From: Malikia spinosa
GTDB taxonomy: Bacteria > Pseudomonadota > Gammaproteobacteria > Burkholderiales > Burkholderiaceae_C
Direction: 5' to 3'
DNA: 50,560 nt
NCBI RefSeq assembly: GCF_002980625.1
Contig: NZ_PVLR01000028.1
Location: forward strand, 1 to 50,560
Within the stretch, counting starts at the first letter, position 1. Each line of letters starts with the position of its first letter. Below are positions 1 through 50,560 of the stretch, piece by piece. Position numbers and translations under genes: made by a program. The notes beneath the pieces were generated by a model. That model ran no database searches and was not told where the DNA came from. It saw only the letters and a program-made list of their open reading frames with translations.

Positions 1-261
1 ACGGCGGCCACCGTGGCGGGCCTGACGAGTGCGCAGGTGGCGGCATTGACGACGGCGCAGGTGCGGGCGCTGGAGTCGCAGGACTTCGAAGCACTCACGA
101 CAGCGCAGCTGCGTGCATTCACTGTCGCTCAAATCACGGCTATAACCACCGCTCAGGTTGACACCCTATTGACGTCAGACATTGCCGTTTTCACTATGGA
201 GCAGGCAAATGCCTTTAGCGTCGAGGCTTACCGTTCGATGGACTCTGCTCAGATCAGCGCA
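1..261 (+). repeat. 24-bp/octapeptide tandem repeats in the exoprotein gene
   Basis: Ten consecutive octads run from about 22 to 261, for example LTSAQVAA, LTTAQVRA, LTTAQLRA, FTVAQITA and ITTAQVDT. The phase also fits the residues before base 22, so the array continues past the left edge. Copies keep a hydrophobic first position, Thr/Ser at position 2, Gln at position 5, an aliphatic at position 6 and Ala at position 8. The later copies (LLTSDIAV, FTMEQANA, FSVEAYRS) are degenerate, as is common at the end of a repeat array. Confidence 0.85.
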
Positions 262-1080
262 CTGGCTGCCCTGTCCCCGATCATCCTGGACCTCAATGGC
301 GACGGTGTCTCCACGCTGTCGGTCGCTCAGGGCGTGAGCTTCGACCTGGCTGCGACCGGAGCGGTGCGCCAGACCGGCTGGGTGGCGCCGACCGATGGTC
401 TGCTGGTGCGCGATCTGAACCAGGATGGCGTCATCAACGACGGTCGCGAGCTGTTCGGCTCGGCGACCCAGGTCGATGGTCGGGCGGCAGGTGATGGTTT
501 CAACGCGCTGCGGGCGCTTGACAGTGACGCGGACGGCCGCCTGACGGCAGCCGACGCGGCGTTCACCGAACTGGCGATCTGGAAGGATGCCGACCAGGAC
601 GGCATGACCGATGCCGGCGAACTGTCGAGCCTGAGCGATAACGGCGTCGTGGCACTGAACCTGTCGGCACAGTCCTCTACGGCCATGGACAACGGCAACC
701 TGCTGGGGCTGGTGTCGTCGTATGAATCGGCTGACGGCGGCACGCACGACATGGTCGACGTCTGGTTCCGCCAGGGCGACCCGGATGCGCTGCGTAACTC
801 GGTGACTGAGCTGACCCAGTCGCTGGGCAGCTATCTGGAAACGGATGCCGTTGAGTCGGGCGCCACGGCTTCGCTGTCACCGGCAACCCTGGCTAACCAG
901 GCCAGCCCGGCCTTGGCTATGGCGGTTCAGCTGGAGTCCTACTACAGCCTGCAAGCCGCTACGGGTACCAACCCGGTGGCTCAGGGCGCCAGCACGGTCA
1001 ACAGCCTGCTGTCGGGGGGTGTGAACAATCCTTCAGCCACTGCGCTGCTGGCTGCCAGCGATGGCACCAAGGCCAAGTAA
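1..1080 (+). CDS. C-terminal part of a large octapeptide-repeat, calcium-motif protein, probably type I secreted (5' end outside window)
   Basis: The frame is open through the left edge, so only the C-terminal 359 or so residues are seen. The first 87 residues are octads of the form L-T-x-x-Q-[VIL]-x-A. Then comes a block with several Asp/Asn-Gly calcium-type loops: DLNGDGVST (near 288), DLNQDGVIND (near 411), DSDADGRLTAAD (near 520) and DADQDGMTDAGE (near 590). The segments TGWVAPTDGLLVRD and GRELFG are typical of the end of large RTX-type and adhesin-type exoproteins. The last 100 residues are Ser/Thr/Ala-rich without cysteines, fitting an uncleaved C-terminal type I secretion signal. A type I ABC exporter and HlyD-like adaptor lie 6-10 kb downstream. 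The exact function (adhesin, surface layer, sheath or fibre protein) cannot be told from this fragment. Confidence 0.8.
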   Translation, partial: TAATVAGLTSAQVAALTTAQVRALESQDFEALTTAQLRAFTVAQITAITTAQVDTLLTSDIAVFTMEQANAFSVEAYRSMDSAQISALAALSPIILDLNGDGVSTLSVAQGVSFDLAATGAVRQTGWVAPTDGLLVRDLNQDGVINDGRELFGSATQVDGRAAGDGFNALRALDSDADGRLTAADAAFTELAIWKDADQDGMTDAGELSSLSDNGVVALNLSAQSSTAMDNGNLLGLVSSYESADGGTHDMVDVWFRQGDPDALRNSVTELTQSLGSYLETDAVESGATASLSPATLANQASPALAMAVQLESYYSLQAATGTNPVAQGASTVNSLLSGGVNNPSATALLAASDGTKAK

Positions 1081-1124
1081 ATTGGCCCCGGGTCTGCCGC
1101 CAGGCGGACCTGGTTGAAATTCTG

Positions 1125-1165
1125 CTCCAAGCCTGTCGTATGCTCACGGCACGCTTGGAGTTTTT
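1125..1165 (+). terminator. Intrinsic terminator after the exoprotein gene
   Basis: CTCCAAGC (1125-1132) pairs with GCTTGGAG (1153-1160). An inner GTCGT/ACGGC stem lies beyond a 2x2 internal loop, and TTTTT follows at 1161-1165. A weaker 8-bp hairpin (1091-1098 with 1103-1110) lies just before it without a T-tract. This separates transcription of the exoprotein from the sugar genes, or at least reduces read-through. Confidence 0.7.
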
Positions 1166-1198
1166 ATATCCGAGTCCGGTTTTTTTGAAAACTGCCTT

Positions 1199-2989
1199 AT
1201 GCGCGCCAAGCCCCCTGACGTCAGACATTTGTCCCTGCCCGACCTGATGAACCAGGCTGAGCAGTTGTCCCTGCAAGGACAGATGCTGGCAGCGATCGAG
1301 CTGTATCGCGCTTGGCTGGATCAGTGCAAACTGGATCCGATGCGCTTCGTCGCGCTGTTCAACTATGGCACCTTGCTCGGCGCTGCCAAGCAGTCGCAGG
1401 AGGCCGTAACGGCCTACCGTGAAGCTCTACAACTCAAACCGGGTTTGCTGCAAGCGCGCCTCAACCTGGGCCATCAACTGGAGCTCCTGGGGCAGCTCGA
1501 TGAGGCGCTGCTTCAGTGGCAGCAGGTGGTACGCGAACTCGATATCTCGCCCAAGCCCGATATCGCGCTTCAGTTGCATGCGCTCAACAATCTCGTGCGC
1601 GCGCTGGAGTTGGCCAGGCGCTATGACGAGGCCGAAGCCTACATGGTGCGCAGCCTGCAGGTCGAGCCCGACCAGTCGGCGGTGCTGCAGCATTACGTGC
1701 ATATCCGGCAAAAGCAGTGCAAGTGGCCGGTGTATCAGCCGATAGGCGATGTGACGATCAACCGCCAGTTGCTGTCCACCTCGGCGCTGGCGATGCTGGC
1801 GGCCTATGACGACCCGGCGCTGCAATTGCTGGCCGCGCGCCAGTTCGTGCATGAGAAGACGCAGGCGCCGGTGCCGCGCAAGCCGCGCCGCGTGCGCCAA
1901 GCTGGCGAGCGCATCCGCATCGGCTACCTGTCGGGCGACCTCTGCATGCACGCGGTCGGCCTGCTGACAGTCGAACTGTTCGAGCTGCACGACCGCAGCC
2001 GTTTCGAGGTGTTCGGCTTCTGCTGGTCGAATGATGACGGTTCACCGCTGCGCGAGCGCCTCATCAAGGCCTTCGACCACCATGTCCGCATCGGGCACCT
2101 GAGTGACGAACAGGCCGCCCAGGTGATCGAGGCCTGTGGCATCGACATCCTGGTTGATCTGCAGGGACTGACCTCGGGCGCGCGACCCAACATCCTGATG
2201 CAGCGCCCGGCCGGTGCGGTGCAGATCAGCTACCTGGGCCTGCCTGGCACTTCGGCGCTGCCGACGGTCGATTACATCGTGGCTGACGATTTCGTGTTCC
2301 CGCCCGAGCTCGAACCGTTCATGACCGAGAAGCCGCTGCGTCTGCCGCGCTGCTACCAGGTCAGCGACCGCCAACGCGATGTGGGTCCGCCGCTGACGCG
2401 CGCGAGCTGCGGTCTGCCGGAAGACAAGTTCGTCTTTGCCGCGTTCAACAACAACTACAAGATCACACCCGAGGTATTCGCGACCTGGATGCGCATCCTG
2501 ACCCAGGTGCCCGACAGCGTGCTGTGGCTGATGGCCGACAACCGCTGGTCGGAACAGAACCTGCGTGACCAGGCCAAGGTCCAAGGTATCGACCCGGCGC
2601 GACTGATCTTTGCCGGCCGCGCATTCCCGGCCGAATACATGGCGCGGCTGGCCTTGCCGGACCTGTTCCTCGACACCTTGCCTTACAACGCAGGCACCAC
2701 TGCCAACGACATCCTGTGGATGGGCACGCCAATCCTGACTTGCTCGGGGAAGACCTATATCTCGCGCATGTGCGGTAGCCTGTTGACGGCGGTGGGGCTG
2801 CCGGACCTGATCACCTTCAGCCTGGCGGAGTACGAGTGCAAGGCGGTGCAGTTGGGACGGAATCCGAAGCGGATAGCGAGTCACAAGCGGTACCTAGATG
2901 AACATCGCCGAGACAGTGAGTTGTTCGACATGCCGCAGTTGGTGCGCGAGCTGGAACATGCCTTGAGCGATGCCTTGCAGCGTCCATGA
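1199..2989 (+). CDS. SPINDLY/OGT-type (GT41) protein glycosyltransferase with N-terminal TPR region
   Basis: The 596-residue product has a helical TPR-like N-terminal third (residues about 10-170, with repeated A-x-x-x-Y and N-L-G-x-x-L patterns). It is followed by a two-lobed GT41 catalytic region. Seen motifs are the lobe-1 start RIGYLSGDL-x-x-H (near residue 240), [23 protein letters not shown], and the C-terminal signature [10 protein letters not shown] with [11 protein letters not shown] (near residue 490). The family transfers GlcNAc or other sugars from nucleotide donors to Ser/Thr or Asn of proteins in the cytoplasm. Its place between an exoprotein gene and deoxysugar genes suggests it modifies that exoprotein before export, but acceptor and donor are inferred. 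The ATG at 1199 has no clear ribosome-binding site, so the start is uncertain. Confidence 0.85.
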
Positions 2990-3002
2990 AGAAGGAGCGG
3001 AA

Positions 3003-3938
3003 TTGAGCGATTATTTCATCCACCCTCTGGCTGATGTCAGCTCGAAACTGATTGGTGCCGGCAGCAGGGTCTGGCAATATGTCGTGCTGCTGCCGGGGGC
3101 AGCGATAGGCAAGGAATGCAACATCTCCGCCCATTGCCTGATCGAGGGCGATGTGGTCATCGGCGACCGTGTGACCGTCAAGAGCGGTGTGCAGCTCTGG
3201 GATGGGTTGCGTGTCGGCAACGATGTCTTCATCGGACCCAATGCGTCGTTTGCCAACGACAGGTTTCCGCGCAGTCGTCGCAGGCCAGAGAAATGCCTCA
3301 TTACTACCATTCATGATGGCGCTTCGATCGGTGCGGGCGCAGTTATCCTACCCGGTCTGGAGATTGGCCGCAATGCCATGGTAGCTGCCGGGGCCGTGAT
3401 CACCCGTTCCGTACCGCCCAACGCCGTGGTTGAAGGTAATCCAGCCAAAATCGTCGGTTATGTGAATGCGACGCACGGAGAATATGCCAGTGAAGAACTG
3501 GCGAAGACTGTGGTGGGTTCATCCGTAACCCATGTCAAGGGTGTCATGCTGCACCATATGCCCCGTGTGCCTGACATTCGCGGAAGTCTGACGGTGGGCG
3601 AGTTTGATCGAAGCATTCCGTTTGCCGCTAAACGCTATTTCATGGTTTTCGATGTGCCCAGTGCGGAAACGCGCGGCGAACATGCGCACCGTGAATGCCA
3701 TCAATTTCTGATTTGTGTCCGAGGTAGTTGTGCCGTAGTGACCGATGATGGGACTAACCATCAGGAATTTCAGCTCGATAAGCCGGATTTAGGTCTTCAC
3801 CTGTCGCCTATGGTTTGGGGTATTCAATACAAGTATTCTGCAGATGCGGTTTTGCTTGTCTTTGCTTCGCACTATTACGATCGTGCCGACTATATAAGAA
3901 ATTATGTCGAATTTCTTGAGATGGTGAAGTCGAAATGA
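3003..3938 (+). CDS. FdtD/WxcM-type bifunctional sugar N-acyltransferase and dTDP-4-keto-6-deoxyhexose 3,4-ketoisomerase
   Basis: Residues 1-170 form a left-handed beta-helix acyltransferase with hexapeptide repeats ([20 protein letters not shown]) and a terminal [13 protein letters not shown] segment. Residues about 180-311 form a WxcM/FdtA cupin with [11 protein letters not shown], the active-site RGEHAH pair and [11 protein letters not shown]. FdtD enzymes with this order are known to isomerise dTDP-4-keto-6-deoxyglucose and to N-acetylate the later 3-amino sugar, giving dTDP-3-acetamido-3,6-dideoxyhexose. I chose the TTG at 3003 because GAAGGAG sits 5 bases upstream at 2991-2997; an in-frame ATG at 2970 lies inside the GT41 gene and has no such site. 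The 3' end overlaps the next gene by ATGA. The genes for dTDP-glucose synthesis (rmlA/rmlB) are not in the window. Confidence 0.85.
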
Positions 3939-4504
3939 GTACTATTAAAATTCGCAAAGCTGATTTTATTAAGGGAAAATCGCTTGTGTTGCGTAATGTC
4001 GTTGTTGCTGATGCAGCATTTATACTGTCTTTGCGAACTGATCCGAAGAAGTCTAGGCATCTGTCTCAGGTCTCTGATGATCTAGGGGAGCAGGTGGCTT
4101 GGATCAGTAGTTATGAAAATCGTGACACCGAAGCATACTTCATTATTGAAGATTTTCACGGAGTTCCTCTAGGTACTGTGAGGATGTACGATGCTCGGGG
4201 CGAAAGTTTCTGCTGGGGAAGTTGGATTCTCCTGGAGGGTGTCGTATCTTCTGCGGCTATTGAGTCGGCATTGATGGTCTACGCCTATGCTCTCGAATCA
4301 CTAGGGTTTCGATGCGCTCACTTTCAAGTGAGAAAAGATAATGAGCGTGTTTGGAAGTTTCACGAACGATTTGGTGCTGAGCGCACTGCTGAAAACGAAG
4401 TGGAATACGAGTATAACTTATCGAATATGGCTATTGAAGTGTCCGTTAATCGATATCGGAGATACTTGCCTTATGGTGTCCATGTCGAGGAATTTTTGAA
4501 ATGA
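3935..4504 (+). CDS. GNAT-family N-acetyltransferase in the deoxysugar operon
   Basis: The 189-residue protein has a GNAT-like layout: an N-terminal strand region ([18 protein letters not shown]), a central [20 protein letters not shown] strand pair, and a C-terminal [19 protein letters not shown] segment like the acetyl-CoA-binding end of the fold. Start and stop each overlap a neighbour by 4 bases (ATGA), so it is translated with the FdtD-like and aminotransferase genes. The FdtD-like fusion already carries a 3-N-acyltransferase, so this enzyme may add another acyl group or act on a different sugar. Base composition is clearly more AT-rich than the core genes. The substrate is unknown. Confidence 0.75.
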
Positions 4505-5610
4505 TTCAATTTCTTGACTTGAAGGCTCCTTACCGGGAACTAAAACAAGAGTTTGACGAGGCCATTGCCCGCGTAGTGAGTTCGGGCTGGTTTATCGGCG
4601 GAGTGGAGGTGGAACAGTTTGAGGAGGCGTATGCAGCATATTGCGGTGCAGCCCAAGCGGTAGGCGTCGCCAATGGTCTGGATGCCTTGAACCTAGCCTT
4701 GCGGGCCATGGAGGTAGGACCGGGCGACGAGGTCATCGTTCCTTCCAACACCTATATCGCCACCTGGCTTGCGGTGAGTCAATGCGGTGCCATCCCGGTG
4801 CCGGTGGAGCCCGATGAGCGTACCTGCAACATCGATCCGGCCTTGATCGAGGCTGCCATTACCCCGCGCACCAAGGTCATCCTGCCCGTGCATCTGTACG
4901 GCCAGTCGGCTGATATGGATCCGATTCTGGCGGTTGCACGCAAGTACGGATTGCTTGTGCTGGAAGATGGTGCCCAGGCCCATGGCGCGCGCTACAAGGG
5001 CCGCAAGCTGGGAGCGCACGGCGATGCCGTCGCGTGGAGCTTTTACCCGGGCAAGAACCTGGGGGCGATGGGGGACGGTGGTGCTGTGACGACCAATGAC
5101 GAGCGGATCGCCGATCGTATCCGGGTGTTGCGCAACTACGGCTCCCGGGTGAAGTATGTCAACGAGGTCCAGGGCTACAACAGCCGTCTCGATCCGATCC
5201 AGGCCGCCATCTTGCGTGTCAAGCTCGCGCATCTGGATGACTGGAACGCCCGACGTGGCGCCATCGCGCGCTTGTACCAGGAAGGCTTGGCTGCGACAGG
5301 CCTGACTTTGCCGCATGTGCCCGAATGGGCCGATCCGGTGTGGCATCTGTATGTAGTCCGGCACCGCGAACGCGACGCCTTGCAGCATCTCCTGGCCCAG
5401 GCAGGCGTGGCTACGATGATCCACTATCCCATCCCTCCGCATCTGCAGTCGGCATATGCCCCCCTAGGGTTCAGCCGGGGTAGTTTCCCGGTTTCTGAAG
5501 CCCTGCACGATCATGTGCTCAGTCTTCCGATGGGGCCGGCCCAGACCGCTGAGGCTACCGGGATCGTGATTGATGCCGTTTACTCAGCCTTCACTGCTAT
5601 GGCTATCTGA
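4501..5610 (+). CDS. DegT/DnrJ/EryC1-family PLP sugar aminotransferase (FdtB/QdtB-like)
   Basis: The 369-residue product has the features of sugar aminotransferases: [12 protein letters not shown] at the start, [19 protein letters not shown], the PLP-phosphate region around [23 protein letters not shown], and the internal-aldimine lysine in [15 protein letters not shown] (about K185). It most likely converts the 3-keto product of the FdtD-like ketoisomerase to the 3-amino sugar with glutamate as donor, completing Fuc3N- or Qui3N-type chemistry. Length is normal for the family. The start overlaps the GNAT gene by ATGA. Whether the sugar is galacto or gluco configured cannot be decided from this gene. 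Confidence 0.88.
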
Positions 5611-5682
5611 TGAATAAGTGTTTCGTTGGTGAATTTTGCAGATGAGCCTCGATGTTTTTTGATGTTTTGAGTGGAATTTATT

Positions 5683-6945
5683 ATGTTTGTTGAATTAAAA
5701 GATACTCAATTATATATTGATGAATTAATAAATAATAAACAATATAATGACGCCTTAGCAAATATCGTTATTGGAGTGCATAATAGCTTTAATAGTGAAG
5801 AATTCAGGCATAAACATCTTTACTATCAAAAATTTGATAGTCAGATGATGGAGATGTCTAAAATTTTTCAGTCTTCTTGCCAGCGGAGTGCTCAAGCTAA
5901 TGTTTTGATTGTTGTGACTGAACTCTACCAAGTGGGAGGGCATTCCCGAGTTGTTGAGGATATAGTCGATGAAGTAGAGTCCGCGATTATTGTTCTTACT
6001 GATTTGTTTTGGTCTTATAAAAAAAATTTGAATCATTTAAATTGGATTTTAGATAGATTTAAAAACCATACAGTGATTGTTTTGCAGCAAACAACATTGT
6101 TGCTCAAGTGTCAAGAGTTGTTTAATTTGGTGAATCGACTCAAGCCAGGTAATATTATATATATGCAACACCATCAAGATCCTATACCATTTGTGGGGAC
6201 GCTTGGTTATTCAGCTTCTCGGAAGACGTTAATTCATCATTGTGATCATACGCCGAGCTTGGGAAACACGCTTGATGGGGTGGCTCATGTGGATTTCACA
6301 GATGAGTTAGCTCATATTTGTTCGGAAAAATTGCAGCGTGAGGCTTTGGTTTTTCCGCTTTATGTCTCAGATTCGGGTTTGAAAATTTTCCCTGAATTTG
6401 ATCAAATTAATTTTTCTGTGGTTACGTCTGGGACTGGTGTTAAGTTTGCGCGATACGGTGATTTATCTTTGGCGTCTATTGCTTTGAGGGTTTTGAATTT
6501 TATAGAAGGTAATTTTTTTCATATTGGCCCTATTGACCCGCAGTGGTTGAGTGATATAAGATGCTATCTGGCTGAAAATAATGTCAATCCAGATAGATTT
6601 TTTTCATTGGGGGCTGTCGAGTCACTGTGGAGTACGATACTAAACCTTGATGCACATTTTTATATTGGATCGGCTCCGGTGGGGGGTATTCGGGCTGCTG
6701 TAGAGGCTCAAGGCTGCGGTTATCCGGTTTTATACTTTAAAGATGAAGCAAATCCGGAAATTATGAGGGTTGATTCAATGTATGCAAGCGAAGAGTTGGG
6801 GTGGGCTACTGTAGATGAATTAATTGAAGTAATTTCTGATGCAAGACATCATCATCGTGATTTGAGTGTCAGGTCAAGAAAATTTTACCAATCAAAATTC
6901 TCTATCGGTAAATTCAGGGAGGCGCTTAATTGTATTATTCGGTAA
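5683..6945 (+). CDS. AT-rich GT-B-type glycosyltransferase-like protein
   Basis: The product is 420 residues from the ATG at 5683, which has a purine stretch (GAGTGGA) 7 bases upstream; an in-frame GTG at 5671 is possible. The first 75 residues are helical and unassigned. A Rossmann-like start ANVLIVVTELYQVGGHSRVV resembles the nucleotide-sugar glycosyltransferase pattern GGHxRVV. Near the C-terminus, AAVEAQGCGYPVLYF looks like the E-x7-E-type donor site region of GT4-like enzymes. It probably transfers a sugar, perhaps the amino-deoxyhexose made by the three genes upstream. The gene is far more AT-rich than its surroundings, with frequent ATT, AAT and TTT codons, a sign of recent acquisition. 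Donor and acceptor are not known. Confidence 0.65.
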   Translation: MFVELKDTQLYIDELINNKQYNDALANIVIGVHNSFNSEEFRHKHLYYQKFDSQMMEMSKIFQSSCQRSAQANVLIVVTELYQVGGHSRVVEDIVDEVESAIIVLTDLFWSYKKNLNHLNWILDRFKNHTVIVLQQTTLLLKCQELFNLVNRLKPGNIIYMQHHQDPIPFVGTLGYSASRKTLIHHCDHTPSLGNTLDGVAHVDFTDELAHICSEKLQREALVFPLYVSDSGLKIFPEFDQINFSVVTSGTGVKFARYGDLSLASIALRVLNFIEGNFFHIGPIDPQWLSDIRCYLAENNVNPDRFFSLGAVESLWSTILNLDAHFYIGSAPVGGIRAAVEAQGCGYPVLYFKDEANPEIMRVDSMYASEELGWATVDELIEVISDARHHHRDLSVRSRKFYQSKFSIGKFREALNCIIR

Positions 6946-6968
6946 CCATCTTCAATGGTTGTGGACCG

Positions 6969-6996
6969 ATATTTTCTTTATTCTAGAAAATATTTT
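6969..6996. terminator. AT-rich inverted repeat between convergent genes
   Basis: ATATTTTCT (6969-6977) and AGAAAATAT (6985-6993) form a 9-bp stem with a 7-base loop, followed by TTT. A smaller hairpin AACCAT/ATGGTT (6944-6960) overlaps the end of the glycosyltransferase gene. Placed between convergent genes, it could end transcription from either side. Confidence 0.4.
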
Positions 6997-7005
6997 GACA
7001 AAAGT

Positions 7006-7827
7006 CTATTTGAATGATGTAAATCGATTTCTGATATCGATGAGGGCTGTTAGATATTCTGGGAAACTTTGTTCGCGCAGTGCAATTTTCAATGCGTCGC
7101 TGATATAGGCATCTATCGGGTGTTCCCGTAATCTGCTCATCGACCAACCCATCGTGAATGGATTCGCTGCCTTTGTGCGCCACTGGGGTTTTATGGTTAG
7201 CAGAAGCGAGGCGGCGCGCTCCATCAGGAAGACCTTGCGTTGTGCTGCTCCGGGGTAGGTCGTGGTCTGGGTCAGCGCATGCTTGAGCGGGTTGTCAGGT
7301 CCTTCGCAGGTGGCGAATAGCAACTCATTGATGGCTAGCCATTCGCGCCAGAAGGCTGGTCGCGCCACGAAGTAGTTGGAGAATACTATTTGCCGGCTGT
7401 CCATGATCAGAGAGCGTAAATCGAGTTGAAGACCGATTTGCTTGAGCAGCGTCTCGTAACTCTCGATCAAGCCCGGATCGAAAACTTCTCCCTGCTCGAA
7501 CACGTTGAGGAAGAAGGCTCCCATGTCCGGCTGGGGCGAGAACAGGTAGACATCTGTTGCATCGGCATGTGAGCGAATGAAGTCAGTCACCTGCTGGTAG
7601 GCGAGCTGGGTCTTGTTGCCGAACTTAGTTGAGAAGAAGCCGTAGAAGGTGCTCTCGTTCAGCGTCTGGCTTTGCAGGAATCGGCGTATCGGCCAATACT
7701 CATACCAGTCAGACCTCTCGTTCCCCAGGTTGTCGAGCACGAGGTAGCCCGGTTCGATTTCATTGAGGGTCTGTTTCGAGTAGGCGATCTGGTAGAGCTG
7801 GATGGGTGGGAAGTCTGAGGCGGTCAT
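7006..7827 (-). CDS. Conserved-looking protein of unknown function, last gene of the type I secretion operon
   Basis: The 273-residue product (ATG at 7827) has no motif I can assign to a family. It is soluble-looking, rich in aromatic residues (SDWYEYWPIRRFL, FYGFFSTKFG, SNYFVARPAFWREWL), with no signal peptide and no membrane segment. The NYFVARPAFW segment recalls acceptor-side regions of some glycan-synthesis proteins, but this is a weak impression. An in-frame GTG at 7872 would overlap the stop of the HlyD-like gene by GTGA, suggesting translational coupling; it would add 15 residues. Its place behind the exporter genes and opposite glycosyltransferase genes suggests a role in modifying or handling the exported protein. 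Confidence 0.7.
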   Translation of the reverse strand: MTASDFPPIQLYQIAYSKQTLNEIEPGYLVLDNLGNERSDWYEYWPIRRFLQSQTLNESTFYGFFSTKFGNKTQLAYQQVTDFIRSHADATDVYLFSPQPDMGAFFLNVFEQGEVFDPGLIESYETLLKQIGLQLDLRSLIMDSRQIVFSNYFVARPAFWREWLAINELLFATCEGPDNPLKHALTQTTTYPGAAQRKVFLMERAASLLLTIKPQWRTKAANPFTMGWSMSRLREHPIDAYISDALKIALREQSFPEYLTALIDIRNRFTSFK

Positions 7828-7868
7828 GTTCGTGACAAGGTCTGTAAAGCTCGCTGGCAGTGACTGAC

Positions 7869-9227
7869 TCACGGCTCCCTCGCCGCCTCGCTCAGCCCCC
7901 GCATGATCGGGTACATCACATAGGACATGACCGTGCGCTTGCCGACCACGATCTCGGCGCTCAGCGTCATGCCGGGGATCAGCGGGGCGTTGCGCGGCAG
8001 GTTGCGCAGTTCGTTCTGCTCCAGCCTGGCGCGGCCCAGGTAGTAGGGGGTGCCTGACTTGCCGGCCTGCTGGGTGAAGGCGTCGCGCCCGAGCTTTTCC
8101 AGCTTGCCCTTGATCAGGCCATGTTTCTGGAACGGGAAGGCGTCGATCTTGAGGCGCACCGGGTCGTCGAGCTTGACGTAGCCGACATCCTGGGCCTCGA
8201 TCTGGACCTCGGCTTCCAGGGTTTCGCCCAGCGGTACCAGCGTGACCAGCGGTTCGGCTTCGCGGATGATGGAGCCGGTCGAGCGTGCCGCGATCTCGAG
8301 CACCACGGCATCGCTCGGGGCAATCAGTTCGATCAGGCGGCTGCGGCGCTCGGCCTTCTTGACCTGTTCGGCCACGCTGTCGCGCTCGCGCCGCACGGCC
8401 ACCAGTTCCTCGGTTGATTTCTGGCGCCACTCGCGGCTGAAGCTGGCTTTCTCGGCCTCGGCCTCGGCCAGCTGGCGCTTGAGTTCGACGCTGCGATTGC
8501 GCGCGTTGATCAGTTCGCGCTCGACCTCCTGGCGCCGCTCGCGGCTTTCGAGCAGCTTCATGTTTGACTGGAACTGCTGCTGCGTCAGCTTCTCGTTCAT
8601 GCGCTCGATGTCGAGCAGCGACTTGACGCGTCCCTCCAGGCTCTGGATGTCCTGGCTGTTGGTCACGATGGCAGCCTTGTTGCGCCCGATGCTTTCATCG
8701 AGGCGCAGCAGCCTGGCCTGGTAGCTGGCGCGGCGTTCGCCTTGCAGTTGCGCCTGCAGCTGCTCGTCCCGGTTCCGGCCTTGCGACGTGGTGGTCTTGC
8801 CGGCCAGTTCCTGCTCGACGCGTTGCACCTCGGCGTCCAGGCTTTTCAGCCGGTCCTGGGCCTGGGTCAGGTCGGCGGTGATGAAGGTCGGGTCGAGCAC
8901 GGCCAGTACCTGGCCTTTCCTGACGATCTGGCCGGCCTGGACCTTGAGCTCGCTGATCTGCGCGGTTTCGAGCGGCTGCAGCACGATGTTGGGCTGGGCC
9001 GTGACCAGCTTGCCGCGCGCGGTCACGACCTGGTCGACCTCGAACCAGCTGGCCCAGACCAGGGTGGCGACGACCAGCCCGACCAGCAGGTAGAGGGTGG
9101 CCGACAGGCCGCCCGGCAGCGGCTTGCGTTCGAGCGCGTCCGCATCGGGCAGAAACTCGGTGCGCCAGCTGCTGGTCTTGCCACGCGACTCGACGGGTTT
9201 CACAGATGGCTGGTTTGCTGGTTCCAT
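7869..9227 (-). CDS. HlyD/LapC-type membrane fusion protein of a type I secretion system
   Basis: The 452-residue protein has a short cytoplasmic N-terminus, one membrane segment (about residues 43-62, LYLLVGLVVATLVWASWF), and a lipoyl-like half (VVTARGKLV, ISELKVQAGQIVRKGQVLAVLDP). A long coiled-coil follows (about 110-290, rich in Glu, Arg, Gln and Leu). The C-terminal beta domain (EAEVQIEAQDVGYVKLDDPVRLKIDAFP) is typical of the family. It bridges the inner-membrane ABC exporter to an outer-membrane TolC-like channel. The start overlaps the ABC gene by 28 bases, so the two are surely co-translated. No TolC-like outer-membrane gene is in the window. Confidence 0.92.
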   Translation of the reverse strand: MEPANQPSVKPVESRGKTSSWRTEFLPDADALERKPLPGGLSATLYLLVGLVVATLVWASWFEVDQVVTARGKLVTAQPNIVLQPLETAQISELKVQAGQIVRKGQVLAVLDPTFITADLTQAQDRLKSLDAEVQRVEQELAGKTTTSQGRNRDEQLQAQLQGERRASYQARLLRLDESIGRNKAAIVTNSQDIQSLEGRVKSLLDIERMNEKLTQQQFQSNMKLLESRERRQEVERELINARNRSVELKRQLAEAEAEKASFSREWRQKSTEELVAVRRERDSVAEQVKKAERRSRLIELIAPSDAVVLEIAARSTGSIIREAEPLVTLVPLGETLEAEVQIEAQDVGYVKLDDPVRLKIDAFPFQKHGLIKGKLEKLGRDAFTQQAGKSGTPYYLGRARLEQNELRNLPRNAPLIPGMTLSAEIVVGKRTVMSYVMYPIMRGLSEAAREP

Positions 9228-11341
9228 AGGTCGGTGTAGGGCTCGCAGCGGCCCAGCAGGGCGCTGTGGGGGCCGGCATCATCCAGATGACCGCGCTCGA
9301 AGACGAAGATCTGGTCGGCATGGACCAGGGTGGACAGGCGGTGGCTGACGATGATCACCGTGCGGCCGGCCGCAATGCGACCGAGGTTGCGGATGAAGAT
9401 GGCCTCGCTCTCGGGGTCGAGCGCGCTGGAGGCTTCGTCGAGGATCAGGATGCGCGGCGAGGGCAGCAGCGCGCGTGCGATCGCCAGTCGCTGGCGCTGG
9501 CCGCCCGACAGGTTGCCGGCGTTCTCTTCCAGCAGGGTGTCGTAGCCCTGCGGCAGGCGCTCGATGAACTCGTCGGCACCGGCGGCCTGGGCGGCGGCCA
9601 CGATCTGCTCGAAGCTGGCGTCGGGGCGCGCCATCGCGATGTTCTCGCGCACGCTGCCGCGGAACATGAAGTTGTCCTGCAGCACCACGCCGATGCTGCG
9701 GCGCAGGTGGGCCAGGTCGATTTCGCGGATGTCGACGCCGTCGAAGCGCACCACGCCTTCCTGCACCGGATAGAGGCCCTGGATCAGGCGGGTGAAGGTG
9801 GTCTTGCCCGAGCCGCTGCGTCCGACCACGCCGACCACGGTGCCGGGCGCGATGTTCAGGTTGATGCGGTCGAGCGCGGTCGTGCTGGCGCCGGGGTAGC
9901 GGAAGGTGACGCCGTCGAGCGCGATCTGGCCCTTGAAGGCCGGGCGCAGGCCGCCCGAGGACCTGCGCTCGGGCGGGTGGTTCATGACCTCGCCGAGCAT
10001 CCTGACCGACAGCGCGGTTTCCTGGTACTGGTGCACCAGGCCGACGATCTGCACCAGCGGGCCGACCACCCGGTTCGACATCATCTGGAATGCGATCAGC
10101 GCGCCGACGGTCAGCTCCAGGCTGAAGACGTCGAGTGCGCCGATGGCGATCACGCTGACCATCATGAGCTTTTCCAGCAACTGGGTCACGGTGCTGGCGG
10201 CGATCGACATGCGGCCGACGCCGAAATGCATCTGGATGCTGGTGGCCGAGTACTGGTCCCAGAGCTTGCGCTGCTTGGGCTCGATCGCCAGCGACTTGAC
10301 GGTGCGCATGCCGTGGATGGTCTCGACCAGCATCGACTGGCGCGTGCCCTCGGCGTTGTAGAGCGCCTGCAGCCGGGTGTTGAAGGGCTTGATCAGCAGC
10401 ACCACGATCAGCGCCATCAGCGCCGAGAAACCGAACACCACGGCCGCGAGCTTGCCGCTGTAGGACACCAGCAGCGGGATGAACAGGATCAGGCCGATGG
10501 CGTCGAGCGCGGTGAAGAACAGCTGCCCGGTCAGGAAGCCCCGGATCGATTGCACCTGCTGCATGTGGCGCACGATGACGCCGGCGGTGTGGCTCTCGAA
10601 ATACTCGATTGGCAGCGACAGCAGCTTGCCGAAGGTGCGTCGCGCCAGCCGGATGTCGATCACGTTGGTCGCATGCAGCAGTAGGGTCTGGCGCATGAAG
10701 CCGAAGCCGGCCTCGAACAGCAGCAAGCCGACGATGGCCACCGTCAGCACGGTCAGGGTCGAGTAGCTCTCGTGCACCAGCACCTTGTCGATGATCAGCT
10801 GCGAGAAGATCGGCATGCCCATGCCGAGCAGCTGCAGCATGATGGCGGTGATCGCGATATCGCGGAAGGCCTTGCGCTGGCGCAGGATCTCGGGGATGAA
10901 CCAGCGCAGTCCGAACGGCTGGTTCTCGTCGAGCAGCTTGTGCTGACGCTTGAGCAGCACCAGCGTGCCGGACCAGCTGGACAGGAAATCGGCCTGCTCG
11001 ACCAGACCGATCTGGCCGCTGCCGGCCAGCGGATCGAGCACGGCCAGCTTCGGGCCCTTGTCGCCTGGCTGCACGCCGGCGACGATGACCGAGCTGCCGT
11101 CACGCCGACGCGCCAGCAGCGGAAAGATGTCCTTGAGCTCGACCAGTTCGTTCCAGCTGGAGTCGACCCGCTGTGCCTTGAAGCCCAGATCGGTGGCCAT
11201 GCGCAGCAGCAGCCGGTCGTCGGGTTCGCTGGCGTCGAGCGCGTATTCATGCACCAGCCGCTCGGGCAGGGCCTGGATGCCGTGGTGCTGGGCAATCGCG
11301 GTCAGGCATTGGAGGGTGGAGTGGCGGTGAGCGGGGTTCAT
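9200..11341 (-). CDS. Type I secretion ABC exporter with inactive C39-like domain (LapB/HlyB-type)
   Basis: The 713-residue protein has three parts. An N-terminal C39-like domain (about 1-130) has Ser8 near the place of the catalytic cysteine, as judged from the QHH segment, so it should bind rather than cut the substrate. A six-helix exporter transmembrane domain (about 160-440) follows. The ATPase has Walker A GRSGSGKTT (near 510), signature LSGGQRQRLAIARALL (near 614), Walker B ILILDEASSALD and switch region IIVSHRLS. It exports unfolded C-terminally signalled proteins across both membranes with the HlyD-like partner. The natural substrate candidate is the repeat exoprotein at the left edge. 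The ATG at 11341 opens the minus-strand operon, divergent from metH. Confidence 0.93.
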   Translation of the reverse strand: MNPAHRHSTLQCLTAIAQHHGIQALPERLVHEYALDASEPDDRLLLRMATDLGFKAQRVDSSWNELVELKDIFPLLARRRDGSSVIVAGVQPGDKGPKLAVLDPLAGSGQIGLVEQADFLSSWSGTLVLLKRQHKLLDENQPFGLRWFIPEILRQRKAFRDIAITAIMLQLLGMGMPIFSQLIIDKVLVHESYSTLTVLTVAIVGLLLFEAGFGFMRQTLLLHATNVIDIRLARRTFGKLLSLPIEYFESHTAGVIVRHMQQVQSIRGFLTGQLFFTALDAIGLILFIPLLVSYSGKLAAVVFGFSALMALIVVLLIKPFNTRLQALYNAEGTRQSMLVETIHGMRTVKSLAIEPKQRKLWDQYSATSIQMHFGVGRMSIAASTVTQLLEKLMMVSVIAIGALDVFSLELTVGALIAFQMMSNRVVGPLVQIVGLVHQYQETALSVRMLGEVMNHPPERRSSGGLRPAFKGQIALDGVTFRYPGASTTALDRINLNIAPGTVVGVVGRSGSGKTTFTRLIQGLYPVQEGVVRFDGVDIREIDLAHLRRSIGVVLQDNFMFRGSVRENIAMARPDASFEQIVAAAQAAGADEFIERLPQGYDTLLEENAGNLSGGQRQRLAIARALLPSPRILILDEASSALDPESEAIFIRNLGRIAAGRTVIIVSHRLSTLVHADQIFVFERGHLDDAGPHSALLGRCEPYTDLWNQQTSHL

Positions 11342-11406
11342 GCCAAAGATGGGGACTCAGAGATATGCCAATTGTCGGCAGCAGCGAACTCGCCGGCCGA
11401 AGGGGT

Positions 11407-11437
11407 TTTGATCGCTGCGGGCCAGCTCGAATAAAAT
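11407..11437 (+). promoter_or_regulatory. Possible sigma-70 promoter for metH
   Basis: TTGATC (11407-11412) and an ATAAAA-like -10 beginning near 11430 are separated by about 17 bases in the 237-bp gap between the divergent exporter and metH genes. A GACCTG/CAGGTC inverted pair lies closer to metH. I see no B12-box-like sequence, so a cobalamin riboswitch is not supported. Confidence 0.3.
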
Positions 11438-11578
11438 TGCGCTTTCCCAAGAGTCGCTGGAATGCTCAATTATCGTTGGTCGGTAATCCGCCCATCGTGA
11501 CATCAGACCTGGGTTTCCCCTTTTTATTGCGCTGACCTGCTGGCTTTCGTCGCCCAGGTCGGTGTTGCGCCCCACATC

Positions 11579-14341
<2,763 letters not shown>

Positions 14342-14381
14342 GTCGTTATCGGCGGGGCTATCCCGCCACTGACTGTGACCA

Positions 14382-14405
14382 GACGGCCGGCTTGCTCCGG
14401 CCGTC
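14382..14405. terminator. GC-rich hairpin between convergent metH and comM
   Basis: GACGGCCGG (14382-14390) pairs with CCGGCCGTC (14397-14405) across a 6-base loop. A second hairpin, GGCGGG/CCCGCC, lies at 14351-14367. There is no good T-tract on either strand, so the call rests on the stems and the convergent setting. Confidence 0.5.
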
Positions 14406-14411
14406 GGCGTT

Positions 14412-16506
<2,095 letters not shown>

Positions 16507-16534
16507 ATCTTTATTCCATCAGGAGATCATGGAC

Positions 16535-18001
16535 ATGAAAAAGTTGCTATTGAGTCTAGGTTTGGCGCTGGGGGCGACCGCCGCCCTGGCGCAGGATGGC
16601 GGTGCGGCCAGTGCGGCCGTTGCCCAGGTGACAGAAGTCGTCGCAGCCGCTGTGGCGGAAGTGCCGGTGCCCAACAAGGGTGATACCGCCTGGATGATGG
16701 TCTCCACCTTGCTGGTGATCCTGATGACCGTGCCTGGCCTGGCCCTGTTCTACGGCGGCCTGGTGCGCAGCAAGAACATGCTGAGCATCCTGATGCAGGT
16801 CATGGTGGTGTTCTCGCTCGCAGTCGTGCTGTGGTTCATCTACGGCTACAGCCTGGCCTTCACCGAGGGCAGCAGCTTCATCGGCGGCCTCGACCGTCTG
16901 TTCATGAAGGGCATCTGGGACAACGCCGCTGGCACCTTCGCCAACGCTGCGACCTTCAGCAAGGGCGTCGTGATCCCCGAGATCGTGTTCGCCGCCTTCC
17001 AGGCCACTTTCGCCGGCATCACCTGCGCGCTGATCGTGGGCGCCTTCGCCGAGCGCATGAAGTTCTCGGCCGTGCTGCTGTTCACCGCGATCTGGTTCAC
17101 CTTCAGCTACCTGCCGGTCGCGCACATGGTCTGGTTCTGGATGGGCCCGGACGCCTACAGCAGCAAGGAAGTGATTGACGAGATGACCAGCAAGGCCGGC
17201 CTGATCTGGCAGTGGGGTGCGCTCGACTTCGCGGGCGGCACCGTGGTGCACATCAACGCCGCTGTCGCGGGCCTGGTCGGCTCCTACATGGTCGGCAAGC
17301 GCATCGGCTACGGTCGTGAGTCGATGGCTCCGCACAGCCTGACCCTGACCATGGTCGGCGCCTCGCTGCTGTGGGTGGGCTGGTTCGGCTTCAACGCCGG
17401 CTCGGCACTGGAAGCCAACGGCTTTGCCGGCCTGGCCTTCATCAACACCTTCGCTGCCACCGCCGCCGCCGTGCTGTCCTGGGCGCTGGGTGAAGCCCTG
17501 CTGCGTGGCAAGGCCTCGATGCTGGGTGCCGCTTCCGGTGCCGTCGCCGGCCTGGTGGCCATCACCCCGGCTGCCGGCAACGTCGGCATCGGTGGCGCGC
17601 TGGTGATCGGCCTGCTGTCCGGCTTTGCCGGCCTGTGGGGCGTCAACGGCCTCAAGAAGCTGCTCGGCGCGGACGACTCGCTCGACGTGTTCGGCGTGCA
17701 CGGCGTCTGCGGCATCCTGGGTGCCCTGCTGACCGGCGTCTTCAACAGCCCGGACCTCGGTGGCCCCGGCTTCGTCGCCGACTGGTCCACCGCGACCATG
17801 GTGACCGCTGCCGACTACTCGATCGCTGCCCAGGTCTGGATCCAGGCCAAGGCCGTGCTGCTGACCATTCTCTGGTCGGGCGTGGTCTCGGTGGTCGCCT
17901 TCAAGGTGGTCGATCTGCTGGTCGGTCTGCGCGTCAGCGAAGAGTCCGAACGCGAAGGCCTGGACATCAGCAGCCACGGCGAAACCGCCTACAACCGCTG
18001 A
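16535..18001 (+). CDS. amtB: Ammonium transporter AmtB
   Basis: The 488-residue protein begins with a cleavable signal peptide (MKKLLLSLGLALGATAALAQ), a linker of about 35 residues and then eleven predicted membrane helices. The twin pore histidines are in TVVHINAAVAG (near 238) and VFGVHGVCGILG (near 388); the early AmtB signature MVSTLLVILMTVPGLALFYGG is present. It conducts ammonium across the inner membrane under GlnK control. Two ATG codons compete (16529 and 16535). AGGAG at 16521-16525 is spaced best for 16535, which also gives the cleaner signal peptide. Confidence 0.95.
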   Translation: MKKLLLSLGLALGATAALAQDGGAASAAVAQVTEVVAAAVAEVPVPNKGDTAWMMVSTLLVILMTVPGLALFYGGLVRSKNMLSILMQVMVVFSLAVVLWFIYGYSLAFTEGSSFIGGLDRLFMKGIWDNAAGTFANAATFSKGVVIPEIVFAAFQATFAGITCALIVGAFAERMKFSAVLLFTAIWFTFSYLPVAHMVWFWMGPDAYSSKEVIDEMTSKAGLIWQWGALDFAGGTVVHINAAVAGLVGSYMVGKRIGYGRESMAPHSLTLTMVGASLLWVGWFGFNAGSALEANGFAGLAFINTFAATAAAVLSWALGEALLRGKASMLGAASGAVAGLVAITPAAGNVGIGGALVIGLLSGFAGLWGVNGLKKLLGADDSLDVFGVHGVCGILGALLTGVFNSPDLGGPGFVADWSTATMVTAADYSIAAQVWIQAKAVLLTILWSGVVSVVAFKVVDLLVGLRVSEESEREGLDISSHGETAYNR

Positions 18002-18042
18002 TCGCCAGCTAGCGATACAAAGAGCCCACCCGGCATGACCGG

Positions 18043-18080
18043 ACGGCCCGTCCAGCCCAGGCTGGCGGGCCGTTTTTTTT
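18043..18080 (+). terminator. Intrinsic terminator of glnK-amtB
   Basis: ACGGCCCG-x-CCAGC (18043 onward) pairs with GCTGG-CGGGCCGT, and eight T residues follow from 18073. Confidence 0.85.
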
Positions 18081-18222
18081 CGTCTATCAGCCAAGCCGGC
18101 TTGTTTTTCGGACCTTTGTTCTCCCTGCGTTTGCGGGTCCTGCCAGCGTTTCCCAGCGCGGGGCAACAGTGCCACAATGGACTCAGGCAAGCTCAATAGC
18201 AACGAAAAAAGGAGAGGCGATC

Positions 18223-18546
18223 ATGCTGTACCGTTTCAAGTCCAAGGCCAGTGGCGATGTCGTGATGCTGCAGCCCAACGGCAAGCAGTTGCTCGAGATC
18301 CTGGGCAAGGACCCCGCAGGTCCGGGCATCATCCTGCCGGAGCAGATCCCGGCGGCGATCAAGACCCTGCAGGATGCGGTGTTCGAGGAAGAAGCCGAGC
18401 TGCAGCGCGAGATCCAGGAGGCGCTCGCGCGCGAAGAGGACACGCCCGATCCGGACCGCATCACCCTGCGCGTGCGTGTTGCGCCCTTCATCGACCTGCT
18501 GCAGCACAGCTTGCGCGAGCATACCGAGATCATCTGGGGCGTCTGA
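18223..18546 (+). CDS. DUF1840 domain protein
   Basis: The 107-residue protein (MLYRFKSKASGDVVMLQPNG) has the usual length and opening of the DUF1840 family, found widely in beta- and gammaproteobacteria. No catalytic motif is visible. The middle is an acidic helix rich in Glu and Ala, and the end (APFIDLLQHSLREHTEIIWGV) is well ordered in appearance. The ATG at 18223 has GGAGAGG about 6 bases upstream, so the longer frame from 18169 is rejected. Function is unknown. It stands alone between the amtB terminator and a convergent gene. Confidence 0.85.
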   Translation: MLYRFKSKASGDVVMLQPNGKQLLEILGKDPAGPGIILPEQIPAAIKTLQDAVFEEEAELQREIQEALAREEDTPDPDRITLRVRVAPFIDLLQHSLREHTEIIWGV

Positions 18547-18563
18547 GCCCGGTCGATGGTCAT

Positions 18564-18588
18564 GAAAAAACCCCGGCACAGGCCGGGG
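18564..18588 (-). terminator. Intrinsic terminator of the Bug receptor gene
   Basis: On the minus strand CCCCGGC/GCCGGGG (18571-18577 and 18582-18588, four-base loop) is followed by six T residues (18565-18570), just past the stop at 18639. It may also serve the convergent DUF1840 gene. Confidence 0.8.
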
Positions 18589-18638
18589 CTGGTTCTTGGT
18601 CGGAGCCGCGCGGGCTCCGTTCAGCAAAGCCTGTCTGA

Positions 18639-19616
18639 TCAGTCGGCGTACTGGCCGGCAGCGTCGATCACGGTCTTGAGCTTGGTGATCTGGTCGGCAA
18701 CGAAGGCCTTGTGCTCGGCCGGCTCGATCCGCTTGTCGGTCGCGACGATGGCGCCCAGCGCTTCCTGGCGCTTGATGAACTCGGGGTCCTTGAGCGCCAC
18801 CTTCAGTGCGTCGTTGATCTTCTTGGTGACGGCCGCTGGCGTGCCCTTGGGCGCATAGAGACCGTGCCAGATCGTCAGGTTGAAGTTCTTCAGCCCCATC
18901 TCGGCCAGCGTCGGATAGTCTTTCAGCAGCTTGTGGCCGCTCAGCGGCTTGGCGGTCGTGACCGCGAAGGCCTTGACCCGGCCGGCCTCGATCTGGCTGG
19001 TGGTGTTGGTGGTCTGATCGCACATCACGTCGACCTGGCCGCCCATCAGCGCCGTCATGGCGGGCGCCGTGCCGCCGAACGGGACGGTGGTCATCGCGGT
19101 GTTGAGCTTGATCGCGTGCTGCCACATCAGGCCGCACAGGTGCGAAGCCGATCCCAGGCCGGCATGCGCGAGGTTGAGCTTGCCGGAGTTGGTCCGGATG
19201 TAGTTCTCGAAGTCGCGGTAGGTGGTCGCCGGCAGCTGCGGCTTGCCGATCAGCGTCATCGGCACGTCGTTGATGATGCCCAGGTACTCGAAGTCCTCCA
19301 GCGGCTTGTAGGCCAGCTTGCGGTACAGACCCGGTGCCGATGCCATGCCGATATGCGTCAGCAGCAGGGTGTGTCCATCAGCCGCGGCCCGCGCGACCTT
19401 GGCGGTGCCGATCGTGCTGCCGGCACCGGCCGCGTTCTCGATCACGATGGTGGCGCCCAGCGGCTTGCGCAAGGCTTCGGCCAGGTCGCGCGCGACGCGG
19501 TCGGTCGGGCCGCCAGCCGCGAAGGGCACGACGATGCTGATGTTCTTGCTCGGGAAGCTCTGGGCCTGGGCCAGGCCGGCCAGCATTGAAAGGGCGAGTA
19601 TGGTCAGACGTTTCAT
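18639..19616 (-). CDS. Bug-family (TctC) periplasmic solute-binding protein
   Basis: The 325-residue product has a signal peptide (MKRLTILALSMLAGLAQAQ) and the Bug pattern: FPSKNISIVVPFAAGGPTDRVARDLA, a ligand-loop region near THIGMASAPGLYRKL, and PTLAEMGLKNF. These receptors capture carboxylates, aromatic acids or amino acids in the periplasm. Burkholderiales carry many without cognate TctA/TctB membrane genes. None is adjacent here, so this is an orphan receptor and its ligand cannot be guessed. Confidence 0.92.
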   Translation of the reverse strand: MKRLTILALSMLAGLAQAQSFPSKNISIVVPFAAGGPTDRVARDLAEALRKPLGATIVIENAAGAGSTIGTAKVARAAADGHTLLLTHIGMASAPGLYRKLAYKPLEDFEYLGIINDVPMTLIGKPQLPATTYRDFENYIRTNSGKLNLAHAGLGSASHLCGLMWQHAIKLNTAMTTVPFGGTAPAMTALMGGQVDVMCDQTTNTTSQIEAGRVKAFAVTTAKPLSGHKLLKDYPTLAEMGLKNFNLTIWHGLYAPKGTPAAVTKKINDALKVALKDPEFIKRQEALGAIVATDKRIEPAEHKAFVADQITKLKTVIDAAGQYAD

Positions 19617-19805
19617 GTCATCTCCTAGTTAGTTCTCCGGCAATGGTAGAGCAAAAGTCCCGATGACTGGAAAGCACCCGTGAACCTGAATGTCTTGCTG
19701 CCCAATCTCGCCGTCGCAGCCCGCAATGTGCTGCCGATCGACGAGTTCGTGCCTGAAAGCGCCGGGTCTTGCTACATTTCAGCCTCACGCACCAGCGAGC
19801 CGTCC

Positions 19806-20810
19806 ATGTCCAAGACCCTGTCCCTGCCCAAGAAACCGACCCCCGCGCCGACCCAGGCCGCCCGCCCCGCTGCCCGCGACTGGCGCGATACGGCCGCTGC
19901 CGGTCGCCCGGCGCCGTCCCGCTCGCCCGCCCAGAAGCCGCTGTCGCCCCGTCCCCAGCCAGCGCCGGCGCGTGCGCAGCCGGCGTCGCAGCGGCCCGCC
20001 GTGCCCCGGCGCTCGGGCTTGCTGTCCGACAGCGAGCCGGTGCGCCTGAACAAGCGCCTGTCCGATCTGGGCCTGTGCTCGCGCCGCGAGGGCGACGAGT
20101 GGATCGAGCGCGGCTGGGTGCTGGTCAACGGCAAGACCGCGCAGATGGGCCAGCAGGTCACGGCGCTCGATCAGATCGAGGTCGCGCCGCAGGCCACGGC
20201 CCAGCAGGGCGCGCGCGTCACCATCCTGCTGCACAAGCCGATCGGCTATGTCAGCGGCCTGCCCGAGGACGGCCACCAGAGCGCCGCCGTGCTGGTGCAG
20301 CCGCGCACGCGCTGGCAGGAAGACCGCACGCCGCGCCGCTTCGAGGCCGGCCACACACGCGGGCTGGCACCGGCCGGCCGGCTCGACATCGATTCGACCG
20401 GACTGCTGATCCTGACCCAGGACGGTCGCGTGGCCAAGACGCTGATCGGCGAGGACTCCGAGATCGAGAAGGAATACCTGGTGCGCGTGCACTGGGCGCC
20501 CAACGGCCCCAAGGGCGCCGGGGTCGTGGTGCAGAATCCACAGGCGGTGTTTCCGCCCGAGCGGCTGGCGCTGTTGCGCCACGGACTGAGCCTGGACGAT
20601 CAGCCCTTGCGGCCGGCACAGGTTGAGTGGCAAAATGAGGACCAATTGCGCTTCGTGCTCAAGGAGGGCAAGAAGCGCCAGATCCGCCGCATGTGCGAGC
20701 AGGTCGGGCTGCATGTGGTGGGCCTGAAGCGGATCCGCATCGGCCGCGTCTTGCTGGGCAACCTGCCGCTGGGGCAGTGGCGTTTTCTCGGTGAGAACGA
20801 GCGTTTCTAA
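19806..20810 (+). CDS. RluF/RluB-type 23S rRNA pseudouridine synthase
   Basis: The 334-residue protein has a Pro/Ala/Arg-rich N-terminal extension of about 75 residues. An S4 RNA-binding domain follows (RLNKRLSDLGLCSRREGDEWIERGWVLVNG), then the pseudouridine synthase domain with the catalytic-Asp motif GRLDIDSTGLLILT, and KEGKKRQIRRMCEQVG. It isomerises a uridine in 23S rRNA; by domain content it is closest to RluF. The ATG at 19806 is preferred over the open frame from 19680 because homology begins much later and the earlier stretch looks non-coding. The extension is basic and disordered and may bind RNA. Confidence 0.88.
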   Translation: MSKTLSLPKKPTPAPTQAARPAARDWRDTAAAGRPAPSRSPAQKPLSPRPQPAPARAQPASQRPAVPRRSGLLSDSEPVRLNKRLSDLGLCSRREGDEWIERGWVLVNGKTAQMGQQVTALDQIEVAPQATAQQGARVTILLHKPIGYVSGLPEDGHQSAAVLVQPRTRWQEDRTPRRFEAGHTRGLAPAGRLDIDSTGLLILTQDGRVAKTLIGEDSEIEKEYLVRVHWAPNGPKGAGVVVQNPQAVFPPERLALLRHGLSLDDQPLRPAQVEWQNEDQLRFVLKEGKKRQIRRMCEQVGLHVVGLKRIRIGRVLLGNLPLGQWRFLGENERF

Positions 20811-20824
20811 ATCAAAGGGTTGGC

Positions 20825-23800
20825 ATGCAGATAAGCAAGAAGCAGAAGATGGGGCTCGCGGTGACGCTTGCCGCCGTGCTCGCGGGCTGTGGCGGTGGTG
20901 GCGATGGGCAGGTCCAGCAGACTGCTGACGGTTATCTGGTCGACAGCGGCCTGGCACAGAAAGGGCCGCTGGCCCGCGGCTCGGTGGTCACGCTCAACGA
21001 GCTCGCCGTCAACACGCTGGCGCCCAATGGCAAGAGCTACACCTACGAAACGAGGGACGATCACGGCACCTTCTTTCCGACCAGCAAGTTCACCAGTCCT
21101 TATCTCGAGACGACCGCCCAGGGCTATTACTTCAACGAGGTCACCGGCAAGAGCGAACAGTGGGTGGCGCTGCGCGGGCTCAGCAATCTCTCGGTCGGGG
21201 CCGACCGGACCGTCAACGTCAACGTGCTCAGCGATGTCACGACCGAGCGCATCCGCAAGCTGGTCACGGGCCGGCCCGTGATGGCATTCAACGCCGCGCG
21301 CGCCCAGGCGCAGCGCGAGCTGCTCAATGCCCTGGGCATTGCGAATGGCGCCGAACTGCTGTCGGGCAGCTCGAGCGCACCGGGCAACTTCATGGAGCTG
21401 GACCTGAGCCAGGCGCGCCAGGCCGACCAGGCGCTGGCGGCGATCTCCGGCCTGGTGTCCCATGTCGGCAACCTGCGAAAGAGCGAGGGTGGCGTCACGG
21501 CCTTCCTGGGCGAGCTCGGCGCCGATCTCGCTGACGACGGCCAGCTCAACAACTCGATCAAGCTCGGCCGCAGTGTGACCGAGCAGTTGCAGCAGGCCGC
21601 GTTGGCGGTCAACTTCAGCCAGGTCGCGACCAACCTGAACCAGTTCTACGGCAAGCAGCTGTACAGCCGGACCGACCTCGCGCAATGGGTCGACAGCTCG
21701 GGCGGTAGCGACCAGGTGCTGGACCGCTACAAATACAGCAGAGACAACGTCCTGCTCGGCCAGGAAAGCCTGTCGCCGGCCTGGGTGGCCGGAGCCGATG
21801 ACGCCGGCCAGTGTTTCTCGGTCAGCGGCGGCTTGCTGTACAAGAACGGCGTCCAGCAGGATGGCGCCGTGCTGGCGGTCAAGGGCGACCAGTTCACGCT
21901 CGGCATCACGCCTGCGGAGCCCGGCGCCCACACCGAATACATTCAGCGCAGCGCCGCCGTCGCCGCCCAATGCACTGGGCAGACGCCTGCCATGCGACTG
22001 TTGCAGTACCGGGTTTCGGTTGCGGCACAGGCCTCCATGCCGGTACCCGCGGATTACCTGGGCGCCAACCTGCCGAACATCAACGACTATGCCTACACAC
22101 CGGTCTACGTCGATCTGGTCAAGCAGGCGCGTGCCTTCGGTCCGACCGATCACCCCTGGGGTGGAGCGACCGATGTCGTGCCTGTGGGCAGCGACGGCTG
22201 GCCGACAGGCGATTTCGGCCTCTTCCTGATGACCGTCCCCGGCCTGGAGGGCACCTACAAGGCCTCATTCACCGGCAAGGCTGACGTCAGTCAGAACGGG
22301 TCGTACAACACCAGAATCGAGAACCTGCGCTACGACATGATGCTCAACCGCAGCACGTTCGACGTGGTGCGCGGCCCAAATGCCATCAATCCCGACGCCA
22401 CCAATATGGTGTTGGTCTTCAAGAACACCCAGCCCAGCGCTGCCAGCGCCAAGGGCACTGGCATCAAGGACCTGAAGGTGGTGCGTCCAGGCTACGACGC
22501 CCTCAACCCGCCGCTGTTCACGAACGAGTTCATCGACCATATCGCGCGCTTCAAGGTGCTGCGCTTCATGGAGTGGCTGCGCACCAACAACAATCTCAGC
22601 ACCAGCTGGGCCACGCGCGCGCCACTCAACCGCCACTACATGTCTGCTGCCGGTGTGCCTTGGGAGCATGTGATCGCGCTCGCGAACCAGACGCAAAAGG
22701 ACATCTGGATCAACATCCCGGTGGCTGCCGATGACGACTATGTGCTGCAGCTGGCCAGGCTGCTGAAATCGACGCTGAACGGCAGCAGCAAGATCTACGT
22801 CGAGTACAGCAACGAACTCTGGAATTCGCAGTTCAAGCAGTTCGGGACCAACCGCGACCTCGCGACCCAGGAGCTCTACGACAACCCGAAATCGGTGCTG
22901 GCCTACGACGGCAAGACCCATGTCGATGTCATCGGCTACCGGCGCATCGCCAAGCGCGGCAAGGAAATCAGCGACATCTTCCGCAGCGTCTACGGCGATG
23001 CCGCGATGATGACCACGGTGCGCCCGGTGTTCGCCAGCCAGGTGGTGCAGACCTATGTGGCCCAACTCGGCCTGGCCTTCATCGACGCCGTCTACGGTCC
23101 TTCGTCGCGCTATTTCTATGCCTTTGCCGGTGCGCCCTATTTCAACCTGGGCAGTCTGCAGCAGGTCGATGGCCTGAGCGCTGACGCCGTGCTGCAAGCC
23201 CTGGACGACTCGGTGACCGCGTTGCCGAAGCAGGCCTATTTCGAGAAGAACGTCGCTTTCGCCAGCTGGTACGGCTTGCCTTTCTTCGCCTACGAGGCGG
23301 GAGCCGATACCTTCGGCCCGGGCAGCATCGCGGCGAAGAAAGCCGCCAGCTTCGATCCCCGCATGCTTGACCTCTGCAAGCGCTACCTGAGCACCTGGTA
23401 TGCGGGAGGTGGTCAGATGCTGATGTGGTACACCGCCGGGGCCAGCAACTGGGATACGCAGTACGGCACCTGGGGGCTGACCACTGACCTCGCGCTGACC
23501 GACACGCCCAAGACCCAGTGCATCGACCAGACTCGCAACGGCCTGCTGCCGCCGGTCAAGGCCCGCAACCAGGTGCCGGGCAGCTTCGAGGCACTGGCCT
23601 ATGTGGAAAACTTCGAGCCCTATACCGAGCGATCCAAGGACCAGGTCAGGTATCTCCACCCTGAGAGCTCGGTCGATTACCTGATCTACGCCCCCCAGGC
23701 CGGCAGCTACGGGCTGGTCATCACGGCCGAAGCCGGTCGCAGCGGCAACCTGATCGACGTGATGGTGAACTCGAAGACTGTGGCGCCTGCCTTCGAGCTG

Positions 23801-23935
23801 CGTGCCGGCGGGTTTGGTGTTCAGCTCGACAACTCGCCGATCGCGATCAACCTGTCCCAGGGCTTCAGTACCTTGCGGATCAAGACCAAGGTCGAGAACG
23901 GCGGCTTTGGCCTGACCAGATTCACGGTGCGCTGA
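20825..23935 (+). CDS. Large lipoprotein with glycosidase-like barrel (often annotated as cellulose-binding protein)
   Basis: The 1,036-residue protein has a lipoprotein signal with lipobox LAGC (about residues 18-21) followed by Gly/Asp. Residues 40-110 (GLAQKGPLARGSVVTLNEL) resemble a beta-sandwich domain seen at the start of surface lipoproteins. A helical part (150-320) follows. From about 400 to 900 a glycoside-hydrolase-like TIM barrel can be read: KVLRFMEWLRTNN, the pair DIWINIPVAADDDYV and IYVEYSNELWNSQF (with possible acid/base Glu in SNELWN), and FFAYEAGAD later. The C-terminal 130 residues look like a beta-sandwich. It is probably anchored to the outer membrane. The substrate is unknown, and the catalytic assignment is inference. 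Confidence 0.75.
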   Translation: MQISKKQKMGLAVTLAAVLAGCGGGGDGQVQQTADGYLVDSGLAQKGPLARGSVVTLNELAVNTLAPNGKSYTYETRDDHGTFFPTSKFTSPYLETTAQGYYFNEVTGKSEQWVALRGLSNLSVGADRTVNVNVLSDVTTERIRKLVTGRPVMAFNAARAQAQRELLNALGIANGAELLSGSSSAPGNFMELDLSQARQADQALAAISGLVSHVGNLRKSEGGVTAFLGELGADLADDGQLNNSIKLGRSVTEQLQQAALAVNFSQVATNLNQFYGKQLYSRTDLAQWVDSSGGSDQVLDRYKYSRDNVLLGQESLSPAWVAGADDAGQCFSVSGGLLYKNGVQQDGAVLAVKGDQFTLGITPAEPGAHTEYIQRSAAVAAQCTGQTPAMRLLQYRVSVAAQASMPVPADYLGANLPNINDYAYTPVYVDLVKQARAFGPTDHPWGGATDVVPVGSDGWPTGDFGLFLMTVPGLEGTYKASFTGKADVSQNGSYNTRIENLRYDMMLNRSTFDVVRGPNAINPDATNMVLVFKNTQPSAASAKGTGIKDLKVVRPGYDALNPPLFTNEFIDHIARFKVLRFMEWLRTNNNLSTSWATRAPLNRHYMSAAGVPWEHVIALANQTQKDIWINIPVAADDDYVLQLARLLKSTLNGSSKIYVEYSNELWNSQFKQFGTNRDLATQELYDNPKSVLAYDGKTHVDVIGYRRIAKRGKEISDIFRSVYGDAAMMTTVRPVFASQVVQTYVAQLGLAFIDAVYGPSSRYFYAFAGAPYFNLGSLQQVDGLSADAVLQALDDSVTALPKQAYFEKNVAFASWYGLPFFAYEAGADTFGPGSIAAKKAASFDPRMLDLCKRYLSTWYAGGGQMLMWYTAGASNWDTQYGTWGLTTDLALTDTPKTQCIDQTRNGLLPPVKARNQVPGSFEALAYVENFEPYTERSKDQVRYLHPESSVDYLIYAPQAGSYGLVITAEAGRSGNLIDVMVNSKTVAPAFELRAGGFGVQLDNSPIAINLSQGFSTLRIKTKVENGGFGLTRFTVR

Positions 23936-23941
23936 GGGCGC

Positions 23942-23987
23942 GAGCCCCAGTCGTCGCCCGGCACGGCCCTGGCGAGGACTGGGGCTC
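23942..23987. terminator. Long GC-rich inverted repeat after the lipoprotein gene
   Basis: GAGCCCCAGTC (23942-23952) pairs perfectly with GACTGGGGCTC (23977-23987), and inner CGCC/GGCG extends it past a small internal loop. No T-tract follows. It probably ends the lipoprotein transcript ahead of htpG. Confidence 0.5.
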
Positions 23988-24032
23988 AACTGATGCCACC
24001 TTCTCCTCGGCCGTCAGGTGACCGCCCCGGCA

Positions 24033-24060
24033 CTTGAAATCGGTATCGTTGTCGCCATTT
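24033..24060 (+). promoter_or_regulatory. Sigma-32 (heat-shock) promoter of htpG
   Basis: CTTGAAA at 24033-24039 is a perfect -35 for RpoH. After 13 bases, CGCCATTT (24053-24060) matches the CCCCATTT -10 at 7 of 8 positions. It lies about 90 bases upstream of the htpG ATG. Confidence 0.75.
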
Positions 24061-24152
24061 GGCATCTGGTGGTCGTCAATCACCCGCGCTTCCTGCCTGC
24101 GGGGCTGATCGGCCTGCACCCGAATTCCACCTCGAGTTTTACTGCCCAGACC

Positions 24153-26087
24153 ATGAGCAAACATACCCACGCTTTCCAGGCCGAAGTGGCCCAGTTGCTG
24201 CATCTCGTCACCCACTCGCTGTACTCGAACCAGGAAATCTTCCTGCGCGAGCTGGTCTCCAACGCCTCGGACGCCTGCGACAAGCTGCGCTTCGAGGCAC
24301 TCGATGACGCCACGCTGTACGAGGACGCCCCGAACCTCGAAGTACGGGTGAGCTTCGACGCCGAGGCCAAGACGCTGACCATCACCGACAACGGCATCGG
24401 CATGAGCGAGTCCGAGGCCATCGCGCACCTCGGCACCATCGCCAAGAGCGGCACCAAGGACTTCATGGGCCGCCTGTCGGGCGACCAGAAGCGGGACGCG
24501 CAGCTGATCGGCCAGTTCGGCGTCGGCTTCTACTCGGGCTTCATCGTCGCCGACAAGATCACGGTCGAGTCGCGCCGCGCCGGTCTGAAAGCCGAGGACG
24601 GCGTGCGCTGGATCAGCGGCGGCAGCGGCGACTTCGAGACCGAGACCATCACGCGCGCCGCCCGCGGCACCAGCGTGATCCTGCACCTGCGCGACGAAGC
24701 GACCGAGTACCTGAACCGCTGGAAGCTCAAGACCATCATCTCGAAGTATTCCGACCACATCAGCCTGCCGATCCTGATGCGCAAGGAAGAGTGGGACGCC
24801 GAGAAGGGCGAGTCGGTGCTGCAGGACGAGTGGGAAGCCGTCAACTCGGCCAGCGCGCTCTGGACCCGTTCCAAGAAGGACATCACGCCCGAGCAGTACG
24901 CCGATTTCTACCAGGCGATCAGCTACGACCAGGAAGCCCCGCTGTCCTGGAGCCACAACCGCGTCGAGGGCAGCACCGAGTACACCCAGCTGCTCTACGT
25001 GCCGGCCAAGGCGCCGATGGACCTGTGGAACCGCGACAAGAAGGCCGGCGTCAAGCTCTACGTCAAGCGCGTCTTCATCATGGACGAGGCCGAGGCGCTG
25101 ATGCCGACCTACCTGCGCTGGGTCAAGGGCGTGATCGACTCGGCCGACCTGCCGCTCAACGTCAGCCGCGAGCTGCTGCAGGAGAGCCGTGACGTCAAGG
25201 CGATCCGCGAGGGCAACACGCGCCGCGTGCTGGCGATGCTGGAAGACCTGGCCCGCAAGGATGTGCTGCCGACCGGCGCGGACTGGGACGCGCTGTCCGA
25301 TGACGAGAAGCAGCAGGCCGAGCAGGACGCCGGCCAGTACTCGAAGTTCTATGCCGAGTTCGGCGCCGTGCTGAAGGAAGGCCTGGGCGAGGACTTCGCC
25401 AACCAGGACAAGCTCGCCAAGCTGCTGCGCTTCGCCTCGACCCAGAACGACGCGGTGGCAGTCAGCTTCGCCGACTACAAGGCGCGCATGAAGGAAGGCC
25501 AGGAGGCGATCTACTACATCACCGCCGACACCCTGGCCGCCGCCAAGAACAGCCCGCAGCTCGAGGTGTTCAAGAAGAAGGGCATCGAGGTGCTGCTGAT
25601 GAGCGACCGCGTCGACGAATGGGCGCTGTCCTTCCTGAATCAGTTCGACGGCACGCCGCTGCAGTCGGTCGCCAAGGGTGGCGTCGACCTGGGCAAACTG
25701 CAGGACGAGGAAGAGAAGAAGGCCGCCGAGCAGGCCGCCGAAACCTTCAAGCCGATGCTGGAAAAGCTCAAGGAAGCGCTGAAGGACAAGGCGCAGGACG
25801 TGCGCGTCACGACCCGTCTGGTCGATTCCCCGGCCTGCCTGGTGGCCGAGGACCATGGCATGAGCACCCAGCTCGCGCGCATGCTCAAGCAGGCCGGTCA
25901 GCCGGTGCCGGACATGAAGCCTATCCTCGAAGTCAACGCCGAGCATGCGCTGGTCAAGAAGCTGGAAGGCTCGGCCCATTTCGACGACCTGGCGCATATC
26001 CTGTTCGACCAGGCGCTGCTGGCCGAGGGCGGCCTGCCGGAAGACCCGGCGGCCTATGTCAAGCGCGTTAACGCCTTGCTGGCCTGA
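24153..26087 (+). CDS. htpG: Molecular chaperone HtpG (Hsp90)
   Basis: The 644-residue product is a full-length bacterial Hsp90. The ATP-binding domain has [25 protein letters not shown] and [13 protein letters not shown]. The middle domain has [32 protein letters not shown] and [11 protein letters not shown]. The C-terminal dimerisation domain ends at [21 protein letters not shown]. HtpG remodels late folding intermediates with DnaK. The ATG at 24153 begins the known [12 protein letters not shown]-type N-terminus; the upstream in-frame extension covers the heat-shock promoter and is not coding. Confidence 0.97.
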
Positions 26088-26124
26088 TCCCCTGACGCCA
26101 GGGCCGCTTCGGCCCTAAGATGAA

Positions 26125-26158
26125 ACCGCCGCTCCATTCCCGGGGCCGGCGGTTTTTT
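26125..26158 (+). terminator. Intrinsic terminator of htpG
   Basis: ACCGCCG (26125-26131) pairs with CGGCGGT (26147-26153) and six T residues follow. A second small hairpin AGGGCCG/CGGCCCT lies just before it at 26100-26116. Confidence 0.75.
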
Positions 26159-26171
26159 CTGGGGTCAAGCC

Positions 26172-26924
26172 ATGCGTTCAGCCTCCGCGCTCTGGGCGGG
26201 TTACTGGTCACTGCCGGTGGTCGAGATCAACCTGCTGCTGTTCGCCAACCTGTCGGGTGCGCTGCTGCTGGGTCTGATCGTCGGCTACGAGCGCAGCTAC
26301 CACAGCCGGGCCGCCGGCATGCGTACCTACGGCATCGTCTGCATGGCGTCCTGCGCGCTGACGGTGTTTGCGGGTTATCCCGGCTACTGGTGGGGGCTGG
26401 CCGATGCCGCCCGTCTGGGGCCGATCGATCCGACCCGGGTCGTGCAGGGCATCGTGACCGGCATCGGTTTTCTCGGGGCTGGCGTCATCATGCGCGACGG
26501 TCTCAGCATCAGCGGCCTGACCACGGCGGCCTCGATCTGGGCCACGGCAGCGATTGGCGTGCTGGTCGGCGTCGGCTTCTATCCGGCCGCCATCCTGCTG
26601 GCGCTGCTGTGCGCCTCGCTGATGATGTGGGGGGTGCGGGTCGAGGCCCGCCTGCCGGCGCTGCAGGCCGCAGGCGTCACGCTGGGTTTCCTGCCGGGAC
26701 ACGAGCCCGACGATCACGCGATCAAGGCGCTGATGCATGACTGGGGTTATGCGATGGCCGAGGGCTCGTTGCACATCACGCTTCAGCATGGTCAGGTCAG
26801 CTGGCAGTTCGTGCTGGTGGCGCTGCAGACCCGGCCACCCACCGTGTCACTGTTCGCGCTCGCGCGCCTGTTGCGCGGGATCGAGGGCGTCGACGGGCTG
26901 CAGTTGACGCATGCGCGCAACTGA
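26172..26924 (+). CDS. MgtC/SapB-family inner-membrane protein
   Basis: The 250-residue protein has four to five hydrophobic helices in its first 155 residues and the MgtC signatures GYERSYHSRAAGMRTYGIVC and GIGFLGAGVIMRDGLSISGLTTAASIWATAAIGV. The C-terminal 90 residues form a soluble domain with VSLFALARLLRGIEGVD, like the ACT-like tail of MgtC. MgtC proteins affect growth in low magnesium and modulate the F1Fo ATPase in pathogens. In environmental bacteria the role is less clear. It follows the htpG terminator and is probably transcribed alone. Confidence 0.88.
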   Translation: MRSASALWAGYWSLPVVEINLLLFANLSGALLLGLIVGYERSYHSRAAGMRTYGIVCMASCALTVFAGYPGYWWGLADAARLGPIDPTRVVQGIVTGIGFLGAGVIMRDGLSISGLTTAASIWATAAIGVLVGVGFYPAAILLALLCASLMMWGVRVEARLPALQAAGVTLGFLPGHEPDDHAIKALMHDWGYAMAEGSLHITLQHGQVSWQFVLVALQTRPPTVSLFALARLLRGIEGVDGLQLTHARN

Positions 26925-26938
26925 GCCAGCCGCCCGGT

Positions 26939-27949
26939 TCAGGCCACCAGCGGCCGTTGCTGCATCGCCTCGACCTGCTGCCACAGGATGGCGGCCTGCT
27001 CCTGCCAGTAGGCCGCGCTGCCGAACCAGGGGAAGTTGATCGGGAAGATCGGATCGCTCCAGCGCCGCGCCAGCCAGGCGCTGTAGTGCAGCAGGCGCAG
27101 CGTGCGCAGCGGCTCGATCAACGCCAGTTCGCGCCGGTCGAACTCGCGCATCGTCTCGTAGCCGTCGAGCAGGGCGCCGAGCTGGCGCTGCTGCTGTTGC
27201 CGGTCGCCGCTCAGCAGCATCCAGAGGTCCTGCACCGCCGGGCCGCTGCGGCTGTCGTCGAGGTCGACGAAATGCGGGCCCTGGTCCGGCGTCCAGAGGA
27301 TGTTGCCGGGATGGCAGTCGCCGTGCAGGCGCAGCGTGGCGATCCGGCCTGGCGCGGCGCAGGCGGTCATGGCCTCGGTCGCCAGCGTCAGCGCGGCCTG
27401 TGCCATCTCGCGCCAGCGGCCAGCCGCCTCGGGCGGCAGGTCGCCCTGTTCAAGCAGCCAGGCCAGCGGCTCGCTGCCGAAAGTCGTTGCATCCAGTGCC
27501 GGGCGCCGCTCGAACGGTCTGGCGGCACCGACCTGGTGCAGTCGCGCCAGCAGGCGACCGATCCACTCGAGCACTTCGGGGTCGTCGAGTTCGGGCCGGC
27601 GCCCGCCGCGCGCCGGGCTCACGCTGAACAGGAAGTCGTGGTGCCGGTGCAGGGTCCGGCCCAGCAGCCGCAGCGGCGCCACCATCGGCACCTCGGCCGC
27701 GGCCAGCTCCTCGGCAAAGGCGTGTTCTTCCTCGATCTGGGCCTCGCTCCAGCGTTCGGGGCGGTAGAACTTGAGCACCACCGCGTTGCCATCTTCGAGC
27801 CGCGCCAGGTAGACCCGGTTCTCGTAGGAGCTCAGGCCTTGCAGTCGGCCGTCGCCGCGCAGCCCGACGGTGTCGAGCGCGTCGAGCACGACATCGGGTG
27901 TGAGGGCATCGTAGGGGTGTTCGGCTGGTTCCAGGTCGTAGGCTTGCAT
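26939..27949 (-). CDS. srkA: Stress-response serine/threonine kinase SrkA (YihE/RdoA)
   Basis: The 336-residue protein is close to the usual 328. It has an APH/choline-kinase-like fold: the ATP-lysine region in AVVLKFYRPERWS, EEHAFAEELAAAEVPMVAPL, the catalytic loop LRLHGDCHPGNIL (near 228) and the metal-binding FVDLDDSRSGPAVQDLW. SrkA protects cells in Cpx-linked envelope stress. The ATG at 27949 begins MQAYDLEP; the frame upstream extends into the divergent aminotransferase gene and is not used. It is divergent from the next gene with 78 bases between them. Confidence 0.92.
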   Translation of the reverse strand: MQAYDLEPAEHPYDALTPDVVLDALDTVGLRGDGRLQGLSSYENRVYLARLEDGNAVVLKFYRPERWSEAQIEEEHAFAEELAAAEVPMVAPLRLLGRTLHRHHDFLFSVSPARGGRRPELDDPEVLEWIGRLLARLHQVGAARPFERRPALDATTFGSEPLAWLLEQGDLPPEAAGRWREMAQAALTLATEAMTACAAPGRIATLRLHGDCHPGNILWTPDQGPHFVDLDDSRSGPAVQDLWMLLSGDRQQQQRQLGALLDGYETMREFDRRELALIEPLRTLRLLHYSAWLARRWSDPIFPINFPWFGSAAYWQEQAAILWQQVEAMQQRPLVA

Positions 27950-28027
27950 GGCAGCGATTGTCGCTGCGCCTGCCGCCGGTTGCCGCTGCCACAATCGGCC
28001 CTTCGTCTTTATCGAACCCGTTTTTCC

Positions 28028-29212
28028 ATGCCGCTGTCCGCTCGCGCCCAGTCCGTCGAACCCTTCCATGTCATGCAGGTGGCCAAGCAGGCCGCCGAGA
28101 TCGAGCGCAGGCTCGAGCCCGGCGAGCCGCCGATGATCTACCTCAACATCGGCGAGCCGGACTTCGTCGCGCCGCTGCCGGTGCAGGCCGCCGCACGCGC
28201 CGCGATCGAAGCCGGCCTGACGCAGTACACGCCCGCGCTCGGCCTCGATGCGCTGCGCCAGCGACTCTCGGACTGGTACGCACAGCGCTTCGGCGTCCAG
28301 GTCGATGCCGCGCGCATCGTCATCACCGCTGGCGCTTCCGGCGCGCTGCAGCTCGCCGCCATGGCCTGGCTCGACATCGGTGACGAGTGGCTGATGCCCG
28401 ACCCGTCCTATCCCTGCAACCGCCAGATCCTGGCTGCCATCGGCGCCAGCGCCAGGCTGCTGCCGGCAGGACCGCAGCAGCGCTACCAGCTCACCGCGGA
28501 GCAGGTCGAGCAGGCCTGGGGCCCGCGCACGCGCGGCGTGCTGCTGGCTTCGCCGTCGAACCCGACCGGCACCTCGATCGACCCCGACGAGCTGCGCCGC
28601 ATCCACGCGGTCGTCAAGGCGCGCGGCGGTGTCACGGTCATCGACGAGATCTACCTCGGGCTCAGCCACGATCCGCGCTACGGCCAGACCGCACTCGCGC
28701 TCGATGAGTCCATCGTGAGCCTCAACAGCTTCTCGAAATACTTTGGCATGACCGGCTGGCGGCTAGGCTGGATGGTGCTGCCCGAGTCCGCTATTCCAGC
28801 GGTCGAGCGCCTGCAGCAGAACTTCTTCATCTGCGCCAGCACGATCGCGCAGCATGCGGCGCTGGCCTGCTTCGAGCCTGAATCGATTGCCGAGTGCGAG
28901 CGCCGGCGCATCGAGTTCGCCGCCCGGCGCGACTTCTTCCTGCCGGCGCTGCGCGAGCTCGGCTTCGGCATTCCGGTCCAGCCCGACGGCGCCTTCTATG
29001 TCTGGGCCGACGCCAGCCCGCTGTTCGCGCGTCTGGGCGTGCGCGACAGCACCGAGCTGGTCGAGCGGCTGATGCACCGAGCCCATCTGGTCGCGACGCC
29101 CGGGCGCGATTTCTGTGCCGACGATCCCGGCACCCAGCTGCGCTTCTCGACCGCGAGCTCGATGGCGCAGCTGCGCGAGGCGATCGAGCGCCTGCGCGCG
29201 CTGCTGGCCTGA
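28028..29212 (+). CDS. Class I/II PLP aminotransferase (aspartate/alanine type)
   Basis: The 394-residue protein has the fold-type I pattern: LNIGEPDFVAPLPVQ, QYTPALGLDALRQ, ITAGASGALQLA, LLASPSNPTGT, the PLP lysine in SFSKYFGMTGWRLGW (about K237), and RFSTASS with the substrate-binding arginine near the C-terminus. It probably acts on a common amino acid/2-oxo acid pair; the exact substrate cannot be told. It begins 78 bases from the divergent srkA gene and is followed within 20 bases by a methyltransferase gene. Confidence 0.9.
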   Translation: MPLSARAQSVEPFHVMQVAKQAAEIERRLEPGEPPMIYLNIGEPDFVAPLPVQAAARAAIEAGLTQYTPALGLDALRQRLSDWYAQRFGVQVDAARIVITAGASGALQLAAMAWLDIGDEWLMPDPSYPCNRQILAAIGASARLLPAGPQQRYQLTAEQVEQAWGPRTRGVLLASPSNPTGTSIDPDELRRIHAVVKARGGVTVIDEIYLGLSHDPRYGQTALALDESIVSLNSFSKYFGMTGWRLGWMVLPESAIPAVERLQQNFFICASTIAQHAALACFEPESIAECERRRIEFAARRDFFLPALRELGFGIPVQPDGAFYVWADASPLFARLGVRDSTELVERLMHRAHLVATPGRDFCADDPGTQLRFSTASSMAQLREAIERLRALLA

Positions 29213-29229
29213 GCGTCTATCATCCGCGC

Positions 29230-30129
29230 ATGTCAGCCTCCATCAAGTCGAACCAGAAGCGCCAGCCGTCCCGGGCCGGGCGCGCGCCCGAAAAATCCAT
29301 CCAGGAACAGCTGCCCGAGCTGCGCCCCGGCCAGTCCACCGCCTTGCTGCAGGAGCTGCATATCCTGACGCGCGAGGGCAAGCTGAACCAGGACACGCGG
29401 CGCAAGCTCAAGCAGGTCAATCACCTGCTGCAGTTCATCGAGCCGCTGCTGCAGGAGGCGCTCGAGGCGCGCGGCGACGTCAGCCTGGTCGATCATGGCG
29501 CCGGCAAGTCGTATCTGGGCTTCATGCTCTATGACCTGTTCTTCGCCCAGCGCGAGGTCGGCTGGGTCTACGGCGTCGAGACCCGCGCCGAGCTGGTCGA
29601 GCGCTCCCGCGAGCTGGCCGCTAGGCTGGGCTTCGATCGCATGCGCTTCGTCGCGACCACGGTGCAGGAGGCGATGACCTCGGACCAGATCCCGGCCGAG
29701 GTCGATGTCGTCACCGCGCTGCACGCCTGTGACACCGCGACCGACGACGCGATCGCCTTCGGCCTGGCACGCCACGCGCGCTACATGGTGCTGGTGCCCT
29801 GCTGCCAGGCCGAGGTTGCCAGCGTGCTGCGCAAGCACAAGGCGCTGACGCTGTCGCGCACGCCGCTGGGCGAGCTCTGGCGCCACCCGCTGCACACGCG
29901 CGAGTTCGGCAGCCAGATCACCAACGTGCTGCGCTGCCTTGAGCTCGAGGCCCATGGCTACCAGGTCACGGTGACCGAGCTGGTCGGCTGGGAGCATTCG
30001 ATGAAGAACGAGCTGATCCTGGCGCGCAAGGTCAGCAATGCCAAGGCCCAGGCCAGCGCACGCGAGCGGCTGCAGCAGGTGCTCGACGAGCTCGGACTGC
30101 AGGAGCTGCAGCAGCGCTTCGGCGCCTGA
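29230..30129 (+). CDS. Class I SAM-dependent methyltransferase (Methyltransf_32-like)
   Basis: The 299-residue protein has a basic N-terminus, a helical segment with LLQELHILTREGKLNQDTRRKLKQ, then a Rossmann methyltransferase domain with the SAM motif LVDHGAGKSYLGFMLYDLF (near 90). GVETRAELVERSRELA and the stretch VTALHACDTATDDAIAFGLA, with a later VPCCQAEV pair of cysteines, are characteristic of this family. Related proteins occur in bacteria and, in GSTCD and METTL25-like forms, in eukaryotes. The substrate is not established; RNA is plausible given the basic N-terminus. Confidence 0.82.
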   Translation: MSASIKSNQKRQPSRAGRAPEKSIQEQLPELRPGQSTALLQELHILTREGKLNQDTRRKLKQVNHLLQFIEPLLQEALEARGDVSLVDHGAGKSYLGFMLYDLFFAQREVGWVYGVETRAELVERSRELAARLGFDRMRFVATTVQEAMTSDQIPAEVDVVTALHACDTATDDAIAFGLARHARYMVLVPCCQAEVASVLRKHKALTLSRTPLGELWRHPLHTREFGSQITNVLRCLELEAHGYQVTVTELVGWEHSMKNELILARKVSNAKAQASARERLQQVLDELGLQELQQRFGA

Positions 30130-30222
30130 GCGTCCAGCCGTCGTCAGGTCAGGCCGGCCCCGCCCAGGCGACAGGCCGGGCAGTGGCATGCTAAGCTTTT
30201 CCAGCATCAAAAGGAGACCTGC

Positions 30223-31365
30223 ATGCCCGCCTTGCTGCCCGACGTCGATCCCGACGGTCTGCTCGAGTTTTCCGTCGTCTACACCGATCGCTCGCTCAAT
30301 CACATGTCGCGCCGCTTCCAGGGCGTGATGCAGGACATCTCGGCCACGCTGAAGCAGGTCTACCGCGCCCGCTCGGTGGCACTGGTCCCGGGTGGCGGCA
30401 CCTATGGCATGGAGGCGGTGGCGCGCCAGTTCGCCACCGGCAAGAAGGCGCTGGTGATCCGCAACGGCTGGTTCAGCTACCGCTGGAGCCAGATCTTCGA
30501 CGCCGGCTCGATTCCAGCCGAGTCGCGCGTGCTGAAGGCGCGCCGCCTGTCCGACGATCCGCAGTCGCCCTGGATTCCCTGTCCGATCGACGAGGTGGTC
30601 GCCGCGATCCGCGAGTTCCGGCCCGATGTGGTGTTCGCGCCCCATGTCGAGACCTCGGCCGGCATGATCCTGCCCGACGACTACCTGAAGGCGGTGGCCG
30701 ACGCGGTGCATGAGGCGGGCGGCCTGTTCGTGCTCGACTGCATCGCGTCGGGCACGCTCTGGGTCGACATGCAGGCCTGCGGCATCGACCTGCTGATCAG
30801 CGCGCCACAGAAGGGCTGGAGCGGCTCGCCGGCCTGCGCCATGGTGATGCTAAGCGAGCGCGCCCGCGTCGCGATCGACGCGACCCGTAGCACCAGCTTT
30901 GCCGCCGACCTCAAGAAATGGCTGCAGATCATGGAAAGCTATGAAAACGGCGGCCATGCCTACCACGCCACCCTGCCGACCGATGCGCTGCTGCGGCTGC
31001 GCGACGTGATGCAGGAGACGCAGGGCTACGGCTTCGAACGGGTGCGCCAGGAGCAGCTCGAGCTGGGCCGCCAGGTGCGCGCGCTGCTTGAGCGCCGCGG
31101 CATCCGCAGCGTGGCGGCGCCCGGCTTCCAGGCCCCGGGCGTGGTGGTGAGCTATACCGACGACCCCGGCATCCAGAACGGCAGCAAGTTCCTCGCGCTG
31201 GGCCTGCAGGTCGCATCCGGCGTGCCGCTGCAGTGCGACGAGCCAGCCGGCTTCTCGACCTTTCGCATCGGCCTGTTCGGGCTCGACAAGCTGCACCAGC
31301 CCGAGCGCTGCGTCGCGCAGCTGGCCGAGGCGCTGGACCGCATCGGCCTCACCGAGCCGGCCTGA
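30223..31365 (+). CDS. Class V PLP aminotransferase (serine/alanine-glyoxylate aminotransferase-like)
   Basis: The 380-residue protein has the class V layout: ALVPGGGTYGMEAVARQF, VIRNGWFSYRW, HVETSAGMILPDDYL, FVLDCIASGT and the PLP lysine in SAPQKGWSGSP (near 196). This is typical of small AGT/PhnW/serine-glyoxylate enzymes. It should move an amino group to glyoxylate, pyruvate or a phosphonoaldehyde; no phosphonate or serine-cycle gene is near to decide. AAAGGAG sits just upstream of the ATG. Confidence 0.85.
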   Translation: MPALLPDVDPDGLLEFSVVYTDRSLNHMSRRFQGVMQDISATLKQVYRARSVALVPGGGTYGMEAVARQFATGKKALVIRNGWFSYRWSQIFDAGSIPAESRVLKARRLSDDPQSPWIPCPIDEVVAAIREFRPDVVFAPHVETSAGMILPDDYLKAVADAVHEAGGLFVLDCIASGTLWVDMQACGIDLLISAPQKGWSGSPACAMVMLSERARVAIDATRSTSFAADLKKWLQIMESYENGGHAYHATLPTDALLRLRDVMQETQGYGFERVRQEQLELGRQVRALLERRGIRSVAAPGFQAPGVVVSYTDDPGIQNGSKFLALGLQVASGVPLQCDEPAGFSTFRIGLFGLDKLHQPERCVAQLAEALDRIGLTEPA

Positions 31366-31465
31366 CCGGCGCCGCCGCGCACCCGCTTGGCGGCCATTGA
31401 CGGCCGCTGGCGCGCGGCCCAGAATGCCCAATAGCGGGGCCTTCGACCCCGGCCAAGGGGGCGAG

Positions 31466-32032
31466 ATGAATGCAACGCCGGGCAGCCGAAGCTGCCTCTA
31501 CGACGAGGCCGAGCTCGAGGCGCTGCTCGACGCCATGGCCCTGCAGGCGGCCCAGCTGCTGCAGGGGCGGCGCCGGGTCGCAGTGATTGGCATCCTGCGC
31601 CGTGGCGCACCGCTGGCCGACCGACTCAGCGAGCGCCTGGTGCGCTTGCACGGGCTGGCGCAGCCGCTGCGGCTTGATCTCAAGGTCAAGCGCTATGCCG
31701 ACGACCTGACCCTGCTGCACCCCGAGACCAGCCTGATCGAGCCGCCCCAGCAGGCGGCGCTCGACCTGGCCGGCTGGACGCTGCTGCTGGTCGACGACGT
31801 GCTCTACACCGGGCATTCGCTGCTCAGGGTGCTGGACTACCTTGTGCGCCAGCAGCCGGCCGAGATCCGCGTCGCCGTGCTGGCCGACCGCTGTGCCGCC
31901 ACCCTGCCTATTCACGCCGATGTGATCGGCGCGCGGCTGCAGATCGCGCCGGCCGGCATCGTCGAATGCCATGTGCCCCCTTACGAGCCCGATTTCCGGA
32001 TCGAATTGCTGCAGCCGCAGCGTGCTGCTTGA
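31466..32032 (+). CDS. pyrR: PyrR-like phosphoribosyltransferase
   Basis: The 188-residue protein has the type I PRTase core with the PRPP loop TLLLVDDVLYTGHSLL, a conserved IGILRRGAPLADRL segment, and DLTLLHPET in the flexible hood, all as in PyrR. PyrR has uracil phosphoribosyltransferase activity and in Gram-positives also controls pyr attenuation. In betaproteobacteria pyrR is normally beside pyrB and pyrC; here it is beside another PRTase. The ATG at 31466 follows AAGGGGGCGAG; the frame from 31397 is less likely. Confidence 0.8.
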   Translation: MNATPGSRSCLYDEAELEALLDAMALQAAQLLQGRRRVAVIGILRRGAPLADRLSERLVRLHGLAQPLRLDLKVKRYADDLTLLHPETSLIEPPQQAALDLAGWTLLLVDDVLYTGHSLLRVLDYLVRQQPAEIRVAVLADRCAATLPIHADVIGARLQIAPAGIVECHVPPYEPDFRIELLQPQRAA

Positions 32033-32053
32033 GTCTCATCCCAGGAGCCCTCC

Positions 32054-32677
32054 ATGATGTTCCAGGACCGACTCGATGCCGCGCGCCAGCTGGCCCAGGC
32101 GCTGGAGGCTTACCGCGAGCGTAATCCGCTGGTGCTCGCGATCCCGCGTGGCGCCGTGCCGATGGCGCGCCTGATCGCGCAGGAGCTCGGCGGCGATTTC
32201 GATGTCGTGCTGGTGCGCAAGCTGCGCTCACCCTATGCGGCGGAAGTCGCGGTCGGTTCGGTCGACGAGAGCGGCTGGACCTATGTCGCGCCCCATGCGG
32301 CCTCGTTCGGTGCCGATCAGGACTACATCGCCGTCGAGAAGCACGAGCAGCTGCGCACCATCGAGTCGCGCCGCGCCCAGTACACGCCGATCCGCCCGCC
32401 GATCGACCCGGCAGGCCGGATCGTGATCGTGGTCGACGACGGCCTGGCGACCGGCGCCACCATGATCGCCGCGCTGCACGGCCTGCGCCATCGCCAGCCC
32501 GCCTGGCTGATCTGCGCAGTGCCGGTGGCGGCGCCCGATGCGCTGGCGCGTGTACGACCGCTGGCCGATGAGGTTTTCTGTCTGTCGGCGCCCGACGCAT
32601 TCCAGGCCGTGGGCCAGTTCTACCGCCATTTCGACCAGGTCGAGGACGACGAGGTGATCGCGCTGCTCAGGGACTGA
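32054..32677 (+). CDS. Phosphoribosyltransferase-like protein
   Basis: The 207-residue product has AIPRGAVPMARLIAQELG, VLVRKLRSPYAAEVAVGSVDE and the PRPP-binding loop IVIVVDDGLATGATM, as in the family sometimes found beside erythromycin-esterase or dienelactone-hydrolase genes. The usual nucleobase is not defined. It starts 21 bases after the PyrR-like gene, so the two are likely one transcript, and it is convergent with the Lon-like gene. Confidence 0.82.
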   Translation: MMFQDRLDAARQLAQALEAYRERNPLVLAIPRGAVPMARLIAQELGGDFDVVLVRKLRSPYAAEVAVGSVDESGWTYVAPHAASFGADQDYIAVEKHEQLRTIESRRAQYTPIRPPIDPAGRIVIVVDDGLATGATMIAALHGLRHRQPAWLICAVPVAAPDALARVRPLADEVFCLSAPDAFQAVGQFYRHFDQVEDDEVIALLRD

Positions 32678-32688
32678 TGCCTGGGCTT

Positions 32689-32713
32689 GGGCCGCGCGCC
32701 GATCTCGCGGCCC
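32689..32713. terminator. GC-rich hairpin between convergent genes
   Basis: GGGCCGCG (32689-32696) and CGCGGCCC (32706-32713) form an 8-bp stem with a 9-base loop between the phosphoribosyltransferase and Lon-like genes. There is no T-tract. Confidence 0.35.
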
Positions 32714-32726
32714 GACGATCTGGAGA

Positions 32727-35159
32727 TCAGGGCTTGCCGCTTGGCTGGGCTGGTTTTCTGACGGCCGCCGCTTCCGCCGCGCGGCGTTTCGGCGCCAGTC
32801 TTGCCAGCCGGGTCGCGACCAGGGCGTTGACCGACCCGGCCGCCATCCGGCCCTGGGCGTCGGGTCGGCCGGCCGGGTGGCCGGTCAGCAGTTCCAGCGC
32901 CTGGTCGACATCGCTGACGGCCCAGATCCGGAACCGGCCCGCGCGCACCGCCATGACCACGTCGGCGCGCAGCATCAGTTGGCAGACATTGGCCTGCGGG
33001 ATCAGCACGCCTTGCTCGCCGCTCAGGCCGCGCGCCGCACAGAGGTCGAAGAAGCCCTCGATCTTCTCGTTGACCCCGCCGATCGGCTGCACCACGCCGA
33101 GCTGGTTGACCGAGCCGGTCATGGCCAGCGACTGCCGGATCGGCACCCCTGACAGCGCCGACAGCAGCGCGCACAGTTCGGCCAGTGAGGCGCTGTCGCC
33201 TTCGACCCCGCCGTAGGACTGCTCGAACACCAGGCTGGCCTTGAGTGATAGCGGCTCGCGCGCGCCAAAGCGTGCCGCCAGGAAGGCCGACAGGATCAGC
33301 ACCCCCTTGGAATGGATCGGTCCGCCCAGCTTGACCTCGCGTTCGATGTCGATCACCTGGCCCTCGCCGGCACGCACCGTCGCGGTGATGCGCATCGGAT
33401 GGCCAAAGCTGCTGTCGTCGAGCTGCACCACCGCCAGTCCGTTGACCTGCCCGACCTGGCTGCCGCTGCTGTCGATCAGCAGCTGGCCGCGCAGCATCGC
33501 CTCCTGGTAGCGCAGCCGCAGTCGCTCGTTGCGCCGCCGCCTGGCCTGCAGCGCCGCCTCGACATGGGCCGGTTCGATCCAGGGTGATGGCGCCTGGCCG
33601 GCGAAATGCTCGGCCTCGCGCATCAGGTCGGCCAGCGGCCGGGTGCGCGCGGTCAGGCGTTCGGCATCGTCGGCCAGTCGCGCCGAATGCTCGATCAGCC
33701 GCGCGATGGCGGCTGCCGACAGCGGGCGCAGCGCCTCGCGCCGCGCCAGCGTGGCGATCAGGCGCGCGTAGACCTGGGTGTTGTCCGGGCTGCGGCGGAT
33801 CTCGCTCTCGAGATCGGCGTTGATCTTGAACAGTGCGCCGAACTCGGGGTCGTACTGGCACAGCAGGTAGTAGACCTGGCGCTCGCCGATCAGCACGATC
33901 TTGAGCTCGAGCGGCATCGGCTCGGGTTCGAGCTGTACCGTGCTGCTGAGCCCGATCAGGTCGTACAGCGACTCGATCCGGACCCGGCCCGCCTTCAGGC
34001 AGCGCTTGAGCCCCTCCCAGGCATAGGGCTGGCTCAGCACCTTGAGCGCGTCGAGCACCAGGAAGCCGCCGTTGGCGCGCTGCAGCGCACCGCCGCGGAT
34101 CAGCGTGAAGTTGCTCAGCAGCGTGCCCATGTGTGCCACATGCTCGACGCGACCGACCAGGTTCTGCAGCGTCGGATGGTCCTCGTAGATCACCGGCCGT
34201 GCACCGTCGGCCGGATGCTCGACCAGCAGGTTGACCAGATAGCGCTGCACCGCGAGCGTGCTCGAATAGGTGGTGGTCTCGATATCGCCCTCGGAGTGCG
34301 TCGACTCGCGCAGCGATTCGCCGCTGGCGACGATGTCGGCCAGCACCGCGTCGAGGAAGGCACAGACCTCGGGCAGGTCGGCGTATTTCGGCCGCAGGTC
34401 GTCGATCAGGTGGGTCACGGTCACCTGCAGCGCCTCGCTGCCGGTCTGCTTGAGCCTGGCCTGCAGTTCGCGCCGCCAGCGCGGGAACTCGCCCATCAGC
34501 TTGTGCATGCGCTCGTGCAGCGCCTTGATCTGGGCGCCGAATTCGGCCTGGCGCTCGGGCGGCAGCTGCTCGAACTCGTCCTGCGTCAGCGTGGCCTCGT
34601 GGTCTTCCTTGAGCGGCACGAAGGCGAAGCCGTGCGGCGTCTTGAGCAGCGCCACGCCATGCTGCACCGATTCGTCGCCCAGCGCCTGCACCGCGGCGAG
34701 CTCACGCTGCTTTTCCTCCTCCTGCATCGCCTCGACCCGGCTGCGGTATTCCTCGCTCTCGAACACCGCGCTGATCGCCGGCGTCAGTTCCTCGACCAAA
34801 TGCTGCATGTCGTCGCGCAGCGGCGCGCCGCGACCGCAGGGCAGGCGCAGCAGCTCGGGCTTGCTCGAATCGGTGAAGTTGTTGACATAGCACCAGTCCG
34901 ACGGCGGCTGGCCCGTGCGGCGCTGGCTCTCGAGCAGCTGGTTGACGATCGCGTGGCGGCCGCTGCCGGGCTCGCCCAGCAGGTAGATGTTGTAGCCGTC
35001 ATGCCGGATGTCGAGTCCGAGCTGGATTGCTTCCAGCGCGCGTTCGTGAATCAGGGCGGTGTCGAGTTCGGCCAGCTCGGCGCTGCTCGCGATGCCCAGT
35101 GCGGCCGGGTCGCAGCGGGTGTAGAGGACTTCGGGCGTCAGCGCTTCGGGCAGGGTCAT
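32727..35159 (-). CDS. Lon-like ATP-dependent protease (LonB-type, AAA_32 family)
   Basis: The 810-residue protein has an AAA_32 ATPase with a Walker A-like loop GEPGSGRHAIV (near 60; Arg replaces the usual Lys), a long helical insertion with many Glu/Gln/Arg (about 130-260), Walker B near GGFLVLDALKVL, and a C-terminal Lon protease domain. The catalytic dyad is visible: Ser in VEGDSASLAEL (near 655) and Lys in GGVNEKIEGFFD (near 698). These proteases act in quality control; some lack classical Lon substrate domains. The ATG at 35159 is chosen. An ATG at 35183 would overlap the alanine dehydrogenase stop by ATGA and add eight residues. Confidence 0.9.
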   Translation of the reverse strand: MTLPEALTPEVLYTRCDPAALGIASSAELAELDTALIHERALEAIQLGLDIRHDGYNIYLLGEPGSGRHAIVNQLLESQRRTGQPPSDWCYVNNFTDSSKPELLRLPCGRGAPLRDDMQHLVEELTPAISAVFESEEYRSRVEAMQEEEKQRELAAVQALGDESVQHGVALLKTPHGFAFVPLKEDHEATLTQDEFEQLPPERQAEFGAQIKALHERMHKLMGEFPRWRRELQARLKQTGSEALQVTVTHLIDDLRPKYADLPEVCAFLDAVLADIVASGESLRESTHSEGDIETTTYSSTLAVQRYLVNLLVEHPADGARPVIYEDHPTLQNLVGRVEHVAHMGTLLSNFTLIRGGALQRANGGFLVLDALKVLSQPYAWEGLKRCLKAGRVRIESLYDLIGLSSTVQLEPEPMPLELKIVLIGERQVYYLLCQYDPEFGALFKINADLESEIRRSPDNTQVYARLIATLARREALRPLSAAAIARLIEHSARLADDAERLTARTRPLADLMREAEHFAGQAPSPWIEPAHVEAALQARRRRNERLRLRYQEAMLRGQLLIDSSGSQVGQVNGLAVVQLDDSSFGHPMRITATVRAGEGQVIDIEREVKLGGPIHSKGVLILSAFLAARFGAREPLSLKASLVFEQSYGGVEGDSASLAELCALLSALSGVPIRQSLAMTGSVNQLGVVQPIGGVNEKIEGFFDLCAARGLSGEQGVLIPQANVCQLMLRADVVMAVRAGRFRIWAVSDVDQALELLTGHPAGRPDAQGRMAAGSVNALVATRLARLAPKRRAAEAAAVRKPAQPSGKP

Positions 35160-35179
35160 GGGTTGAGTTCCGCGCGGCA

Positions 35180-36295
35180 TCATGCGAGCAGCCGTTCGGC
35201 GGCGGTCAGCGGGTAGCCCAGGGCCTCGGCCACGGCCGGATGCGTGACCTGGCCCTGGCAGCAATTGAGTCCGGCACGCAGGTGCAAGTCGGCGCGCAGC
35301 GCGCCCTGCCAGCCCTGCCGGGCCAGCGTCAGCACATGGGGCAGGGTGGCGTTGTTGAGCGCCAGCGTCGAGGTGCGCGCCACCGCGCCCGGCATGTTCG
35401 TCACCGCGTAGTGCAGCACGCCGTCGACCAGATAGCTCGGGTTGGTGTGCGTGGTCGGGCGCGAGGTCTCGAAGCAGCCGCCCTGGTCGATTGCGACGTC
35501 GACCAGTACGCTGCCGGGCTTCATGCGCGCAACCAAGGCGCGGCTGACCAGCTTGGGCGCTGCGGCGCCGGGCACCAGCACGCTGCCGATCACCGCATCG
35601 GCGGCCAGCAGCTCCTCCTCGATCGCGCTCTGGGTCGAATGCCGGGTCGTGATCCGGCTGCCCCAGCGCTGGTCGAGCTGGCGCAGGCGCTCCAGGCTGC
35701 GGTCCAGCACCGTGACCTGCGCGCCCATGCCGGCGGCGATCTGCAGCGCCTGGCTGCCGACCACGCCGCCGCCCAGGATCACGAGCCGGGCCGCCGGCAC
35801 GCCGGGCACGCCCGACAGCAGCACGCCCTGGCCGCCATAGGATTTTTCAAGCAGGCGCGCCGCGACCTGGACCGACATCCGGCCGGCGACCTCGCTCATG
35901 GGCGCGAGCAGTGGCAACCCGCCGCCCGGGCCGGTCACGGTCTCGTAGGCGATGCAGACCGAGCCCGAGGCCAGCAGCGCTTCGGTCTGCGCCCGGTCGG
36001 GTGCCAGGTGCAGATAGGTGAACAGGATCTGGCCCGGGCGCAGCAGCGCGCATTCCTGCGCTTGCGGCTCCTTGACCTTGACCACCAGGTCGGCGCGTGC
36101 GAACAGTTCGGCCGCCGAGTCGACCAGCTCGGCGCCGGCCGCGCGGTACTGGGCATCGTCCATGCCGGCACCAGCTCCCGCGCCGGACTGCACCAGCACC
36201 CGCTGGCCGGCGGCGGTCAGCTCGCGCACGCTCGCGGGCGTCAGGCCCACGCGGTGCTCGTGGTTCTTGATCTCCTTGGGCGTTCCTACAATCAT
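35180..36295 (-). CDS. ald: Alanine dehydrogenase
   Basis: The 371-residue enzyme has the expected length and motifs: MIVGTPKEIKNHEHRVGLTP, the substrate-binding lysine in LVVKVKEPQ (about K74), YLHLAPD (about H95), and the NAD-binding GGGVVGSQALQIAAGMGAQVTVLD. It converts L-alanine and NAD+ to pyruvate, ammonium and NADH. The gene is upstream of and overlaps or abuts the Lon-like protease gene, so they are probably co-transcribed; this pairing has no obvious metabolic reason. Confidence 0.95.
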   Translation of the reverse strand: MIVGTPKEIKNHEHRVGLTPASVRELTAAGQRVLVQSGAGAGAGMDDAQYRAAGAELVDSAAELFARADLVVKVKEPQAQECALLRPGQILFTYLHLAPDRAQTEALLASGSVCIAYETVTGPGGGLPLLAPMSEVAGRMSVQVAARLLEKSYGGQGVLLSGVPGVPAARLVILGGGVVGSQALQIAAGMGAQVTVLDRSLERLRQLDQRWGSRITTRHSTQSAIEEELLAADAVIGSVLVPGAAAPKLVSRALVARMKPGSVLVDVAIDQGGCFETSRPTTHTNPSYLVDGVLHYAVTNMPGAVARTSTLALNNATLPHVLTLARQGWQGALRADLHLRAGLNCCQGQVTHPAVAEALGYPLTAAERLLA

Positions 36296-36412
36296 GGCAA
36301 CCTCCCGGACTTTTGCATCCGCCCCCAGTCTGGCGGCTCGGGGGGCGGGTCGTCAAGGCAGCTGGCGGGCGGATCGCTAAAATCGGCCGATTTCGCATCT
36401 AGGGGTAAGCTC

Positions 36413-37285
36413 TTGTCCGACCGTCTCGCGGTATTGCCGCAATACCTGCTCCCGAAACGGGCCCTGACCCAGCTGGCCGGCGCCTTGGCGCGCCGTCCGC
36501 TCGGCGGCTTCACCCAGTCCAGCATCCGCCGCTTCGTTGCCCGTTACGGTGTCGACATGAGCGAGGCGGCCGAGCCCGACATCGCGTGCTACGCGACCTT
36601 CAACGACTTCTTCACCCGCGCGCTCAAAGAGGGCGCGCGTCCGCTGGCCGATGCCGACTTCATCTGTCCGGTCGATGGTGCGATCAGCCAGTTCGGCCGC
36701 ATCGAGGGCGACCAGATCTTCCAGGCCAAGGGCCACCGCTACTCGACCCAGGCGCTGGTCGGTGGCGATGCCGAGCTGGCGGCCAAGTTCGAGGACGGCG
36801 AGTTCGCCACCCTCTACCTGAGCCCGCGCGACTACCACCGCATCCACATGCCCTGCTACGGGCGGCTGCAGCGCATGATCCATGTGCCGGGCGAGCTGTT
36901 CTCGGTCAACCCGACCACGGCGCGCGGCGTGCCGGGCTTGTTCGCGCGCAACGAGCGCGTGGTCTGCGTGTTCGAGGGCCGCTTCGGCCCCTTCGTGCTG
37001 GTGCTGGTGGGGGCGACCATCGTCGGCAGCATGGCCACGGTCTGGCATGGCCAGGTCAACCCGCCGCGTCCCGGCCAGGTGCGCGAGTGGCGCTATGGCG
37101 ACCTGCCGATCGCGCTGCAGGCCGGCGAGGAGATGGGGCGCTTCCTGCTCGGGTCGACGGTCGTGCTGCTGTTCCCCCAGGGCCAGCTGAGCTTCGATCC
37201 CCGCTGGGCAGCGGGCGGGGCGGTGCGCATGGGCCAGTCGATGGGGGCGCTCGGCGCCCGCGCGAACCCGTCCGCTGCGCGCTGA
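36413..37285 (+). CDS. psd: Phosphatidylserine decarboxylase proenzyme
   Basis: The 290-residue protein matches the family from its first residues (SDRLAVLPQYLLPKRALTQLAG). It contains YHRIHMP for catalysis and self-cleavage, GDLPIALQAGEEMGRF, and the autocleavage LGST (near 245-248), where the Ser becomes the pyruvoyl group. It makes phosphatidylethanolamine at the inner membrane. The likely start is TTG at 36413: AGGGG sits 7 bases upstream and homology begins there. The long frame from 35027 is antisense to ald and not real. Confidence 0.93.
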   Translation: MSDRLAVLPQYLLPKRALTQLAGALARRPLGGFTQSSIRRFVARYGVDMSEAAEPDIACYATFNDFFTRALKEGARPLADADFICPVDGAISQFGRIEGDQIFQAKGHRYSTQALVGGDAELAAKFEDGEFATLYLSPRDYHRIHMPCYGRLQRMIHVPGELFSVNPTTARGVPGLFARNERVVCVFEGRFGPFVLVLVGATIVGSMATVWHGQVNPPRPGQVREWRYGDLPIALQAGEEMGRFLLGSTVVLLFPQGQLSFDPRWAAGGAVRMGQSMGALGARANPSAAR

Positions 37286-37349
37286 GCGCCGATCGCGTCA
37301 ACATCATCAGTGCGGAGCGCCCCCGGGCCTGCTCCGCCAAGGAGACATC

Positions 37350-38669
37350 ATGTGGGATGCCACTTCGGCGACGCTGCCCAACGGGGTCAGCATGGCGCAT
37401 GCCGCCCAGGCCTTGGCCGCCGCACTCGGTTGCGGCCTGCTGACCGGTATCGAACGCGAGCGCAACAAGGGGCGCGGGCCCTCGCGCGCCCTGGCGGGTC
37501 TGCGCAGTTTCTCGCTCGCCTGCGTCATGGGCGCGGTCGCGATGCTGACCGGCGAGTCCACCCTGGTCGCGGTCGGCGTGATCTTCCTGGCCGCCCTGTG
37601 CGTGGTGGCGCGGGCGCGTGAGCGCACCGACGACCCGGGCGTCACGACCGAGATCGCCCTGGTGCTGACCTATCTGATCGGCGTGCTCTGCATCCTGAGC
37701 CTGCCGTTGGCGGCGGCCGTTGCCGTCGGCCAGACCGGCATCCTGTTTGCGCGCGAGCGCCTGCACGCCTTCGCCAACAACTGGCTGCGTCCGGCCGAGG
37801 TGCGCGACGGCATCCTGCTGGCGGCGCTGGCGCTGATCGCGCTGCCCCTGATGCCCGACCGGCCGTTCTGGGGTCAGATGCTGAATCCGCACCAGATCAC
37901 GCAGTTGCTGACGCTGCTGCTGTTGATCCAGGCGCTGGCGCACCTGAGCCGGCGCCTGCTCGATGCGCGCCAGGCAGTGGCCCTGTCGGCGATTGCGTCG
38001 GGCTTTGTCTCGAGCACGGCGACCGTCGCGAGCATGGGCATCGCCGTGCGCGAGGGCCGCTCCGATGCCCGGCTGATGGCGGGTGCCGGGCTGCTGTCCT
38101 GCGTGGCCACCTTGCTGCAGGTCCTGCTGGTGGCCCTGGCGGTGCAGCCGGCCTGGTTGCGCCTGCTGATCCTGCCCGCGCTGGCGGGCGCCGCGGTGGC
38201 GCTGGCCTGGGGCTGGTGGCTGGTCCGGGGTGCACCGACCGAAGGCCCGGTTGCCGTCGATGCCGGCGCGGCAACGACCGGCCGCGAGGGCGCGCTGGCC
38301 GCTGCCACGCCGGACGCCGATCGCATGTTCAGCCTGCGCGACGCGGCCCTGGTGGCGGCCCTGCTGACCGGCGTGCAGGCCCTGGTCTATGGCCTTGGTC
38401 TCTGGCTGGGACAGGGCGGCGCACTGGCCGGTGTCCTGCTGGCCTCGCTGGTCGACCTGCACTCCGCGCTGGCGGCCGTCTTTGCGCCGGCGCCGCCGGA
38501 TGCTGCCGGCAAGGCCCTGGGCGCCGCGATACTGGCGATCTCGGTCCATGCCTTTAGCAAGTCGGCCACCGCCTGGTTCGCGGGCGGCTGGCGCTACCTG
38601 GCCTGGCTGGCGCCCGGGGTGTTCGGCCACACCGCCGTCGCCGTGGCATTGCTGGCCTGGAACCTCTGA
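37350..38669 (+). CDS. MgtC/SapB + DUF4010 membrane protein
   Basis: The 439-residue protein has about ten hydrophobic segments. The N-terminal third is MgtC-like (AAALGCGLLTGIERERNKGRG, LRSFSLACVMGAVAML). The remainder is a DUF4010 unit with GILLAALALIALPLMPDRPFWG, AIASGFVSSTATVASMGIAVREG and VDLHSALAAVF. A variable Ala-rich cytosolic or periplasmic loop lies near residue 305. AAGGAG precedes the ATG. Function is unproven; family members are thought to be membrane transport or pH/ion-linked proteins. Confidence 0.85.
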   Translation: MWDATSATLPNGVSMAHAAQALAAALGCGLLTGIERERNKGRGPSRALAGLRSFSLACVMGAVAMLTGESTLVAVGVIFLAALCVVARARERTDDPGVTTEIALVLTYLIGVLCILSLPLAAAVAVGQTGILFARERLHAFANNWLRPAEVRDGILLAALALIALPLMPDRPFWGQMLNPHQITQLLTLLLLIQALAHLSRRLLDARQAVALSAIASGFVSSTATVASMGIAVREGRSDARLMAGAGLLSCVATLLQVLLVALAVQPAWLRLLILPALAGAAVALAWGWWLVRGAPTEGPVAVDAGAATTGREGALAAATPDADRMFSLRDAALVAALLTGVQALVYGLGLWLGQGGALAGVLLASLVDLHSALAAVFAPAPPDAAGKALGAAILAISVHAFSKSATAWFAGGWRYLAWLAPGVFGHTAVAVALLAWNL

Positions 38670-38688
38670 CCGGATCGGCCTGCCGTTT

Positions 38689-40104
38689 TCAGCCTGCCGC
38701 GCGCGCCGCCACCGGCTCGCGCATGGTCACGAACTCCTCGGCGGCGGTCGGATGGATGCCCAGCGTGGCATCGAATACCGCCTTGGTCGCGCCGGCCTTG
38801 AGCGCCACCGCGAAGCCCTGCACGATCTCGCCGGCCTCGGCGCCCACCATGTGCAGGCCCACCACCCGGTCGCTGGCGCCATCTACCAGCAGCTTCATCA
38901 GCGTGCGCTCCTGGCTGCCGCTCAGCGTGTGGCGCAGCGCCCGGAATTCCGAGCGGAACACCAGCACCTCGGCATAGCGTTCGCGCGCCTGGGCCTCGGT
39001 CAGGCCCACGGTCGCGACATTGGGATGGCTGAAGACGGCGGTCGGGATCAGCTCGTAGTCCATCAGTCGCGCCGGCTTGCCTGCCGCCGGTCCGTACAGG
39101 TGGTCGACCAGCTGCATTGCCTCGCCGAGCGCGGCCGGAGTCAGCTGCACGCGCGAGGTCACGTCGCCCAGCGCGTAGACCGAGGGCAGGTTGGTGCGGA
39201 AGTCGGCATCGACCAGGATGCGGCCCTCGGCGCCCTGTTCGATTCCCACGCCATCGAGTCCGAGTCCCTCGACATTCGGCACCCGTCCGGTCGCATAGAG
39301 CGCGACATCGACCACCAGCTGGTTGCCGTCCTCCAGCGCCACATGCAGGCCGTCGGCCTCGCGCGTGATCGCCAGCACGCCGGCCTCCAGCCTCAGGTCG
39401 ACGCCGGCCTTGCGCATCTCGGCGGCAGTGAAATGGCGGATCTCGTCGTCGAAGCCGCGCAGGATCTGCTCGCCGCGGTAGAGCTGGGTCACGCGCGCGC
39501 CCAGGCCGTTGAAGATCGAGGCGAACTCGCAGGCGATGTAGCCGCCGCCGACCACCAGCAGCCGCTGCGGGAACGGGTCGAGGTCGAAGGCCTGGTCCGA
39601 GCTGATGACATGCTCGCGGCCCTGGAAATGCGGCAGGTAGGGCTGGCCGCCGGTGGCGATCAGCAGCCGCTCGGCGCTGTAGCTCTGGTGCCCTGCGCTG
39701 CCGTCGGCGTTGAGCGTGGCGAGCTCGATCTCGTGCGGGCCAGTCAGCCTGGCATAGCCCTCGAGCAGCGTCACGCCGGAGCCGCGCAGCAGATTGGCGT
39801 AGATGCCGTTGAGTCGGCTGATTTCCGCCGCGCGACGCGACTTGAGCCGGCCCCAGTCCAGGCGCGGCGCCTCGCCCTCCCAGCCGAAGCCGCGCGACTC
39901 CTCGAAACCCGTGGCGTAGTCCGCGGCGTAGCTGTAGAGTTTTTTCGGGATGCAGCCCAGGTTGACACAGGTGCCGCCCAGGCCGTCCAGGCCTTGCGCC
40001 TCGGCCAGCGCCACGCGCACACCGCGCTGCGCCGCCATCCGGGCCGCGCGCACGCCGCCGCTGCCGCCGCCGATCACGAGCAGGTCGAAGTCGAATTGTT
40101 TCAT
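38689..40104 (-). CDS. gor: Glutathione-disulfide reductase
   Basis: The 471-residue flavoenzyme has the N-terminal FAD motif VIGGGSGGVRAA, the redox disulfide GGTCVNLGCIPKKL (C46 and C51), the NADPH-binding VVGGGYIACEFASIFNGLGARV, and the C-terminal catalytic GIHPTAAEEFVTM with its His-Glu pair, which is specific for glutathione reductase in this superfamily. It reduces GSSG with NADPH in the cytoplasm. It is divergent from the OmpV-like gene with 82 bases between them. Confidence 0.95.
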   Translation of the reverse strand: MKQFDFDLLVIGGGSGGVRAARMAAQRGVRVALAEAQGLDGLGGTCVNLGCIPKKLYSYAADYATGFEESRGFGWEGEAPRLDWGRLKSRRAAEISRLNGIYANLLRGSGVTLLEGYARLTGPHEIELATLNADGSAGHQSYSAERLLIATGGQPYLPHFQGREHVISSDQAFDLDPFPQRLLVVGGGYIACEFASIFNGLGARVTQLYRGEQILRGFDDEIRHFTAAEMRKAGVDLRLEAGVLAITREADGLHVALEDGNQLVVDVALYATGRVPNVEGLGLDGVGIEQGAEGRILVDADFRTNLPSVYALGDVTSRVQLTPAALGEAMQLVDHLYGPAAGKPARLMDYELIPTAVFSHPNVATVGLTEAQARERYAEVLVFRSEFRALRHTLSGSQERTLMKLLVDGASDRVVGLHMVGAEAGEIVQGFAVALKAGATKAVFDATLGIHPTAAEEFVTMREPVAARAAG

Positions 40105-40186
40105 CAGATGGCCCTTTCTGTCTTGCCAGCGCCATTGTCACGCGCTTTGCCCCCACCCGCTCTAGCCAGGATTTGGCCTGTTGCCT

Positions 40187-41020
40187 ATGATGATTGCCAT
40201 GCTCCATCAGATTTCAGTCCGCGCGGCATTGCTTGCCCTGGCCGCATCGTTTTCATTGCCACTGCTGGCACAGGAGGCGACGCTCGCCGAGTCGGCTGCA
40301 CCGGTGCGTCGCTACCTGGTCGGTGCCGCGCTGTCTTCCTCGCAGAGCCATGTCGGCTCCGACGAGCGCGAGCTCGGCCTGCAGCCTATCCTGGGTTTCT
40401 GGGTCGGTCGCTACCGCCTGTCGACCGGACGCGCGAGTTCGCTCTGGAACGTCGGGCGCGCGACCGTCGTCGATCCCGGCCTCAGCACGACGCTGTTGAG
40501 CAAGTCGGACTGGTCGCTCGGCGCCTCGCTGAACTGGGATGGCGGGCGCGACTCGGGTGACGATCCGCTGCTGGCCGGGGTGCCCGACCTGCGCTCGACG
40601 CTGCGCGGCAAGCTGTCGGTCGGCTATGCCTTCGCGCCGCGCTGGTCGCTCGGCTTGAGCAGCAGCCATGACCTGCTCGGGCATGAGGGGGGTGGGCGCT
40701 ATTCCGCCTCGCTGGGCTACCGCCAGCCGCTGTCCGAGCGCTCCTACTGGGATACCTCGTTCTCGGCGAACTGGGGCAACCGTGACTACATGCGCAGTCA
40801 TTACGGCATTCCCGCCTCGACGCTGCGCGCCCCCTACCAGCTCGACGGCGGCATCGAGGGCGTGAGCCTGGGCCTGGGCTACACGACGGCGCTCAACCAC
40901 AACTGGGTCGGCTATGCCGGCCTGAGCCTGTCGCGGCTGCTGGGCGATGCCGCGCGCAGCCCGGTGGTCGGGCAGCGCCAGCTCTGGGGCGCCAGCGTGG
41001 GTGTCGCCTACCGCTATTGA
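40187..41020 (+). CDS. MipA/OmpV-family outer-membrane protein
   Basis: The 277-residue protein has a signal peptide ending near LLAQEA and then alternating amphipathic strands (YRLSTGRASSLW, KLSVGYAFAPRWSLGLSSS, RYSASLGYRQPLS) ending with the C-terminal aromatic GVAYRY typical of beta-barrels. MipA/OmpV proteins form small outer-membrane barrels and some scaffold murein enzymes. The start among closely spaced ATGs (40187, 40190, 40199) is uncertain. It ends 10 bases from the convergent uvrA stop. Confidence 0.85.
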   Translation: MMIAMLHQISVRAALLALAASFSLPLLAQEATLAESAAPVRRYLVGAALSSSQSHVGSDERELGLQPILGFWVGRYRLSTGRASSLWNVGRATVVDPGLSTTLLSKSDWSLGASLNWDGGRDSGDDPLLAGVPDLRSTLRGKLSVGYAFAPRWSLGLSSSHDLLGHEGGGRYSASLGYRQPLSERSYWDTSFSANWGNRDYMRSHYGIPASTLRAPYQLDGGIEGVSLGLGYTTALNHNWVGYAGLSLSRLLGDAARSPVVGQRQLWGASVGVAYRY

Positions 41021-41030
41021 GCGCGCCGCT

Positions 41031-44000
41031 TCAGGCCAGCAGCCGGGCCAGGTAGCGCCCGGTGTGGCTGGCCGGATTGGCCGCCACCGCCTCGGGCGTA
41101 CCGGTTGCCACCACCTGGCCGCCGCCCGAGCCGCCCTCGGGCCCCATGTCGATCAGCCAGTCGGCGGTCTTGATCACGTCGAGGTTGTGCTCGATCACGA
41201 CAATCGTGTTGCCGGCGTCGCGCAGCTGGTGCAGCACCTTCAGCAGCAGCTCGATGTCGCCGAAATGCAGGCCGGTGGTCGGCTCGTCGAGGATGTAGAG
41301 CGTGCGGCCGGTGTCGCGCTTGGACAGCTCCTGCGCCAGCTTGACCCGCTGCGCCTCGCCGCCCGACAGCGTGGTCGCGCTCTGGCCGAGCCGGATATAG
41401 CTCAGGCCCACGTCGAGCAGGGTCTGCAGCTTGCGCTGCAGCGTCGGCACGGCCTGGAAGAAGCCGTAGGCCTGCTCGACCGTCAGCTCCAGGATCTGCG
41501 CGATGTTGAGCCCCTTGTAGAGCACTTCCAGCGTCTCGCGGTTGTAGCGCTGGCCCTTGCAGATGTCGCAGGGCACGTAGACATCGGGCAGGAAATGCAT
41601 CTCGACCTTGACCACGCCGTCGCCCTGGCAGGCCTCGCAGCGTCCGCCACCGGCCGCTGACGAGACGTTGAACGAGAACCGTCCCGCCCCGTAGCCGCGT
41701 TCGCGCGCCGCCGGCACCTCGGCCATCAGCTCGCGGATGCCGGTGAACAGTCCGGTGTAGGTCGCCGGGTTGCTGCGCGGCGTGCGCCCGATCGGGCTCT
41801 GGTCGACGTTGATGACCTTGTCGAAATGCTCGATGCCCTCGATCGCCTCGTGCGGTTCGGGTTCGTCGTGCGAGCGGTACAGATGCCGTGCCACCGCCGC
41901 GTACAGCGTGTCGTTGACCAGGGTCGACTTGCCCGAGCCGCTGACGCCGGTCACGCAGGTCAGCAGGCCGACCGGGAAATCCACCGTCACATCGCGCAGG
42001 CTGTGGCCGCTGGCCTTGACCACGCGCAGCGTCTGCAGGCCGCTGGCGCTGGGCGCCGGCTGGGCGCGCGGGGTCCAGGCATTGGCCTTGGCGCCTTTCT
42101 TGGCTGTGGCTGGTGCTGCCGGGGCTTTTTCCGGCAGCCAGGGCGTGCGCCGCGCCGGCACCGCAATCTGGCGCACGCCGGTCAGATACTGGCCGGTCAG
42201 CGAGTCCGGGTTCGCCAGCACCTCGGCGCAAGTTCCCTGCGCCACCACGCGCCCGCCATGCACGCCGGCGCCCGGTCCCATGTCGATCACATGGTCGGCG
42301 GCGCGGATCATGTCCTCGTCATGCTCGACCACCAGCACGCTGTTGCCGAGGTCGCGCAGGTGCTTCAGGGTCTCGATCAGGCGGTCGTTGTCGCGCTGGT
42401 GCAGGCCGATGCTGGGCTCGTCGAGCACATACATCACCCCGGTCAGCCCGGAGCCGATCTGCGACGCCAGCCGGATGCGCTGCGCCTCGCCGCCCGACAG
42501 CGTCTCGGCGCTGCGGTCCAGGCTCAGGTAGTTGAGCCCGACATCGTTGAGAAACTTGAGCCGCGCGGCGATCTCGCGCACCACCTTGTCGGCGATCTCG
42601 GCCTTGGCGCCGCGCAGCTGCAAGGTCTTGAAATAGCCCAGCGCCTCGCCCAGCGTCGCGTGTCCGATCTGGTGGATGCTGCGCTGCTGATCGCCTTCGC
42701 CGAGCAGCACATGGCGCGCCTCCTTGCGCAGGCGCGCACCCTCGCAGGCGGGGCAGGATTGGGTCGCGCGGTAACGCGCCAGCTCCTCGCGTACCGTCGC
42801 GCTGTCGGTCTCGCGCCAGCGGCGCTCGAAGTTGCGCACGATGCCCTCGAAGGGATGGCGCTTGACTATCTTGCGGCCGCCGTCCATGGCGTACTGGAAG
42901 GCGATTTCCTCCGTGCCCGAGCCATACAGCAGGGTCTGCTGCACCGGAGCGGGCAGGTTCTCCCAGGGCGACTCGGCATCGAAGCCGTAGTGGGCCGCCA
43001 GGCTCTCGATCAGCGCGAAATACTGGCCGTTGCGCCGGTCCCAGCCCTTGATCGCGCCGCTGGCCAGGCTCAAGCTCGGGAAGGCGACCACGCGCGCCGG
43101 ATCGAACACATCGCTCTGGCCCAGGCCGTCGCAGGACGGGCAGGCGCCAACCGGCGAGTTGAACGAGAACAGCCGCGGCTCCATCTCGCTGAGCGCGTAG
43201 CTGCACAGCGGGCAGGCGAAGCGGGCGCTGAACAGGTGCTCGACCCCGCTGTCCATCTCGAGCGCGATCGCCTTGCCGTCGGCCAGCCGCAACGCGGCCT
43301 CGAAGCTCTCGGCCAGCCGTTGCTGGGCATCGGCGCGCACCTTGAGCCGGTCGATCACGACATCGAGGTCATGCTTCTCGTGGCGTGCCAGTGCCGGCAT
43401 GGCCTCGGCATCGAGCACCTGGCCGTTGAGCCGGAAGCGCACATAGCCCTGCGCCTGCATTGCCGCCAGCTGGTCGGCGAATTCGCCCTTGCGCTCGCGC
43501 GCGATCGGCGCCAGCACCATCAGCTTGCTGTCCTCGGGCAGCCTCAGCACATGATCGACCATCTGGCTGACGGTCTGCGCCTGCAGCGCCAGGCCATGCT
43601 CGGGGCAGTGCGGCGTGCCGGCGCGCGCGAACAGCAGCCGCAGGTAGTCGTGGATCTCGGTCACGGTCCCGACGGTCGAGCGCGGGTTGTGGCTGGTCGC
43701 CTTCTGCTCGATGCTGATCGCCGGGCTCAGGCCCTCGATCAGGTCGACATCGGGCTTGTCCATCAGTTGCAGGAACTGGCGCGCGTAGGCCGACAGGCTC
43801 TCGACATAGCGGCGCTGTCCCTCGGCGTACAGCGTGTCGAAGGCCAGGCTCGACTTGCCCGAGCCCGACAGGCCGGTGATCACGACCAGCGCATGCTTGG
43901 GGATGTCGAGGTCGACGTTCTTGAGGTTGTGGGTACGTGCGCCGCGCACGCTCAGCATGGGCCGGCGCCAGGCGTCGCGCAGGTAGGCGCCAGGCTGGTC

Positions 44001-44048
44001 GGTGGCGGATTCGGCGTCGGAGAGGGGGCGGGGCTGGGTATCGTTCAC
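41031..44048 (-). CDS. uvrA: Excinuclease ABC subunit UvrA
   Basis: The product has two ATPase halves: Walker [20 protein letters not shown] and a second [16 protein letters not shown]. Signature motifs [12 protein letters not shown] and [15 protein letters not shown] are present. A zinc module has CPLC with CPSC and another CEAC with CDIC. UvrA finds DNA lesions and loads UvrB. The conserved family start is [11 protein letters not shown], which follows an ATG at 43958 (975 residues). A GTG at 44048 gives 1,005 residues. Both lack a clear ribosome site, so the first 30 residues are doubtful. I saw no LexA-type box upstream. Confidence 0.95.
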
Positions 44049-44160
44049 GAATCTGAGGGCGGCAAGGCCCGGCACAGGCAACCCGCCATGATAGGCGCGT
44101 GCCGCTGCCCGAGTCCAGTCAGGGCTGTTGCACGGGTCGCACCGGAACAAAACGGGGGTT

Positions 44161-44169
44161 TGCTACACT
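44161..44169 (+). promoter_or_regulatory. Extended -10 promoter of the trp operon
   Basis: TGC-TACACT (44161-44169) fits an extended -10 element; the -35 region 17 bases upstream is weak. Transcription would start near 44176, only a few bases before the leader ATG at 44180. Confidence 0.5.
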
Positions 44170-44179
44170 AGCTTTCATC

Positions 44180-44260
44180 ATGTTCATTCCTCGCAACGGC
44201 AGCATCGCTTGCCTGGCCCCGCAAGCGGGTCAGGGGGCTTGGCCTTGGCGCAAGCCATAA
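44180..44260 (+). CDS. trpL: Trp operon leader peptide with Trp-Pro-Trp
   Basis: A 26-codon ORF (MFIPRNGSIACLAPQAGQGA, then WPWRKP and stop) lies 120 bases upstream of trpE. Trp codons are at 44240-44242 and 44246-44248, near its end. Tryptophan is rare and two Trp codons with one codon between them next to the stop are the hallmark of ribosome-stalling leader peptides. The ORF has no ribosome-binding site and the apparent start of the transcript is about four bases upstream, so it may be translated leaderless, as reported for the trpL ORF of Sinorhizobium meliloti. It should sense charged tRNA-Trp and control trpE. Confidence 0.75.
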   Translation: MFIPRNGSIACLAPQAGQGAWPWRKP

Positions 44261-44267
44261 GTTGCGC
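44248..44267 (+). promoter_or_regulatory. Leader hairpin overlapping the trpL Trp codon and stop
   Basis: GCGCAA (44248-44253) pairs with TTGCGC (44262-44267) around an 8-base loop that holds the trpL stop. A ribosome stalled at the Trp codons would open this stem and free the 3' arm to pair downstream, where CGCG-rich segments lie near 44300-44313. A TCCCGC/GCGGGA hairpin lies near 44343-44359. I see no T-tract before trpE, so control may be Rho-dependent or translational. Confidence 0.5.
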
Positions 44268-44382
44268 GTTACACCCTCGACCGCGTGGCCAGCTGGCTGC
44301 CGCGCTCTCGCGCCCCAAACAGGGCACTGGCATGAATGAACGTCCCGCACCGCGCGGGAACTGGGCTGCAGGAGGCTCAATC

Positions 44383-45882
44383 GTGATCACCGAAACCGAA
44401 TTCCAGGACCTGGCCCGGCAAGGCTACAACCGCATCCCCTTGACGGCGCAAGCCTTTGCCGACCTCGAGACCCCGCTCTCGCTCTACCTCAAGCTCGCGG
44501 CGGTGCAGGACGGGGGGCGCAACAGCTTCCTGCTCGAATCCGTCGTTGGCGGCGAGCGCTTCGGCCGCTACAGCTTCATCGGCCTGCCGGCGCGCGTCGC
44601 GCTCAAGGCGACCGGCTTTGGCGCCGACGCCAAGACCGAGGTCTGGTGCGATGGCGCCGTGGTCGAGACTGCCCCCGGCAACCCGCTCGACTTCATCGAG
44701 GCCTATCAGCGCCGCTTCAAGGTCGCGTTGCGCCCCGGCATGCCGCGCTTCTGCGGCGGCCTGGCCGGCTACTTCGGCTACGACACGGTGCGCCATATCG
44801 AGAAGAAGCTCGAGCGCAGCTGCCCACCCGACGCGCTCGGCATGCCCGACATCCACCTGCTGCACTGCGAAGAGCTGGCGGTGATCGACAACCTGAGCGG
44901 CAAGCTGCACCTGATGGTCTATGCCGATCCGGCCGAACCCGAGGCCTACGCCCGTGCCCAGGCCCGCCTGGCCGAGCTCAAGGAGCGGCTCAACGTGCCG
45001 GTCCAGGTGCCGCCGGTGCAGGTCCAGCCGCACGCCACCGAGATCCGCCCCTACGCCAAGGCCGACTTCCTGGCCGCGGTCGAGCGCGCCCAGGGCCTGA
45101 TCCGGGGTGGCGACTTCATGCAGATCGTGATGGGCCAGCGCATCAGCAAGCCCTACACCCAGAGCCCGCTGAGCCTGTACCGCGCGCTGCGCACGCTCAA
45201 CCCGAGCCCCTATATGTATTACTACCATCTGGACGACGCCCAGGTGGTGGGTTCCTCGCCCGAGATCCTGGTGCGCCAGGAGCGCACGGCCGAGGGCACC
45301 AAGGTCACGATCCGCCCGCTGGCCGGCACCCGTCCGCGTGGCGCGACGATCGAGCTCGATCAGGCCGCCGAGCAGGACCTGCTGGCCGACCCGAAGGAGC
45401 GCGCCGAGCATGTGATGCTGATCGACCTGGCGCGCAACGACATTGGCCGCATCGCCCAGACCGGCAGCGTCAAGGTCACCGAGGCGTTCCAGATCGAGCG
45501 TTACAGCCATGTGATGCACATCGTCTCCAACGTCGAGGGCCTGCTGAAGGACGGCATGTCGAGCATGGACGTGCTCAGGGCCGCCTTCCCGGCCGGCACG
45601 CTGAGCGGTGCGCCCAAGGTGCACGCGATGGAACTGATCGACCAGCTCGAGCTAAGCAAGCGCGGCGTCTATGGCGGCGCCTGCGGTTACCTGAGCTATG
45701 CCGGCGACATGGATGTCGCGATCGCGATCCGCACCGGCGTGGTCAAGGACGGCCTGCTGCATGTGGCCGCTGCCGCTGGCGTAGTCGCCGACTCGGTGCC
45801 CGAGCTCGAGTGGAAGGAAACCGAACACAAGGCCCGCGCCGTCCTGCGCGCGAGCGAACTGGTCGAGGAGGGCCTGCAATGA
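44383..45882 (+). CDS. trpE: Anthranilate synthase component I
   Basis: The 499-residue protein has the N-terminal regulatory domain ([19 protein letters not shown], with the LLES tryptophan-feedback motif) and the chorismate-binding domain ([64 protein letters not shown]-like core as [33 protein letters not shown]). It converts chorismate plus ammonia from TrpG to anthranilate. The GTG at 44383 has AGGAGG 7 bases upstream and gives the standard MITETEF start; an in-frame ATG at 44332 is less likely. The stop overlaps trpG by ATGA. Confidence 0.95.
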
Positions 45883-46457
45883 GCCGCATCAAGCTCCTGA
45901 TGGTGGACAACTACGATTCGTTCACCTACAACATCGTGCAGTATTTCGGCGAACTCGGTGCCGAGGTCGAGGTCTACCGCAATGACGAGATCACGCTCGA
46001 AGGCATTGCCGCGCGCAATCCCGACCGGCTCGTGATCTCGCCCGGCCCCTGCTCGCCGGCCGAAGCCGGCATCTCGGTCGCCGCGATCCAGCATTTCGCC
46101 GGCCAGCTACCGATCCTGGGCGTCTGCCTCGGGCACCAGAGCATAGGCGCCGCCTTCGGCGGCAGGATCGTGCGTGCGCAGCAGCTCATGCACGGCAAGA
46201 CTTCGCTGATCACGACCACCCAGCAGGGCGTCTTTGCGAACCTGCCGAAACAGTTCACGGTCAACCGCTACCACTCGCTGGCGATCGAGCGCGCCAGCTG
46301 CCCGGATTGCCTGGAGATCACGGCCTGGACCGACGACGGCGAGATCATGGGCGTACGCCACCGCGAGCTCGCGATCCAGGGCGTGCAGTTCCACCCCGAA
46401 TCGATCCTGACTGAGCACGGCCACGCCATGCTCAAGAACTACCTCGACCAGGCATGA
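45879..46457 (+). CDS. trpG: Anthranilate synthase component II (glutamine amidotransferase)
   Basis: The 192-residue protein is a class I amidotransferase with [31 protein letters not shown], the nucleophile Cys in [10 protein letters not shown] (about C83) and the catalytic His-x-Glu in [14 protein letters not shown]. It supplies ammonia to TrpE and may also serve p-aminobenzoate synthase, since no pabA is in view. It overlaps trpE by 4 bases and the next gene by 4 bases. Confidence 0.95.
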
Positions 46458-47533
46458 CGACCGTCGACCTGCGCAGCGACACCGTCACCCGGCCGACGCC
46501 GGCCATGCGCGAGGCGATGCTGGCAGCGCCGCTGGGCGACGATGTCTTCGGCGACGACCCGACCGTCAACGCGCTGCAGCAGCGCATCGCCGAGCTGACC
46601 GGCAAGGAGGCCGCGCTCTTCATGCCCTCGGGCACGCAGAGCAATCTGTGCGGCATCCTGGCGCATTGCGGGCGCGGCGACGAGTACATCGTCGGCCAGC
46701 TGGCCCACACCTACCGCTATGAAGGCGGCGGCGCGGCCGTGTTTGGCAGCGTGCAGCCGCAGCCCTTGCTCCAGGATGCGACCGGGCGGATGGCAATCGC
46801 CGACATCGCGGCAGCGATCAAGCCCGACGATCCGCATTTCGCCCGTTCGCGCCTGCTGTGCCTGGAAAACACCTGGAACGGCCATGTCATGCCCGAGGCC
46901 TATCTGGCCGAAGCGACTGCGCTGGCGCGCTTGCGCGGTCTGGCCACGCACCTGGACGGCGCGCGCGTGTTCAACGCGGCGGTCGCCAGCGCGGCGCCGG
47001 GGCAGGGGGCGCTGGCGCGCCTGCGCGAGATCGCCGACCACTTCGACAGCTTGTCGGTCTGCTTCAGCAAGGGGCTGGGCGCGCCGGTCGGCTCGGCGCT
47101 GTGCGGCTCGGGCGAGCTGATCGCGGCGGCGAGGCGCGTGCGCAAGATGGCCGGTGGCGGCCTGCGCCAGGCCGGCCTGCTGGCAGCGGCGGCACTGCAC
47201 GCGCTGGACCACCATGTCGAGCGCCTGGCCGACGACCACGCGCTGGCGCAGCGTCTGGCGCAAGGGCTGGCTGGCATCGAAGGGCTCACGGTGCGCTCGG
47301 CGCAGACCAATATCGTCTTCGTCGACGTGGCCGATGGCCAGGGTCCGGCGCTGCTCGACCATCTCCAGGCCTGCGGCGTGCTCGCCACTGGCCTGATCGG
47401 CCTGCGCTTCGTGACCCACCTCGATGTCGATGCGGCCGGCATCGACCACGCGATCGCCTGCACGCGCGATTTCCTGGCCCGGCACGCGCACGGCCGGCTC
47501 GTCCGGACCCTGCCGAGCGCTGGCGTCCACTGA
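46454..47533 (+). CDS. ltaE: Low-specificity L-threonine aldolase
   Basis: The 359-residue enzyme shows the fold-type I aldolase pattern: [61 protein letters not shown] and the PLP lysine in [16 protein letters not shown] (about K206). It cleaves threonine or allo-threonine to glycine and acetaldehyde. Its start overlaps the trpG stop by ATGA, so it is translated within the trp operon, between trpG and trpD. It may link glycine or serine supply to tryptophan synthesis or simply ride in the operon. Confidence 0.93.
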
Positions 47534-47576
47534 TCCCGCACCGACCGAGCCAGTCCCCTTACACAGGAGTCACACC

Positions 47577-48611
47577 ATGTCCATCACTCCCCAGCAAGCC
47601 CTGCAGCGCGTCATCGAACACCGCGAGATCTTCCAGGACGAGATGCTGCACCTGATGCGCCTGATCATGAGCGGCGAGCTGTCGCCGATCATGACCGCCG
47701 CGCTGATCGCCGGCCTGCGCACCAAGAAGGAAACCATCGGCGAGATCACCGCCGCGGCCCAGGTCATGCGCGAGTTCTCGGTCAAGGTCGAGGTCGCCGA
47801 CCGGACCCACCTGGTCGACATCGTCGGTACCGGCGGTGACGGTGCGCACACCTTCAACATCTCGACCTGCGCCATGTTCGTGGCCGCGGCGGCGGGCGCC
47901 AAGGTCAGCAAGCATGGCGGGCGCAGCGTCAGCAGCAAGTCGGGCAGCGCCGATGCGGTCGAGGCGCTCGGCATCCACCTCGACCTCAAGCCGGCGCAGA
48001 TCGCCGACTGCATCGCGCAGACCGGCATCGGCTTCATGTTCGCGCCGAACCACCACCCGGCGATGAAGAACGTCGCGCCGGTGCGGCGTGAGCTCGGCGT
48101 GCGCACCCTCTTCAACATCCTGGGACCGCTGACCAACCCGGCCGGCGCGCCCAACATCCTGCTCGGCGTGTTCCATCCCGACCTGGTCGGCATCCTGGTG
48201 CGCGCGCTGCAGAGCCTAGGCGCCGAGCATGCGCTGGTGGTCTATGGCAAGGACGGCCTCGACGAGATCAGCCTGGGTGCCGCCACCCTGGTCGGTGAAT
48301 TGAAGGACGGCGTGATCCGCGAGTACGAGATCCACCCCGAGGACTTCGGCTTCCAGATGGTCGGCACCCGCGCGCTGCAGGTCGAGAACCCCGAGGCTTC
48401 GCGCGCCATGCTGCTGGGCGTGCTCGACGGCCAGACCGGCCCGGCGCGCGACATCGTGCTGCTCAATGCCGGCGCCGCGCTCTATGCGGCTGACGTGGCA
48501 GCCAGCATCGCCGACGGCATCGAGCGCGCGCGCCAGGCCATCGATTCGGGTGCTGCCAAGGCCAAGCTCGGCCAACTTGTTACCGTGGCCCATGCGCTGA
48601 GCGCGGCCTGA
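47577..48611 (+). CDS. trpD: Anthranilate phosphoribosyltransferase
   Basis: The 344-residue protein has the PRPP loop [19 protein letters not shown] (near 84), [21 protein letters not shown], the anthranilate-site [20 protein letters not shown] and [12 protein letters not shown]. It joins anthranilate and PRPP. The start ATG at 47577 has ACAGGAG about 8 bases upstream; the frame before it lies in ltaE and is not coding in this phase. It is 43 bases from the ltaE stop. Confidence 0.96.
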
Positions 48612-48625
48612 ACCGAAAGCATTCC

Positions 48626-49423
48626 ATGAGCGACATCCTGAACCAGATCGTAGCGACCAAACGCGAGGAGATCGCGCTGGCACTCCAGAAGACCCCGCTG
48701 GCCGTCATGCGCGAGGACGCCGAAAGCCGCCTGCTGACGCGCGACTTCGAGGGCGCGCTGCGGCGCAAGATCGCCGCTGGCCTGCCGGCCGTGATCGCCG
48801 AGGTCAAGAAGGCCAGCCCGTCCAAGGGCGTGATCCGTGCCGACTTCATCCCGGCCGACATCGCGCAGAGCTATGCCGAATACGGCGCCGCCTGCCTGTC
48901 GGTGCTGACCGATCGCCAGTATTTCCAGGGCAGCTCCGACTACCTCAAGCAGGCGCGCGCCTCCTGCGACCTGCCGGTGCTGCGCAAGGACTTCATGATC
49001 GACCCGTACCAGGTCTACGAAGCCCGTGCCATGGGCGCCGACTGCATCCTGCTGATCGCTGCCTGCCTGGACGACGCCCGCATGGCCGAACTCGAGGCAA
49101 TCGCGCGCGGCCTGAACATGGCGGTGCTGGTCGAGGTGCATGACCGGGCCGAGCTTGAGCGTGCGCTGAAATTGAAGACGCCGCTGGTCGGCATCAACAA
49201 CCGCAACCTGCGCAGCTTCGAGGTCAGCCTCGACACCACGCTCGGCATGCTGGCCGATGTGCCGGCCGATCGCCTGCTGGTGACCGAGAGCGGTATCCTG
49301 AACAGCGACGATGTCAAGAAGATGCGCGACCACGGTGTCAACGCCTTCCTGGTCGGCGAGGCCTTCATGCGCGCCAAGGAGCCGGGCGCGGCGCTGGCCG
49401 AGCTGTTCGGGCTGCCGGCCTGA
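48626..49423 (+). CDS. trpC: Indole-3-glycerol-phosphate synthase
   Basis: The 265-residue TIM barrel has [27 protein letters not shown] (catalytic Lys), [54 protein letters not shown] and [15 protein letters not shown]. It closes the indole ring. It begins 15 bases after trpD and its TGA overlaps the ung ATG by one base. The TrpF-type isomerase is not fused and is not in the window. Confidence 0.96.
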
Positions 49424-50121
49424 TGAATGCGCTGCGCGAGTGGGCGCCCGAGCGCTGGCCGGCAGCTGCCGACTGGCAGCCCGTGCTGCAGCCGTTCTGG
49501 GCCAGCGCGGCCGGCCAGGGCCTGGCGCGCTTCGTCCAGGCCCGCCTGCAGGCCGGCGCCGAGATCTACCCGGCGCAACCGCTGCGCGCGCTCGAACTGA
49601 CGCCGCTGGCCGAAGTCAGCGTCGTGATCCTGGGCCAGGACCCCTACCATGGCCCCGGTCAGGCCGAGGGGCTGGCGTTCTCGGTGCCGGCCGGCGTCAG
49701 GCTGCCGCCGTCGCTGCGCAACATCTTCCAGGAACTCACGCGCGACCTCGGCGGTGTGCTGCCCGCCAGTGGCAGCCTGCAGGGCTGGGCGCAACAGGGC
49801 GTGCTGCTGCTCAACACCTGCCTGACGGTGGAGCAGGGAAGCCCGGCCAGCCATGCCAAGCAGGGCTGGGAGACGTTGACCGATGCGCTGATTGCCGCTT
49901 GCAGCGCCCACGAGTCGCCCAAGGTGTTCCTGCTCTGGGGCGCGCATGCGCAATCCAAGCTCGGCCTGATCGATGCCAGCCGCCATCTGGTGCTGCAGGC
50001 CAACCATCCCTCGCCCTTGTCGGCGCGCCGGCCACCCCGGCCCTTCATCGGTTGCGGCCATTTCGGCCAGGCCCGGCAATGGCTCGAAAAAAAAGCGCAA
50101 AAAAATTTGCACTGGTTGTAA
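49423..50121 (+). CDS. ung: Uracil-DNA glycosylase, family 1
   Basis: The 232-residue protein has the family-1 water-activating loop VVILGQDPYHGPGQAEGLAFSVP (Asp near 72), VLLLNTCLTVEQGSPASHA, and the minor-groove HPSPLSA loop with the catalytic His (near 194). It removes uracil from DNA. One-base TGATG overlap with trpC implies it is translated as the last gene of the trp operon, an unusual home for a repair gene. Its TAA overlaps the -35 region of the following tRNA promoter. Confidence 0.95.
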   Translation: MNALREWAPERWPAAADWQPVLQPFWASAAGQGLARFVQARLQAGAEIYPAQPLRALELTPLAEVSVVILGQDPYHGPGQAEGLAFSVPAGVRLPPSLRNIFQELTRDLGGVLPASGSLQGWAQQGVLLLNTCLTVEQGSPASHAKQGWETLTDALIAACSAHESPKVFLLWGAHAQSKLGLIDASRHLVLQANHPSPLSARRPPRPFIGCGHFGQARQWLEKKAQKNLHWL

Positions 50122-50145
50122 GAACCAACGAAAGTTGGGCATAAT
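50116..50145 (+). promoter_or_regulatory. Promoter of the tRNA-tuf cluster
   Basis: TTGTAA (50116-50121) and CATAAT (50140-50145) are 18 bases apart and end 12 bases before the first tRNA, as expected for a strong tRNA promoter. The -35 box covers the ung stop. Confidence 0.55.
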
Positions 50146-50157
50146 ACAGGTCTTGAC

Positions 50158-50243
50158 GGAGGGGTGCCCGAGTGGCTAAAGGGGGCAGACTGTAAATCTG
50201 TTGGCTTACGCCTACGCTGGTTCGAATCCAGCCTCCTCCACCA
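50158..50243 (+). tRNA. tRNA-Tyr (GTA)
   Basis: The 86-base gene has a 7-bp acceptor (GGAGGGG with CTCCTCC), an anticodon loop CTGTAAA giving GTA, a long variable arm as in class II tRNA-Tyr, T-loop GGTTCGAATCC and an encoded CCA. Confidence 0.96.
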
Positions 50244-50288
50244 AATACTTGTTGACCGGCGACTGCGTGAAAACTCAGTCGCCGTGTT

Positions 50289-50362
50289 GCGGGAGTAGTT
50301 CAATGGTAGAACCCCAGCCTTCCAAGCTGATGACGCGGGTTCGATTCCCGTCTCCCGCTCCA
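50289..50362 (+). tRNA. tRNA-Gly (TCC)
   Basis: The 74-base gene has acceptor GCGGGAG/CTCCCGC, anticodon loop CTTCCAA (TCC), T-loop GGTTCGATTCC and encoded CCA. Confidence 0.96.
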
Positions 50363-50415
50363 ATGATGTGTGCGGTATCGGTAGAGTGATCTTTTAGTAG
50401 TCGTCAGGCTATTAT

Positions 50416-50490
50416 GCCCATGTGGCTCAGTGGTAGAGCACCCCCTTGGTAAGGGGGAGGTCGGCAGTTCGATCCTGCCCATGGGCACCA
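50416..50490 (+). tRNA. tRNA-Thr (GGT)
   Basis: The 75-base gene has acceptor GCCCATG/CATGGGC, an anticodon stem of C/G pairs around CTTGGTA (GGT), T-loop AGTTCGATCCT and encoded CCA. Confidence 0.96.
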
Positions 50491-50539
50491 TCATTCGGTG
50501 CGTTGTAATTTAGTCAATTTCCATATTCGGAGCTGAGCA

Positions 50540-50560
50540 ATGGCAAAAGAGAAATTCGAA
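50540..50560 (+). CDS. tuf: Elongation factor Tu, first seven codons (3' end outside window)
   Basis: ATG at 50540 opens MAKEKFE, the invariant start of proteobacterial EF-Tu, 50 bases after tRNA-Thr and behind GGAGCTGAG. The Tyr-Gly-Thr tRNA order in front of tuf is the classical arrangement. Only 21 bases are present, so the call rests on this context. Confidence 0.85.

Follow-up and report, generated by a model that had tools for sequence, protein, structure and literature searches.

The first 11,341 positions of the window, a 50,560-nucleotide stretch of Malikia spinosa DNA that is the entire contig NZ_PVLR01000028.1, encode the end of an octapeptide-repeat protein (REP), a GT41 glycosyltransferase with tetratricopeptide repeats (TPRs), a cassette of sugar genes and a type I exporter. 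Our preferred reading, to which we assign a probability of roughly 0.7, is that these genes form a dedicated glycosylation-and-export locus, with REP as the presumed substrate of both the GT41 enzyme and the exporter.

Organization of the locus

The contig opens within the octad array of REP; the remainder of this gene is followed, on the same (forward) strand, by the GT41 gene, FdtD-like, GNAT and FdtB-like genes and ORF 5671–6945, and then, on the reverse strand, by ORF 7006–7872 and the genes for HlyD and HlyB. ORF calls and profile searches bear out both the genes and the order that an earlier, sequence-only reading had given for this region.

The HlyD-type periplasmic adaptor (7869–9227, reverse strand) scores 288 bits against TIGR01843, above the cut-off of 208.65, and the HlyB-type exporter ATPase/permease (9200–11,341, reverse strand) scores 641 bits against TIGR01846, under the cut-off of 725.55, and 480 bits against the HlyB structure 7sgr. 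The locus therefore holds both an ABC exporter and a HlyD-type adaptor, the pair by which a type I secretion system is recognized. The C39-like domain of HlyB seems to lack the catalytic Cys. Pfam detects no TolC-type outer-membrane protein among the nine ORFs of the locus; TolC-type OEP proteins are encoded at the related loci L050, L055, L067 and L071 (four such ORFs scanned). ORF 7006–7872 (reverse strand) has relatives in L009–L011 and in five of the 27 loci described below, and its predicted fold is poorly modelled (mean pLDDT 61), the best PDB match having an E-value of 0.1. At L068, a relative of this ORF is fused to a methyltransferase domain.

Co-occurrence of REP, GT41 and the exporter

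We defined window-type GT41 enzymes by an identity of at least 49%, a threshold chosen after a gap down to 44% had been seen. All 58 genomes with such an enzyme carry PF20080, the family of the REP octads, compared with 84/299 same-family genomes overall (28 genera), although related genomes are not independent in these counts. Among the matches listed, at least 57 of the 58 also have the REP C-terminus, as typed from the stronger REP matches only (E to about 2e-38). PF20080 is likewise present in 18/18 named genomes found by GT41 alone, a set that overlaps with the 58; of these 18 loci, picked regardless of the repeat protein, 10 show REP within the stretch, 11 an exporter ABC protein and 16 at least one of the two.

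An exporter ABC protein and HlyD lie nearby in 25 of the 27 loci fetched around REP-linked GT41s, mostly in the order GT41–ABC–HlyD, and seven of these 27 stretches do not contain GT41 itself. Most of the 27 were picked since REP was near, as were eight REP-linked loci of a second GT41 clade, and REP-linkage counts are thus partly a matter of choice. Of the window-type loci, 16 have both GT41 and an LssB-like ABC protein in view, and in all 16 the two genes are on the same strand with a spacing of 0–130 bases. The exporter pair is found in none of 20 control GT41 loci from ALTTAQ-negative genomes, hand-picked from the upper part of the GT41 match list as one per genome rather than as all eligible genomes; in these controls REP is absent by design, and only the absence of the exporter is informative. 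At two loci, L078 and L081, no exporter lies within the stretch seen, that of L078 ending at a contig end. Overall, the coupling of REP, GT41 and a type I exporter proposed from the sequence is strongly supported (58/58 and 18/18 for PF20080; 25/27 versus 0/20 in the controls for the exporter).

The contrary pattern, namely REP and the exporter in many genomes without the glycosylation genes, was not found as far as GT41 is concerned: 79 of the 84 PF20080-positive genomes have GT41 and, of the five that do not, three have solely matches below the family cut-off. The real exceptions are G023 and G268, which have ALTTAQ arrays and no GT41; in G268, REP lies beside HlyB/HlyD, and the genome gives no GT41 match. 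A Sel1-repeat protein is encoded beside REP and HlyD in G268. In a further genome, G396, REP, HlyB and HlyD are together, and GT41 is on other contigs.

The sugar genes

The FdtD-like gene (2970–3938, forward strand) encodes a fusion of a hexapeptide acyltransferase with an FdtA-type 3,4-ketoisomerase (PF00132 and PF05523), its best solved relative being 4mzu, a 'WxcM-like protein' (396 bits). It is followed by the genes for a GNAT acyltransferase (3935–4504, forward strand; PF13302, E 4.5e-10) and an FdtB/QdtB-like sugar 3-aminotransferase (4501–5610, forward strand; PF01041, E 1.9e-119), for which the best chains are 2oga, 7b0d and QdtB 3frk. RmlA and RmlB are found in the genome, their genes being on other contigs. 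By homology, the pathway set for a dTDP-3-acylamino-3,6-dideoxyhexose (RmlA, RmlB, ketoisomerase, 3-aminotransferase and N-acyltransferase) is complete, and this is probably the sugar that the cassette provides here. The FdtD/FdtB set noted from the sequence is indeed present, but it is no fixed part of the locus: FdtB is matched in 12/27 loci and the FdtD query in 13/27, and in about half of the loci the sugar genes are absent or different.

ORF 5671–6945 (forward strand) had been read as a second glycosyltransferase, a designation that is unproven: searches of Pfam, PHROG and PDB with this ORF find no match, and NCBIfam gives a single weak one, to an SDR family (E 4.6e-4, far under the cut-off); a second glycosyltransferase is a possible function. 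A homologue (295 bits) adjoins GT41 in the control loci L092 and L094.

The persistence of GT41, REP and the exporter at loci that lack FdtB or FdtD matches, together with the location of rmlA and rmlB on other contigs, would also fit the strongest of the alternatives, that is, that GT41 and the exporter act on REP, whereas the FdtD/GNAT/FdtB genes and ORF 5671–6945 serve another glycan (such as O-antigen or capsule), REP bearing only a single common sugar. We consider this unlikely: the start of the FdtD-like gene overlaps the end of the GT41 gene, the three sugar genes overlap one another, and FdtD/FdtB-type genes also lie directly behind GT41 in L007, L008 and L012.

The glycosyltransferase

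The GT41 protein (1199–2989, forward strand) matches PF13844 (251.6 bits, E 1.5e-74) as well as TPR families in Pfam, and all GT41 matches in the source genome fall in this single gene. Against solved structures, it scores 291 bits with XcOGT, 259 with human OGT and 156 with SPINDLY; the description 'SPINDLY-like' must therefore give way to a closer relationship with XcOGT, and an assignment to the O-fucosyltransferase SPINDLY, the lowest scoring of the three, is not supported. Nor does the locus fit an HMW1C-type N-glycosyltransferase system, as the TPR families match, the PDB search with GT41 lists no chain of HMW1C at E 0.001, and the locus has HlyB/HlyD. Residues His251 and Lys421, which we take to be the catalytic positions, are invariant in 37/37 clade members (two GT41 fragments were omitted from the tree).

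The TPR glycosyltransferase FlmG modifies flagellins (PMC7591256), and flagellin-like ORFs lie near GT41 in the control loci L092, L094 and L104 as well as at L022 and L024, which belong to the 18 named loci. The enzyme might then modify a different surface or cell protein, such as flagellin, and owe its place to the clustering of genes for surface structures. This appears improbable, as a pattern search finds no flagellin-like ORF at the loci retrieved around GT41 genes linked to REP, and neither the GT41–ABC operon nor the 58/58 co-occurrence with ALTTAQ repeats would be expected. Least probable of all is that GT41 serves chiefly as a chaperone, its TPRs maintaining the repeat chain in an export-competent state, with catalysis secondary, since, although GT41 adjoins the exporter ABC gene in most loci seen and the GT41-less G268 has the Sel1-repeat protein next to REP and HlyD, the invariance of the two presumed catalytic residues speaks against it.

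The repeat protein

Only the 3' end of REP is in the window (1–1080, forward strand), recognized through PF20080 and homology to 6sjw. It comprises the 3'-terminal stretch of the ALTTAQ octad array (1–273, the remainder lying beyond the contig end), an FrpC-type calcium-binding module (277–765, as aligned to 6sjw) and a C-terminal tail (766–1080, from the ORF), the putative place of the type I secretion signal. The match to PF20080 (ALTTAQ_rpt; 51 bits versus a curated cut-off of 26.4, E 1.1e-13) is the sole Pfam match in this part of REP, where no RTX Gly/Asp-rich nonapeptide repeats are found. The module downstream of the array is homologous to the calcium-binding self-processing module of FrpC (6sjw, E 9.4e-32), and the model of a homologue matches 6sjx (Foldseek, E 2.5e-6). 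In FrpC, Asp414 has a role in self-processing (PMC7078468). The Asp that precedes the N-terminal Pro in this clip-and-link reaction, at the self-cleaved Asp-Pro bond, is absent in REP, being replaced by Ser, and 36/38 pattern matches in the loci examined, which may include overlapping loci, have Ser or Thr at this site.

Six octads in the window were caught by pattern, with Thr or Ser at position 2 in five and at position 3 in five; of the two, position 3 tends to be the more constant in larger arrays, a comparison that omits L067 and L073, two arrays read in shifted phase. In the predicted model of the L007 homologue, each octad forms one short helix with the position-2 Thr/Ser as its N-cap, and the S/T-x-x-Q/D/E pattern presumably corresponds to a capping box. 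Given this predicted role, the regularity of position 2, which had been taken as a sign of glycan acceptors, is no proof of them, and we rejected it as such. Moreover, the GT41-less arrays retain it: the fraction of Ser/Thr at positions 2 and 3 is, respectively, 0.70 and 1.00 in G268 (shifted phase) and 0.62 and 0.65 in G023. As these arrays also have Ser/Thr at position 3, that position is not proven as an acceptor either.

The REP N-termini from seven loci open with octads. In the same genome as the window, contig C58 has an ALTTAQ array at its end; the frame of this array starts MSYITSLSTTQVAVL after a YchF-like ORF. In L115, from a genome of the same genus, a YchF-like ORF is followed by the start of REP. 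The C58 array is therefore probably the N-terminus of the REP gene in the window. C58 and the window contig (C25) have no common overlap of at least 12 bases, and the L115 precedent makes the join probable only.

Proposed mechanism and relationship to known systems

In the dedicated glycosylation-and-export reading, REP would be made without an N-terminal signal peptide and be bound in the cytoplasm by the TPR domain of GT41, whose catalytic domain would add the first sugar to Ser/Thr residues, the octads being the most likely site. From the variable cassette would come sugars as well as transferases for lengthening or changing the glycan, and HlyB/HlyD would carry the modified REP out of the cell together with a TolC whose gene lies elsewhere. 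Once outside, calcium would fold the FrpC-type module, while the solenoid of helices may form a coat or an adhesive fibre. A bolder version, which we offer as speculation that may well prove wrong, is that REP typifies a widespread, hitherto undescribed class of heavily O-glycosylated surface proteins, with tens to hundreds of octads that each form one short solenoid helix. A GT41 clade whose altered donor site (Gly499 and Tyr480) takes a deoxysugar nucleotide instead of UDP-GlcNAc would glycosylate the octads in the cytoplasm, at the Thr/Ser of position 3, which is often near-invariant, and the glycosylated chain would then be exported through the type I channel.

Dedicated cytoplasmic glycosylation coupled to export is a known kind of system, and on the proposed reading the locus would be a variant of it. 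In the HMW1C/HMW1/HMW1B system of Haemophilus, a large adhesin receives its sugars from a GT41 enzyme while still in the cytoplasm and then leaves through a dedicated exporter (PMC3012730), but the linkage is of N-linked hexoses to Asn, the enzyme has no TPR domain and secretion is by the two-partner route, whereas here a TPR-containing GT41 accompanies a type I exporter. FlmG of Caulobacter is a TPR glycosyltransferase that likewise uses its TPR domain to bind the substrate and modifies it in the cytoplasm, ahead of export (PMC7591256); here the substrates are flagellins, the sugar is pseudaminic acid and the export is flagellar. A cyanobacterial surface protein has been suggested as a potential substrate for an enzyme of the SPINDLY family (PMC2442094); the likeness is one of description, and the host differs in being a cyanobacterium. 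FrpC, a type I secreted protein of Neisseria, shares the homologous calcium-binding module, but REP has Ser for the self-cleaving Asp, and an octad array with GT41 in place of RTX nonapeptides. Finally, the serine-rich repeat proteins are repetitive adhesins that are O-glycosylated on Ser/Thr and have dedicated export, although they are Gram-positive proteins that use the accessory Sec system. Their repeats are unrelated to the ALTTAQ octads.

Within the open-licence PMC literature (titles and the starts of abstracts), we found no report of ALTTAQ repeats or of any coupling between type I exporters and OGT-type GT41 enzymes, which is weak evidence of novelty. To our knowledge, known substrates are mostly lacking for the bacterial OGT-type GT41 enzymes. 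XcOGT is reported to have shown no O-GlcNAc transfer when tried on bacterial lysates, and its proper donor may be a nucleotide sugar other than UDP-GlcNAc (PMC9715652). For the GT41 clade described here, the same locus encodes a specific and highly repetitive candidate substrate in many genera, and donor, acceptor and purpose are therefore directly testable. If the dedicated-locus reading is correct, type I secretion would join the export routes for proteins glycosylated in the cytoplasm, and one would have to ask how the exporter lets a chain bearing glycans through.

Organization of the locus

The entire window is a single contig of the organism's own genome (G000:C25), the first base of which already lies inside the repeat array, and the locus itself (1–11341) is made up of nine ORFs. 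The first encodes the 359-residue C-terminus of an ALTTAQ octapeptide-repeat protein (REP, PF20080; 1–1080, + strand); 118 bases separate its end from the start of the GT41 glycosyltransferase gene (PF13844; 1199–2989, +), within which all GT41 matches of the genome fall. FdtD-like, GNAT and FdtB-like genes (2970–5610, +) follow, each overlapping the preceding gene by a few bases, and then an ORF without a family (5671–6945, +) and, on the opposite strand, ORF 7006–7872, HlyD (7869–9227) and HlyB (9200–11341). Two copies each of RmlA and RmlB, which would supply the sugar pathway, score over the cut-off elsewhere in the genome. ORF and family searches thus confirm the genes and gene order given by the sequence-only reading. 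Past the exporter lie what we take, by eye, to be metH-like (11579–14341, +) and ComM/Mg-chelatase-like (14412–16019, −) genes.

An ALTTAQ array at the end of another contig, C58, opens its frame MSYITSLSTTQVAVL after a YchF-like ORF, and is probably the missing 5' end of the window REP; a YchF-like ORF followed by a REP start is also seen in a same-genus genome (L115). In seven loci (L006, L010, L022 and L113–L116), the REP N-termini consist, by eye, of octads or octad-like sequence, with no visible signal peptide. The C-terminal part of REP contains an FrpC-type module (6sjw, E 9.4e-32), in which Ser occupies the position of the Asp of FrpC's self-cleaved Asp-Pro bond. Across the loci covered by this comparison, 36 of 38 pattern matches have Ser or Thr here, Asp being confined to two proteins of genome G268 that have no octad array.

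In one locus (L068:2834–4417), a member of the family of ORF 7006–7872 carries a fused methyltransferase domain, and GT2-methyltransferase fusions occupy the corresponding place in others, which hints weakly that this protein may be a glycosyltransferase. The alignment of HlyB with PCAT1 starts at PCAT1 chain residue 27 and query residue 11; the PCAT1 peptidase Cys, which we take to be Cys21, would by counting lie at about His5 of HlyB and, given this His, leader cleavage by HlyB is not expected.

Octad structure

An AlphaFold2 model of the homologue in locus L007, built from seven sequences, has an overall mean pLDDT of 61.7 and a pTM of 0.48, with residues 1–180 being confident (block means 79–95). 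The array is predicted to form 26 short helices, spaced by exactly eight residues in 24 of 25 cases, with octad position 2 as the helix N-cap and position 3 as the first helical residue. Thr/Ser at position 2 had been read as a sign of glycan acceptors; this is revised, as the position is a predicted N-cap. Across 11 GT41-linked arrays in phase, the Ser/Thr fraction is 0.64–1.00 at position 3 and 0.50–0.78 at position 2, the former being higher in 10; position-3 Ser/Thr is also retained in the GT41-less G268 array. After the FrpC module, the nearest solved fold to the octad array (L007:2–1435, model m6d596e9e7fc8) is mesothelin (8cx3), a weak match (Foldseek E 4e-3, TM 0.39 by target); against a viral library, the model matches two uncultured-phage proteins (E about 3e-4).

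The GT41 enzyme

The enzyme had been labelled SPINDLY-like, but it scores 291 bits against XcOGT and 259 against human OGT versus 156 against SPINDLY, and the label is corrected. A quick tree built from 68 GT41 sequences (SH-aLRT support, no bootstrap, some branches long) places it in a clade of 37 (SH-aLRT 99), 34 other members of which have REP or exporter visible. A second clade of nine (SH-aLRT 100) contains eight REP-linked rows, chosen for that linkage, and the exporter ABC is visible in four of the nine; the 22 control-locus rows lie outside both clades. The conserved His and Lys, presumably catalytic, are kept in 37/37 members of the window clade. All 37 also have Gly at position 499 and Tyr at position 480, where His is found in 19/22 and 20/22, respectively, of the sequences outside both clades, and at both positions in the second clade (9/9); in the alignment, XcOGT likewise has the Tyr, but it lacks the Gly. 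Since the matching human OGT residues touch UDP, the sugar donor of the window clade may differ.

Linkage of GT41, REP and exporter

Among 299 same-family genomes, PF20080 is present in 84, PF13844 in 188 and both in 79 (Fisher p 4e-14). Window-type GT41 enzymes (at least 49% identity) occur in 58 genomes of 28 genera, with PF20080 in 58/58 (p 8e-42; neither p value takes account of relatedness). A contig search by GT41 alone gave 18 named genomes, a set that overlaps with the 299; the 18 include Malikia granosa (L008) and Methylococcaceae, Thiotrichales and Gammaproteobacteria records, and PF20080 is over cut-off in all 18. At these 18 loci, REP is visible in 10, the exporter ABC in 11 and either in 16, the other two being contigs of 3.6 and 6.5 kb. 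On 39 contigs, a REP C-terminus accompanies a window-type GT41; the nearest pairs lie within 32 kb in 35 and within 80 kb in 38 (436 kb in the last), and are convergent in 32, co-directional in six and divergent in one.

The 27 loci fetched, most of them picked for a REP close by, contain exporter ABC and HlyD in 25 and REP in 22, some stretches ending short of it; FdtB matches are found in 12, FdtD-query matches in 13 and the ORF 7006–7872 family in five. The proposed coupling of REP, GT41 and type I exporter is supported by these 25 loci and the 58/58 co-occurrence. In all 16 fetched loci with both visible, GT41 lies 0–130 bases from an LssB-like ABC gene on one strand, the label resting on the single example scanned (L019, over cut-off). 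The HlyD-adjoining ORFs scanned in four loci (L050, L055, L067 and L071) are all TolC-type OEP, and L079 and L080 have the order REP-HlyB-HlyD-GT41. The window and L007–L010 have an HlyB-like rather than LssB-like exporter: that the exporter type is swapped while the GT41–REP pair is retained argues for a functional tie.

Five genomes have PF20080 without PF13844: three (G056, G083 and G099) have solely below-cut-off GT41 matches, and two (G023 and G268) genuinely lack the family. REP adjoins a Sel1-repeat protein, HlyD and HlyB in G268, and in G396 the order is REP-HlyB-HlyD, with GT41 matches on different contigs; thus, a REP–exporter pair can occur without GT41. The G268 group (L114:1–12000) adjoins, by eye, flagellin- and flagellar cap-like ORFs. 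In a class-wide sample of 177 genomes, including the own genome, PF20080 is found in 4 and PF13844 in 40; three of the four have both families, the exception being G350, with a single weak match. With PF20080 in just these four, the system is rare beyond the family in this sample. Both families match in control scans of Caulobacter vibrioides.

No exporter pair was seen in twenty GT41 loci of ALTTAQ-negative genomes, which lack REP by design of selection. Three of these twenty have flagellin-like ORFs close by, as do L022 and L024 among the 18 named loci. In two ALTTAQ-negative genomes, a 959-residue homologue of ORF 5671–6945 (295 bits; L092:6057–8933, L094:10652–13528), with no Pfam match, adjoins GT41, with flagellin-like ORFs close by.

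Comparison with known systems

Cytoplasmic glycosylation followed by dedicated export is described for HMW1C–HMW1 (PMC3012730), FlmG–flagellin (PMC7591256) and the serine-rich repeat proteins, and we propose the same logic for the REP locus. Its parts are unlike those of all three: an OGT-type GT41, a type I exporter and helical octads. Microcystis MrpC with a SPINDLY-family enzyme (PMC2442094) may be a cousin; our search of open-licence PMC papers found no description of this combination of GT41, type I exporter and octad repeat. The earlier interpretation is supported as to the coupling and tentative as to glycosylation; its SPINDLY label and its argument from octad position 2 are corrected. 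Overall, the REP locus is a putative glycosylation and export system, which would follow a known logic with parts that differ from those of known systems.
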